Program-made: the position numbers and the translations under genes
The notes under the pieces: model-generated
Database searches by the model: none
What the model was told of the DNA's origin: nothing
Seen by the model: only the letters and a program-made list of their open reading frames with translations
Part shown: piece after piece, positions 1-64,000 of the stretch
How positions within the stretch are numbered: position 1 is the stretch's first letter
How the letters are laid out: each line of letters starts with the position of its first letter
DNA from: Flammula alnicola
Taxonomy: Eukaryota; Basidiomycota; Agaricomycetes; Agaricales; Strophariaceae
Direction of reading: 5' to 3'
Assembly (NCBI GenBank): GCA_015499995.1
Contig: JADNRV010000027.1
Coordinates: forward strand, 124,001 to 188,000
DNA: 64,000 bases

Positions 1-700
1 AGTGGAGAAATCTCTGAAGCTTCATTTTAGTGCAAAAAACATAATCTTAAGCTGAAATTTCAGCTTCATTTGCATAGGCGATTCTGAACAGAAAGGTAGG
101 CTGAGTTTCTAGCATATTCTCGCACTCCGCACGGTTACTTGCTGGACTACATATAAACAGTACTATAAGAATGCGTCCCAGTACCTGAAAACTATTGACA
201 ATTCCAAATTTTTAGTGAAGCTCTGGTTTACTCAAAAAATCAGGATCTTAGGCTGAACTTTGGACTTTGCCAGTGACTCTGAAAGGAAAGGTAAGCATGC
301 AGATTGGGATGACGCATGTACTATGCTTCGATGACAGCCTGCGTTGTGAATCGGGACTGGTAGAACGACTATAGAATCGCACTCACATTTGCATCGGAAG
401 CCGCTCGGCAAAAGAAGTGGAGCACTGAATGCCTTACATAAGCGGATGCTGATGCCAAACATATAAACAGCACAAGAATGCGCCCCTGCACCTGAAAGCT
501 CTGCACGATCTCAAATTCTTGGCTGCAGCAGGATGAAGAAACCTCCGAAGCTCCCTTTTAGTGCCAAAAAACTCGGCTTAAGCCGAAATTTGGGCCTCGC
601 AAGCCATTCTGACACGATGGGTAAGCGTGAGAAAATTAGCGTCTTTATAGATACTAGCGCGTTCCCGTGCTTCGCACGGGTACTTGCAGAATCAGAGTGA
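1..700. repeat. Diverged direct repeats (about three units)
   Basis: Three related segments begin near 1, 209 and 532. Each carries a version of a CTCTGAAGCTTCATTTTAGT-like stretch followed by a CTTAAGCTGAAATTT-like stretch. The first two also share a TATAAACAG block followed by AGAATGCG (about 155 and 463). Divergence is high, so these are old copies. The third unit ends in a hairpin and CTAG described separately. No coding frame is supported here. Confidence 0.5.
654..680 (-). mobile_element. Helitron-type 3' terminus (hairpin plus CTAG)
   Basis: Read on the minus strand, a perfect 7-bp stem (CCCGTGC / GCACGGG with a GAA loop) is followed six bases later by CTAG and then a T. This is the known layout of a Helitron 3' end: short hairpin, about ten bases, CTRR, insertion before T. 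The same stem occurs in the opposite orientation at 41,771-41,785. The helicase gene at 7.0-11.3 kb is also on the minus strand, so this could be the far 3' end of that element, with the tandem repeat and the DDE element nested inside, or the end of an unrelated non-autonomous copy. Confidence 0.4.
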
Positions 701-832
701 TCGATATCATTGGATATGCATATAATGATTAATAATAATAATGCAATGGTTTTGCCACAAAATCACGTGTGGCAAAAGCATTGTTTTTTTTTTTCTTATC
801 GGGAATTACGGTCCATGTTACCCGTTCGTTTG
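681..832. other. Short AT-rich spacer
   Basis: AT-rich sequence with AATAATAATAATG and a T10 run near 783. Nothing else recognisable. Confidence 0.4.
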
Positions 833-937
833 CAGAGCTTTTGTTGATTCTTGTTTATTGAGAATACTAACATAGTGATGTGCGCTCTCTGAACTTCAAA
901 AATGGGGAAATTGCATACCCCTCTGCTATTCAAGATA
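833..937 (+). repeat. Left partial unit of the 202-bp tandem repeat
   Basis: This stretch matches the 3' half of the units at 5295-5867 (GAGCTTTTGTTGAT, then GTGATGTGCGCTCTCTG, then TTGCATACCCCTCTGCTATT). It ends exactly at the TA where the DDE element is inserted, and the next unit resumes right after the element. Confidence 0.85.
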
Positions 938-963
938 CTGTACCATTTTAATTAGTTCGGCCG
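938..963 (+). repeat. Left terminal inverted repeat
   Basis: Begins CTGTACCATTTTAATTAG and matches the reverse complement of 5267-5292 at 25 of 26 positions; the one difference is G versus A in the TTAGTTC/TTAATTC segment. Confidence 0.92.
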
Positions 964-1274
964 GGGCTGTGACCTGTGACCACTTGGACGAATTTGTATC
1001 TTCGGCCAAGAGGACCGTGACATGGGACAAGAGGCAAAATTCGGCCAAGGTAAAATTCGGCCAGCCGTCCGTAGACAAAAAGAGTTTAGCGCTGCAAGGC
1101 ACCTCTCAAGTAGCGAGCCTCGCATCTCCTCAAACAATTTGAAATACTTAAATCCATTAGCCACAATTTATCAAAAAATGATATTGGGGAATTTAGGGAG
1201 AGAAAATTTGGCCTTTGTACACGCAAGCTTCATCCCTCCTCAACGTTCCAACAGGCGCACATTGTGTCTACGCC

Positions 1275-4200
1275 ATGAGACCAGTTAGATTCCCCCCCGA
1301 GATACAGCAACACTTACCCCCGAACACGTTGTCGGTCCGCGAATTCATTGCCGTGGATTTGCCTGGATGGGCGCCCGCAACCACAACTCGACTCATGCAA
1401 GCCTCGGAGATGCCGCCAACCACAGATGATATTGAGGAGATAGCATCTCTTCTTTCACCGCCCGATGATATCCTCTCAACTCTCCAACAGTCCATCCACA
1501 CTGGGCTTGTCAAATCAATCCAATGCCCCCATCCCACGACAGCAGGTGGGCGGAGATACCCCCTGTGGCTCGTCTCATTCTGGGTCCACCTTTCATCCAT
1601 GCGCAAACTTCAGGAGAACTGGAAAACAGCGGTTGAGAACCTCAAAGGGCAGATAGTCCAAGATAAAGAGAGCGTACCACTTCGACAAGCATTCAATGCC
1701 CTCTTGCACATCCCATGGACTGGCCGACTGCAAGGCTTGCGTGACACTATCAACCTGCATCAGCTCTCCGTTTACTTCACAAAAGAGTGGCTTACTGATG
1801 ACCACGAACTCATCATGCTCAACATCTTGAATGATGATCTTCTCGCCGCCGGAAAAGAGGATTGTTTTGTCGAGAACACCGCATTCATGTTGCTACTCGG
1901 CAATGCTTACGAAAATCGAGAGGGGTATGCGACCGAAAGATGCTATGAATGGATACATCAACGTGGGGAGGATCTTGCTATTGGGGAGAAAAGGTACCTT
2001 GCTACTATCGCAAACCAGGACAATGTTCACTGGGTTGCACTAATTGTCGACTTCGACACACAACGGCTTCTTTATGGTGATTCATATGGGCGCCCTATGT
2101 CGGCCGACCTCCGTGCTGTCATAGATTGGTGGACCGATTATCATGCAGGCGTGCAATTCACAAACCACATTCTACCGATATCAAGTCAGCAAGATAACTT
2201 CTCATGTGGGATGTTAGCGTGGGACGCACTTCGACACCATCTTGCACCCGGAAAGCCTCGCTTGATGGATCCAGATCATCTATTTGACGGTCGAGCTGAA
2301 ATATTTCTCCGACTCACTGAACACTACCACAAAGATAGAGTGAGTCAGGATCACATTACGAGCTGGAAGTGGCTTACAATTAATCTTTAGGATATTAGCA
2401 CAGATATACCAGCTGGCAGTGACCGAGACCCAGGAGCACCTGGAAACAATGCCCAGATTCACGGTGAACATGGAGAAGTAGCCGATAAAGTTGACGACTC
2501 ACTTTTCGCTTCCGATTGCGATGGAATCAATTCATGGTTTGCGAAGCCAGTCGACTCAATGAGCTCGGATTTCCACATGTCAGAATCAGACGACACAGAC
2601 TCCAATAGAGACACCCCACCACCTGAAAGTCCTGTTGAATCGGAGAAGATATCCCTGAAACGAAGCTACAGTTATGATCAGACGAGCAGCTCCTCAACGA
2701 GCCCAGAGAAGAAACCACGAACCAAGTTAACGTCATCCATCCGAGCAGCCCTGGGAAAGGATGAGCAGCCACGAGGTCTTCTTCATTTCTTCAGAAAAGC
2801 GACCGAAGAAGAGCGAAGTGAATATCTGGCCAGGATGGACGAAGAGGTGAAAGACCGGCAGGAAGATGTGGAGTTTCATTCGAAAAAGGCAAAACATGAA
2901 CAAGAGGCGAAGACAAGGGATCGGAACCGAGAGCGCAAACGTCTTCAGCGTGCGCAAATGAAGAATCTGGAAATCAAGTCAGGCCTTCGAAGTCCTGGAG
3001 GAACCAAACGCCAAGTAAGACTCACATTTTCACGCCCTAGTAATTACTAATCGTTCCTTGTCAATATCAGCGTCGCGACATGGACCTCAAACACCCTCCA
3101 AAGCTTGATCAAGGCGGCACTGTTGCTGAACTAAGCCGACCTGCTCGTGCCTTGAAGAAAAAATTTAAGGATGATACAAGAAAACCGCAAGGAAGAAAGG
3201 CGTTTCGCACCGAACAAAAACCTAAATACCACAATTGGTTTACACCATTCCTCTTCCAGCAAATCGAAAGTGCCCGAATAGTGGCAGGTGGTCCAAACTG
3301 GAGTACACGAGCTATAGAACGAGAGCTGAAGAAGCAAAATCCAAAGGTCTTTGAGAAGTTCAGTCGTACAACTCTTGACGAGTGGATCGATCGTTCCGGC
3401 AACAAGCCAAAGTGGTCTGACAAAACACTGGCTCGTATTAAATGAGGCAATGAAGCCGGACATGCTAATGCTGGCCGAAAGGGTGTACTTGTAAGCTTGT
3501 TCATTATAAATTATGATTCAACAACTAATTACATACCAGTCAAACCACCCAGAGGTCGTCGATACAGTGAAGCACCTTCTAACTGGTATTTGAGGGACAG
3601 GCGCAAGTGTCTCGCTCATCACTGCGCGTGGTGTCATGCTGGCAACCATTCTCAATAGTGCCCCGGTGATCCTGACAAAGAAATTTGTTGATGGTTCGAC
3701 CTTTCGAGCATCCGACTCATTCATGCGACATTGGCTCCATGAAACCATGCAGTGGTCACAACGGAAAGCAACCCAGGCAGCCCAGAAAAAACCTCTAGAC
3801 TGGGAGGATCAATGCGAGAAATCCTTCTTTCGAAAAGCGTACCTCATTAAAGAAGAAGACATCCCAGCCATACTATATGTGAATTCCGACCAAACACAGG
3901 TTGTCTATGCCCCTGGAGACAAGATGACATGGGCAGAGACGGGATCCAAGCAGGTACCCCTTCTTGGAGGAGAAGAGAAGCGCGCTTTTACCGTTCTCGT
4001 GTCCGTCGCGTCTAACGGGACCGTTCTGCCAATGCAAGCTATTTACTCTGGCAAAACAAATCGCTCTCGGCCCTCGCCAACAGCTCCAAACTATGAAGAT
4101 CTCATCAATGAAGGGTTTTTGCTTCAGGAATCGGGAACAGGAACGTACTGGTCGAACATTGAGACTATGAAAGACTTCGTAAACAACATTCTTGCACCCT

Positions 4201-5100
4201 ACTTCGACAAAGGCAAGCTTGACCTCAACCTCCCTGCTTCACAAAAATCCCTCTGGTCAATTGACGTCTGGACAGTCCATCGATCAAAAGAATTTCGCGC
4301 GTGGGTCAGAAAAACGCACCCAACAATAATCCTTGACTTCATTCCCGGCGGGTGCACCAGTGTCGCTCAACCTTGTGATGTTGGTATACAGAGGCCTTTC
4401 AAGCTCTCAGTCAAGCGGTCCTACCACGAGGACGTCGTTTCAGAGGTTATGGACCAGCTGAAGTCAGGAGCGAGTGTCGTGCATGTTGATACTCGGTTGC
4501 CAGTCATGAGAGACCGAAGTACACGGTGGATATGGAATGCGTATCAATCGATTAATAAGGAAGCTTTGGTGAAGAAGGTCAGTAATCGCTTTTTATCGAG
4601 ACAAATATTTCTTCTCACCATTGCTACAGGCCTTCGAGAACTGCGTTGTGCGGGATTGGAATCTCTCATATGATTGCTTGACTGGAGTCGCGGCAAGGTC
4701 AAAGTTACGAAACCTCCGAGAAACGGACCCAGCTTTTTGGGAAGAACTCACTTCGAAGGAGAGCGACTCAAGTCTACCCCCCGAGGACGTCCCACAACCT
4801 GAAGACGAGCATGTTGACAATCACGATGACCTTGATGACAGTGACGTTCCAGTTCGGGCGGTAATTGAAAATATAGTCAAGAAAACGGCACCAAAGGGCT
4901 ATGTGGTCGGCATGGGAGGAGGGTTTGAGGCAGAAGCAGAGGCAGAAAGGTTTGAAGACAGTGCTGCGGCTGAGATCGATGGCGTTGATGATGGAGGCGA
5001 TAAAGAACTGGGCCGTGGGAAACGCCGAAAACGGCCGAACCGCCTTTACAAGGACTTCTGGCGTCATGACTCGGATGCATCTGATGGAGAGGTTTCTTGA
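1275..5100 (+). pseudogene. Ulp1 protease-DDE transposase fusion gene, three nonsense codons
   Basis: Four exons (1275-3014, 3071-3490, 3540-4577, 4630-5100), all joined in phase 0, encode about 1,220 residues. Order: N-terminal region; Ulp1/SUMO-protease-like C48 domain, with the catalytic set visible as NVHW (His), YGDSYG (Asp), SQQDN (Gln) and FSCGM (Cys); a Ser/acidic and charged coiled-coil-like linker; a helix-turn-helix-like segment (WSTRAIERELKKQ); a DDE domain with acidic residues in NSDQT, SIDVW and PCDVG; and an acidic tail. The PCDVG segment fits pogo/DDE_1 enzymes. Three stops interrupt it: TAG at 2388 and TGA at 3443 and 3591, each one transition from CAG or CGA, and the frame continues past each. 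I use the first in-frame ATG; the frame is open upstream to about 1215. Protease and transposase in one reading frame is the odd feature. Confidence 0.82.
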
Positions 5101-5266
5101 TAGACGGTCTATTTCTTACATTTAGAGCACTTTACGTGGGTTACGGCTCATTTTTGGCGTATTTTTAAGGCTTAATTACAATTCGTTTTGTCCCGTCGGC
5201 CACTCTAGCTGTGACCTGGGACAACCGTCCAATTTCGGCCACGTCCAAAGTGCCTGTGACGCGTGA
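5101..5266. other. 3' subterminal region of the DDE element
   Basis: Non-coding. Holds TTTCGGCC, GTCGGCC and a GTGACCTGGGACAA copy that mirror motifs just inside the left end (about 960-1060). Such subterminal repeats are candidate transposase binding sites (inference). Confidence 0.55.
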
Positions 5267-5292
5267 CGGCCGAATTAATTAAAATGGTACAG
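5267..5292 (-). repeat. Right terminal inverted repeat
   Basis: Ends AATTAAAATGGTACAG, the inverted partner of 938-963, followed directly by the TA target copy. Confidence 0.92.
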
Positions 5293-5294
5293 TA

Positions 5295-5867
5295 TTTGGG
5301 AATAAGAGTTAACATGATATGTTTAATACACTGAGCATAATTTTATACAAAGTTGGTTGGTGTGGAATGTGCAATGACATGAATTAGCTTTCGGAGCTTT
5401 TGTTGATCTTTGTTTATTGAGACTACTAACAGAGTGATGTGCGCTCTCTGGACTTCAAAAATGCGGAAATTGCATACCCCTCTGCTATTCAAGATATTTG
5501 GGAATAAGAGTTATCATAATATGTTTAATACACTGAGCATAATTTTACACAAAGTTGGTTGGTGTGGAATGTGCAATGACATGAATTAGCTTTCGGAGCT
5601 TTTGTTGATCCTTGTTTATTAAGACTACTAACATAGTGATGTGCGCTCTCTGGACTTCAAAAATGCGGAAATTGCATACCCCTTTGCTGTTCAAGATATT
5701 TGGGAATAAGAGTTACCATGATATGTTTAATACACTGAGCATAATTTTATACAAAGTTGGTTGGTGTGGAATGTGCAATGACATGAATTAGCTTTTGGAG
5801 GTTTTGTTGATCTTTGGTTATTGAGATTACTAACATAGTGATGTGCGCTCTCTGGACTTTCAAAAAT
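5295..5867 (+). repeat. 202-bp tandem repeat, two full units and one partial
   Basis: TTTGGGAATAAGAGTTA recurs at 5295, 5497 and 5699, an exact 202-bp period. Units differ by scattered substitutions. The third unit breaks off after CAAAAAT at about 5867, where Helitron-related sequence begins. No reading frame is conserved between units, so this is a non-coding satellite-like array. Confidence 0.9.
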
Positions 5868-5916
5868 ACAGAATACATATAAGTAATAAGTAGCATAAAA
5901 ATATAACAACTAAAAT

Positions 5917-6969
5917 TTAGTCTTTCTTTTCATCGTCAGTAGCTGTCTCGGTAGCTGTGTCGTCAGAATTGTCATCGCGCTTCCTTTTTTTGTCTGTTAT
6001 GGAGGATGATACATTTTGTTGAGAGGTCCTTGAAGCATTGGGGTCGCCGTGAGACATAGGTGGATCATTGTAGTTCCATCGTGTCCGAGACCCTGCAGCG
6101 CGAGTAGTAGATCCTATAGAAGAAAGCATTAATGTTAATTCATAGTAATGTGATCTAGTCAACACTGATGCTCACGGTTTGGAACGATCGAGGGGTTAGT
6201 GCGATTGGAAAGATATGCAATATTAGCGACTTCGATTTCGACAGATGACATTGTTCTGTCAGTGTCGTGCTCTCGCATGATCTTATCAATGAAACCACTA
6301 AAAGCTATAGTGGATCCAACCATTACTTTGGGCTTCTTTCCCTCTCCCCATCTTTTAGATTCAATAAAAAATCCTCGGAGAGGGAAAGTGGAAGATGTAT
6401 GGGGCAAGGATACATATTGGGTGGGAGACATGTTGAATGAATGATCATCGTTATTGAAACGGGTGACCACTCCTGCAATGTCAATGTATGGACGTGTTTT
6501 ATCGTTTGCATCACCATCAATGAGGATGAGCTTTGTCTGTTGTCAATTTTTATCTCTCGAAAGAAATATTGGTGCAACTTACTTGAAGAATATCACCCAC
6601 AAAGGCATAGTCGCTGATTTCTAGATCTTCCGTTACTAAATCTTCTGAGATGGTGTCTTTCGTGATGGAAGATATCTAGATTTCTACAATGTTAATTATA
6701 TTCTTTTATAGCGGAGATAGAGGACAACATACATTAGCGACAACGAAAGCTTTTTGAAAAGCTTTCTCAGACATTTTTGGGATAGCGTTCATCATGTCAT
6801 CCGGAACGAAATAGCGGAGGAGAGCGAGAGAAGATGTTTGGCTACCTTCTGTGATATAGAAGTTCGCATCAAACACCACATTTCTGCTACCTCTTTGAGG
6901 ATCAACGGGTCGTGGAGATGCAAGGACTGCAATTGCAGAGAGTGAAATGTAGCCTGGAGAGCTGGTCAT
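5917..6969 (-). CDS. Helitron accessory protein, possibly OB-fold-like
   Basis: Multi-exon gene lying directly 3' of the helicase and on the same strand. I start at the ATG of MTSSPGY. Segments that join in frame include FDANFYI, a middle part with YIDIAGVVTRFN, a core KPKVMVGSTIAFSGFI, and a charged tail rich in K, R, D and T (KKRKRDDNSDD) ending DEKKD. The last intron splices AAC C to GA TCT. The alternating beta-strand pattern with a charged tail is compatible with a single-stranded-DNA-binding OB fold, and RPA-like genes are known in some Helitrons. That assignment is inference; I do not recognise a named family. Some exon borders around 6570-6720 were not fully worked out. Confidence 0.5.
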
Positions 6970-7038
6970 GATGGTCGACAGGAAAGAAAGACAATGAGAC
7001 AAAAACGCAATGAAATGACATCACAATTTTGATCTAAT

Positions 7039-10000
7039 CTAATCTATGAGTACTTCTGGGTAAACTACGTTTCGAGTTTTTCTCGCAAGTCCAATGGGTG
7101 TGTCCGGAAGTAATACATGAACACGTTCAGATGACATTGACCTTGACAATGCAACATAAAGCTGGCCATGACAAAACACGGGCGATATAAGGTGTATGCC
7201 AATACATTTGAGAGATTGACCTTGTGCTTTGTTGATCGTCATTGCAAAAGAGAGCCGCACAGGAAATTGTCGACGCTTGAGAATGAATGGATATTGCTGA
7301 GAAGTCGGTTTTAATGTGATGCGAGGAATGAAGGCTTTCTCGCCATGGTGATCGCCTCCAATAATTAAAACTTCCAGAATGCGGTGGTAAGGTCGTAAAA
7401 GGATCATGCGAGTCCCATTACATAAGCCTTGGCTGGGGTCCAAATTTCGTAGAAGCATGAGAGGACATCCGATTTTCATCTTCAACTCTGATAACGGTAG
7501 TGAGGAAGGTTCAAGTGCTCGCAAGAAATCTTCAGGGATCTCGTCATCATGGCCAACAGCATTATTGACATCTCGCTCCAAACTGTCTGCGCTATGACAG
7601 ACAATTTCTTCACCTGGCATTTGTGCAAGGATTTGTCATTTGTTTGTCGCACATCAATGTTTCTGGGAGCCAAAATGGCATGGTCGAGAAAATAGTCGGG
7701 CGGTGGAGCAGTAGGCATATTGTGAATGTCTCCATAAACATTACTGATCAAGTCATCTTCGTTATAGGTTACTATTGACGGAGGGATTTCAATGTTGCCA
7801 TCGTCGTCAATGTTACGTCCATGTCCGATATCGAGCAACCATTGCGAAAACAGGGGCGTCTTTGGGTGAGTGTCGAAGCCGCATATTATCTCGTAATTTC
7901 AAGATTTCCATGTCGTTCCATAGGTATGAATGTTGAAGGCAAGCATCAACGATGTCCGCGCGAGATCCATGGGGCACAACAGGTAGAATTTGTTGAAAAT
8001 CCCCACCGAAGACGACTGTAAGACCTCCAAATCGTGATGGACAGTCTCGAAGGTCTTGAAAGGTGCGATCTAGAGCTTCGAAGCAATGTCGATGACTCAT
8101 TAAACATTCGTCGTAGATGATAGCGTGTGCGGCACGCAAGAGATCTGCTCGAAGACTCTCTTTAGGAATGTTACACACAGAATCAATATCGAGAGAATCG
8201 ATAGGAATCTTGAACATTGAATGCGCCGTTTGTCCTCCTGGGAGAAGAAGACATGCTAGTCCTGTCGACGCAACGCAAAGAATGATAAGACCTTTAGCTC
8301 GAATAGCATGGCAGATTGTTTTGTACAGGTATGTTTTTCCTGTGCCACCTGCGCCATCAAGAAAGAAGATTTTTCCTTCATTGTTGCTGATGGAGTCCCA
8401 TATGCAATCGAAAGCATGCTTTTGCTCTGCATTGAGTGAGTGAACTTGTTCGTCTGCTAAAGAATGTTCTGATTCTTGATCATAGTTTGTCTGTTGTGCT
8501 ATCAGCCGATTGTGGAGCGTGTTTGACCAGTTATGAACTGGCCGGGGCATAGAGGAGAAGTCGGATAGATTATGACCAGAGTCATGTAAGATTTCGTCAA
8601 TGAGGTGCAAGCCAAAGTCATAAATGTCGCTTGCTGAGGTTTGCGTACGTCCAAGTTGTTGCAATTTGTGTTGAAGATCATCACATATTTTGTCCTTGAA
8701 TTCAATCCACAGGTGTTTTGGATTGGCCGGAGAACAGAAAACCAAGAGAGTCGCAAACAGATGTCGCAGCTGCGATCCTGTTTGTATTTCGCTCGCATCT
8801 GCAAGACATATTCGCCACTCGCCATCATCTTCCAATAAACCGCGTTTGAGACACGCTTCCTGGAACGTTTCACAAGGGATGCCATTGATGCTTTTCAGGT
8901 CGTCGAATGATTTTGCACCCTTGACAACCATAAGAAGTGTTCGCAAATAAAATCGCTCCCCTGCAGTTGGACCGACATAATACATACGGCCGATAGCAAA
9001 ACCTTTTCGTTGTCGAGGTGACCATATTTTAGAATGTGGATTATTTTCGTCTGACTTCAAGACAAAATGTTGAGGAAATTCTTGGTAAGTCAGATTTCGA
9101 GCCATGTTTCCAACAGAACCATTGAGTCGATTGGTTTTGAAAAAGGCGATGAGAGGTGTATCGGCATTTTCCGCATATTCAACAATGTCAGTGGCATCAG
9201 AAGATGGGTCAAACACAATACGCTGGTCATGCGGTAGATGAAGCTGTAAGCGTACGACATTAGGTTGCTGATCGTGAAGTTTAAATTGGAAGATGCGCCA
9301 TGCGGCTTCGGAAGCAGAAAAATATCGACCATCGATGTACTGCTTGACTTCGTCATGACTGTCGTGAATTGTGACCGTCCCGCAATCGCCGCCCTTGTCG
9401 AGATATTTATTGATGTATTTCATAGACCCGAAACACACTGCGCATTCAACGTTTATATGACAGTCAAACCAGAGGAGACAAAAGGGATTGAACGGCACAA
9501 TCCATCGGTTGTCAAGCATGAATCCTCTGACTTTATAAGACCGTCCATCATCGGGACGCATATAGTGAGGATAACCTTCATGGTCCATGGTGGTGTGGTC
9601 TTGAAACGGTTTCGGATAACCATACATGCATTTGTTATTTCTCATGCATGGTGCATCGGGGTTAAGTTTTCCACATGGACCATGAACCATGAATTTTGCG
9701 ACCGCGGCGAAGAGACGTGGGTGGGTATCGGGATCAGGCCAACATGCCGAGATTACAGAGTCGACTGTATCGGGGGCGAGCAACTTATACTCTGGCTTTA
9801 AAAAAATGAGAAGATGCATATGCGGTAAGCCACGCTTCTGAAATTCGATGGCGTAGATGTGGGCAACGCATGGACCCAGAATCCCATCTTTCAATATGGC
9901 ATTCAACAGCGCTTTCTTCTTTAACTGGAATACTCGTGACACCAAGTCTGGTCGATCTGCCGCGGTTTGACCAGGAAGTAATTCACGAATAATCTCGGGC

Positions 10001-11342
10001 CAATTGGGATTGGCTGTCATAGTTAGAAAGATATCAATCTTCTTGAAAAAGCGTGCGATTGCCATTCCATCCAGATAGTGCTGATGCATCTCTCGAGGTC
10101 CACCACGATATGATGAAGGCAAGATGATGCGCTGACCTAATTGCGTAAGATCAACCTGATCATCATCAATGGCAAGCGCATCTTCTAGGCCGCTGAGCAT
10201 AGTCACTCGCAATCTTGGTTGTTGAGTACGGATGAAGTGAAGGCGGTCTTGGTCAATACAGGCAAACATGTCCACCAGATATCTTTGAAAGAGACGACAT
10301 CCTCGTAAAATAGTCGAAAATTCGTGGGCTCGTCCATGGATGCGATAAGCCGTATATTGTAAAAGAGTGGTACGTCTTGAATTTCCTGAGAGATATACAG
10401 ATTAACGATGTTCAGTATCCGAAAGAAAGAGAAATTTACCTGGTAGACAGAGACCTTGATACCAACCAGGTTCACCATATGGAAAGAATAAAACATAATG
10501 GAGAGGAGCATATGCCGCATGTCCTTCATTGATACGATGAAGGCGTAGATGATCGCGATCATCGTTTTGGTTATGATAATATTGCGGGCGGAGATAGAGC
10601 AAGATGTCTCGGTAGTCACCTTGAAAAGTGTTTTCCCCAGGTAAAATGACGCCAACTTCATCGGCAGTGGGCAAGTTGTAACGTCGAGGATCATTGCCAG
10701 GCAGTACACAGAGTCTGATAGAAAAGTCCGGAGCGTCATGTTGATCGAGAACTTCATAGGCATGTTGATAGATCGGGTGTATGCGTTATATGTCTGCATG
10801 ACTTGTTGCAAAATGCGCATTGTGTTCAGTGAAAGATTGCCATTGCGAGAAATCCGGTATTTGTATGCCGCTTCTGGGTCATAAATATAAAGTTGAGCAT
10901 AGCTCGCTGCGACAGATGGCTCAGGTAAGAGAGAGCCTGACAAATGTTTCAATTCTCCATGGATTCGAAAGACTGGTGGACCACGACCAATAAGAGAATG
11001 GTCTATGTTGACTCCCATAGACGTGAATGCTAATGCGGAATTATATTGAACCATATTGGTTCGAAATTCACGCGCAGCATGTGTGTCATCGACAAATAGG
11101 TTGTACAGCACCAATGGCGGCATACGAAGACGGGGTAGCATCACTTTGCCATGCGCGCAACACATTTCAAACTGTGGACGGGTCATGCTTGACGATGAAA
11201 CACGCTCATCCAACCAGTGAAAAGCATGACAAAACAGACACTCTACGTTCATATTCCCTATGTTGTTGGTAGGCAAATTGTCGAGAACAGGACGACGTGC
11301 AACACAAAAAAGAGGTTTTTGCACTGTAGAATAGTTAATCAA
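7039..11342 (-). pseudogene. Helitron Rep-Pif1 helicase, frameshifted
   Basis: Encodes the Helitron protein: a cysteine-bearing N-terminal part (CCAHGKV, NMVQYNSALAF), the conserved LPTADEVGVILPG block, the HUH Rep domain (HUH motif in GLPHMHLLI, tyrosine motif in YINKYLDK), and a Pif1 helicase with Walker A GAGGTGKT, Walker B IIYDEC, GGDFQQILPVV, INKAQGQSL and the final YVALSRS. An apparent break near 10,280 is resolved by an intron (GTAAATTT to CTCTCAG, about 10,388-10,441) that restores QYTAYRIHGR. Three sites do look broken, each by one missing base: near 10,790, 7,843 and 7,633 (the last within an A run). The family normally has one continuous protein, so this copy is probably inactive or its sequence has small errors. 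Confidence 0.85.
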
Positions 11343-11356
11343 TAAAATTGAAACTT

Positions 11357-12015
11357 TTAAGAAATGTTAGAAAACATACTAATATTGCGCGTGTCTTCAA
11401 CTGTCAACACATTCTCGATGCCCTCCACATTCTCTCCCATATCAATATCCATATCAGCGACATAATCATGCGACTCGTATGACACGACAGGTGATTGAGA
11501 CGTGTTCTGAAGGTAAGACTGTAAGTCTTCGTGCTGTATGGGGTGAGATGGAGAAGATATAGAATGCCGATTATAAAATGGCGATGGTGCGACGCCCTTC
11601 AAGAAAAACGTTAGACAGCGAGACAATCAACGGGAGAAAAACGTAACATTACCGATACAATTTCAGGTAGTCTCCATGTTACTCTTCGTTTATAAGACGG
11701 ACTCGAAATCCGAGCAGATCTTCTAACCTGAAAATTGTCATCAGCAGTAGAGGGATGCATAAGAGAGGGCGACAGTAAAAGCAAAGGTGTGAACGACGGA
11801 TATGAGACAATGCTGAAATTCAAACCGTCACATCCCGTGCTTGCACAAATAAGTGGGGCTCCCCCCAACAAACCAAGATAACACTGTGGCACAACACTCT
11901 CACTTTCGATAGCAGGAAACGTGGAAGGACAAAGTGTCGAAATGTCACTTTCTGCCCCCGTACAGAGAAACCGAGATCGGCAACGCAATCGCGACCGCTT
12001 GAGCCTCACGAACAA
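11357..12015 (-). other. 5' part of the Helitron gene, poorly resolved
   Basis: Two overlapping minus-strand frames lie just upstream of the helicase and could be its N-terminal exons. The second includes a basic stretch VRRSARISSPSYKRR. I could not join them with confidence to the helicase frame. No separate function is proposed. Confidence 0.35.
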
Positions 12016-12462
12016 CGTGGGAAACTGTGGGGCACCTAGCCTCTTTCGTTATAGTGATAGATGCTATGCGACAGTAAAGGTATACATGGCCAACACTTAT
12101 TATAATCTGAGAAGTACAGTATATGTACAGCGTGACCAAGTACACACGCAAATTCTCGTCTGATTCTAGGGTTCTTCCACTGGCCTGCCGCGGCTAAGTT
12201 CAAACACGAGGACCCCACGCTTTTAGCGCTCGCTGCACCCACGTTTCTCGATGCTGACGATTGTCTGATTTCTTCGGCGGTCTTTCTTCTAATCTTGTAC
12301 CCAGTAGGCCAATCCGCATCATCGCTGGTCAAAAAGACGCTGGCCAAAAAATATTTTTCTAGAAAGTTCAACATTGATTGACAAAAAAGTAATTGCTGAG
12401 ACAGTCATATAAATAACTCCTGGATCGAAAAAAATCGCAAGACCGATGGCGATACATCCCAT
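12016..12462. other. Intergenic, no gene seen
   Basis: Lies between the Helitron 5' region and the DUF1365 gene end. A 112-codon minus frame here has no recognisable content. A boundary of the Helitron may fall in this stretch. Confidence 0.4.
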
Positions 12463-14407
12463 CTAGGCATCATGTCGCACGCTGCCGAAGGGGTCCCGTC
12501 GTGGAAACGTAGCGGTCGATGAAGAATCTCCTTGCATAATAACAGCTGCTCTATCCCACTGCTTCCACGGTTCATGGCCTTCAACGATGCGCGCCCGCAC
12601 TACCCTGAATAACCATTCCTCGAGCCAGTCGAGGAAGTGCATGATGTATATCACGAGGGCCGAACGGATCGTCTTCTCTTCATCTAGATAATGTACAGCA
12701 GGCACCGAAAGACTGAGCGAGCTTGGTAATCCCTGACATCGCAAGCGTTGGAGCCACTGCGTGTTGGTAAATTTGGTTTTCGAGGTGGAGGTGGTAGAGA
12801 ACACGTCGAGGAAGAGATCCTTCGAGGACGTTTGGAATATATGTTCCGTGTCGCATGCCAAAAGTAAGGCGTGTTTCGCGGATGGGGTGAGAAAGAGGAT
12901 CATGAAAAACCGTGAAGAGAGGTAGGATACGGTGAGACGGGATGTCGTGGGTCGGACAGGCAAGAAGGTTTGACGCAGGGCGCTCGGATCGGCGGGTACA
13001 AGTGTAACCTCGATGTCCGTTTCTTGACATCGTCGTCTCAGAAATGATTCGACGCGATGGCGGGCGAAGCGCTCGAGCAGCCCCTCGTCCAACCATCTGA
13101 CGCCCCCTGCAGGCGCATGCACTGGCTTTCCATCTGGGCTCCAGTTGTTCGCAGCGGGCATTGGCTCCGGACGCAGGTACACGTCCAACCGCTTTTTGTA
13201 GTGCAGTATCCAAGCAACGAACAGGATGCGTGGGAGGCTGAGGAATAAGGCAAAGGGAGCCTGTGCGAGGGCAAGAAGTAATGAAAGCGTCGTCAAAGGC
13301 GCCGCATGCGTTGGTCGAAGAAGGGCGGTCAGCTTTAGCAGCCCTCTCTTAGCGGGGTCTTCCTCTGATGCGGTGTATAGGTGTACGCGCACAGATGGCT
13401 TTGGAGGGACTGGAAACTTGTTGTTCAAGATATCGCTGGGCATGGGTGGGTGGCTTGGAGATTTGATCGAGACGGTGTAGAAACCGGAACGGTCGTTGAA
13501 CGGAGAGACATGGAACTCGCGACGGAATGTCCACTGATGGTCGTACCTACGGTAGATAAGGTTGGGTGGTATAAATAATGTCAAGTAGACGAACCCGTTG
13601 GATGGAGTTTCATCTTCGTTTTGGCCCACTTCGAGGACATGGACGTGGCTCTCTCCAAAAGTATTATGAATCTGCAAAAAAAGATCACTGTTAATTTAAT
13701 CAGAGTTAATTGGAGCAAACAAGTGCGACCGAGATAATCATGCTGGGAAATGGCGAGCACAGGCTCTCGCCGCCAACTTGAGTAGCGCCTGGGACGCTTG
13801 AAGTTTAATCGATGCATAGAGGTTTGAACGCCTCCTGCGTCGTCACCATTCCCTTATTGCAAGCCTAATTGGATAGTTCTGCAAAAACCACGCACCTCTA
13901 AGACAGTCAGCCAGAACGTCCCAGTCGAATCATAGCAGAAATATACAGTCAAAGGATTGATTCCTTCGAAGCCCAGAAAGCTGGGCATTGTCATCATCCA
14001 AGCGTCTTGCAGAACATGTGTTGCGTCCAAAAATCCCCGCGTCCTGAGGATATTGTCAAGCTTACTTCTAATCGTCCCAGGTTGTTTTGTGAGATAAGGC
14101 TCTGGTCGGAGTCCAGTAATTCTCCCCAGAGTCCTCCGTAACCAAACACCCATCCTCTGCCCAAGTCCAGGGTACGTCGCTCCAAAGCGTCGAGGGATAC
14201 TAGCAACGTAAGCGTGGGATATGTGAACGCGTTCGCTGACTCTTCTGGAAGAAGTCGGGCATGGGTGACTTGATTATGAAGTAAATAGCTTTGCGCCTTC
14301 CAGCCAGCTGAAGACCGAGAGTTGTACAGAAAAGCAGAGATAGAAACGCAGAATACTGTTACACAGGCGTCGATTGCCTGCCAGGGCATCGTTAGGTTAG
14401 CAATCAA
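12463..14407 (-). pseudogene. DUF1365 family protein gene with one frameshift
   Basis: The family is recognised from YLLHNQVTHARL near the start, then FGYGG, LRPEPYL, a central FEGINPLTVYFCYD and IHNTFGESHVHVL, and PFNDRSGFYTV in the C-terminal half. A hydrophobic segment (VTVFCVSISAFL) precedes the domain and a second one (LLLALAQAPFALFLSL) follows, suggesting membrane association. The intron 13,672-13,895 (GTGCGT to TTTGCAG) joins VLE to IHNT in frame. Near 14,124-14,127 a run of four C (G on the coding strand) needs one more base to connect FGYGGLWG to RITGLRP, so the frame is broken there. DUF1365 has no established reaction; bacterial members often lie beside cyclopropane fatty acid synthase-type genes. 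It could be a live gene with a sequencing error. Confidence 0.7.
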
Positions 14408-14640
14408 GAGACGACGCGGTCACGGTCCCGGCTTCTCTTTTGCCAACAATATTATCTTATGTAATCTCATAGACATGATCGGTTCGCTGCAGTTCGCACT
14501 GGAGTCTGGACGACTCGCTGCCAACTAGTAATTGATGAACACTGTCTAAGTACTTGAGTGCTAAAACTCTTCTTGTCAATTGCCAGTGTCCAGTCCCCTC
14601 ACTCATCCAACCGCTTCTCGTATTGACAGGTTTGTAGTAT

Positions 14641-14850
14641 CCGCACGACGAAGAGAAGAAGTAAGGCATATGATAGCCTGTGCGAGGGCGAGACGCGTCG
14701 GGGACGTCGTCAAAGGTGTGGCATGCGTCAATCGAAGCAGAGCAGCCGAATAGTTTTCTGCTTTCCATCCAAGCCTGAAGACTGAGAGTTATTATACAGA
14801 AAGGCAGAGAGAAAGAAACATAGAGTAGGTCTTTATTTGGCTGCGGCGTG
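14641..14850 (-). pseudogene. Rearranged fragment copied from the DUF1365 gene
   Basis: Two non-adjacent parts of the neighbouring gene are joined here. 14,675-14,735 resembles 13,257-13,322 (CTGTGCGAGGGC, then GTCGTCAAAGG, then GCATGCGT), and 14,748-14,826 resembles 14,281-14,350 (CTGAAGACTGAGAGTT, TACAGAAAGGCAGAGA). The order requires duplication with loss of the intervening exon sequence. No open frame spans it. Confidence 0.6.
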
Positions 14851-15009
14851 CATGCCAAATAGTGCCTCAAACGCGCTCACGTGCTCATGTTTGCTTCTTA
14901 CCTCCTGCCATATATGGCGTAGCCATCACGGTAGGCCACAGGGAGCTCTGTGTCTCGTCACTGTGTATCGTGCTCTGGAGGCTCCAAGCTTCCTTCACTG
15001 TTGACGGGT

Positions 15010-16992
15010 ATGAACACCAAGGAACCTCCCAGGCCCAAAACCATACTCGCGACTCCCATCAATGTGGAGGAGAGTAGAGCACAGAGGTTGCAACGATCGC
15101 AGGCGCGGTTTCGCGACAGAGGCGGGTGAGTGACGCATTCGTAGCAGTTCTTTCACCAATGCTGGAGGATTAGAGGACCGAGGCTAACTGCGAGCCTCTA
15201 TACAGCATATTTGTGCCAACTAACAGAAATACTCTGGCTGATATTCTCCTTGGAAAGGCGTCGCCGCTGAAGAAACCTCGCCGCAGTGTGTCGGCTTCGC
15301 CATTGCACGGCAAAGGGATTTCAGTGACCAACACTCGCAGGGTCTCGTCTCCTCAGAAACTCAATGCCACCGTTCGAACTGTTTCCAGGAGTCCACAGAA
15401 ACGGGGGATGAAGTCCACTCAAGGGGGTGGAGACAAGGAGCCTATTGTTGGTGCGTTCATCTGATATAATCTTTGTTTTACTGGTTTAAAATAAGAACTT
15501 GGATCCACAGCCACAGATAATGACGAAGAGCCGGCTAAGAAGGCAGTCGCAGCTAAGGCGTCGAAATCCAAGGCAAAGAGTACGGATCTTGAGCACGTTC
15601 CCTTCTTCAGTTGACTGACGCGTTATGCAGGAGGCTCAAAGGCCGCACCCAAGGCTGCGAAGGCGAAGCCCACAGCTAAAACACGGAAGGCAGAAACAAC
15701 TGATCAGGAGGATGAACGTGATGGCGACGAAGCTCCTGCGAAAGGGAAGGCAAAGACCAAAGCCGCTCGAAAGACTTCTGAGGACAGGGAAGAGCACGGT
15801 GGCCGTGATGTCCCTCTTGCAAAGTCGAAAGCGAAAAGCAGGACCGTCAGAAAAACTACTTCCAACTCGACGTCTTCCAAACCTTCAGGTTGGTCGTCTC
15901 CGTCAGAAATTAATATGATGCTTATGGCTCGTATTAACAGAAGAATCAGACGAAACAGAAAAACCAAAGACTAAAATTCGTAAACGTCCAAAAACTACCT
16001 CAACTACTTCTTCGGTCAACGCCGCCTCGGCCGCTAAAGATAAGCGTTCGCGATCTAGGAAATCAGATTTGTATTCTGGAGCATCTGAAGACGAGTACGT
16101 ACCGAAGGCACCAATGAAACCGTCTGCTCCGAAAAGCAATGCGAACCGACCCATTGCCGACAAGGCCAAACTCTCGAGCTCCACTAAAAGCACGGCCACG
16201 GCCCCCCCGAAGCAAAGTAGGGCAGGTCCTAGTAATCTCCCCGACATCCCGGAAGAGGACGAAGAAGAAGAGGACCTTCCACTTGTCGAAATCGAGGCTC
16301 CTCAGCGTCGGCTTTCAGCCAAAGCACCGAAGGCCGAAACGACGAAGAAATCCCCCTCGAAAGGCAAGAAGCGCGTTGTGCAGGAGGCCGAAGTCAGTCA
16401 AGAACCTTCTCAACCCCCACGAAAGCGTCTCAAAGCCAGTGAGAAGGAGGCAGCTATTTCGAGCCTTCAAGATCCCAAACCGAAAGTCGCCACGCGTGAA
16501 AAGACCTCCAAGAAACGTTCTCGCGATCAGGATGAAAGTGTTTCTCCCGAGGAAGCTGACAAGAGGTTCACGAAGCGGAAGAAACCGCTGTCAGAAAAGG
16601 ACCCCGTTTCTGAAGACGGTGAAGAAAAGTCGGAGCCGAAGACGACAAATGGTAAATCTAGGTCTAAGAAACCAACCACGACAGTTGGGAAACTCTCTTC
16701 GGGTAAGCCCACGAAAACTGCGTACGTTCTCCGCTATCCTTCTTGCAAATATGATGTCGGTTATTAATCCTCCGACTTTTCCAGCAGACGTAAAGAAAAC
16801 ACTTCTGCCCTAAAACAACCTGAGGTGTGTGTCTCGTGAAAATAAACTTTGCCCTTATCTAAATTTTACGTGCAGCCTCCGGCTAATGTAGCGCCTAGGA
16901 GAGGACCTCCGAAGAGTGTACTACAACGGCTCAAGGATTCTGAGCCTCAGGTCGTTGACAATGAACCAGATCCCATCGATTTCCTATCATGA
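15010..16992 (+). CDS. Basic, lysine-rich probable nuclear protein, unknown function
   Basis: Seven exons (15010-15125, 15206-15450, 15511-15579, 15631-15888, 15941-16721, 16785-16824, 16876-16992) join without a stop into 541 residues. The start ATG opens MNTKEPPRPKTILATP, and the first splice creates the compact motif RFRDRGGIFVPTNRNTL followed by ADILLGK, the only part that looks like a conserved domain. The rest is low-complexity: KAK/PAK-type lysine-alanine repeats, basic patches such as KKRKR-like clusters, and acidic runs (EEDEEEED), as in chromatin-associated proteins. A second short ordered-looking motif, PPKSVLQRLKDSE, lies near the C terminus. I do not recognise the family. It ends 417 bp from the convergent SET2 gene. 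Confidence 0.8.
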
Positions 16993-17408
16993 TCCCTGTT
17001 CTGTATTGAAACTTGTTCAGTTTTCCTTTCGTTCAGCTTTTCCTCATCGAATTATTTGCATTTCATTATCTAGAGTATTTCTACTATGTCTTTTACGCAA
17101 TTATTTCTTGACCACATTTGTACTTATATTGTAGACCGCAACAATCCACTATCCCAAAGCCATTCATATCCTACATTGCATACAGCTATTACATACTACA
17201 CATCTCTGGCATTTGTAAAGTTTTTATCCATCCCTTAATGTCATCATTTTAAAAATTTACTTCAAGTTTTACCAAGAAGACAAAGCATGTTCAAGCTCGA
17301 GCTTAACTAGCCAACATTGGGTATCAATAACACGATAACAATAACGCAACCTCGACTGGTCTTTGGCGTGTTTAAATTAAAGGAATTAAGTACAGGCAGA
17401 CTGCCCCT
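16993..17408. other. Convergent intergenic region
   Basis: AT-rich 3' flanks of two genes that converge (the basic protein gene on plus, SET2 on minus). No further gene seen. Confidence 0.6.
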
Positions 17409-20400
17409 TCAGTCATTGATAGGTGGATGTCGACGTGGGTCTGATGAGGGATGATGGCCGTCGTCAATGTCCATCGGATCGTCCACCACCGCATCCTTCC
17501 ACTGTGATGCTGGAGGCGGCATACTACTTGGACTGGCTTCGGGTACTTCCATTTCAGCCTGCATGTCGTCGTCGTCGGCGTCGTCTTCGCCATCCTCGCT
17601 GTCTGAATGGAGGTCCATCCCCATCGCCTCCTCGACTGACATCGCAGTTTCCTGCATATGGGCGTCCCCTTCGTCATTCGAGTTCGGTGTCTGCATGGAA
17701 GTAGAAGTAGATGGTGTATCGTGCGCTGTCGATGCCGACGCTGACGCTGATGAAACATGCGGGTGCTTGCTTGATTTCTCCTTCTTCCTGATAATTTTGG
17801 CGATATACTCCTTGGCATATTTCTTGATTTTGGCTTGTTTCTCTTCCGAGAGAGAATCCAACTTTCCGTCTCGATAACTTGAAGATTTTTTCTCTTTCTC
17901 GGAGATGATTTCGGTCAGCTGCAGAGAAAGTCAGCTTGCTATTAGAACCGAACAGATGAAGAAACGAGCGTCGTACCTCTTTCGCATGCTTCTTGAACGA
18001 CTCGCGATCGAATGACTTGGAGTATTTGGACATGCACTTGACCACTACGGCGCCTACCAACTTCAACAACCTCTTCTCCTTGTTGGCCTCTTTATCTTCG
18101 GGTGTGTGCGTCTTCTTGTGTGCTCGTTCCTTTCTGCGCGCCGCTTTTTCAGCTGCAGCGTCTGCTTTGGCCTTTGCCTCTGCGGCGGCGGCGGCGGTTG
18201 CGGCCTCTTGGGCAGCAGCGGCGGCGGCGACCTCAGCAATGAGGGCTTTTGCAGAGGCTTCGTTGGCCCTTTTCTTCAAGGCCAGTTGCCTTTGCTGCTC
18301 CCAGACGGCATCCTGAGCGTTGGGCGAAGGGGGCGATAGACGGAAAGAGGACGAGAATCAGGTTTATTTTCGTAGCCATATTCTACTATGCGTCGCTTCC
18401 GTCGATAAGACCTGTCTTGATCCTTGTTAATAAGTTTTGTGCGAGGATCAGGTGAAATGTGAGTCTCGATAGTTGTTATGGCCAGTAGCTCCTCCTCCTA
18501 AAATAAATATGAGCAACATAACGACATAGTTTTGATCAATCAAATGTTAAAAATCATACCTGAATAACCCTTTTCGGTATTCGATTATACACAGGGAGCG
18601 TCGCCCAATGATCCAATAACTATAGAGTTTCAAATAAGCATTATGTTTTTGTTGGGAAGATAGAGTCTTACAGCTTGAGCTAGAGATTTCACTGTTTCGT
18701 TTTCAAGAGCAGCACATACTTCTACAGGAATGTGTACTTTGGAATCTTGTACTTTGTTGCGATTCAGTAGAGGCCATGTTTTCATGCATTCCAACGCCTG
18801 TTAAGATGTAAGCACTGGATGAGTGAAAGCAGTCTGTCCGAGGAACTGACCAGGGTGATCAATTCCATGTCTGATGCATAATCCTCCAAAACGTTTGTCA
18901 TTAGACTGTAGCCACGTAACCGCATTATTTGTCGAAGTGCTGCCTGATCGTCCGTTATCTGGCGAAGTCGTTAGGAAAGAAACATCGGAAGGATAATAAA
19001 TGCCACAGACCTTGATCCTCGTAAGCAATTTAGACAGCACTTTGCGGCTCGTAGTCTGACGAATGGCTTGAACAACTTTAGGCACCTCTTTCTCAGTGAT
19101 AGCTTTCATGGTTGGCTGGAAAAGAAGAAGAGTAATTTGTTAACTGTGACATGATGACAGAAGCAGGAGACTAACCATAAAGTCTGGATCGTCAATCTTC
19201 TTGCCCTTCTTTTTCTTCGTGCCCTTAAGCTCCATGAGGTCATTTTCATCCGTGATTCCAAGAGCGTCGAGGTAGAGATCATCCATGGTCGCAATGTCTG
19301 TCTGTGTCTTTCCGCCGATATACCCAACGCACATCGGTTCTCCGCAGAAACATTCTTGAGCTTGATGGCTACAGACAGAAATGTTAGAAGGTTAGTGTAT
19401 AACGGAACGGAGTGGCCGACCGACCCATATCGATCAACATTGTAATTGAAGGTAAGCTCTTCGTGAGTTTTGATATCTCGTTTCGCAAATATCCCCATTC
19501 GAACATGAGTGCCAACGGTCCACTTTGCGACATAGCAGTTTGGATTACAACTGTGGTTAGCAAAGCGCCCCATACCACCGCTTTTCGTGGCATCGATGAA
19601 CTAAGAGTACGGTCAGGGAAGATCGCGACAGAGACACGAGTCCAAGCGCACCTCGTCCTTCTGCAACATCATGAAGTAAAAGTGCCGTATCCCCTCTTCC
19701 GCATAGTCGCGCATACGTTTCTTGAATGAAGCCGGATTCACGACATCGCCAACGTACTCGTATATGAAGGTATCCCTGGAAAGAAGAATGAGTACCCAGT
19801 CACTGACCCCACACTTACTCCGCAGTAAACCACTCACTTGAGCAAATCCTCCTCTGCTCTCAAGCCATAACCCTTCTTCTCGGTGAGAACAATGTCAATA
19901 TTAGCATACTGTTTCCGTTGAAATCTGTAAATGACGAAAAAGGGGAAGAGTCAGCGTGGTTACACCTCCGTCTACGAATTCACATTCTACCTTTGATTTT
20001 GACAATATGAGCGACACCGACAATCGTCTTCGAGGCATTCGACCTGGGTCAGCCTGTTGATACAGTCCGAGTATGGCCCACATGCTTCATCGCAGCTGTC
20101 AACACCTACGAGGATACACATAAGACAGTCAGTATTGCCACACCCTAGCGTAACCAGCCATGGATGAGTCGAACGGTGAACTATCTACGAAAAGAACCCA
20201 ATCCGTAGGGAAAATGCGGACGAACCATGCTCATAGGTGCAATCGCATGTCATACTCTCGAGAATTTCTCTGGAGAGACCCAGAGTCTTGTACTGGTAGT
20301 TATTGTCATAAATCTCATTGAAGCTTCTCAAAGCCTCCTGTCGTGCAATAGGAAGGTCACCTATCAGCTGGACGGTCAGAGGAGCCACTTTTCGTGATGT

Positions 20401-20757
20401 TTTTGCCTGTGCTGCGAGGGGTGGGGTGGATGATTTGAGTGTTGCGCCATCTGTCGTCGACGGCGGAGGGGTGGGAGAGCGGGACAGCTTGAAATTTTGG
20501 ACTGGCATGTCGGCCACGAGCGTAGGCGACTGGGAAGGTGAAGCATTTTCATCGAGCTTGAAGTCAGGTTCCGACGTTAGGCTGACGTCCATGTGGGTTG
20601 TTGTCGTGATTGCAAGAGAAGACAAATGAGTCGCAGTTAAGGACTCTTTGGTTCTGGGTGGTGCCGATAGATCAACAGCCTTTGGGCTGCTCAGGTTGGC
20701 TGTACGGGACGAACTCTGACTCCGCCCTTGCTTCAGCGTCGGGTATATATCTGTCAT
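17409..20757 (-). CDS. SET2: Histone H3 lysine-36 methyltransferase SET2
   Basis: At least 13 exons join in frame. Domain order is that of Set2: a Ser/Thr/Pro-rich N terminus; the AWS cysteine cluster (CDCTYEHG, then [11 protein letters not shown] and CRCRSYC); SET with [28 protein letters not shown] and [12 protein letters not shown]; post-[11 protein letters not shown]; a conserved middle region; an Ala/Lys-rich helix (about 18,150-18,280); and a C-terminal SRI domain ([16 protein letters not shown] through [13 protein letters not shown]) that binds the phosphorylated RNA polymerase II tail. An acidic tail follows. A seeming frame change near 18,330-18,390 is removed by a 74-nt intron ending in GCTCAG, giving RRIDAVWEQQ. 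The enzyme methylates H3K36 during transcription elongation. The ATG at MTDIYPT is used; an in-frame ATG lies 19 codons upstream. Confidence 0.93.
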
Positions 20758-21152
20758 TGTCGTGAATACACAACGACTGAGATGCAGTCCGAGGTACTGT
20801 GCCGGCGGTGGCACTAGTTTCTGCGTTCACCAGAATTGAAACTGAAAGCGGCAGAGCCGGGCTTTTGGCGACAAAAATATGCCACCTAATGTCCTAGCAG
20901 ATGTCAGTCCTCGCCCTCTCCGCAAAAGGGGGCAGGTAGGGAAGTATGAGGAAGTCCTAGCAGGGCGTTCCGCGCATGTAGTGGTACAATGTTACAAACA
21001 GGGCGAGGATGTAAAAAAGTGACCAAATTGTCTTCAACTCTCATCTCCGTTCTATATCTTTGCCCAGCACATCCTACCTCTAACAAACTACGGTGTCATA
21101 GCATCGATAAGCAACACCCGCACCTCGAACGATAGCTTCGAACACGACAAAA
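20758..21152. promoter_or_regulatory. Divergent promoter between SET2 and the A49-like gene
   Basis: A 395-bp region separates the two divergent start codons. I see no clear TATA box; both flanking genes are housekeeping types, which often lack one. Confidence 0.5.
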
Positions 21153-22832
21153 ATGTCGCAAGCAAAGTCCTCTTCTAAAAAGAGAAAACGCAATTCAGAG
21201 CCGGAAGCGCAATTCGAACTTTCTACCTCCGAACTCGGAAAAGTAGGACCACTCCTTGGTGCGCTCTATGCTGTTAATAGCCAACTTTCATAAACTTATG
21301 TGTTGTTCTTTTTCACTCAGTGAGCTATCCAGCCCTGCAACCGCCCGTGTCGACCTCCTTCAACTGCTATTCACGGAAAAAGTCGAAGTCAAAGGATGGA
21401 GCTGGTGATGAGCAGGATCTCTTGGTAGTTGGCGAGACACCAAGTGTCGAGTTTGTATCCAACGATGACGAGACGAGAAAGGTTGCGGATGCAGGATGTC
21501 GGTGAGTACTTTTCTAAACAATTCCAACTGGCCATTAATGATACAATTGTCCTCAGATATCTCGTTGCCGTTCGGAACACTCGAACAGGGACTATATCTA
21601 TACTTCCTACGCCAAAAACACCACATATACTGTCTCATACCGTCAAAGCCTTGAAGTCTATTCCCCCCTCCGCTGCTCCCTCAAAACTTCAATATCTCGA
21701 AGCGAAGACGACACTTGGCGAGACTTTCGGAACCAAAAAACAAAAGGCCAGCATTCGAGCACAAGAACGCAATCGTATCGACGTCAGTGCTATGGAGGGC
21801 GTCATGGGTTATGTTATGGACAGCATCGAGAAAGGAGCAGGAGGACTTATGACAAAAGGTTTGTAGAACCGTCCTTTTCGGTAACATTTCTGACCATATC
21901 TTGCTCCTTCATGATACAGAAGAGGCGAAGGAAACGACTGACAAAAACAGGCTTATTCCACCGTTCTCCACCACCGCGACAGATCCTGCAGAGGTGTATC
22001 CTTTGCACGACATCATACCTGAGGCAGAATGGAAGGCTCTCTCCGTCAGTTCTTTCGATGCCGCGACGACGGACAAGGAGAGAATCGCAATGTTGCCTTT
22101 CCGAAAGTCAACGTGGGTTAACGATCATCTGAAAGCTATTGTGGAGGCTACCGGCAAGTCGAAGAAGAAGAATATGTGCGTATATTTAAAATTGTTTACC
22201 CCGTAATATGTTGATTTTATTTCACCCAGCAAAATTCTCCTCTACATTTCTGCAATGCTCGCTTTCCGGCAGGCATCCTTCTCAAAAACTCTGGAGAAAG
22301 AGAAACTTTACGAACGACTAGGTGCTGTTCCAAGCATTGTCATTGACAGCCTTCTATCACGCTTTGCTGAGACCGCCAGGGGCTCATCAACGTAAGTCCT
22401 CAAATCGTCAAGTTTTAACCTTGCTTTAACGATGACGATAGCTACCAATCGACCACGGCCACAAAAACGAGTCTTTTGGCTCATATTTTTGCGCTATGCC
22501 TCAAGTTAGACGAGTATGCAACTAATACTACAATTATCGCGCATGACTTGAGCATGCCTGTCACAGAGTAGGTCATCGCCTTTCTTCCGAGCTATTTTAT
22601 TGATTAATTGTTCATAGGGTCAATCAACTCTTCAAATCTCTTGGTTAGTTCTCCTTACTCTGTCTGATGCTCCGTAGCCACTAACGTGTCGAATTTTTCA
22701 GGCTGCAAGATCACGAAGTTGGGCGAACGAGAACGGGCCAGGCTAGGACAGTCAGATAGTTCAGCAGACGAGAAAAGAGCAGTCCTCACCGCTCCTGTGG
22801 AATTCCCCAAGCCCAGGCTCAGGAAAAAGTAG
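21153..22832 (+). CDS. RPA49: RNA polymerase I subunit A49 (PAF53-like)
   Basis: Eight exons (21153-21258, 21321-21501, 21557-21858, 21920-22175, 22230-22391, 22442-22567, 22618-22643, 22702-22832) join into about 430 residues without a stop. The N terminus is basic (SSKKRKRNSE), followed by the A49 dimerisation region (RYLVAVRNTRTGTISILPTP), a linker, and a C-terminal tandem winged-helix region with LPFRKSTWVNDHL and a conserved pattern of helices ending in a basic tail (PRLRKK). A49 with A34.5 stabilises Pol I initiation and elongation in the nucleolus. The length and the placement of conserved blocks fit the family. Introns are 38-77 nt with standard borders. Confidence 0.88.
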
Positions 22833-23360
22833 ATGCAGAAAGGAGCTGTAGGCATTCCTTGTTGTCAGGTTGCTGGGTTCATTCATCTACCCAAAACTTG
22901 ACCTCTTTGTTGAACAAGCTTTGGCTCCTGCTCCTGCTCCTGCTCCTGAATCCACTATTCCTTCACTGTGAAAGCAAGAAATTTTATGATACAGGACCAA
23001 GAAACCTAATAGGTTACTCATATGAGCCGTCCGCTGTTGGTCCTGACATTATGGACGGAACATACTAATAGTTACTCAGACTCTGGACACGTGGTAGCCT
23101 TGAGAGCAGGACTTTCCATAAGCCTTGAGTACTTGAGCACTTGAATTTGCATGAAATTCAGAGAAACCTTAGAAAGGACTTGTTTTGAAATCCTCGAAGT
23201 CGGGCCACAGGCAGGTGAAAAGGCCGAATCCCGGTTCAGCCGGCAATGCTTTTGACGGTCATGCACATGCTTGGACACTTTATATATGCTTACCCCACTA
23301 TAGCCTGGTATTACCCCACATTCCTCTTCCTCGACAATCATTTCATATTCCCCAGACATC
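22833..23360. other. Intergenic with a short GCTCCT repeat
   Basis: Carries a hexamer repeat (GCTCCT/CTCCTG, about 22,922-22,950). Contains the 3' flank of the A49-like gene and the promoter side of the thiolase gene. No other gene. Confidence 0.5.
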
Positions 23361-25301
23361 ATGCCAGCACGTAGAACTTTCCTCATCGGCGGTGGATGCA
23401 CGGCGTTCATCAAGGTGAACATCTCTATGGCTGCAACCTCCAAACAACAACGGTACTAACTGGCCTGAAGCCGAGAGCTACTAGGACAACTGAAGATGTA
23501 TGTGCATAAATCCGTGGAAAGTAATTTGTTTCTCGACATTTAATGAATAGATGGGCCTTGAAGCGGCCACGAAAGCCCTCCTCGATGCCGGTTTGTTCTC
23601 CTGTTGCGAATATCACAAGCTGAAGTCTGAGCATACCTTCTGCCTTATCTAGGTGTAACGTATGATGCTGTCCAAACAGCTTTCGTCGGATACTGCTATG
23701 GCGATTCGACAAGCGGACAGGTATGTATCGAGAGGCTTTAATTACGGCCACATGGAGCTGAAGAATAGACACACAGCGCGCACTGTATAACCTTGGTCTA
23801 ACCCACATTCCTATCGTAAACGTAAACAACAACTGCTCGACTGGTTCTTCAGCCCTCTACCAAGCCAACAATGCTGTCAAATTTGGTCAAGTCGAATGTG
23901 CACTTGCTCTGGGCTTTGAACGCATGAAGCCCGGCAGTCTCGGGACCAACTTCCCAGACCGCCCTTCTCCCATACAGCTCTTTAACCACCGTTCAGAAGA
24001 ACTTGAAGATATTCTGGGCGAGAACCACGGACCAGGTGCTCCCCGGATGTTTGATAATGGTGCTCAGGAATACTTCATGAAATACGGTGGTGGCGTCGAG
24101 CACCTCGCCAAAATCGGTGCGCCCCACACCTCACACTTAACTCGTTTACGGTATTTAATTGAATTAAATATCAGCATCCAAAAATCACAAACATTCTGTT
24201 AACAATCCTTACTCTCAATTCAGAGATGGTTGGAGTGTCGAGAAAGTTTTGGCCGCGCCAAAAATCACGAGGAACTTGACAAAGTTCATGTGCAGCCCCA
24301 CCTCGGTTAGTGATCTCTACTGCCTGACTTTAACTCCACGGATTTCATTACTCTGCAGGACGGGGCTGCGGCCTGCATCGTTGCTTCGGAAGATTTCGTA
24401 CACGCCCACGGCCTTGAGAATCAAGCCATCGAAATCGTGGCACAAGCCCTCACTACCGATGGAGTTGCTACCTTTGAGGGCCGCAGTGCGATGGATGTCG
24501 TAGGTTACGAAATGTCCAAAACCTGTGCCGATCAAGTATTCAAAGAAGCCGGATTTGCTGAGGGTGAGGGTCGGGATCAGGTCGGTGTCGTTGAGCTCCA
24601 CGACTGCTTCGCGGCCAACGAGGTATGCTGCATTCAAGTTCCCATATCGAAAATCCTTCTTGAAAGATCTCATACAGCTCATCACTTATCCCGCTCTGGG
24701 ATTATGCGCCCCTGACGAAGCCCACAAGCTCGTGGAGCGGGGCGATAATACTGTGCGTTCCTAGATGGGTGCCTCCTTCATGTAACTGACCCCAGCGCCT
24801 CGATAGTATGGCGGCAAGTACGTGGTCAACCCGAGCGGTGGGCTTGAAGCCAAAGGTCATCCTCTTGGAGCCACAGGGCTAGGAATGCATTTTTATATCA
24901 TGAGTGCGTCTTCTGTTGGAAACGACCCTTCACTTTGCTTACATAGAGTATACCACCGTGTATCCAGTGCAACTGAGACAGTGGGCCGGTCCTATGCAGG
25001 CCCCCGGTCTCTTCGATATTGCTGACAAGCGTGGCAAATTTGGTCTCATCCACAATGTCGGCCTTGGAGGAGCTGTCGTCGTGTCCCTCCTTCGCAGACC
25101 CGAGTTTTACAAGCCAGGCGGACCAGACGGACGCACAAGGTGGTTATCTTATTCTCCTCCTTAGAAGGATGTCTGACTCAAATTCCTCTTAGACTTGGCT
25201 ACAACCACGCACACGAATGCCGTCCAGTAACCATGGAAGACATTAACAAGGTCAAGTCGAAGAAATCCTCTCCGTATGTCTTACAATATGCCAAACTTTG
25301 A
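23361..25301 (+). CDS. Peroxisomal SCP-x-type thiolase, PTS1 tail AKL
   Basis: Multi-exon gene starting [12 protein letters not shown]. Successive exons give [26 protein letters not shown], the nucleophile loop [40 protein letters not shown], and the catalytic histidine block [14 protein letters not shown], then [15 protein letters not shown]. This is the sterol-carrier-protein-x class of 3-ketoacyl-CoA thiolase, which cleaves 3-oxoacyl-CoA, including branched chains, in peroxisomes. The protein ends VLQYAKL followed by TGA; AKL is an accepted type-1 peroxisomal targeting signal and is the tail of animal SCPx. There is no SCP2 lipid-binding domain after the thiolase, so this is the thiolase-only form. 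Near 24,904-24,976 the best splice uses the acceptor GTATCCAG, restoring [11 protein letters not shown]. Confidence 0.9.
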
Positions 25302-28300
25302 GGAACCCGTAATGTCAGTCGTGATTTAATTGGAATGTGTGTTTACGATTACGGCGTTATTGTATACAGGATATAAAGGATGATCCGAGATGCACGTCAC
25401 CCTTCCCAATACTTAATGCGCTGTATGATGTCGTTCGGGAAGAGGATCGATCCTTTGAGCTGAATCCGTCGAAGCATGGGCCTTGCTATTTTCCATCGAC
25501 ACTTAATGAGGAGATGTCAACTCTAGATATTGAGAATCCTTCAGGTAAACGACGGTGAACCGTTGTCCAAAAGGACTCTCAAATATATGATTGCGTTATT
25601 GTTCCAACTGTCGATGTCAGAGAAGTTTCTGACAATGGCAGACATCACCGCCGGCAGACTTCATACGATTTATAGGGATGACCTATTGCACACCATTGCT
25701 AGCAGATATTTGCATATATTACATATATTTCCTATAACTATCAAGCTTACACCACACCTTGTCGATCTCCGGTATTGACGGGGTAGCAGGTCAACTGTGC
25801 AAAAGGTAATGTATGGAATCATATTGTAGTACTGCATCCTAGTATAATATGGTGAAGGGACCAAAACATGGGAATCCTAAGGCCTACTGCAGAAAGTGTC
25901 TGATCGCCACCTGCGCCTATTCTTCGCCATCCCGAAGCTCAAATGCATGCAATCCTCCCGCAGAGCGGAGGATCAATCCAAGCTCTGATCGATCCGAAGA
26001 AAACTATCTATTTATGAGCGAAATGAATCGATGCGAGCTCAAAGTTTACTGTGCGCCAAATGAGTGGGCTATATGAACGCATAGTAAACGTAGACACATA
26101 CGCTTTCTCGTGGGACTTTGACTCGGTGGATAGTGCCTGAACACAGAACGGCACGACGATAGCGGTGCAATACGTGTAGCAGTATTTCACGCAAATATTG
26201 CACCACACGTGATGGAACGCGTCGTTGTTAATATGCATGGGGTGTGTAGCGGGGCGATCGTTCGGGCAGCCGCAACGAACAAAGGAGTGATCGCGTCCTC
26301 CGTGGTGGCAGGTGCAGGATGAGGCGCAAGTTGTTGGGGCCATTGATGAATGTCTGGAGGGTGAAGATTTGCGAGAAAAAATTAAGAGCTAGAAGTCTGT
26401 GATCTTCTGCGGTTTGTTGGGGAATGATACCCTGTAGACGTTCACTCTTTATATCCTTGTCGCACTGTCCGAATGGTGGGCGCCAGCCCAACCTGAACGA
26501 AAACAGCAAGGGAGCCATGACCCGGATCGCATGACATTCTAACGGACATGAAATCCTGTCGTAAGGTTGCTGTGTTCGAAGTTAGAAGAACGGAAAGTAA
26601 ACTCATCAAAAAAGGACATGCAGCTTACCCGAAAATTTCGCAGCTGGCTATCGTCTTTGTCCTGAAAAGTTTGGAGAGTTTTCCGATCCGAAGGCAACTC
26701 GATCCGGAGAATGGTAGGCACTGCGTTCGGACGTGGAATTAATCATGGCAACGTAGCGGAAGTCATAGACGCATGCCGGAGCTACTTCTATGATGCTGGA
26801 GTAAGTAAGGCCACCTATCGAACGGACTGATACAATGACGGACATTACAAGTCTGGCGGTATTCGCTGCCTTCAAAAGAAATCAAACTCGAAGAGACCGC
26901 TCCAGTGAAGTTGCAGGAGTTAATCGTGTAAGCGCAGAGCTTCGCATACTAGATGGATGCTCAAGGCACAAGAAAAGAAATTGAACACAATGAGAGCACC
27001 AAAAAGTTCGAGACAAGTGGCAAGCCCGGGACTTAGGCGCGACTATTAAGCCATCCTCGTCACGAGATTTTTTTAACGGCCGCGAGCGCCTCATGCAAGT
27101 TGGCTTTTACGCCCGACCTTCAAACAAGGTGTGTCAAGTAGACACGGCTTCATGCCACCCATTGCCCATTGCATTGCACGCGAAGTCGCAAGAATAGGGC
27201 CAAGGTCAGCATCTGTTTCAAGCTGACGTGCATTTAAAAGCGTGACCACGATTTAGATATCTTTTTTTAATCCTGTTTCGATCCTTTTTTTCCACAGGGC
27301 CGGACAGGGCCGGACAAGGACAGCCAGATGTCAGTCCTACAATCGTGCTCGGCGGGTGGTAGATCCTCTTATTCCATCCCTACGTCATGCCAAGAAAGGA
27401 CCGCGCCCTCGATTTTAACTTTCTCCAGGACGCCGCCCGAAGCTTTATCGCCTTGCTCGAAATGGACCCTAAAACACGACCGACAACGTTATGGCCTGGA
27501 CCCTAAGCACGATACTCATCCCTTCCATGCGAGTCGGTCGCTCCTTCAGGCTTCCCGGATCCTCATATGAAGAAGAAAAAACTTCACGAAAAGGCTGATC
27601 AACCGAACGAAAGGATCCCGACACGGAATTTGCCTGCTTTCACAGAGCAACAGCATTAAAAATTGGTCAATAAAAGTACACCTGACAGAAGTCGGTGGCG
27701 CTCGGTGAGCTCGGCCGAGCATTGTACATGGAAAGATAAACAATTTCTCAGAACTGATACGAAACTTGTACGAAACCAATGCAGGATCACCGTCCCTGCC
27801 ATTGCAAAACACAGGTATCCAAGGAGCTTCCAATGGTATCGTCGCTATCCGTGACCCTGAATTTTTTGTGGCGAATTTTCAAGGACTTCGAGAATTCCCC
27901 GAGTGACTCAGGCTGCCAACGGTCACACACGAAAATAAACCATCGCTGTACGTACACCCCGTTAACAATCAAACTTGGTGAATATATCGCTCATTAAAAG
28001 CCGTTCATCAGATTCTATTGCTTCTCAAAATCGCCGCATCTCACATTGGTTTATTAGGCTGTGGTAAGGCGCTCACGAAGACTCCGTGCCGTCCAGGTTT
28101 CCCCAAAATATATTCTGTTAAATCTATGGAATATCTGATAGGCTCGATTTTGGGCCTTCGTCCCACCATCTACTTTGCCCTCACAGACCTTCCAGTGGCT
28201 GCACATACGGCGTTTTCTTATCGGGGTTATGCAGCTCCTTTTCCTACTGCCCAGGATAATTTCCGCATCTCATATCTCCTGCCATCAGCCGGAAATGAGA

Positions 28301-31300
28301 GGTAACCATTTCGACAGTGTTTGTCATCTTAAATATATGAATGAGCTTGACTTCAAAGGCCGACAGGGGACCTTTTTGTCTAAACTTCTATATATTGCAA
28401 ACGACCTGTTGTCAGCAAGATGACGAGGCCGAACGCCCTGCCCAAAAGAATCATTGTGAAGGCAATGCTCCAAAATCGCTCAATTCACGCACCTTATGCT
28501 TCCAAAGCCACACCCTGAGGGCCACGGTCATACTAGCGCTGAGAATATTCCTCGTTCCTGGGTTGTGTACGTCGAATATTTTCCCTTTCCCGGGCTTTTC
28601 ATTTCGGCCTTCACTGCAATCACTTTGTTGCAGAAGATGGACGTTCCAAATAGACAGTATGTTCCTTATGCTTATGCTCAATGTTCGCGGTCCACACCTG
28701 CGAATCCGGCTCATATCGACGCACACGGAGAGAGGACTGAAAGGGCCCCGCGATCTTCTCGCCGACATCGCCATCCCGTGGGTGCTACTCGAGTTCAGGC
28801 GGGCCGTTCCTCGAACTTGAATGCTCCGCGGATGCGTTTATCAGGAGGTCCTCCAACTCCGCCTTCCACTCATCCACTGTTTCATCTCCTAACAGCATCA
28901 CCTACCGGATTCATAAAGAACGATCCAATGAATATGCAGAGTAGCACTGAGCCCACGACTCTCATCAAGCGGAGATTGCTACAGCTTTGGCACAGAAAAC
29001 CCGGGTAAGAGGCGCTATCACGCATCATAGCCATCTCATCAGTCGATTTACTTAGACAATAGCAAGAAATACTTCCTGTGCTCGTCTGGCACCCACACTC
29101 GTCCATGAAGAGGCCAAGAAGCACGAGTCTAGGAGGTGGCATTCATCTATCACAATGCAGAGGCTTCACAAGGCTTCGAAGAGAGGAAGAAGTTTGTTTT
29201 GCAGCCTCATTGAGCAATCCGCCACACCTTTGGCTCAAATTTCTCGTTTCCAGAGGTCTTCTCCTGGCCGTGCAAATTCAATGATCATGTGTGCTGGCTC
29301 TCATTCTATCCTTCAAGCCATCTCCGTCCGACCACCCAACCACGCGTACCGCTATTCTTCGCCTCGTTTTTCCATTCTACATGTTCGTATCAGCCTGAGC
29401 CATCGGAGGTAAATCGAAAAACAGCAGACTCGCAATAAGTTCAATTTTCTATGAAAGCCTCCAAGCATCCAGGAAACCGGTCTATTGGTGGAAGCTGGCG
29501 AAATTTCTCTGTAAGACTGTGCCTCTGTTGCAGACTACGACCTTGCGGGGATTCGATACCATCTCCATTTGATTGTGCATGAATTTTTTTTACCTTTCAA
29601 GTACCTAATGGCTCTCCCTTCGGACATATTGAAAAATCCCCCGAGTCAGACGGCCATATTATTCTCCTCACCTTGGCGTAGTATACATCGAGACAGAGGT
29701 AGTACCATCTCCTCATCCGAGTTAACCCAATTTGAGTTCTGATTGCAATTTATGTCCTCCGCCTATTATCTCTCATCCGTTCTTCGTATCGTGGGCTGGA
29801 ACTTGCTGCCTTCGTTACAGCCAAATGTAGAGATAATTACGCACATGCATGCAGGTTGTGGGTTGCAAAACTCGAATATCTTTATGACTCAATCATGATC
29901 AAGAAGCGGCACCTTTTTCTTCAAATAGTCTCCAAGACCATCTCACGATTATTTTAGGCGTTGATAATACGGGCACTGACAAGGCTCGAGGCGTGACGTC
30001 AAAGAAATTCTGAGAGCCAAATGCACTCTAGTCCACAGTCACGGGAGAACTCCATATGGCTCAGTCAAGGCTCTTGACCTCATGTGAACCCAGTCTCTGC
30101 GATTTCGATAGACGACAACCTTCTTACGGAAAGATAGTCATCAAGGTAGCTAATGCCGTTAAGGATTAGCACCTTGTAAGCTTTGTACCGGGAGCTGACA
30201 AACTCTTCCCATCTCTTGATTTTTTGAATAAGGTAACTAGGCTTCTTCTATTCGCTTGTCCATAGTTGAGTCGTCTAAGTAATTGACTATTGAGAGACAA
30301 CTGCGCTGTTCAATTCGTGTCAGCATTCGACCAAGTTCATCGTCAACATTTAAAGAAGATATAGCACCGTGACCTGCTCCGCACGTTTAATGGTTGGACA
30401 AACGTTCTGCAGTTATAATCTTCGAATACTTATTAGGAAGGTTCTGTCTTTTGCCCAGTGCTTCTGGAACAGTGTTACGTCGGGCTCGTCGGTCTGCCAT
30501 ACTTACGCTCATTGACATTCTGATCCACTTTCGGGTGCATGTTTGCTCGAATCTTACTGGGAAATCCACCACATTTTCTGGCATAAACCCGCGAACATGT
30601 CCCCCCAAGCAAACACCGCATCATTTCTGAAGCCGGCCCGGTGGGCGCTTAATTCTTATTAAAGTCAAAGGAGACTTACTGAGAAGGGGTTGTTTGTTGG
30701 CGATATTCCGCAGTTGATATCGTGAGCGTGCATGTACGAGTAAGACGGAAGAGGCGAGCGGAGGATGATCGATCGATCATGAATTCGGAGAGGGATCGGC
30801 GGGATCGTGTGGGTGCTCTGGCAGCTTCTGGCAGAGCATCGACCTAGGCAATAATTCTTAAGTATCATTGATTAAGAATAATCCACCGATGGATAAGTCT
30901 CTATATTGAAGGCCGGGATACAGCTCGAAACTGAGGGTTGGGCGTAAATTTGGGAAAATGTAGGGGTGGTATGGAAGTGGGGTTTGATGAACGAATGCTA
31001 AAATTATTTTTTACTCCACCAAAGAAGAAATTAGACACTTATTAAGGAGATTACGGTCTGAGACCCAGTACATCAGCTGTTTGGTAGGCGGAGAGTCCGC
31101 CTGGCAATCTTGGAAATCTTCGTCGGCTATCTTCTAAATAGTTGTGAAATTCGTAGGTGGGGGTAAATCCAGTTACTTATTTTACCAGAGCCACCGGCAT
31201 CACATCGTCGGGTTCTGTTATGGCAACCCTCCAGAATGCAACTCCTTCAGCTCGGGCCACCACACGGGTTGCAATATCTCTTATCTAACGGATGGAGGTA

Positions 31301-32131
31301 GCCTTGCGTCATCCGCAGTTGACACATGCACATGGGAAGCTGACGGACTTACAGAAAATGAACTGATCTATTTGACAATATATATGTAGGAATGAATCAA
31401 GTTGCATTGGGACGGTTTTGGGAGCTTCCCTTGAGGCTTGGAGACAGGGGTTGTCCAACGATTTCGGTAGAATGGTTTGAACTTCAAGGTCTTTGGACAA
31501 GCTTTCTCGGATTCTTTCGTACCCCAGTACACTCGGAGATGGGTTTGATCCGGAATTTCCCGCCTAATTTACTTCATGTGCTCCGACTCCGGTCATTGGT
31601 CCGGTCAATAACCATCAAAACTCTTCAGGTAGCCTCAGGTTCGTCATGATGAATTCGAACTGAGCGTGCGCTGAGCCGTTGTTGTAAGTAAACTTCTCTG
31701 ATTCGTCTCATCCCTTGCTTACGCGTCTGCCGAAGATCTCGGGAATATGTTTAATGAAATTTAGACGAGAGAATCATGCGAGTTGAAAGAGTTCGACTGC
31801 AATAATAATAATGTATGTTATCACTTCTTTGGGTCATCATATAAGTCATGCCATCCAAGCTAGTTTCAAGCCAATCTGTGGCGATTCGTATACATATGCA
31901 CATATCAAATAACTGAGCGGATGACATTCGTCTATCATGGATCAGCTCATCAAAGTACCCACGTGGAGGCAAACACACGATGTCATGTCGACAATCTACT
32001 TTAGTTGGTTGATATTTCAGGGTCCAAAGTGACCTGCCGCATTAATAGCCTCGACAGATTCACGACACCCACATACTAGTCGACTTTGCGTCTTACAAGT
32101 CCAGTGGCTCTCGAAGGCTCTGATCTTCGCG
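25302..32131. other. Gene-poor 6.8-kb region
   Basis: Many short frames on both strands, none with conserved motifs or convincing splicing. A cysteine-rich minus-strand frame at 26,008-26,343 (with CASSCTCHH, RCGCPND and WCNICVKYC) is the only compositionally unusual one and may be chance. A GGGCCGGACA direct repeat sits near 27,298-27,317. The region could be remains of old genes or repeats; I see no terminal repeats that define an element. Confidence 0.5.
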
Positions 32132-35100
32132 ATGCCGGTTAATAAGGCCTTTCTCCAACAAACGAGCGCCAGCTGGCTATACGCCTCAACATGGAACAAC
32201 TTCCGATCAATCCATGCCGATGAGCGTACGTGTCAAAATCTGGGAAGCATACACGGCGCACGCGACTTACTGTTTGTTTTGTGTAGGTGGAAAAATACTC
32301 TGTTCATTCCTCTCATTGCTACTCTTGTATCTGGGGGAATACTCCTGTTGCAACTACTCGCAGGTCTATGGTCCACATCTAGGCGTCAGGAAAATGCGTC
32401 CAAGTCGCGCATTGTGATCAACGGAGATTTGGAGCCTGAGGGAAGCATCATCAAGATAAGGAATTATGCGAATTTACACGGGGGTCTTATCATCTATGCC
32501 TTCAAAATATCACGACTTCTGGGCTGCCTGGCACTATTTCGCTCTCACTGATCGACATCATCGTTGAGAAGGACGGTCGTCGAGATTTGCGAAGGGATAG
32601 CATTTTTGAAATTGCAGGTTTGCCCCAGATAGCTATGGCGACTACGTTCGTGCGTACCGGATGTTCTTCTACTCTCGTGCGATGCTGAATTGCGATATTA
32701 GTGGTATACCTTCTTCCTAGCGTCAACAACCCTCGTCCATAACAGTTGGAATCGATTGATAACACGCCATAACAACCTCGTTCTCCTCAGCGCCTTTGGA
32801 GTATATGCATATCGCGATGTATGGCCTCTTGCCACATATTCACATGGACCTGTGGATATCGCAGAAGGTCCTCTTCTATGGGTGAAGCTGGCAGTCCTGA
32901 CTGTCACAGTGGTTATTATCCCTTGTTTATCCCACGTCAATATATCCCTGTGGACCCTAAGGTTTGTGGCCGTTTTCTGCAATGTGGAAATGAAGTTGAT
33001 CTCGCCAGCAGAATCCAATGGAGGTTCCAAATCCTGAACAAACAGCCTCCATATTTTCCTTGATGGTCTATACGTTCTTAGATCCCGTGATCTTTGAGGC
33101 CTACAGAGTCCTCATCTTCCTGCTGACCGCCTCCACCTCTCGCAGATTATGATTATTCAAAAAAGCTTACAGCCGATGCTTTCCCCGTAAGATATAGCCA
33201 ATGGCCAATACATTTAGTTCTTTTACATTCACTAACTCATTTTTTCATCCACAGCATCTCGATCCTTTCCATGGCGCCAAGAAGCAACATATTTTCTTTG
33301 GCATCCTGAGAGTTTTCTGTAAGTCTGCCCACCTCTTTTTACATATATAACGGTGTTAAATGAATTATCTCAGTTTGGGAATATGTCTCTATGACATTTT
33401 CCATTATCGGCATGGTATTGGCGAGCTTTGCCTCCCCAATAGCCGTCAATCGCATCCTGGCGTACGTTACTATATCTTCAGGTAATCGAACGCAGAAATT
33501 GACCCTTTCCCCCAGCTCCTGGAGTCATCAGGGAATGGCGATTATATCCGCCCTTGGGTGTGGGTCGTCTGCCTCTTTTTCGGCCCATTCTTGGTATCCA
33601 TCTGCTTCCAGTGGTACATCTACATCGGAACCAGGGTATTAGCCCGAACACAGGGCATCCTCACCGAACTTGTGTTCGAGCACAGTCTCCGTATCCGCTT
33701 CAAGGCCGAATCGTCGGGTGAGAAGGACCGTACGCCCAGTGGAGCTGTCACTCCTGCAGAGGCCTCGGAAACTGGATCCGTCCAAAGCGCCACCGCTGGC
33801 GGCAGCGACGATGATCAATCAACGCAATCGGCGTCGAGTGCTGCGAAAGGCAAGGCGAAGGCCACTCCTGCAACGGCTGAAGTGCCTGCAAAGGAGGCAA
33901 AGAGAAGGATAACCTCATTGGCAAGATCAATACTATGGTGACAGTTGATGTCGATAACATCGTTGGCGCGAAAGATTTTCTTATGCTAAGTTCGTCTCTA
34001 TCCAATATCTTTGTCTTATCCAAAAAATTCTCTTACATTTTACTTTTTCTAGTTGTCCAAGTGCCTCTGGAACTTACGCTGGCTGTCGCCTTCCTTTATA
34101 TCGTCCTTGGGTGGAGGTAACGTTGTCGTCCGATGTCTATGAATAACTTTTGTTAATTTATGGTTTTCTAGTGCAATTGTCGGTTTTGCAGCATTATCCT
34201 CCTCCTCCCAGCTCCTGGGTATCTCGCCAGCCGAATGCAACAGGTTCAGAAGAAGAAGATGGAAAAGGTGGATATATCCACCTATTTTGATTGACATGCA
34301 CCACTTACATGACCTTCACACCAGACTGATGCCCGAGTTGAAGCCGTAACAGAAAGTTCGTTCTATCAGCCCTCATATACTGGAATTTCATTGACCTTTT
34401 ACAAAGCTGTTGGAGTACTCCGCATGGTCAAGCTTTTCGGTTGGGAGAAGAAAATGAGTAGCACTTTGAAAGAGAACGCGAGGAAGAATATCATGGATAT
34501 GGAAAGATAAGGTGAGTTTATCTTTGAGATCTTCAAAAAAACCCATTAACACGGTTCTTGACTTAGATCATTACTCTAATGAACGATGTCATCAAGTAAG
34601 CTCTATTGGTAAATTGAACTGAATTCTTACTAAACCACTCAGCTTCATTATCCCCACTATTACCATGATTGTCACCTATGCGACGTATACGTTGATCATG
34701 GGAGAAAGCCTAAACGGTGGGTCAATAACCACTCGATTAAGCTTCCCAACTCAACGTCCATTATTCTACCTCTATAGCATCGAAAGTCTTCTCCAGTATG
34801 TCGGTTTTGATATCGTTCGCAACCTCCTACACCGAACGTCTTGGATGTTTACCATGATGATGAAAGGTTCGTTATCAACCAAAATATTGAGTTATTAATA
34901 TAGTATTGATTGCTGTATCGTTGCCCAGGCAAAGTCTCTTTGGAACGAATTGGAAACTTCTTGCGCGAAACTGAGCTATTGGATTCTTTTGCTGATGAGG
35001 TCGAAAACAAAATCACTGTGACTGAATCTCATGATGGAACAATCGGGTTCAACAATGCCGTATTCACATGGTCGAAAGAGGATGAAGATGGAACACAAAC

Positions 35101-38100
35101 ACCATCCTCAAGGTCCTTCAAACTGCGAGTTGAAGGTGATCTCACTTTCAAACGAAATGCTATTAATTTAATCGTCGGCCCTACGTGAGTTCTGGAAAGT
35201 ATACAGAGCATTTGTTAGCTGATGGTGAAATTTAGTGGATCTGGTAAAACCTCCATTCTGATGGCGTTACTAGGTACCTTTCCTCGTAATCACTTGCAGA
35301 GGAATAGCTAACTTGCAATATGGGATAGGTGAAATGCACTTCATGCCTTCCAGCGTTGACTCCTGGTATAGTCTCCCACGCGACGGAGGAGTTGCTTACG
35401 CTGCCCAGGAGTCATGGGTCCAGAACGAGACAATTAGAGATAACATTCTGTTCGGATCTCCCTATGACGAAGAACGGTATCAGAAAGGTAGGATTTCCTC
35501 AAAGCGCCCTTTACTTCTTATTGACCTGCGTGTCAGTGATCTACCAATGTGCACTGAAACGCGATCTCGAGCTCTTCGAGGCTGGCGACAAGACGGAGGT
35601 AGGAGAAAAGGGACTCACTTTGAGGTAAGACTTGGTCAGTGATGTCGGTCGTTATGCACATGGAGCTCAAATTCTTTATCACACAGTGGAGGACAAAAGG
35701 TGGCCATCACTTCGTGAAGTTCTTGCTGGTTGCTCACACAGAAAATAGGCGCGAGTGACTTTGGCTCGAGCAGTATACTCATCTGCGGAGATTATCTTGC
35801 TGGATGACGTCCTTGCCGCGTTGGACGTGCATACGTAAGTTTTCCTTGTCCGATTACAACCCATTCTCAGTTTTTCCCAGATCGAAATGGATTGTTGATG
35901 AATGCTTGAAGGGAGATCTGATCCGCGGAAGGACAGTATTACTTGTGGTGAGTCGCATCCAGGTCGCATCGCACATCCTGTAGATATGTTCCTGATATAG
36001 CGTCTAGACTCACAATGTTGCTCTTACAATTCCCATCGCCGACTATATCGTCTCAGTTGGTGCCGACGGTGTTGCTCACGAAGTTGGGACAGACATGTCG
36101 GCCGTCCTTGCTGACCCAACCCTCGCGCGAGAGGTTGAACAGGAGCAAGACGAAGCTGAAATGGAAAAGGAAGTGGTCGACACCGTCAAGAAGGAAGGCG
36201 GTCAGCCAGATGGAAAACTGATTTTGGCCGAAGAAATAGCAGAAGGTCGTGTAACTTGGAAGTCACTAATGCTTTTCTTGAAAGGCCTCGGAGGAGACAA
36301 GCCTATATTTTTCCTGATTGCATGGATACTGGGCCTCGCTCTAATGCACGGCGGTAACATGCTTGCCGTTTGGTTCCTCGGATTTTGGGGCTCGCAATAC
36401 GAAACGCATGCTCCGGAGGACGTCAGAGTTCCTTTGTACGTACCTGTTAAGGTTACTTTTCGGCAATTAACTAATGTCTACATAATAACAGCTATCTCTC
36501 ACTCTACTCGATGATCTTGCTTGCTGCACTGCTCACATACCTGGTGGCAGCAACGACCTACAATCTTGGGACACTGAGAGCCTCGAGGACGATCAACGCT
36601 CAATTGATAGATTCTGTACTTGGATCTACCCTTCGGTCGGTCAATTTTCTCGATGCCTTAATAACACAATTACTAATTCAAGTACAGTTGGCTCGATGAA
36701 ACTCCTGCATCTCGTATCATTTCTCGTTGTACTCAAGATATTGCCTTCATCGATGGCCAGGTCCCAAATAGCTTCTCCGCTGTCGTTGAATTAGCAGTTT
36801 GCATGATGGTCAAACTTTCAGGGCCTGTTATATTTACCCCCATCTTCCTTGCTCCGGGTATTTTGATTACGGTGCTGGGTGTTTATATCGGAAACATCTA
36901 TCTGAAGGCTCAAATGTCTGTCAAACGTGAAATGAGGCAAGTCTTATTTTGCTTGGAAGAAGTGTACTTATGCTGACGACATCATTGGAAGCAACGCGCG
37001 TTCCCCTGTCTTGGCTCATTTTGGTGCTGCGATCGCCGGTCTGAGTAGGTTTTTCTCTTTTCGCTGTAGATATACATCTTGAGAGATTATTCATGCAGTC
37101 TCAATTCGTGCCTACGGCGCGCAACAGTTCTTCAAGACGGAGTCATTGAAGCGCATTGACCACTTCACCAGGATTTCGAGGATGTCCTACAACCTTAATC
37201 GTTGGATCAGCATCAGAATCGACTTGCTCGGAGCAACGTTTATTGCAGGCTTGACCTCGTACCTTTTGGTTCGCAGGACACTCAGCCCTGCCAACATCGG
37301 ATTCTCCTTAAATATGGCTCTGGAATTTTGTTCAATGATTTTGTGGTTGGTCAGATGGTACAATGAGTTTGAGGTCCAAGCCAACAGGTATGTTTAGCGT
37401 TGCTTGGTTTAATTTCGATCTAACAAATTTGTAGTTTGGAACGAATCCAAGGCTACCTGGAGATTGATCATGAACCCAAAGCACAGACTCTGGGAAACCA
37501 CCCGCGGCATGGCCTCAGAGCGGAGAGCTCCAGGTCGACAAACTTTCTGCCCGTTATTCTTCGGTATTTTTTTTTTCTTCTTTGTTATTGATGATTGATT
37601 CTTATGCAACCTTTACTTGACCAGACTGGGCCGAAAGTGCTCCATGATCTTTCTTTCCATGTCAAGTCTGGAGAAAGGATTGGCATCGGTACGTTCAGTC
37701 TACCACGCCGGTGCAAATGACGGACATTAACCTCAATTTTGTTATAGTCGGTAGAACTGGCAGCGGAAAGGTATCGCACATTCTTTCCACACTCCAACAA
37801 TATTCTCATCCGTCATTCCAGAGCTCTTTGACACTTTCGCTCCTGCGATGTATCCTCACAGATGGCACGGTATATTACGACGGCCTTCCTACAAACAAAA
37901 TCAACCTTGACGAACTCAGGTCCAATATCACCATCATTCCTCAAATGCCAGAACTCCTAAGCGGTGCGTCATCAAGACTATGGTAACACGACTGGCGTCT
38001 GATGGACTGCTGGAAACAGGAACTTTGAGGCGAAATTTGGATCCGTTCGAACAACATGATGATGCCACCCTCAACAGCGCCTTACGTGCTGCTGGACTTT

Positions 38101-38766
38101 TCTCTCTCCAAAACGAGACAGACGAAGCTCGCCTCACCCTTGACAGTGATATTTCCAGTGGAGGAAATAATTTATCTGTCGGCCAACGTCAAATCATTGC
38201 TCTAGCCAGAGCTATTGTCCGCAATAGCAAGCTGCTTATCTTAGATGAAGGTGCGTTGCCCTTGTAGCGTCTCCTCTGTCGTTGCTCACGGTTCGTTATC
38301 GTTCTAGCCACTTCTGCAATCGGTGCGTCGTATAAACAGGGATAAACTATGGTCTTGCAACTTACTCACATATGGACTAGATCACAAGACCGATTCTATC
38401 ATTCAGTCATCGTTGCGGCATGAACTTCCATCTGATGTGACCATTCTGACGGTTGCGCATCGCTTACAGACGATTATGGACGCTGACAAGATTGTGAGTT
38501 TTCCGAGGTGATCAAAGTGCAATCAAAGTTCATTGACGGTTTATTGGCTCATTGCAGATGGTTTTGGATAGTGGCCGCATTGTATGTTCTCTCCTCGCTG
38601 AAAGACTTGCACTTCCTGACTGCGTTTCAATGAATAGGTTGAATTTGATTCCCCGCAAACTCTCCTGAACAAGAAGGGTGGTCAGTTCAAGGCCCTCGTG
38701 GATGGTAGTGGGGATAAGAAGGCTCTCTATTCCATGGCTGAGAGTAAAGCGAGTGCATCGAATTGA
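32132..38766 (+). pseudogene. ABCC-type multidrug/organic anion ABC transporter, frame-broken
   Basis: A full ABCC plan over many exons: an N-terminal hydrophobic extension; TMD1 (WVVCLFFGPFLVSICFQWY) with a long Ser/Ala/Gly-rich insertion in its cytoplasmic loop (about 33,715-33,895); NBD1 with Walker [30 protein letters not shown] and ILLDDVLAALDVHT; TMD2 (about 36,250-37,390); and NBD2 with GRTGSGK, LSVGQRQ and LILDEATSAID, then VAHRLQTI, ending in SASN. Such proteins export conjugates and xenobiotics across plasma or vacuolar membrane. NBD1 and TMD2 read through cleanly once spliced, but one base seems missing near 32,539, 33,110, 33,134, 33,900, 34,192, 34,807 and 37,503, and the frame is also broken near 34,505. 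Either a young pseudogene or a sequence with small deletion errors. Confidence 0.85.
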
Positions 38767-40903
38767 AAGTTGTATTTTATTTTGCTATTATTTGATATCT
38801 ATTATACCTGGAACCGTCAGTCCAAACGCCACGCAGTGGTGTGAAAGGGCATTTCGAGTGGTAGTCAGAGTGCCGATGGCGATGTAGTGCCTTGAACGTG
38901 GAAGAGAAAGAAAAAGGTTAACATAAACGAATATCAGAAAAGCATGAATCCGGACCTCTATCAATGTCTCTGCGACACCAGACCACCATTGGTACCAATG
39001 ATCTTCCAAAACATCTCAGTTTCCCATTTCTTTTATCAATCCTTTTCGTGAGTCTGGTGTTTTTGGTGGCTATGTGCAGGTTCGAGGCAAGAAGGCAGAC
39101 AAAGTAGGGGTGAAAATGAGCATGAATGGGAAGCTTTGGCTCTTGAGGTGGCCAGGCGAGCGTCATTGGATAGCGACGGTGTAGGCTGAGAAAACGAGAA
39201 ACAATTTGGCATAGAGGACAAGACTGTACAAATGACTTATTAAACACTGAGAGATGTGGTGACTCGAGCAAGACTGAGAATCTTCATCATGCCGGAAGGT
39301 AAACGTGACCGTCCTCGAGCAGAGCCACCATCGTCATAGGATCGTTGCCATTATCGAAGAGCACCTCATATTGATTTGTCTTACCCCTCTTCCTGCTGTG
39401 GCCAATACCTCATATATCACAGGCCCTTCTGTATCGGGCGAGCGAACGAACTGCTTTCCGTACAGATTGTCTGGATTCTGGAATATTTGGAACTCTCCAG
39501 GGGCGATTTGCCTCGGCGTGACTGGTGGCCAGGAGAGAGGTGCCTCTTGAATATGTGTAATGGGAGGCCCAAGAGTATGGGGTGCAGGATTCCTGCAAAT
39601 CATTAAAATAGCGGACAAAGCTATTTGATTACTCACGCTAACTTAAATGATTCTTCAAGATGGCCAACTGACAGGTTGCAAGGCATGTGAGAGCGCCAAA
39701 TGCTGCGAACATGATTTTGACGCAACTGCGGCATTAGTGCATACGTCAGATGGCAAAGTCTGCAAAGCATTGTGAAAGACTAGACTCTATTCGGCGTCCA
39801 CGTTCTGCGGCACAGACGGACAGATGTTGTTGCAATACATAAGATAATCATTGACTTGGCCTTCTGCGGGTTCCCGGGCTGACCATGTTGAGCGACAAGT
39901 GGCGATTCCTGGACCCTTGCCATCGTTGTATACGAGTTGGGTTGATCTTGTCGAAGTACATCCGCCTGCTGGCCACAGATTGTTCCATATTTGCACACCT
40001 CTTGCGCTAGGTGTTCAATGGCAGCGACTTCAGCGGCAGTGTTACGCATGAAAAGGTTGACGAAGAGAAAGTCTCGGCATTTCGTTTGGGCTGTAAAGGA
40101 GACCAGCAAGAGCAAGGCCTCAGAAACTAAGACTCTTCAGAAGAGGAGATTTTAGCCTATTTTGGCGCTGAGTATTTGGTAACAAAGTGTCAGCCAAACA
40201 ACGCTAACAACACTGCGTTTCTCCCCTTCTTTTCTGTACAATGCTCCGTCATCCGCTGGCTGGAAGGCGCATCCTCTTCGTCGTACGGATTTTGCACTAA
40301 ATAGTACAAGACGCGGCTGGACCAAGCCTGGATCATGATCAGGCGTAGCACTCAAGTACACACATGATCGTCCACCAATTACTCGTCTGCGAACAGGAGA
40401 TGTTCTTGCTGCTTCAAACATGGTAAATGACTTGAATAACATAAAGATCCAGCTTTCTATCACCTCGAAGCAACTCTTCGTGAAGTCGCTGGTAGGTATA
40501 CTCCACTGTCCTCCAGCATATCCATCCTGTCCTTCGACGGGCGTCTGAGGGTGTGCCACAGAAGGTCATCACATTCAATAAATGGCGAGCTTACATTCTG
40601 TCTACGCACCTGTGCATCAAAGAGAAAGGCTAAGCATGACCTGAGCTCCAACTGACGCTATGAGTTCTGCTTAGGTACCATACGGGACCTATGAAGAATA
40701 TTGAAAGTCCCAAGTACAACTAGACTATCCCATCTCCACGTCAAATCTAAGAAATGGTTAAAAGATGCATGTATACGACAAAGCAGACAAATATATGGTA
40801 ACAATAGTAAGTATAACATTGATGATATGATAATTACACCATACAAATTCCATCAGCATCTAGACTGATTGTGGAATATATACTGTACGACGAGGGCCAA
40901 CAG
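38767..40903. other. Gene debris with one duplicated fragment
   Basis: Minus-strand segment 39,334-39,636 encodes a fragment with TPRQIAPGEFQIFQNPDNL followed by YGKQF. It is related in DNA and protein to 44,910-45,045 on the plus strand. No other coding signal is convincing. Confidence 0.45.
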
Positions 40904-42009
40904 TCATGCCCGATTCCTCTTCCGCACAGGTATAGGAGGAATCCTCCTTACAATATAACAGATCCGACGCAGCCAATGCGGGAAGAACCGGTACAAAGAG
41001 CCAAAAGGATTATCCGTGATATGCCACACCTGCGCGCGAAGCGTCCACGCGCTCTGCGAACGCACAATCTCGTCCAACCGCACAACACACTCATCAATTG
41101 TCGGTCTCTTCGCCGGATCGTCCTGCACCATATCATCAATGAGTGGCTTCATGAACTCAACCCCGTATTTTTTAGGAAAAAGTTCACTTCCCTGAAACGC
41201 GAAGGTGAACATCTGTACATCTGTACTTATACGCTGATCGGAATACAAGACGCACCTTGAGAAAGTACTCCCGAACGATATTACCCAAATAATCTATATT
41301 ATAATACGACAACGGTATTTCTCACGGGGGGACAAATATGTCTTCCGATTGGTTGAGACAAACCACGTGCAAACTCTAACATTGGCTGGCCAGATGGTCC
41401 AGACTCCAGACCTCACGACTCAATCGACACTGCCACTGGCCAGGCTTCAACCAGGCTTGGTTGACAATCAGAACGTCGTGCGTGGCAACTCTCAGTGGAT
41501 GCCACAGGGTGTGCTCGAGGCTGTACCGTATTAGCATATCTACAAGGATCCTATTTGATCAGTGGTATTTGTACTTACTCTGGAAGGCTACACTGGCATC
41601 TGAAGAAGGGTGTTGGATGATGGACAACACTGAGACTGACAAAGTAGAGTTACATGGTTCTGGATACCAGGTCCCCAAGGAACTTGAAGCCATGAGCCGC
41701 TCAAGGCGACTATTGGAATTTATTTTTCCAATAAATTCAATCTTGGTTCAATTGGACAAAAAGATTCATGCCGTGCGAAGCACGGGTCACAGGCTAGTTA
41801 GAATAGAAACAGTTACGTACCAGTTGGCTGAGAGTGTCCTCCCTGAACAGTGTCTGCAATGGGTCTTGCGGGGGATCCAGCCCCCAAGAGGGAATCCAGC
41901 CTGGCCTAAGGCGTGGTCGAAGTTGGTAACCGCATGATTGCAACCAGGCATGCTTGTCACGCCAGTACTCTTCTGACGGATCGAGACGATCCATGAAACT
42001 AGAGAACAA
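40904..42009 (-). pseudogene. Decayed agaricomycete kinase-like gene
   Basis: Two ends of one protein family are visible. The upstream piece (about 41,800-42,009) reads SFMDRLDPSEEYWRDKHAWL, then SCGYQLRPRLRPGW, typical of the N terminus of the expanded basidiomycete kinase-like family. The downstream piece reads YLGNIVREYFLK (about 41,260-41,300), then FMKPLIDDMVQDDPAKRPT and WLRRICYIVRRIPPIPV to the stop at 40,904, its C-terminal lobe and tail. The catalytic middle (ATP-binding lobe, HRD and DFG) cannot be found in the roughly 480 bp between, which includes the Helitron-type terminus at 41,771-41,797. I call it a truncated pseudogene. Confidence 0.65.
41771..41797 (+). mobile_element. Helitron-type 3' terminus (hairpin plus CTAG)
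   Basis: Stem CCGTGC-GAA-GCACGG is followed after eight bases by CTAG and a T. The stem is the same 15-mer found in the opposite orientation at 665-679. No helicase lies nearby, so this would mark a non-autonomous Helitron whose 5' end I cannot place. It sits inside the kinase pseudogene. Confidence 0.45.
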
Positions 42010-42947
42010 CTTGAAGAGGGAATAAGAAAGGAAGCATGAGCGGGATGAGTGAGCTCAATCTTTGGCCAAGTTGTGCCCTTCAGCGTTCCGCTCGGCATTT
42101 TCTTTGGTGGCGTGAGACCTGTGATTTGAATAGCCGCGGGCCGCGAATGACATTCGACATGGACGACAACAACTTCAAGTTCAACACTGGGCACTTTTAT
42201 ACTCCGGTCGCGTCGGCCCGGCGGTAGCTTGAGGCGCTTAAAGGATAGAATTCGACTGCAAATGAAGTTCTCGCTCTTAAAGTTACAGTTACATAAAGCC
42301 CGGCATTACCTTCCTTGTCTTTTCCCAATTAATATCGAACTCACAAGACCGGCGTGCAAGGGTGACCCACTAGAGATCACAATCAATGGTTAGTTTAAAA
42401 TACTGTATTGACGTTCCTATATAATAAAAGGGACAGCCATAGGCACCAATTAATGATTACTATTCCTCGCTGTCTTTTTTGTTGGTTAGATGAAGTTGGA
42501 AATGTGAACATTTACTGGCGAGTCAGTCTCCGACCGTGTACGGCGCGTGATGGCATATCTGGCATTGTCACTGTGGACCCGCCTGTACAAGTCCACGTAC
42601 TTATAGTCGTAAATTGACTCGGGCAATAAATTTTGTTTGTGTGTTTACGATCGTCATCACGGTGCAATAATAAAAGTACTTAAGAGTCAATCAATTTAAC
42701 AAGTAGTGACTCGGCGCCTACGCCTAGCGCTTTACTTTCGCACACGTGATATGCGCAGGCACGTTCCTGTCAAATCTGAAACTATCAAGTTGTTGTATAG
42801 CAATTACAAATCTATATATATTTCATTACACTACTTTCTGAATGGCCCTTATTCTTTTCCATTTCATTCCTTCGGGTCCGATATTATCGTTCCAACCCAC
42901 CTCACGCTACGGTTTTATAGACACCAGAGAATCAAAGCTACAACGTA
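42010..42947. other. Intergenic region upstream of the calmodulin-like gene
   Basis: No gene supported. May hold remnants of the kinase gene 5' end (to about 42,200) and the promoter of the EF-hand gene. Confidence 0.45.
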
Positions 42948-44009
42948 ATGGCGGATGCTATGGTGCGTTATGTTTGTTCTCTTCTGGAACTTTTATATAT
43001 AGTAACTCGCTCGGGTTGTCTCTGCAGACATCTGAAGGTTAGTTTGTGCGCGTTTCATCCCCCCTCCGCGGGCACGTTCCATTTAACCACTCCTAAATTC
43101 AACGTGATCTAACGTTGTTTGCATCTTCGTGAAATTGTGCAGAAGAGCTCGCCTGTACGTCGCATACCTGACCTGTTGTGCAGTCTCATTTCAAGAGCTC
43201 ACCCTTGTCTTTCTTATTTTCTGAACAGCCTACAGGGATGCCTTCGATTCGTTCGACAAAGGTACGTGGTCTTCCTCTCCGATGTTCCATCGAACCACAT
43301 CTAACTACTATCTCCTCCTCTTCCCACCTTACTCCCGCCTGCCTCTTCAATCTCATAACAAACCAAACCCAACACGCCCTCAGACAACAGTGGCACCATC
43401 ACCGCCTCTGAGCTAGGCACAGTCATGCGCTCCTTGGGACGCGACCCAACGGATGCCGAGCTGCAAGACATCCTCAACGAGATCGACAAAGATCACAACG
43501 GAACAATCGAGTTCAACGAGTTCGTAGAGCTGATGGGCAAGAACCCCCTCCTTCCGAGCGTAGATCCCCAAGACGAGTTGTTCCAGGCTTTCAGCGTGTT
43601 CGATCAAGACTCGAGCGGGAAGATTAGTCTGTCGGAGTTGGGCAAGGTCATGGGTAATTTGGGTGCGTGTTCACGTTCACGTTGATTGTTGTTCTTTGTT
43701 CGTGACGCTTGCGGCGGTCTCTGAGCGGCTTCACTGAATTTTCTCTACTGGGGTTTTCTTCAATATAGGTGAAAGGTTGACGCACGACGAACTGCAAACG
43801 ATGATCACAGAGGCGGATTTGGATGGTGATAACGAGATAAGTTTCGCAGGTGCGTGGCCGCGTCGCTTCCGCCGAATTTATGATTGACTGGCATTTGACC
43901 ATCAATGCAGAATTCAAGAAGGTATTTCATATTTCCAAATCTCTGGTCTATCATCGAGCCCTGACTCTCTGGTTTTATCATGAAGATGATAACGGACAGG
44001 AGTGTCTGA
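42948..44009 (+). CDS. Calmodulin-like protein with four EF hands
   Basis: Eight exons (42948-42962, 43028-43037, 43143-43154, 43229-43261, 43384-43662, 43769-43849, 43911-43921, 43986-44009) join into 154 residues. The start MADAMTSEEELASYRDAF aligns with the calmodulin N terminus. Calcium loops: [36 protein letters not shown] and [12 protein letters not shown], each with the acidic position 1 and 12 residues. The protein ends KKMITDRSV. It is much more diverged than true fungal calmodulin, so it is probably a paralogue or calmodulin-like sensor that binds Ca2+ and regulates target proteins. Four exons are only 10-15 nt long, and several intron positions match the clustered 5' introns typical of fungal calmodulin genes. 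Confidence 0.88.
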
Positions 44010-46469
44010 ACCTACTAATGTAGCACCTCTATTACGATTACTCAAGTTGTTGCTCCCCGATTTCTTTCTTTTCTCCAATTTTGCTTAATTTTGGTTCTGA
44101 TTCCTGTCTTTCTGGGGTGTTATCAAGCTGCCGTATCTATATTTCAAATGAAAATATGTACGATTTTTCTACGTGCTTGACTGCGCCATCCTCGAGGGTC
44201 TTGAACTGCCTACCCTTCTTTTTCAGAGAGTGTTTGTTTGCCGAGAAGTCTGGTAATCTGACCAAGCTTCAACTCTGAGACTTAGGGCTCGTCCCCGAAG
44301 AACGCCTTCCCAGAATCATCATCATGCCCCTGCAGTGCCTCACGTCCGCTCAGGTCGATGTCGTTGAACATGCGGCTCAAGAGCAGCTCAGATTCGATTG
44401 AACTATCTTCGTCGAGCAGACAGAAGTGACTAGAACGGAACCGCGCAAGCGAGACGCAGCAGCCCTGGCAAAAATCCAAGAGTCGCCACTTACCGCTAAA
44501 ACCGGTCAATCGTGGCTACCCAAAGAAAATGGGGTTGATGAATATTTCGTGCGTTGTGGTAATGTATGCCATGAGGAGCCACGAACCTTAAGTTGATGAG
44601 TTTAGCCAAGATATTTAGACATCTGACATAGACATATCCACCCGTGTCAGAATTAATTATGTATGCAGCTCATGGGGCTCTTGCATGCATCATACTTTGC
44701 AAGACGTCAAGACACCCTCTCGATGTTCGTGTGGCAATCATGAAGAAGTGTGTCGAGTGCAGTGGAAGATAAGTCAGGGTGCACAGTGATATGTTTTCCC
44801 GCAAGACCTGTCCAATAGTATCCTACTTACATTCTTTGGTCATTTACAGGTATTCTGCGTCCCGTCTGACTCGTGCTACTCCCGAGCCTCCCATCAAATG
44901 CAATCAAGAGTACTAGTCACCTCTCTCCAACCGAGAAGTCGAGCCGAGGCAGATCACCACCGAAGAGCGCCTCCAACTGTCCGTCACACAATCCAGACGA
45001 CCTGCACGGAAAGCGGTTTATTCTCGCACCTGATATAGATGGTTTCTCTGATGTAGGAGGTTATCGGCTGTAGTGACAGGAGAGTGAGAGATAAGACAGT
45101 CCAGTATGATTTTCGCGGGGTGCGCTGAGGTGTGTTTGTGTAGTTAAATAAGCGCCCGTAAGTGCTGATCGACTACTTACTTACTCGGAGGTGTAAGTAT
45201 ATGTCAATGTAAGCGAGGATACGAGGTTCTTTTGTATTTGGCTTTCGTGCTCAGGCTGAAGCGCACTAGGCGTGTTATATTTCTAGGTGGGGTTCCTCTT
45301 GTAAGTACTTACATGCATATGTACGGAAGAGGCCTAGGGATATAGCTTCTGGTACGACGTCTATTGGTGGTCGTCGTCGTACATTCGGCACTGGAGCTGC
45401 GCTCATGTCGTATCGATTTACGTGCGTGGCTGGCCCACCGCGGAAATGGTGTTTACGAATCTCGCGTGCCTCGTCGGGACTTTCGGGTTTTCGACTTTCG
45501 ATTTGTTGAACAGGCCCGTTCCGCTCGCCATTAACAATAAGCATCTAGCCGGCGTGAGGCTGGCAAGTACTCAGACTGGGATGTTGCAATTGAAGCCAGG
45601 GCGCGGCCAGGAAGGTGATGGTGATAAGGAAGTCCTAGTCGGTTTGGTATTTGTCAAGTCCGCTTTCTTTCAAGTTGACGATTGAAGCTTTCGAAGTCAA
45701 GTTGAATTTCGACGTATGTATCGAATTAATATTGCCTTGGAGTCTGGATTTCAGTAAAGTTTGGATGTCGACCTGGCACTTTTGACACATATTCGCCAGC
45801 GATATACGGCTCAGAGGGTGGGCTGGAGATCGGAGCTCACCGGTTGCCGCTCACATTCTACCTCTGAAACTTCTGGGAACGATTGGATAGCCGGCCACGC
45901 GAGCATGATCAGGGAGAAGATCATGACCTACCATCTCGCAGTTGGCTATACAAGGGCTGGAAAGTTGTTGAATATTGATTTAGCAATGACAGCTTTGAAG
46001 ACGACTCGAAGATCAGGTCTGCGAGTGGTTTGGTAAGACGCTTGCGGACCGCGGTGCAGGTGCGGTGTTGCCAGACTCGGAGGCTGAGGGGTTAAGTACC
46101 CAAGTACTCAAGGCTTGACAGCGTGCGCTGCATCGTATAGCGTTGGTTCATTGTAAAGACGCGAGGGAGCACTGTCCCATGAGTTGTTGTGAATGCTCTA
46201 GGAGTCGAAGGACCGGGGCGTGGTTCTTTTCGGTACAAGGAACATTGCGTGGGCGGGCACAGTGGTCGAGTTGGTCATGCACTTGTTGAACCGGGAGAAG
46301 GAGAAGGACTGCGGAAAGTGATGAACTTGGCATTTGACGGCGGGCAGGACAAGGGGGCGGGCCTAGGATGGACTGTTTCTCTCGGGGTGTAGAGTAATTA
46401 TGGACGTCCAAAGGCAATCGAAAGACGTCGGCAAGCTGGCTCGAGGAGCGATTACAGGTCATTTTATGG
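44010..46469. other. No gene; contains one repeat fragment
   Basis: Frames here are short and lack recognisable content. 44,910-45,045 is a diverged copy of the fragment at about 39,420-39,550 (see repeat entry). A minus frame at 44,282-44,509 ends with an acidic tail (GHDDDSGKAFFGDEP) but I cannot extend it by splicing. Confidence 0.45.
44910..45045 (+). repeat. Diverged copy of the 39.4-kb fragment
   Basis: Shares GCCGAGGCA, AATCCAGAC, ACGGAAAGC and GATA-AGA blocks in the same order with the reverse strand of 39,423-39,540. Translation gives EPRQITTEERL and NPDDLHGKRFILAPDIDG against TPRQIAPGEF and NPDNLYGKQFVRSPDTEG. Both appear to be pieces of one unidentified gene family, now in inverted orientation 5.4 kb apart. 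Confidence 0.6.
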
Positions 46470-47758
46470 ACGTGTGCATGTGCATGCGTCATTGGAAATA
46501 GACTGTCGGAATGATAGCGAGGGTCCGAGCTGTCTAACAGTCAAGCTTCAAGTTCAAGTGATTGGTGAATACCAGCACGAAATAAGCGGCTTACTCACTA
46601 ACGGTGTATAGTTGCCACAGGAGACCGCCGATATGCATGGAGGTTTGGAATGGTGTATGTCGCCAAGTCCGGTGACCGGAAGTAGGCTGGGTGTTCATAC
46701 AGGGGAAGAATGGGCCACGCAGATGGAGCAATGAAAATGAGAACGAATGCAGTGAGTACCATTGTAATCGGAGAGAAAGAGGCCGATCGTTGTTGACGGA
46801 AACAGAACCAAACTTTGTGGTTGGCCGGATCTCTCTCTGCGGAATATTACTGGGCCCCATGCAACCATGGACAACCGCTTCAATCCTTTCAAGTTTGCAA
46901 GCAGCTCCAAGCCACCTCCATTGCCGCCAAAGGACTACATCTACCAACGCACTGCAAACCCATCCCAACCGTCGCTCTTTGCCGCCGACAGCACGGCACC
47001 CTCCTCGCCCCTCTCGCCCAGCATCCAGTACGCCATCCGCCGTGCCAACTCGCCGTCGCCGTCGCCTCTCTTTTCCTTTGAGACCAGCAACGCCACCACC
47101 ACCAGTATGACCAATAATAACTCTACGCCCTCACTCGTCCTCTCACCCCCGCCCCCAAACGCCGACGCCCCCTCCGTCACAAATAACAACAGGCAAACGA
47201 CCATGTCCGTCGCGTCAAAGAAAGACAAGGCGCTGGCGTTTCTCAAGTTCTCGAAGCGCAGCCCGCGCTCGCCGCCCCGGGTACGAGCAGTAGTGCGCCT
47301 TCGACAAGTTCTTCTGGCTCTGTCATTGTGATTGGCAACAGCATCAGTGCGAGTAGCAACGGCTCGGACGACGGCGACCTCCCTCCGCCCGCGCAGGAGG
47401 ATGAGGGTATCTCCCTCCCTTGGAACTTTCAGGTGTGTCTTGCCCCCTTCGATGGTCCGTCAACGACTAACGAGTTGTTTGCGTAGCACAATATTCACGT
47501 GGATGAAGGGTATGTCCTCCCTCCTCTTCATTCCTGCGAACTACCCTACTAACTACCCACCCGTAGATACGTCGGCATCCCACCCTCGTGGTCCACCTCG
47601 CTCGCCTCGGCAGGCTTCACGGAAGAAGAGATCGCGGCCATCCAGGCGCGCCGTGCAGCAGGCGTCCGCTCCCCGCCCGACCTCCGCTATTTGTATAACG
47701 AGCGTCCACGGAGTCCTGCGCTGGGTGGCTTTCCTGGGTACGTATTCTTTTCTTCATC

Positions 47759-48274
47759 AGGTAGAGGCAGTCCCTACGCATCCACTGTCAGGTGAACGGC
47801 TTGGCGCTTGATTTGGCAGGTGAACCGTTGATGCGTGATGTTGCAGAAACCCATCTCCACCGTGAAAACTAGGCTTCACTGCGCCTGCGGCCGAAGCCGC
47901 AAGCGTGTCTGCAATTATTGTACGATGGAGTCGCACCTCGCAGACGGGTGGGGAGCTTGATACCTCCTAGCACAAAGCGCAAGGTCTTATTCCCACATGA
48001 CGATCAAAACACCAGCGGATCATGTGGGATTAGACATTTGGGCGTCAGCATTACAAAAGGGGAGCAAGCTCCCCAATTACCCACCTGAAAAGTGGTGTCG
48101 TTGCCTGTAGAACCTTCAGCAGTTGCTCCCTAAATCAAAAATATGCTTCCGACATGAATTCTGAACTGCCCATTCTGAATTTTTGTCGGAAGCGGATTTT
48201 TGATTTATTCTTCTGAGGAAATGTAGTTTCAATTTCTTTACTTTGTCACGGATGCGCGTGGATTGCCTCTACCT
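47759..48274. mobile_element. MITE-like insertion in intron 3 of copy 1
   Basis: About 516 bp absent from the matching intron of copy 2. Ends are imperfect inverted repeats of about 28 bp: AGGTAGAGGCAGTCCCTACG at the left against AGGTAGAGGCAATCCACGCG read inward from the right. The intron flanks align with copy 2 if the insert is removed; CATC next to both junctions could be the target duplication, but the right edge is uncertain by a few bases. There is no coding frame, so it is non-autonomous. Confidence 0.7.
48136..48208. repeat. Internal long hairpin within the MITE-like element
   Basis: Near-perfect inverted arms ATCAAAAATATGCTTCCGAC and GTCGGAAGCGGATTTTTGAT separated by about 33 bases. 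It may be a nested smaller element or a structural part of the insertion. Confidence 0.6.
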
Positions 48275-48840
48275 TAATACATCAATGCCTATGCTAATAA
48301 CCCTACTAACTCTTCCTAGTACCACCACGACCCCGGGAGTACCGGTGCTGACGCACCCGACGCCACGGACGACCTCGCTGCACCGCATTGGTCCTTCCGC
48401 GCAATCGAACCTCAACCCCAACAACGCCAGCTCGGAGCCCGCATCGTTGCCTTTCCCAAGTGCAGCTACGAGTACGAGGCCTGCGCTGCCGAGTATCAAC
48501 ACGTCGTCGTCCTCCACAAATCCTACTACTAATGCGACTTCGACCACCAACGCGAGCACGTCGACGTCGAACGCAGCTGCGTCGTCGTCGTCGTCCAGCA
48601 CACCGCTAACAACGACGACGACGGGCAGGAAACCCCCGCCCAAACGCAAGCCGCCCTCGTCGCCTTTGGACGCTGATCTCGAGGATGAGCTGGAGGCGCG
48701 GAGGAGGAAGGGGGGCCAAGGACAAGCAGTGGGTAAAGGACAAGAAGAGGGGAAAGGACAGGAGCATAGGCCGAACCAGGCGTCGCTGTCGACGGTGGGG
48801 TATAGCGAGGAGTATTCGGGGTATGATGCGAGCGAGTGAG

Positions 48841-49140
48841 TGGTTTTTTTTTTTTTTTTTCTGTTTTGGGTTTTTTGGGGATTTGCTGTGCGATTTGGAT
48901 CGGATGTTGGATGTTGGATGCGCGCTGGGTGTGGTGCTTTTTTTCTCTTGCTCGTCTCGTCTCGTCTCGTTTTGGCTAGCATAGCATAGCGAGGAGGTTG
49001 AGATGGATTTTCGTCGGCCTCTGCAATGTCGATGGCGTGTTTGAACAGTGTGCTCTTCTTTTTTTGGAGGGTTTTATTAGAGGCCTTGGGATGCTTTTCT
49101 TTTGTGCTTCGGTGGAGCAATTTAGGCTTGCTCTGTGTGG
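48841..49140. repeat. Simple-sequence-rich intron of copy 1
   Basis: A T17-type run at about 48,844 and a CTCGT/CGTCT pentamer repeat (about 48,950-48,970). The intron (48,836-49,336) is about ten times longer than typical for this genome. The divergent part of the duplication ends inside it. Confidence 0.6.
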
Positions 49141-50937
49141 TGTTGGGTTGCGCATCTTTCTAAAAAAAGATGTGTGGGCTGGGGTTCTTGATGTTCTTGA
49201 TTTTCCGTTGAGCCTCTTTTCTTAAAAATTGATGTTGGTTGATGATGGTGATAAACATCATCATCATCGTCCTACATATCTGTACTACGTTATTTTACGC
49301 GAAGAGGAATTACATTGCTAACCCTTCCTCCGCTAGATCCAACCACGGCAACAGCAGCTACGACAACACCATGACCACGACGGCCTCGAATTCGTTCGCT
49401 GGGCTCAACAACTCGACGGCGTATAAATACAATCCCGCCGAGTCGTCGTCTTATGCCAGCAGTACGAGGACAGCTACCACGAACGCGAACCCGGCGTACA
49501 CTGTGCGCGGCGCGTATGTATCAGATGCGGACGACGACGACGACGACGACGATACGCCTCTAGCGAGGGTGCCGGTGCGATTGGGGTCGGAGTCGGGGGC
49601 GTCGGGTGCGAGTACGATTAGTGGGCGCGGGGTTGGACCAGCTGGAGGGCCCGGGGGTGGGATGCGGTTTAAGGTTGTTAATGCGGATGATGATGGCGAT
49701 GGAGCAGGAGTAGGAGCAGGAGCAGGGGTGGACGTGGATGGGATGGATCTGGGATTGGAGGGCGAGGAAAGGGCGGCGAACGCGGCTGCGATTCCGGCTG
49801 CCAGTGCGAGTGGGAAGGAGGTCAAGGAGAAGAAGTCGAGTATTTGGGGGACGAAGATCGCCAGTGAGTGCCTGTTATTTCTGTGCAGTAAATTGATCAT
49901 TGCAGGGACAAGATACCGAAAATGGTAAAATCTATTTATAAACTAAAAAAACAGCCTTCTTTTCAGCACTCTCCCCTCTTTTATTTCCCGCACCGACAAG
50001 GCTTCTCCCCGCCCGAAGGCCAGAAAAACATCGCGACGGGTTTGGCCCCCCGTCGTGGACAAGGTGAGTGCTAGACAGACGTCGAGTAGTTGAATGAATA
50101 TAAACAAGTTCGAGATGCAAGCTAATCCTCAGAGTCAGTACAAATCAAGGTAATAAATGTCGAGTGTGTGCTTACCTGCAAATGCGGCCCAAGTAAGATC
50201 CTTGCTAATCCTCGGGTCAATGCTCGAAATCGCATTGCGGATACTACCAGGGGACGAGGGCTCTTTACGAGCCGCAGCCTCTTCTTTTCGATGTGTCACG
50301 CAAAAGCGCAGGGCCACGCAAAGCCTTTAAGCCACCTATTCGGTCTCACAGAACACGGCCACCAGAGGTTTCTGCTCATTGTCACTGTCGAAAAACGCGC
50401 ACAGGCGCAGTTCGGCCATATTTCAATGGCCGCAAATCACGCTAAAGTCTTAAAATACTAAATTAGTGTCAATAGCGCATAATACTCAATGTCAACCACT
50501 TACCACGAAAATCAAGAGTCATTCATTTCACGAGATCACTCCCTGCAAAGTATGAAATCAAAGTCTCTGGATGCAAACCATCAGTGTTTCATTCCTGCTG
50601 ACAGCAGAAACAGACATACCTGTCAATCTTGAATACCGTGATCATCTGCCGGGATTCTCTTCAATCCCATCATCATAATTTGTCACTTGGAGCTAACATT
50701 CAAAATAAGCTCAATTCAATCCAACAGAAACAATACGTTCTGACCAAAATAGTGGCATGCATGCAGCATAGTGCGAACACAACCGCGAGAAAGTGATTCA
50801 AGGCCGTGGGCGCTTAATTGCCAGATCCACACGCCCGCACATTCAGAACCTCGGTTCACCACATGGACCCATGAAACCCCTCCAGGCAAAGGCTGGGAAA
50901 CACTGATTCCCGGAAACTCAAATGTCGTGTCAGAATT

Positions 50938-51646
50938 TCTATAGCCAAAGTCAGCATCCGGAATGGATGATATCATCCTGAAAACTTACCAGCAAACCCG
51001 AGAACTGTTCGCCGAAGCGAAGCAGTGCCCGCGCATCAAAATATATGGCGGGATAAAGAAATCTCAGGCATACTGATTCCCGGAAGCCCAAATATTGCAT
51101 CAAAAAAACCCTCTAGGTAAAATGCTAAATCAGCATCAACAGTGAATAATACTGTACTGAAAACGCACCAGGATAGCCTAAAACCCTCTCTCAAAGTGAA
51201 GCAATCCCCAGAAGTCGAAATATAGTGTTAGGGAAATCCTTCAAGGCATGGGGCACATCCATGGATTCCCGGAAAGCGAAATATGGCATCAGAATTTCTA
51301 TAGGCAAAGTCAGCATCAAGGATGGATCATATCACACTGAAAACTTACCAAGATACCCTAAAACCCTGTCTCAAAGTGAGGCAATTCTCGGAAGTCAAAA
51401 TAGATGGTTAGAGAAATCCCTTAAAGGATGGCTCAGCCACACAGATCCCCGGAATACTGAAATGAGCACTAAATCAGCATGAGAGGTTAATATTTGAATA
51501 ATATCACACAGAAGACTCACAAGAAAAGCTTGGAGCTATCCGCCAAAGAAAAGCGATCCCGGAAGTCCAAATATACTGTCAGAATTTCTGTGCACAAATT
51601 CAGCATTGTGTTGCTCTCGAAAACTGATAATCAACTTGAGACGTAC
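50938..51646 (-). repeat. Array of intron-like modules, copy 1
   Basis: On the minus strand five 44-59 nt segments have intron form: 51,588-51,646, 51,469-51,520, 51,298-51,348, 51,125-51,168 and 50,939-50,989. Two share GTAAGTTTTCAG at the donor end and GATGCTGACTTTG-C-TATAG at the acceptor end; the others are diverged. The sequence after each acceptor is also repeated (AAATTCTGA, then an ATATTT-GACTTCCGGGAAT block occurring one or two times per unit). The period is about 120-185 bp. Frames after the third exon hit stops, so a protein is doubtful. Confidence 0.6.
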
Positions 51647-51967
51647 CGAAAAATGATCCTTGTTTACCAAATGATGGCCTCGGCAAGTATACAGAACATT
51701 CTCGAGTGACCTGAACAGTGAATACACATTTTCATGTTAGTATCAATGCATATTGAAATAGATACACAACTTGAACTTACCGACCCATGGTAGAAGCATC
51801 CACATTGCAGATAATCAAAGAGACGTGATGATGTGAAAGGTCCTGTCGAAATGTTCAGACATTGTTTGGCATGGGGTGACCAAACATACCAGATAAGATG
51901 TGGCAAGCAACAACTTCAGACGATGACGGCGACATGAGACAAGGATGGTGGATGGACGGACTGTCAT
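51647..51967 (-). CDS. Possible small gene feeding the module array, copy 1
   Basis: Weak prediction. A TATAAAAG box (52,012-52,019) lies 45 bp upstream of an ATG, with a CT-rich stretch between, as in many fungal promoters. Three exons join in frame: MTVRPSTILVSCRRHRLKLL with a hydrophobic run LLLATSYL, then DLSHHHVSLIICNVDASTMG, then RSLENVLYTCRGHHLVNKDH. After the next intron the frame reads two codons and stops, giving under 75 residues. It may be a transcribed non-coding or decayed gene. The same unit occurs in copy 2. Confidence 0.25.
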
Positions 51968-52011
51968 AAAGACGGGAAAGTGGGGATGGAAAGACTGGGT
52001 GGTACGGACAT

Positions 52012-52019
52012 CTTTTATA
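52012..52019 (-). promoter_or_regulatory. TATA box (copy 1)
   Basis: TATAAAAG on the minus strand, followed by a pyrimidine-rich stretch and an ATG 45 bp downstream. The identical site in copy 2 is at 63,438-63,445. Confidence 0.4.
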
Positions 52020-52373
52020 CTCTTTTTGTGCCAAGAGCTGACACAATCACGGCGAGATTGCCGTGCTCTGTTGCAGGTTTGCAACATCTTTTGGGCTTCA
52101 AGAAGCCTCAATTTGTCCCTTACGAAACTGATAACCGATCAAATCCTTAGCACATTTCGGAGAACTCCCCAACAGAGTCTCCTGATTCTCAGATCACAGT
52201 CGGAAAATTCAAATATCCTATATCCTCTCAAACTTTTGGCAAGATCTATTCTCTCATAGTGTCCCTGTAATTTTCCTCAGGACGTTCTACCTGTTAGCAA
52301 TTTGCTACCAGGCTGAGCTCCCTGAGGAAAGTCGCAGTGGATTCTAATTTGACAGATTCCTTTCCATGCCAAC

Positions 52374-52396
52374 TATGCGAAGCAAAGCTTCGCATA
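52374..52396. repeat. Perfect 10-bp hairpin, copy 1
   Basis: TATGCGAAGC and GCTTCGCATA separated by AAA. Present again in copy 2 (63,800-63,822). Unlike the two Helitron-type hairpins it has no CTRR nearby. Confidence 0.6.
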
Positions 52397-52574
52397 TTTA
52401 GACCCCTGACATCATGACATGAGCTTAAGTCTTAAGGTCCCCGTGAGTTTGAGTGAATTTCCGGGCAACAAATTCAAGCCTGGCCGCGCTGAGTTGCATC
52501 CGTGAATCGGAATTCTTCTCCAGTGAAATATTTCAGTAGATATTTATCTCTCACTTAAGGTCCTTGAATTGCTC

Positions 52575-55468
52575 ATGGTGTCTGCTGCTGGAAAGCGGCA
52601 AGCAGAAGAACACTCACAACTTGTATGTGACATAGGCCTTTAGCCAGCCGGCTGCAAATCTAATTTAAAATTTGGGTGGTCGATTACCCGTATTGCGAAC
52701 AACCCTATCGAGAAGTTCCTTACCTTTCTGACGTATGAAACACAGCCCATCTCGCATACATTTTCCCAGTTGTTCGGTTCAGGCTCTCCATGCTCCCTGT
52801 GTCAGTTCTTTTTGCTGATTCCATGTCCGTCTCAACATCATCTTCACTGCATCCCACTCCAGGTCACTCTCCTTTGCACTCTGTATTTTTCCCGAGTCAA
52901 TATTTCTGGAAGGCGTGCAGTGAGTAACCGTCAATTAATCAAGTTGATTCTTTGGATGGACTTGAATTCTTCACGCAAAACTGAGCTCACTTTCTCTCCC
53001 TATCTCAGGCCGGAATCTTCAGCCACATTGAGTAAACCCATTGTACGTAGCTCACCTTCTTAATTTCCAATTAGCGCCATGATTTCTTGTCCCAGCCTCT
53101 CTGTTAATGAGGCTTGCTCGCTCCAGCATGATAGACCGAGTACTGAACCTCGCAAATCAATTTGCCGTCTTTTCAGTCATCGAGGTGCGTAACTTTAAGC
53201 TGTCCTATACTTGTTTTTGTTTTCTGATAGCTCCTCGAGATAATGGTAGATCTCACCATGATCGATTGATGATGTTGTGCGCCGCCGCTGAGATGTGGCC
53301 GCGTTCTTTATTTGGATTTCGTGTTGTTGGTATTGAGAATTAGACGATTCAGATTACCTGCCCATGCCTGCCTGGAACCCAGATTTTGTGTAATGTTGAG
53401 TGATTGAAGATGGCAAGATGGAGAGCGCATGTGGTCTTGCGATTGCGCTCACACGTCGTCGACCAAATTCAGCAAGTACTCTGCGCTTTCAAAGTCCTCG
53501 CGCTCAATGTTCAACTCTCAATAGAATTGGAATCAACCACTCAGTACATAAAGCCTGATGTCCAGCTCAGTCAGTATAACACTGTCATCTTTCTGACAGA
53601 TTGGCGTACAAGATACTGAAAATTGAAATAAGCGCCCAAGGGCCGAAATGTCTTCATAACGGATCCGGGATAGTAAGGAACAATCATCGGGCTTTCGCTT
53701 TTCTGAAATATGAATCAAATAGTACGTATGTATAGCTTTAACATAAAGAGGAGGCACATGACAGGCCACCATTGATATGAACCGTGGTTTCGACGTGGGA
53801 CTCTGAATCCGGAAGATTTACCTGATGGAGTGTGTCGCACAGCGTTCAAGCAGTGTTCTCATTTTTGATTGAATCAATGAACGCAGTGCCACAGTAACCT
53901 TGTTATCTTGTTAAATGAATATATCTGATACGGAATACTGTCAATGGGAGACGGAGCAAGCAAAGTAATCGAGATCGTACCAATGGTCCCGGGATCAATG
54001 TCCTCTCCATCTCTTCCATCGCCAATTCTCAGTTTCATGTCTGAAAAATAACCTCTATTGAATTCCTTGGCTTCGGTCAACCATTTCGATCAATCAAGGG
54101 TCCTGTCAAAAAATTTGAGCAAGGGGAAAGTGACGAAGAGATCTTGAGGCCGAACAGCGCTTACCTCAGGCTCTCATTGCATTGCAGCCCCAGTTGGCGT
54201 TCCGTGTGTATTTCATGATTTAGAGTTCCAGATCTTAGAGAAAAGCAGAAAGTACCGTGTCATTTTAGCTGACAGGAGGTACAGGGTGCATAACATTTTG
54301 AAGTTCGAGTTTTCCGGATGAGGCCAAGATGAGGCAGAGTGTGGCGCAATCATTGTCGACCGCAAACTTGAAATCTGAAAACAACACTAAAAGCAAATTG
54401 AAACGAGAAAGATCAAGTTCAATTGAAACCGTATATGACATTATAGCATTCGGTGCTGATATATTTTAGGAGACAACGCACGGGACGGCCGAGTTCTGGA
54501 TCTCAAACTCGGCTGTACAGCATCTCTCCTCCATCCCCAATACACCGATTACACCGTAAAAACAACCAGAATCTTCTCATAAGGTACATATCATACTCCT
54601 ATTCAGTCCAGGGTCCCGTCGCTCATGTATTGGCAAATGTACATGCCATTTGAACGCAGATCGAAAGGTGGACTCACGGACACGCCCAAATCGCTGGAAC
54701 ATTGCTTGCACCGGAAATACCACTCCTACAGTGTCTCCAAGCGCACGCCATGCTCGGTTAGTGCTCCTATAACGACTCCCGAGTGAGTAACGAGCGGCAG
54801 AAGTTAGCACCCACTCACTGACAACACCTTCTCCTCGACCCCCGTTTCCAATTCCAATTGAAATCCACATCGAACGGGGACCTCAAAACAGCATGTAAGA
54901 TCTAATATATCACCCCATCAAGGGTCCTGTCAGCCTAGAACATCGCCCGCCAGAACGTTTCGCCTTGCTGAATTCTTATTGCAAGTTGCAACTGGAGACG
55001 GCATGCATCGCGTACGCACGGAATCCGTCTTAATCGTGAATTCGGGTGGATTCAGGGAGTTAACAGGGATGTTCTGGATGCTATAAGGGTTCGGCTAGCT
55101 TGGCAGGTTCGTGGTCGACGTTCGGAGGGAGTGTGAGCAAGGCAGGACAAGTTTTGGGTATTGTAGGACTGTTGAATTTGAGAAAGACAACTATTACAAT
55201 GTAATCTCTAAAAGAATTAAAAACCTTGGTTCACCTGAAATTTCTCTCATTATTAGTTAAGTAGACCTCTCAGTTAATAGGTAGCCAGTGCTCAACAAAG
55301 GTAGAGGAGTGCACGAAAGTCAGACGGAGGAATGGTTAACGTTGGTCGGACAAGCGCCGATCAAACGCTCGCTTAGTGAATTGTTGGTCCAAGACCCTGT
55401 ACGACCCTTGATCATACTGACGAATTGATTACATTCCGCTAGCCTACCGTACAAGGGTTTCTAAAATG
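52575..55468. other. Spacer between duplicates, no gene seen
   Basis: Short frames only. Unique relative to the rest of the window. If the duplication unit is larger than shown, this may belong to it and recur beyond the window. Confidence 0.45.
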
Positions 55469-55476
55469 TATAAAGG
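55469..55476 (+). promoter_or_regulatory. TATA box
   Basis: TATAAAGG 26 bp before the ATG at 55,495. At that spacing transcription would start at or just after the ATG, which weakens either the promoter or the start-codon call. Confidence 0.3.
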
Positions 55477-55494
55477 GAGGCGAGAATTTACCTT

Positions 55495-55970
55495 ATGTCC
55501 TCATCCCCTTCCTCCCTCTTCTCCTCCTCTCCTCTCCTCGCCTACTCATCCCTCTTCGCCATCGTCGTCGGACTCGATAGCGTAGTCCATCTCACCAGCG
55601 CTCGCCCGCAACATCGAGCTCGCAGCCCGATCGTAAGTGCCCACCTTCGCCCACTCGTCGCTGATAATATCATATCTAAAGCATCACAGTATGGTCAGCA
55701 AGTGTTCTCATGCATGTAAGTAAGGGTTGCCGCTCACCTTGGCAGAGACCGACGATTCATTCTGTCAAGAGAACACGACCCGCCAGTGGCAAAGGTACGA
55801 CCAAGGCGCGTACTCACCGCCTCGGTCCTTGCTGACCCCCCGTTTAACCCCAGATTCCCGCCATGCAAGCGTATCTCTCGGTGCATGGTACACGTTCTCT
55901 TCTCCTCCTCACCCTCGAAGATCTTGCCCCGGGTGTTGTTATCGACTGTAAGATAGGTTTCAAGGCATAG
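55495..55970 (+). CDS. Possible small multi-exon gene, unknown product
   Basis: Exons 55495-55632, 55690-55715, 55746-55794, 55854-55887 and 55921-55970 join without a stop into 98 residues. The N terminus is Ser/Pro/Leu-rich and hydrophobic (LLAYSSLFAIVVGL), like a signal or anchor segment, then ARPQHRARSPI, and the C-terminal part includes VHDLAPGVVIDCKIGFKA. Four frame-keeping junctions in a row are suggestive, but two of the introns would be only 30 and 33 nt and I recognise no family. It may extend further: an open frame beginning TDDEGRELARIRF follows a CATAG acceptor at 55,970. Confidence 0.22.
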
Positions 55971-57321
55971 ACAGACGACGAAGGACGAGAATTGGCGCGC
56001 ATAAGGTTCATAGACGGTCCTGGAGATGTCGTCAAGAACGTCGAAGCCCGACGACATGGAGAGCTGGCCCACCAGCGCGTTCGTATGCCTCGCCAGCAAC
56101 CCGCAGATCCGTACCGCCCACCACACGCCCAGTGCATGTCGGCCAACGTATGTCGTCCGTCTCTCTCCTGACCTCCTCGCTCGCTGACGACCCGAACTCT
56201 CGCCAACCTCTGCCAGCGATGCCGTATTGTATTGTATCCGATCCGCCGGACCAGGTGTTGGGCGAAGGCGGGGTATGTACGAGGTGGCAGCAACGAAGAA
56301 ACAACGGCCTCTTCGCAGCTTGCGTCCATGGCCATCCGGTGCGTCGTGCATCACTGTCTTCGCCGCCCTTTGAATCATCGTAGCTAACGGAGCCGCCTAG
56401 ATCGCACATAGAACGCGCGCTGTGCACGCAAACAATAAGTAAGTACGTGCCCGCCAATTGACGATACATATGCGATTACTTACACGTCTCCTCGCAGCTG
56501 CTTTACGATGAGCACCCTCTGCCGCTCCGTACGCCGCCCGACCACCTCGAAACCTCGCAAGCGCAGTAAACGCACTCGTTGCACTCGGTGCACTTGCTGC
56601 CAATGGCGCACGTCCGTCTGTCCGAGGGCGGTGCAATTGTGCGGTGCGATGTGTTGCAGGTGTCGCTACGTGCAGGTAAGTGTCGATCCACGATACCGGA
56701 CGAGAGAGCAGAGCATGGATGCTTACCGAGCCAGCTGCGCCCCTCGCTAGCCGTCTACATACCTCTCGTCCTCGTCGTCTTCATCGCCAGCCATCTGCTG
56801 GCCCACAAACCCACTCCGAACCCTCCCATCCGTCGCTATGGCCGTCCTCGCAACGTCCCTCAGAAAGACCCGAGCAGTTGAACGTTGACGGTTTGTGCAC
56901 CTGTGTGGACGTCACACGGCAGGAGGCCTAGGCAGAGAGAGAGAGAGAGATGAGTACACGCATCCACACAGATAGCACGAAGGGAACGAAACACTTACGG
57001 GTCGGGTCGAGGGCTGCGTTTTCGCGGCTGCCACCGTCCGCTACCGTTCCTCTGCTCTCGCTCTCGGTGAGACTGCCGCCGCCATGTTCGCACTCCACAC
57101 GCCCGCCCGCCCGCCGAGGCTCGCGATTCGTGAGGACATCGGCCATGATCGTGCGTTGCTGCCGCCGTGAAGATGGATTGGCAGAGGCGTTGATGTGCCG
57201 GTGCGTACTCGTCTCCCTGCCCCGTCGGTGCTGGCCCTGATGTTGCTCTCGTTGGTGCATCCCAGCTTCGTTCCTGCGCTCCGCCTCCGCCGTAGACTCT
57301 CTGTGGTGTGAAATGGTACCG
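55971..57321. other. GC-rich region of spurious long frames
   Basis: High GC gives overlapping frames on both strands (for example 55,734-56,378 minus) without conserved motifs. Another GTAAGT-to-CCAG intron-like segment occurs at about 56,672-56,733. A GA dinucleotide run is at about 56,934-56,950. Confidence 0.4.
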
Positions 57322-58290
57322 GTAAGTCGTTATTCGAGAGGCGGTGTGGTGTTCATGGCTGACTTTGGCATTGTCCAGCGACTTCGCGGCAAGAGAGAGG
57401 TGTGGGGGGCGAGATACAAAACAGCCTAGGTTGGAAATGAGGAGCGCGTGGGTGGTCTGTACATGATGAGCACGACGGCGGTAAGTCGGATGTGACAAAG
57501 CGGAGGTGATGTACTACTGACCTTGGGCATTCGCCAGCCGTATCGACGCACAAGAGAGCTCGCCAGCGCTCAGGCCGTAGAACAGGGCGCAATGTTGCCG
57601 TCCTCACTAGGGTCGAAGGAGCAAAGGAGCAAAGGAGCAAAGGTTGACGAAGAGTGGGCGTACTCGCCAGCCGTTGCAACCCTTTCGATTGGCGTGGATG
57701 TTGGCGTTGATGCTGGATGGATGTTGTTTGGGCATCGGTACGCACTCGATCCTCCGTTTCGTCGTTGCTGGCACTGAGACCCTCCTTGGTTCCTGTACTT
57801 CGCCATCGTTGTAGACTTCCTGTGCGTGAAACGATGCCCGTAAGCCTTGACTGTTCTTGAGGAGTGCCGATTTGGCTGCCATGCGATATTTGAGAGGGAG
57901 AGTGTCGAGATCGTAGGGTTTGGGGGTCGGAAAAAGGAGCGGGTGGAGTGCAAGATGTGCAAGTCGTAGCAAATGAGTGTTACTGCACGAAAGAAGGCCG
58001 GTAAGCGGAGTAGTGATGGGGAGACGTCGTGAGACTGACGTTGGGCATGCAGCAGCCGTTTCGACGCTATCGCGCCGACGAGGGGGTGATCTGGGCGTTC
58101 GAGCGTGGCATGGTCTTGAGCTACGGCTATCGACATGCAGGACGTGTCCCTGTTTGATCGTTGCAGGCGCCGATGTGGCTGCCATCGCTGCACTTGTGGC
58201 TCTCGACGTGCTGTGCAGTGATACGGTAGGGGGTAAGTCATTTTCTGGAAGGGCATGCGGCATTCGTGACTGACCTGGGGCTTGCCCTGC
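57322..58290 (+). repeat. Plus-strand array of intron-like modules
   Basis: Segments 57,322-57,378 and 57,481-57,537 are both 57 nt, start GTAAGTCG and end TGAC-TTGG-CATT-CCAG; 58,001-58,055 is a third member; 57,840 and 58,233 start others with damaged acceptors. The base after each acceptor also begins a shared exon-like sequence (CG-ATCGACGC-CAAGAGAG). Spacing is a multiple of about 160 bp for several members. No long frame runs through all of them. Confidence 0.5.
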
Positions 58291-58805
58291 TTGGTTTTCA
58301 CCGCTATGCAAGTCGCATCTAGCACTTTGGGTGACGGTGCGTCGTCGCTATGTGTCTGGCCTCGGCTCTACTTGCCGCGCTCGTGATAGGTGTCCATCGG
58401 TGCTGGAAGACGAAGGCGTGCGGAGAATCCGTGCGCATGTGCATGCGGCATTGGAAGTAGTGGACGCTATCCAACAGTCAAGTTGAAGGGACTGCTGAAT
58501 GCGAGGGGGGACCGGTGATCTTGAAATAAGCGGCGGTGTATAGTGGCCACAGGAGCGTGCCGATATGCATGGGGGTTTGGTTAAGATGTGGAGTGGCCGT
58601 ATGTCGACAAGTCCGGTGACCGGAAGCACAAGGAGAGAGAGGCTGGGTGTTGATACAGGGGAAGAATGGACCACGGAGATGGTGCAATGAATGCAGAGTT
58701 GGCCATTGTAATCGGAGAGAAAGAGGCCGATCGTTGTTGACTAAAACAGAACCAAACTTTGCTGTTGCTCTCTCTCTGCGGATTATTACTGGCCCCCATG
58801 CAACC

Positions 58806-61288
58806 ATGGACAACCGCTTCAACCGTTTCAAGTTTGCAAGCAGCTCCAAGCCACCTCCACTGCCGCCAAAGGACTACATCTACCAACGCACTGCAAACCC
58901 ATCCCAACCGTCGCTCTTTGCCGCCGACAGCACTGCACCCTCCTCGCCCCTCTCGCCCAGCATCCAGTACGCCATCCGCCGTGCCAACTCGCCGTCGCCG
59001 TCGCCTCTCTTTTCCTTTGAGACCAGCAACACCACCACCACCAGTATGACCAATAATAACTCTACGCCCTCACTCGTCCTCTCGCCACCGCCCCCAAACG
59101 CCGACGCCCCCTCCGTCACAAACAACAGGCAAACGACCATGTCCGTCGCGTCAAAGAAAGACAAGGCGCTGGCGTTTCTCAAGTTTTCGAAGCGCAGCCC
59201 GCGTTCGCCGCCCCCGGGCACGAGCAGTAGTGCCCCTTCAACGAGTTCATCTGGGTCTGTGATCGTCATTGGCAACAGCATCAGTGCGAGTAGCAACGGC
59301 TCGGACGAGGGCGACCTCCCGCCGCCCGCGCAGGAGGATGAGGGTATCTCCCTCCCATGGAACTTTCAGGTGTGTCTTGCCCCCTCGATGATTCAGCAAC
59401 AACTAACGACTTGTTTGCGTAGCATAATATTCACGTGGATGAAGGGTATGTGCTCCCTCCTATTGCTGCTTCTTCATTCCTGCGAACTACCCTACTAATT
59501 ACCCACCCGTAGATACGTCGGCATCCCACCCTCATGGTCGACCTCGCTCGCCTCGGCAGGCTTCACGGACGAAGAGATCGCGGCCATCCAGGCGCGCCGC
59601 GCTGCAGGCGTTCGCTCCCCGCCTGACCTCCGCTATCTCTACAACGAGCGTCCACGGAGTCCTGCGCTGGCTGCGTTTCCTGGGTACGTATCTACTTCAA
59701 TGCCCTCTACGGCGCTAATAACCCCACTAGTAGCAACACGAACGGAACCACGCCTGGAGTACCGGTGCTGACGCACCCGACGCCACGGACGACCTCGCTG
59801 CACCGCATCGGTCCTTCCGCGCAATCGAACCTCAACCCCAACAACGCCAGCTCGGAGCCCGCATCGTTGCCTTTCCCAAGTGCAGCTACGAGTACGAGGC
59901 CTGCGCTGCCGAGCATCAACACATCTTCCTCCTCGACTACTACAAATGTAACTTCGACCACCAACGCGAACACCTCAACGTCGAACGCGGCTGCGTCGTC
60001 GTCAAGCACACCGCTGACAACAACGACGACAGGCAGGAAGCCCCCGCCCAAACGCAAGCCGCCGTCGTCGCCTTTGGATGCTGATCTCGAGGACGAGGAG
60101 GCGCGGAGGAGGAAGGGGGGCCAAGGACAACCAGGGGGTAAAGGACAAGAAGAGGGGAAAGGACAGGAGCATAGGCCGAACCAGGCGTCGCTGTCGACGG
60201 TGGGGTATAGCGAGGAGTATTCGGGGTATGATGCGAGCGAGTGAGTGGTTTTTTTTTTTTTTTTCTGTTTTGGGTTTTTTGGGGATTTGCTGTGCGATTT
60301 GGATCGGATGTTGGATGTTGGATGCGCGCTGGGTGTGGTGCTTTTTTTCTCTTGCTCGTCTCGTCTCGTCTCGTTTTGGCTAGCATAGCATAGCGAGGAG
60401 GTTGAGATGGATTTTTCGTCGGCCTCTGCGATGTCGATGGGGTGTTTGAACGGTGTTCTTTTTTTTTTTTTTGGAGGGTATCATCGGAGGACTTGGGATG
60501 CTTTTCTTTTGTGCATTGGTGGATTCATTATGCCAGTCTCGAGCAATTTAGGCTTTCTCTGTGTGTGTTGGGTTGCGCATCTTTCTAAAAAAAGATGTGT
60601 GGGCTGGGGTTCTTGATGTTCTTGATTTTCCGTTGAGCCTCTTTTCTTAAAAATTGATGTTGGTTGATGATGGTGATAAACATCATCATCATCGTCCTAC
60701 ATATCTGTACTACGTTATTTTACGCGAAGAGGAATTACATTGCTAACCCTTCCTCCGCTAGATCCAACCACGGCAACAGCAGCTACGACAACACCATGAC
60801 CACGACGGCCTCGAATTCGTTCGCTGGGCTCAACAACTCGACGGCGTATAAATACAATCCCGCCGAGTCGTCGTCTTATGCCAGCAGTACGAGGACAGCT
60901 ACCACGAACGCGAACCCGGCGTACACTGTGCGCGGCGCGTATGTATCAGATGCGGACGACGACGACGACGACGACGATACGCCTCTAGCGAGGGTGCCGG
61001 TGCGATTGGGGTCGGAGTCGGGGGCGTCGGGTGCGAGTACGATTAGTGGGCGCGGGGTTGGACCAGCTGGAGGGCCCGGGGGTGGGATGCGGTTTAAGGT
61101 TGTTAATGCGGATGATGATGGCGATGGAGCAGGAGTAGGAGCAGGAGCAGGGGTGGACGTGGATGGGATGGATCTGGGATTGGAGGGCGAGGAAAGGGCG
61201 GCGAACGCGGCTGCGATTCCGGCTGCCAGTGCGAGTGGGAAGGAGGTCAAGGAGAAGAAGTCGAGTATTTGGGGGACGAAGATCGCCA
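58806..61288 (+). CDS. PAK/STE20-like N-terminal region (copy 2), no kinase domain
   Basis: Exons 58806-59369, 59423-59445, 59513-59683, 59731-60240 and 60762-61288 join in frame (about 600 residues); a further exon 61392-61488 can be added. Starts MDNRFNRFKFASSSKPPPLP. The CRIB-like motif is ISLPWNFQ-HNIHVDEG-YVGIPPSWSTSLASAGF, followed by EEIAAIQARR (one residue differs from copy 1: TDEE for TEEE). In PAK kinases this segment binds Cdc42/Rac-GTP and holds the kinase off. Here the gene runs into the minus-strand module array instead of a catalytic domain, so the product would be a Rho-GTPase-binding fragment without kinase activity, if expressed. Exon 1 is intact, unlike copy 1. Intron 4 is 521 nt. 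Confidence 0.72.
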
Positions 61289-62363
61289 GTGAGTGCCTGT
61301 TATTTCTGTGCAGTAAATTGATCATTGCAGGGACAAGATACCGAAAATGGTAAAATCTATTTATAAACTAAAAAAACAGCCTTCTTTTCAGCACTCTCCC
61401 CTCTTTTATTTCCCGCACCGACAAGGCTTCTCCCCGCCCGAAGGCCAGAAAAACATCGCGACGGGTTTGGCCCCCCGTCGTGGACAAGGTGAGTGCTAGA
61501 CAGACGTCGAGTAGTTGAATGAATATAAACAAGTTCGAGATGCAAGCTAATCCTCAGAGTCAGTACAAATCAAGGTAATAAATGTCGAGTGTGTGCTTAC
61601 CTGCAAATGCGGCCCAAGTAAGATCCTTGCTAATCCTCGGGTCAATGCTCGAAATCGCATTGCGGATACTACCAGGGGACGAGGGCTCTTTACGAGCCGC
61701 AGCCTCTTCTTTTCGATGTGTCACGCAAAAGCGCAGGGCCACGCAAAGCCTTTAAGCCACCTATTCGGTCTCACAGAACACGGCCACCAGAGGTTTCTGC
61801 TCATTGTCACTGTCGAAAAACGCGCACAGGCGCAGTTCGGCCATATTTCAATGGCCGCAAATCACGCTAAAGTCTTAAAATACTAAATTAGTGTCAATAG
61901 CGCATAATACTCAATGTCAACCACTTACCACGAAAATCAAGAGTCATTCATTTCACGAGATCACTCCCTGCAAAGTATGAAATCAAAGTCTCTGGATGCA
62001 AACCATCAGTGTTTCATTCCTGCTGACAGCAGAAACAGACATACCTGTCAATCTTGAATACCGTGATCATCTGCCGGGATTCTCTTCAATCCCATCATCA
62101 TAATTTGTCACTTGGAGCTAACATTCAAAATAAGCTCAATTCAATCCAACAGAAACAATACGTTCTGACCAAAATAGTGGCATGCATGCAGCATAGTGCG
62201 AACACAACCGCGAGAAAGTGATTCAAGGCCGTGGGCGCTTAATTGCCAGATCCACACGCCCGCACATTCAGAACCTCGGTTCACCACATGGACCCATGAA
62301 ACCCCTCCAGGCAAAGGCTGGGAAACACTGATTCCCGGAAACTCAAATGTCGTGTCAGAATTT

Positions 62364-63072
62364 CTATAGCCAAAGTCAGCATCCGGAATGGATGATATCA
62401 TCCTGAAAACTTACCAGCAAACCCGAGAACTGTTCGCCGAAGCGAAGCAGTGCCCGCGCATCAAAATATATGGCGGGATAAAGAAATCTCAGGCATACTG
62501 ATTCCCGGAAGCCCAAATATTGCATCAAAAAAACCCTCTAGGTAAAATGCTAAATCAGCATCAACAGTGAATAATACTGTACTGAAAACGCACCAGGATA
62601 GCCTAAAACCCTCTCTCAAAGTGAAGCAATCCCCAGAAGTCGAAATATAGTGTTAGGGAAATCCTTCAAGGCATGGGGCACATCCATGGATTCCCGGAAA
62701 GCGAAATATGGCATCAGAATTTCTATAGGCAAAGTCAGCATCAAGGATGGATCATATCACACTGAAAACTTACCAAGATACCCTAAAACCCTGTCTCAAA
62801 GTGAGGCAATTCTCGGAAGTCAAAATAGATGGTTAGAGAAATCCCTTAAAGGATGGCTCAGCCACACAGATCCCCGGAATACTGAAATGAGCACTAAATC
62901 AGCATGAGAGGTTAATATTTGAATAATATCACACAGAAGACTCACAAGAAAAGCTTGGAGCTATCCGCCAAAGAAAAGCGATCCCCGGAAGTCCAAATAT
63001 ACTGTCAGAATTTCTGTGCACAAATTCAGCATTGTGTTGCTCTCGAAAACTGATAATCAACTTGAGACGTAC
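62364..63072 (-). repeat. Array of intron-like modules, copy 2
   Basis: Same array as 50,938-51,646, shifted by 11,426 and identical apart from one C in the run at 62,983-62,986. Confidence 0.6.
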
Positions 63073-63393
63073 CGAAAAATGATCCTTGTTTACCAAATGA
63101 TGGCCTCGGCAAGTATACAGAACATTCTCGAGTGACCTGAACAGTGAATACACATTTTCATGTTAGTATCAATGCATATTGAAATAGATACACAACTTGA
63201 ACTTACCGACCCATGGTAGAAGCATCCACATTGCAGATAATCAAAGAGACGTGATGATGTGAAAGGTCCTGTCGAAATGTTCAGACATTGTTTGGCATGG
63301 GGTGACCAAACATACCAGATAAGATGTGGCAAGCAACAACTTCAGACGATGACGGCGACATGAGACAAGGATGGTGGATGGACGGACTGTCAT
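63073..63393 (-). CDS. Possible small gene feeding the module array, copy 2
   Basis: Identical to the weak prediction at 51,647-51,967, including the TATAAAAG box at 63,438-63,445 and the ATG at 63,393. Same doubts apply: the product would be under 75 residues and has no known family. Confidence 0.25.
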
Positions 63394-64000
63394 AAAGACG
63401 GGAAAGTGGGGATGGAAAGACTGGGTGGTACGGACATCTTTTATACTCTTTTTGTGCCAAGAGCTGACACAATCACGGCGAGATTGCCGTGCTCTGTTGC
63501 AGGTTTGCAACATCTTTTGGGCTTCAAGAAGCCTCAATTTGTCCCTTACGAAACTGATAACCGATCAAATCCTTAGCACATTTCGGAGAACTCCCCAACA
63601 GAGTCTCCTGATTCTCAGATCACAGTCGGAAAATTCAAATATCCTATATCCTCTCAAACTTTTGGCAAGATCTATTCTCTCATAGTGTCCCCTGTAATTT
63701 TCCTCAGGACGTTCTACCTGTTAGCAATTTGCTACCAGGCTGAGCTCCCTGAGGAAAGTCGCAGTGGATTCTAATTTGACAGATTCCTTTCCATGCCAAC
63801 TATGCGAAGCAAAGCTTCGCATATTTAGACCCCTGACATCATGACATGAGCTTAAGTCTTAAGGTCCCCGTGAGTTTGAGTGAATTTCCGGGCAACAAAT
63901 TCAAGCCTGGCCGCGCTGAGTTGCATCCGTGAATCGGAATTCTTCTCCAGTGAAATATTTCAGTAGATATTTATCTCTCACTTAAGGTCCTTGAATTGCT

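What the first reader, a model, noticed from the sequence alone, without database searches (positions are those of the whole stretch)
938..5292. Ulp1 protease fused in one reading frame to a pogo-like DDE transposase in a TA-targeting transposon
Seen: after removing three introns (all phase 0) a single frame runs from a C48/Ulp1 domain with its His, Asp, Gln and Cys in place, through a charged linker and an HTH-like segment, into a DDE domain. The element has inverted ends and a TA duplication. Known: Ulp1-like domains occur as separate or fused parts of some other DNA transposon groups, and Tc1/mariner-pogo elements use TA. I do not know a described Tc1/mariner-pogo family with an N-terminal Ulp1 protease. 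Inference: the protease may process the fusion, or remove SUMO from host or transposase, to aid transposition or avoid silencing.
Basis: partly seen in the sequence, partly recalled or inferred. Interest (0 to 1): 0.78.

Follow-up and report, generated by a model that had tools for sequence, protein, structure and literature searches.

The report
SUMO-protease fused to jumping-gene enzyme
A mushroom-type fungal genome carries a cut-and-paste jumping gene whose transposase is made as one protein with a SUMO-type protease, and related fused genes, with the protease active site kept, are present in several other mushrooms.

Summary
The core of the finding holds. Window 938-5292 is a 4,355-bp DNA transposon with 26-bp inverted ends and TA target duplications. 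Its gene joins an N-terminal Ulp1 (C48) protease exon to a Tc1/mariner/pogo-like DDD transposase. Four near-identical copies lie in the genome, each flanked by TA; two insertion sites have empty counterparts, and 23 of 24 short non-autonomous relatives read are also TA-flanked. Two corrections: there are four phase-0 introns, not three, and this copy has two in-frame TGA stops; another copy keeps the frame open.

The fusion is a lineage, not a chance join. Ten database proteins carry both domains in this order. H, D, Q and C of the protease are kept in 11 of 11 fused proteins. The domain trees largely agree. The intron at the junction sits at the same place, in phase 0, in four divergent lineages of this genome. 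Models match SENP/Ulp1 and Mos1/SETMAR.

The same protease lineage also precedes a hAT-type transposase (8-bp duplications) and a third element in this genome, with a phase-0 intron behind it in the hAT case. So the protease looks like a cassette shared between transposon superfamilies. Its target (SUMO or other) is inferred, not shown.

The parts
936..937 (.). TA target site duplication, left
   Evidence: single TA in the empty site
938..5292 (+). whole transposon, 4,355 bp
   Evidence: four copies share exactly these ends
938..963 (+). left terminal inverted repeat, 26 bp
   Evidence: 25 of 26 match to the right end
1275..2339 (+). exon 1: Ulp1 (C48) module, 355 codons, incl. an N-terminal region without a Pfam family
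   Evidence: AlphaFold pLDDT 91.2, matches SENP2/Ulp1
1785..2243 (+). Peptidase_C48 match (PF02902)
   Evidence: E 3.4e-6, above cut-off
2028..2030 (+). catalytic His codon (residue 252)
   Evidence: H in 39 of 39 rows, 11 of 11 fused proteins
2079..2081 (+). catalytic Asp codon (residue 269)
   Evidence: D in 37 of 39 rows, N in 2; 11 of 11 fused
2187..2189 (+). oxyanion-hole Gln codon (residue 305)
   Evidence: Q in 35 of 39 rows, 3 gaps, 1 P; invariant in the 11 fused
2205..2207 (+). catalytic Cys codon (residue 311)
   Evidence: C in 36 of 39 rows, 3 gaps; 11 of 11 fused
2340..2390 (+). intron 1 (51 bp, phase 0, in-frame TAG inside): the Ulp1/transposase junction
   Evidence: same place and phase in three other lineages with unlike sequence and length
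2391..3014 (+). exon 2: acidic then basic charged linker
3015..3070 (+). intron 2 (56 bp, phase 0)
   Evidence: absent in relative L037, whose frame runs through
3071..3490 (+). exon 3: predicted helical, HTH-like segment
   Evidence: (HTH_32 E 0.15, below cut-off)
3443..3445 (+). in-frame TGA stop of this copy
3491..3539 (+). intron 3 (49 bp, phase 0)
   Evidence: absent in L037
3540..4577 (+). exon 4: rest of DNA-binding region and DDD catalytic domain
   Evidence: PF03184 E 7e-8; Mos1/SETMAR fold for relative P0012
3591..3593 (+). in-frame TGA stop of this copy
3888..3890 (+). first catalytic Asp (D820)
   Evidence: 11 of 11
4263..4265 (+). second catalytic Asp (D945)
   Evidence: 10 of 11 (N in P0004, whose model lacks the stretch behind it)
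4377..4379 (+). third catalytic Asp (D983), 37 residues after the second (DD37D)
   Evidence: 10 of 11, gap in P0004; spacing 37 in 38 of 38 rows of A5
4578..4629 (+). intron 4 (52 bp, phase 0)
4630..5100 (+). exon 5: acidic C-terminal tail and stop
5267..5292 (-). right terminal inverted repeat, 26 bp
5293..5294 (.). TA target site duplication, right

Best explanation
It is a recently active cut-and-paste DNA transposon of the IS630-Tc1-mariner group (pogo-like DDD transposase, TA target). Its single gene makes a bifunctional protein of about 1,205 residues: a CE-clan Ulp1-type isopeptidase at the N terminus, a charged linker, a DNA-binding region and the DDD transposase. Shown: ends, TA duplication, copies, empty sites, both domains with catalytic residues kept, the fusion in relatives, co-inheritance of the domains. 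Inferred: the protease is an active deSUMOylase (or remover of another ubiquitin-like protein) that the transposase carries to the element's ends and target chromatin, where it strips SUMO from silencing or repair factors, or from the transposase itself, and so helps the element move or escape silencing. Inferred too: retaining intron 1, which has an in-frame stop, would release a stand-alone protease.
Against: No RNA reads: splicing is inferred. The window copy itself is interrupted by two stops. Of 27 held database proteins of 600 aa or more with the transposase domain, 13 have and 14 lack an Ulp1 match; 10 of those 14 keep the fusion family's linker (E 1.3e-5 or better) and may be gene calls that start behind intron 1, but true loss of the protease is not excluded; most other transposase hits are shorter pieces that say nothing either way. 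In four of the 13 (P0010, P0028, P0041, P0050) the Ulp1 match is partial or weak. In the exon-1 alignment 3 of 39 rows differ at an active-site residue (P0150 P for Q; P0163 and P0168 N for D) and 3 rows, P0168 among them, lack the stretch with Gln and Cys. No activity or substrate is known. Plant MULE-borne C48 proteins are judged unlikely to act on SUMO (PMC6117577, passages). No HTH family was recognised.
Confidence: 0.6

Rival explanations
1. Self-processing polyprotein: the Ulp1 domain cuts the fusion in the linker, as viral relatives of this fold cut polyproteins, and frees the transposase.
For: A small island in an otherwise loose linker is conserved: G-x-R-x-x-x-G-x-K, its last Gly invariant in 11 of 11; 7 of 11 read RSPGG. 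That C48 enzymes cut after Gly is recalled.
Against: The residue before the invariant Gly is not kept in the other four (DSNG, DENG, SSDG, NADG). The island is very basic and may be a nuclear localisation or DNA-contact signal. Nothing tested.
Confidence: 0.2
2. The protease and transposase are two genes; the first ends at the TAG in 'intron 1', and the fused models are annotation artefacts.
For: Unspliced, exon 1 ends at the 2388-2390 TAG; retention gives a stand-alone protease in the window family, L036, L037 and hAT L042, with the stop inside the intron. 14 long transposase proteins show no Ulp1 match.
Against: GT-AG introns at the same place and phase in four lineages with different lengths and sequence; P0153 and P0174 are open across the junction; gene models from nine named fungi join the domains.
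Confidence: 0.07
3. Passenger: the Ulp1 exon is a captured host fragment carried without function, as many plant transposons carry gene fragments.
For: Transposons often capture gene pieces (recalled); the domain evolves faster than the transposase (30% against 51% mean identity).
Against: Active-site H, D, Q, C kept in 11 of 11 fused proteins at such divergence, confident model, largely congruent trees, hosts from Psilocybe to Ceratobasidium and Tulasnella.
Confidence: 0.08

Closest known systems
pogo superfamily, esp. Fot/Fot-like of fungi (PMC7386202: passages and section 8; PMC7325037: passages)
   Same: DDE_1-type DDD transposase, inverted ends of 40 bp or less as in most pogo families, TA duplication (FotC/FotD and other pogo families), fungal hosts
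   Different: N-terminal Ulp1; 1,205 aa against 300-977 aa reported; DD37D against DD35D of almost all Fot; no recognised HTH motif; 'protease' and 'peptidase' occur 0 times in either main text
Ginger1 transposons (PMC2836005, passages)
   Same: Ulp1 domain in the same protein as a DDE transposase
   Different: Ulp1 (or OTU) is C-terminal; Gypsy-integrase-like transposase
Plant MULE-ULP (Kaonashi) and CACTA-ULP (PMC2528002, PMC6117577: passages)
   Same: C48 domain carried by cut-and-paste transposons
   Different: other transposase superfamilies; in KI-MULEs the protease is in reverse orientation to the transposase
CryptonF/CryptonS with C48 peptidase (PMC3212892, passages)
   Same: C48 peptidase carried by mobile DNA and found in two element groups
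   Different: tyrosine recombinase elements of oomycetes; a Mariner-type transposase with 16-bp ends and TA is mentioned for some elements, but no Ulp1-DDE fusion in the passages seen
TET/JBP-carrying fungal DNA transposons (PMC12730594: abstract, outline, passages)
   Same: enzyme gene passed between unrelated fungal transposon superfamilies, proposed as escape from silencing
   Different: dioxygenase, not protease; 'Mariner' and 'pogo' occur 0 times in the main text

Membership tests
pogo superfamily (IS630-Tc1-mariner group) | TA (or TAA/TAAA) target duplication | tested here: met
   TA in 4 of 4 full copies, relatives L036 and L037, 23 of 24 short derivatives; no ends found for L038
pogo superfamily (IS630-Tc1-mariner group) | DDE_1 catalytic domain with DDxD triad | tested here: met
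   PF03184 above cut-off; 10 of 11 fused proteins; DD37D in 38 of 38 rows; Metnase/Mos1 fold
pogo superfamily (IS630-Tc1-mariner group) | N-terminal HTH_Tnp_Tc5, HTH_psq, CENP-B_N, HTH_ABP1_N or BrkDBD motif | tested here: inconclusive
   no Pfam HTH above cut-off; segment predicted helical; the Mover family also lacks a detectable motif per PMC7386202
pogo superfamily (IS630-Tc1-mariner group) | placement among reference pogo transposases in a tree | not tested
   no reference pogo set was at hand
Fot family | DD35D triad | tested here: not met
   37 residues between the last two Asp in 38 of 38 rows; almost all Fot/Fot-like are DD35D
Peptidase C48 (Ulp1/SENP) | His-Asp-Gln-Cys active site and fold | tested here: met
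   SENP2 and Ulp1 best fold matches; SENP1 profile hit E 1e-10
Peptidase C48 (Ulp1/SENP) | cleavage of SUMO or another ubiquitin-like protein | not testable with these tools
   needs an enzyme assay
hAT superfamily (for relatives L042, L043 only) | 8-bp target duplication | tested here: met
   2 of 2 loci in which both ends were found; no ends found for L041
hAT superfamily (for relatives L042, L043 only) | hAT-type transposase sequence | tested here: inconclusive
   DUF659 E 1.5e-6 but 28.4 bits, below the 34.7 cut-off; DUF659 as a hAT-associated domain is recalled

The most novel reading that the evidence does not exclude
One transposon-borne Ulp1 lineage travels as a single exon with a phase-0 intron behind it between transposase superfamilies of mushroom fungi (pogo-like, hAT-like, and a third element) as a mobile counter-silencing cassette that removes SUMO at the site of transposition, with intron retention as a switch between fused and free protease.
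Probability: 0.3. Interest if true: 0.82.

Novelty: new variant of a known kind. Interest (0 to 1): 0.62.

Why it matters
Ulp1-type proteases turn up in several unrelated transposons, but whether they help transposition has stayed open. A family in which the protease is physically part of a simple, TA-targeting Tc1/mariner-type transposase, with a copy whose frame is open and abundant short derivatives as ready substrates, makes the question directly testable in yeast. If the same protease exon really moves between transposon superfamilies, it joins TET/JBP as a second shared accessory enzyme of fungal transposons and points to SUMO as a front line between fungi and their mobile DNA.

Tried and rejected
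Rejected: one-off chimera or assembly artefact (four lineages in this genome plus ten database proteins); two separate genes (conserved junction intron; frames open across it); recent capture of a host Ulp1 of this genome: with the transposon Ulp1 profile, host-like C48 loci score 20-23 bits as single exon pieces (one further piece 16.6) and 27-38 as roughly stitched pieces, against 129 for the hAT-borne module and 80-81 for the third element's. One pogo-borne member, P0041, also scores only 81.

Led nowhere: joined-flank searches for empty sites of the C46 and C412 copies; Pfam, PDB and NCBIfam searches for the third element's 643-aa frame; PDB sequence search with the DDE profile (none). The Ulp1 tree (30 rows) groups hAT and third element (97/86) and host (100/100, branch 4.1), but the program warns that the third element's long branch makes its place unsure, and where the host rows attach is unresolved (51/0); the direction of transfer is unknown. 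The P-element look of the third element's protein is a guess by eye. The fold listing bears on the catalytic domain; the DNA-binding part is barely tested.

Rows dropped: P0010 from the domain comparison (partial Ulp1); P0007 and P0009 in its control; P0028 from the Ulp1 tree (partial). 38 of 47 Ulp1 hits were aligned with the window exon. One search lists 120 of 332 DDE hits; 37 of those were aligned to P0012. Both searches with the transposase in the query scored only the about 8,000 candidates sharing most words. The Q row printed is the neighbouring residue 306, which varies; the Gln meant is residue 305. Three of 27 short derivatives were not read.
Full report
WHAT IS THERE. The window is G000:C190:124001-188000 of an unnamed 74.4-Mb eukaryotic genome. 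That it is an agaric-type basidiomycete is inferred from the nearest fused proteins. At 938-5292 lies a 4,355-bp element with 26-bp inverted ends (25 of 26 matching) flanked by TA. Three more copies (C338, C46, C412) are 99.79, 99.72 and 99.56% identical to it over the full length, with the same ends and TA on both sides. The window copy's insertion site is empty on C537: joined flanks match over 200 bases at 100% with one TA. It sits at the edge of a 202-bp tandem array whose other units also show the uninterrupted site. The C338 copy has an empty counterpart on C46 at 93%; for the C46 and C412 copies none was found. Besides the full copies, one search lists 27 shorter matches; 24 were read, and 23 have both ends and TA/TA, 22 of them 240-267 bp and one 910 bp, at about 20 distinct sites because three pairs share flanks. 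So the family has mobilised both itself and short derivatives.

IS THE FUSION REAL? No RNA was available, so I tested it by comparison. (a) In the same genome three other lineages (C29; C701 with its apparent duplicate C138; C115 with C715) have Ulp1 then DDE in the same order, at 31, 32 and 45% identity in Ulp1. Each has a GT-AG intron right behind the Ulp1 domain in phase 0, with lengths 53, 50 and 50 against 51 here and unlike sequences; since three of the four lengths are not multiples of three, the downstream frame is reached only by splicing. C115/C715 are decayed (stops inside), and C29's transposase match has one stop. Relative L037 lacks introns 2 and 3 and reads straight through. (b) A search of 5.8 billion proteins with the fusion (the 7,992 candidates sharing most words were scored) gave 10 hits, from Psilocybe, Pholiota, Agrocybe, Tephrocybe, Candolleomyces, Tetrapyrgos (two), Mycena, Ceratobasidium and Tulasnella, 31-49% identical; both domains are found in all ten by our profiles. 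(c) Of 176 database proteins held after three searches, 131 have the transposase, 60 the protease and 15 both. Two of these, P0153 and P0174, are single uninterrupted frames on contigs of 1,937 and 1,648 bp that cross the junction into the first part of the transposase; P0174 seems to read through an open intron 1, P0153 to lack it; I could not read the contigs. (d) Against: of 27 transposase proteins of 600 aa or more, 14 show no Ulp1 match; 10 of the 14 carry the fusion family's linker, which fits gene calls that begin behind intron 1 but does not exclude loss. (e) The two domain trees (FastTree, 13 rows) share (P0001, L009, L038), (P0002, P0003, L037) and (P0006, P0007); they differ in the place of L036 and in the deep order of P0008 and P0009. 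Identity matrices correlate at r 0.89 (0 of 5000 permutations) and 0.66 without P0007 and P0009 (1 of 5000, 11 rows). The domains have therefore mostly travelled together.

IS THE PROTEASE LIKELY ACTIVE? H, D, Q and C are the same in 11 of 11 fused proteins. In 39 aligned exon-1 rows H is 39, D 37, Q 35 (3 gaps, 1 P), C 36 (3 gaps). The domain otherwise averages 30% identity over 13 rows, against 51% for the transposase. That pattern is what selection on an enzyme leaves, and the faster change would fit a protease in conflict with host proteins (inference).

BEYOND THE FINDING. The Ulp1 search in this genome also hit four loci without a pogo-like match. L042 and L043 are elements of 4,539 and 4,613 bp with a 19-bp inverted repeat (TAGGGTTGGG...) and different 8-bp duplications. 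Their Ulp1 exon is followed by a phase-0 intron at the same relative place (57 bp, in-frame stop) and then by exons with a DUF659 match (E 1.5e-6, below Pfam's cut-off), which I read as a hAT transposase. L041 carries the same gene, but its ends were not found. L044 is a 6,614-bp element with a 20-bp inverted repeat and a 7-bp duplication, an Ulp1-like frame (no Pfam match) and unidentified large frames. With the pogo-borne Ulp1 profile the hAT modules score 129 bits and L044 80, while host-like C48 loci score 20-23 in single pieces and 27-38 stitched. In the tree hAT and L044 group at 97/86 and host at 100/100, but L044's branch is very long and the root is unresolved. Conversely 6 of 14 DDE_1 matches in the genome lie on contigs without any of the 21 C48 matches. 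The simplest reading is one transposon-borne Ulp1 lineage shared by at least three element types; the direction is unknown.

MECHANISM. Most likely the transposase brings a deSUMOylase to the element and its target. SUMO takes part in silencing and in repair of double-strand breaks in eukaryotes (recalled), and related ideas are in print: Ulp1/OTU domains as helpers of transposition through repair factors (PMC2836005, passages) and TET/JBP enzymes as escape from silencing in fungal transposons (PMC12730594, abstract). Self-processing is the main rival: the linker has a conserved basic island with an invariant Gly (RSPGG in 7 of 11). A caution: plant MULE-borne C48 proteins are judged unlikely to act on SUMO (PMC6117577, passages).

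NOVELTY. Ulp1 in transposons is known for Ginger1, MULEs, CACTA and Cryptons. Ten searches of an open-access library listed no paper that I recognised as describing a pogo-like or Tc1/mariner transposase fused to Ulp1; Repbase and subscription papers were not searched. I therefore call it a new variant of a known kind. Pogo membership is likely but not closed: TA, short inverted ends and DDE_1 are met, the HTH motif is inconclusive, tree placement was not tested, and the Fot signature DD35D is not met.

Noticed in passing
L042 (C2:330000-339500) 2567-7105; L043 (C9:175000-184500): hAT-type elements (8-bp duplications) with the same Ulp1 lineage as first exon and a phase-0 junction intron; L041 (C6) carries the same gene.
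   Followed up: yes
L044 (C849:147000-156500), about 54-6667: 6.6-kb element with 20-bp inverted repeat and 7-bp duplication, holding an Ulp1-like frame (485 aa) and unidentified frames of 429 and 643 aa.
   Followed up: partly
window 5293-5867: 202-bp tandem repeat, 2.8 units, right beside the insertion; the array on C537 lacks the transposon and, read by eye, lies next to Helitron-helicase-like coding sequence.
   Followed up: partly
window 7816-10401 (-): Helitron gene: Helitron_like_N E 4.6e-59 and PIF1 helicase E 6.8e-72.
   Followed up: no
window 12469-13695 (-): DUF1365 match E 4.3e-24, probably an ordinary host gene.
   Followed up: no
fused family linker, window about 2970-3010: Basic conserved island G-x-R-S-P-G-G-x-K just before intron 2; last Gly invariant in 11 of 11, possible self-cleavage or DNA-contact site.
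   Followed up: partly
L005/L063, L006/L008, L070/L071: Pairs of short derivatives with identical flanks on different contigs, suggesting that the assembly holds both haplotypes in places.
   Followed up: no
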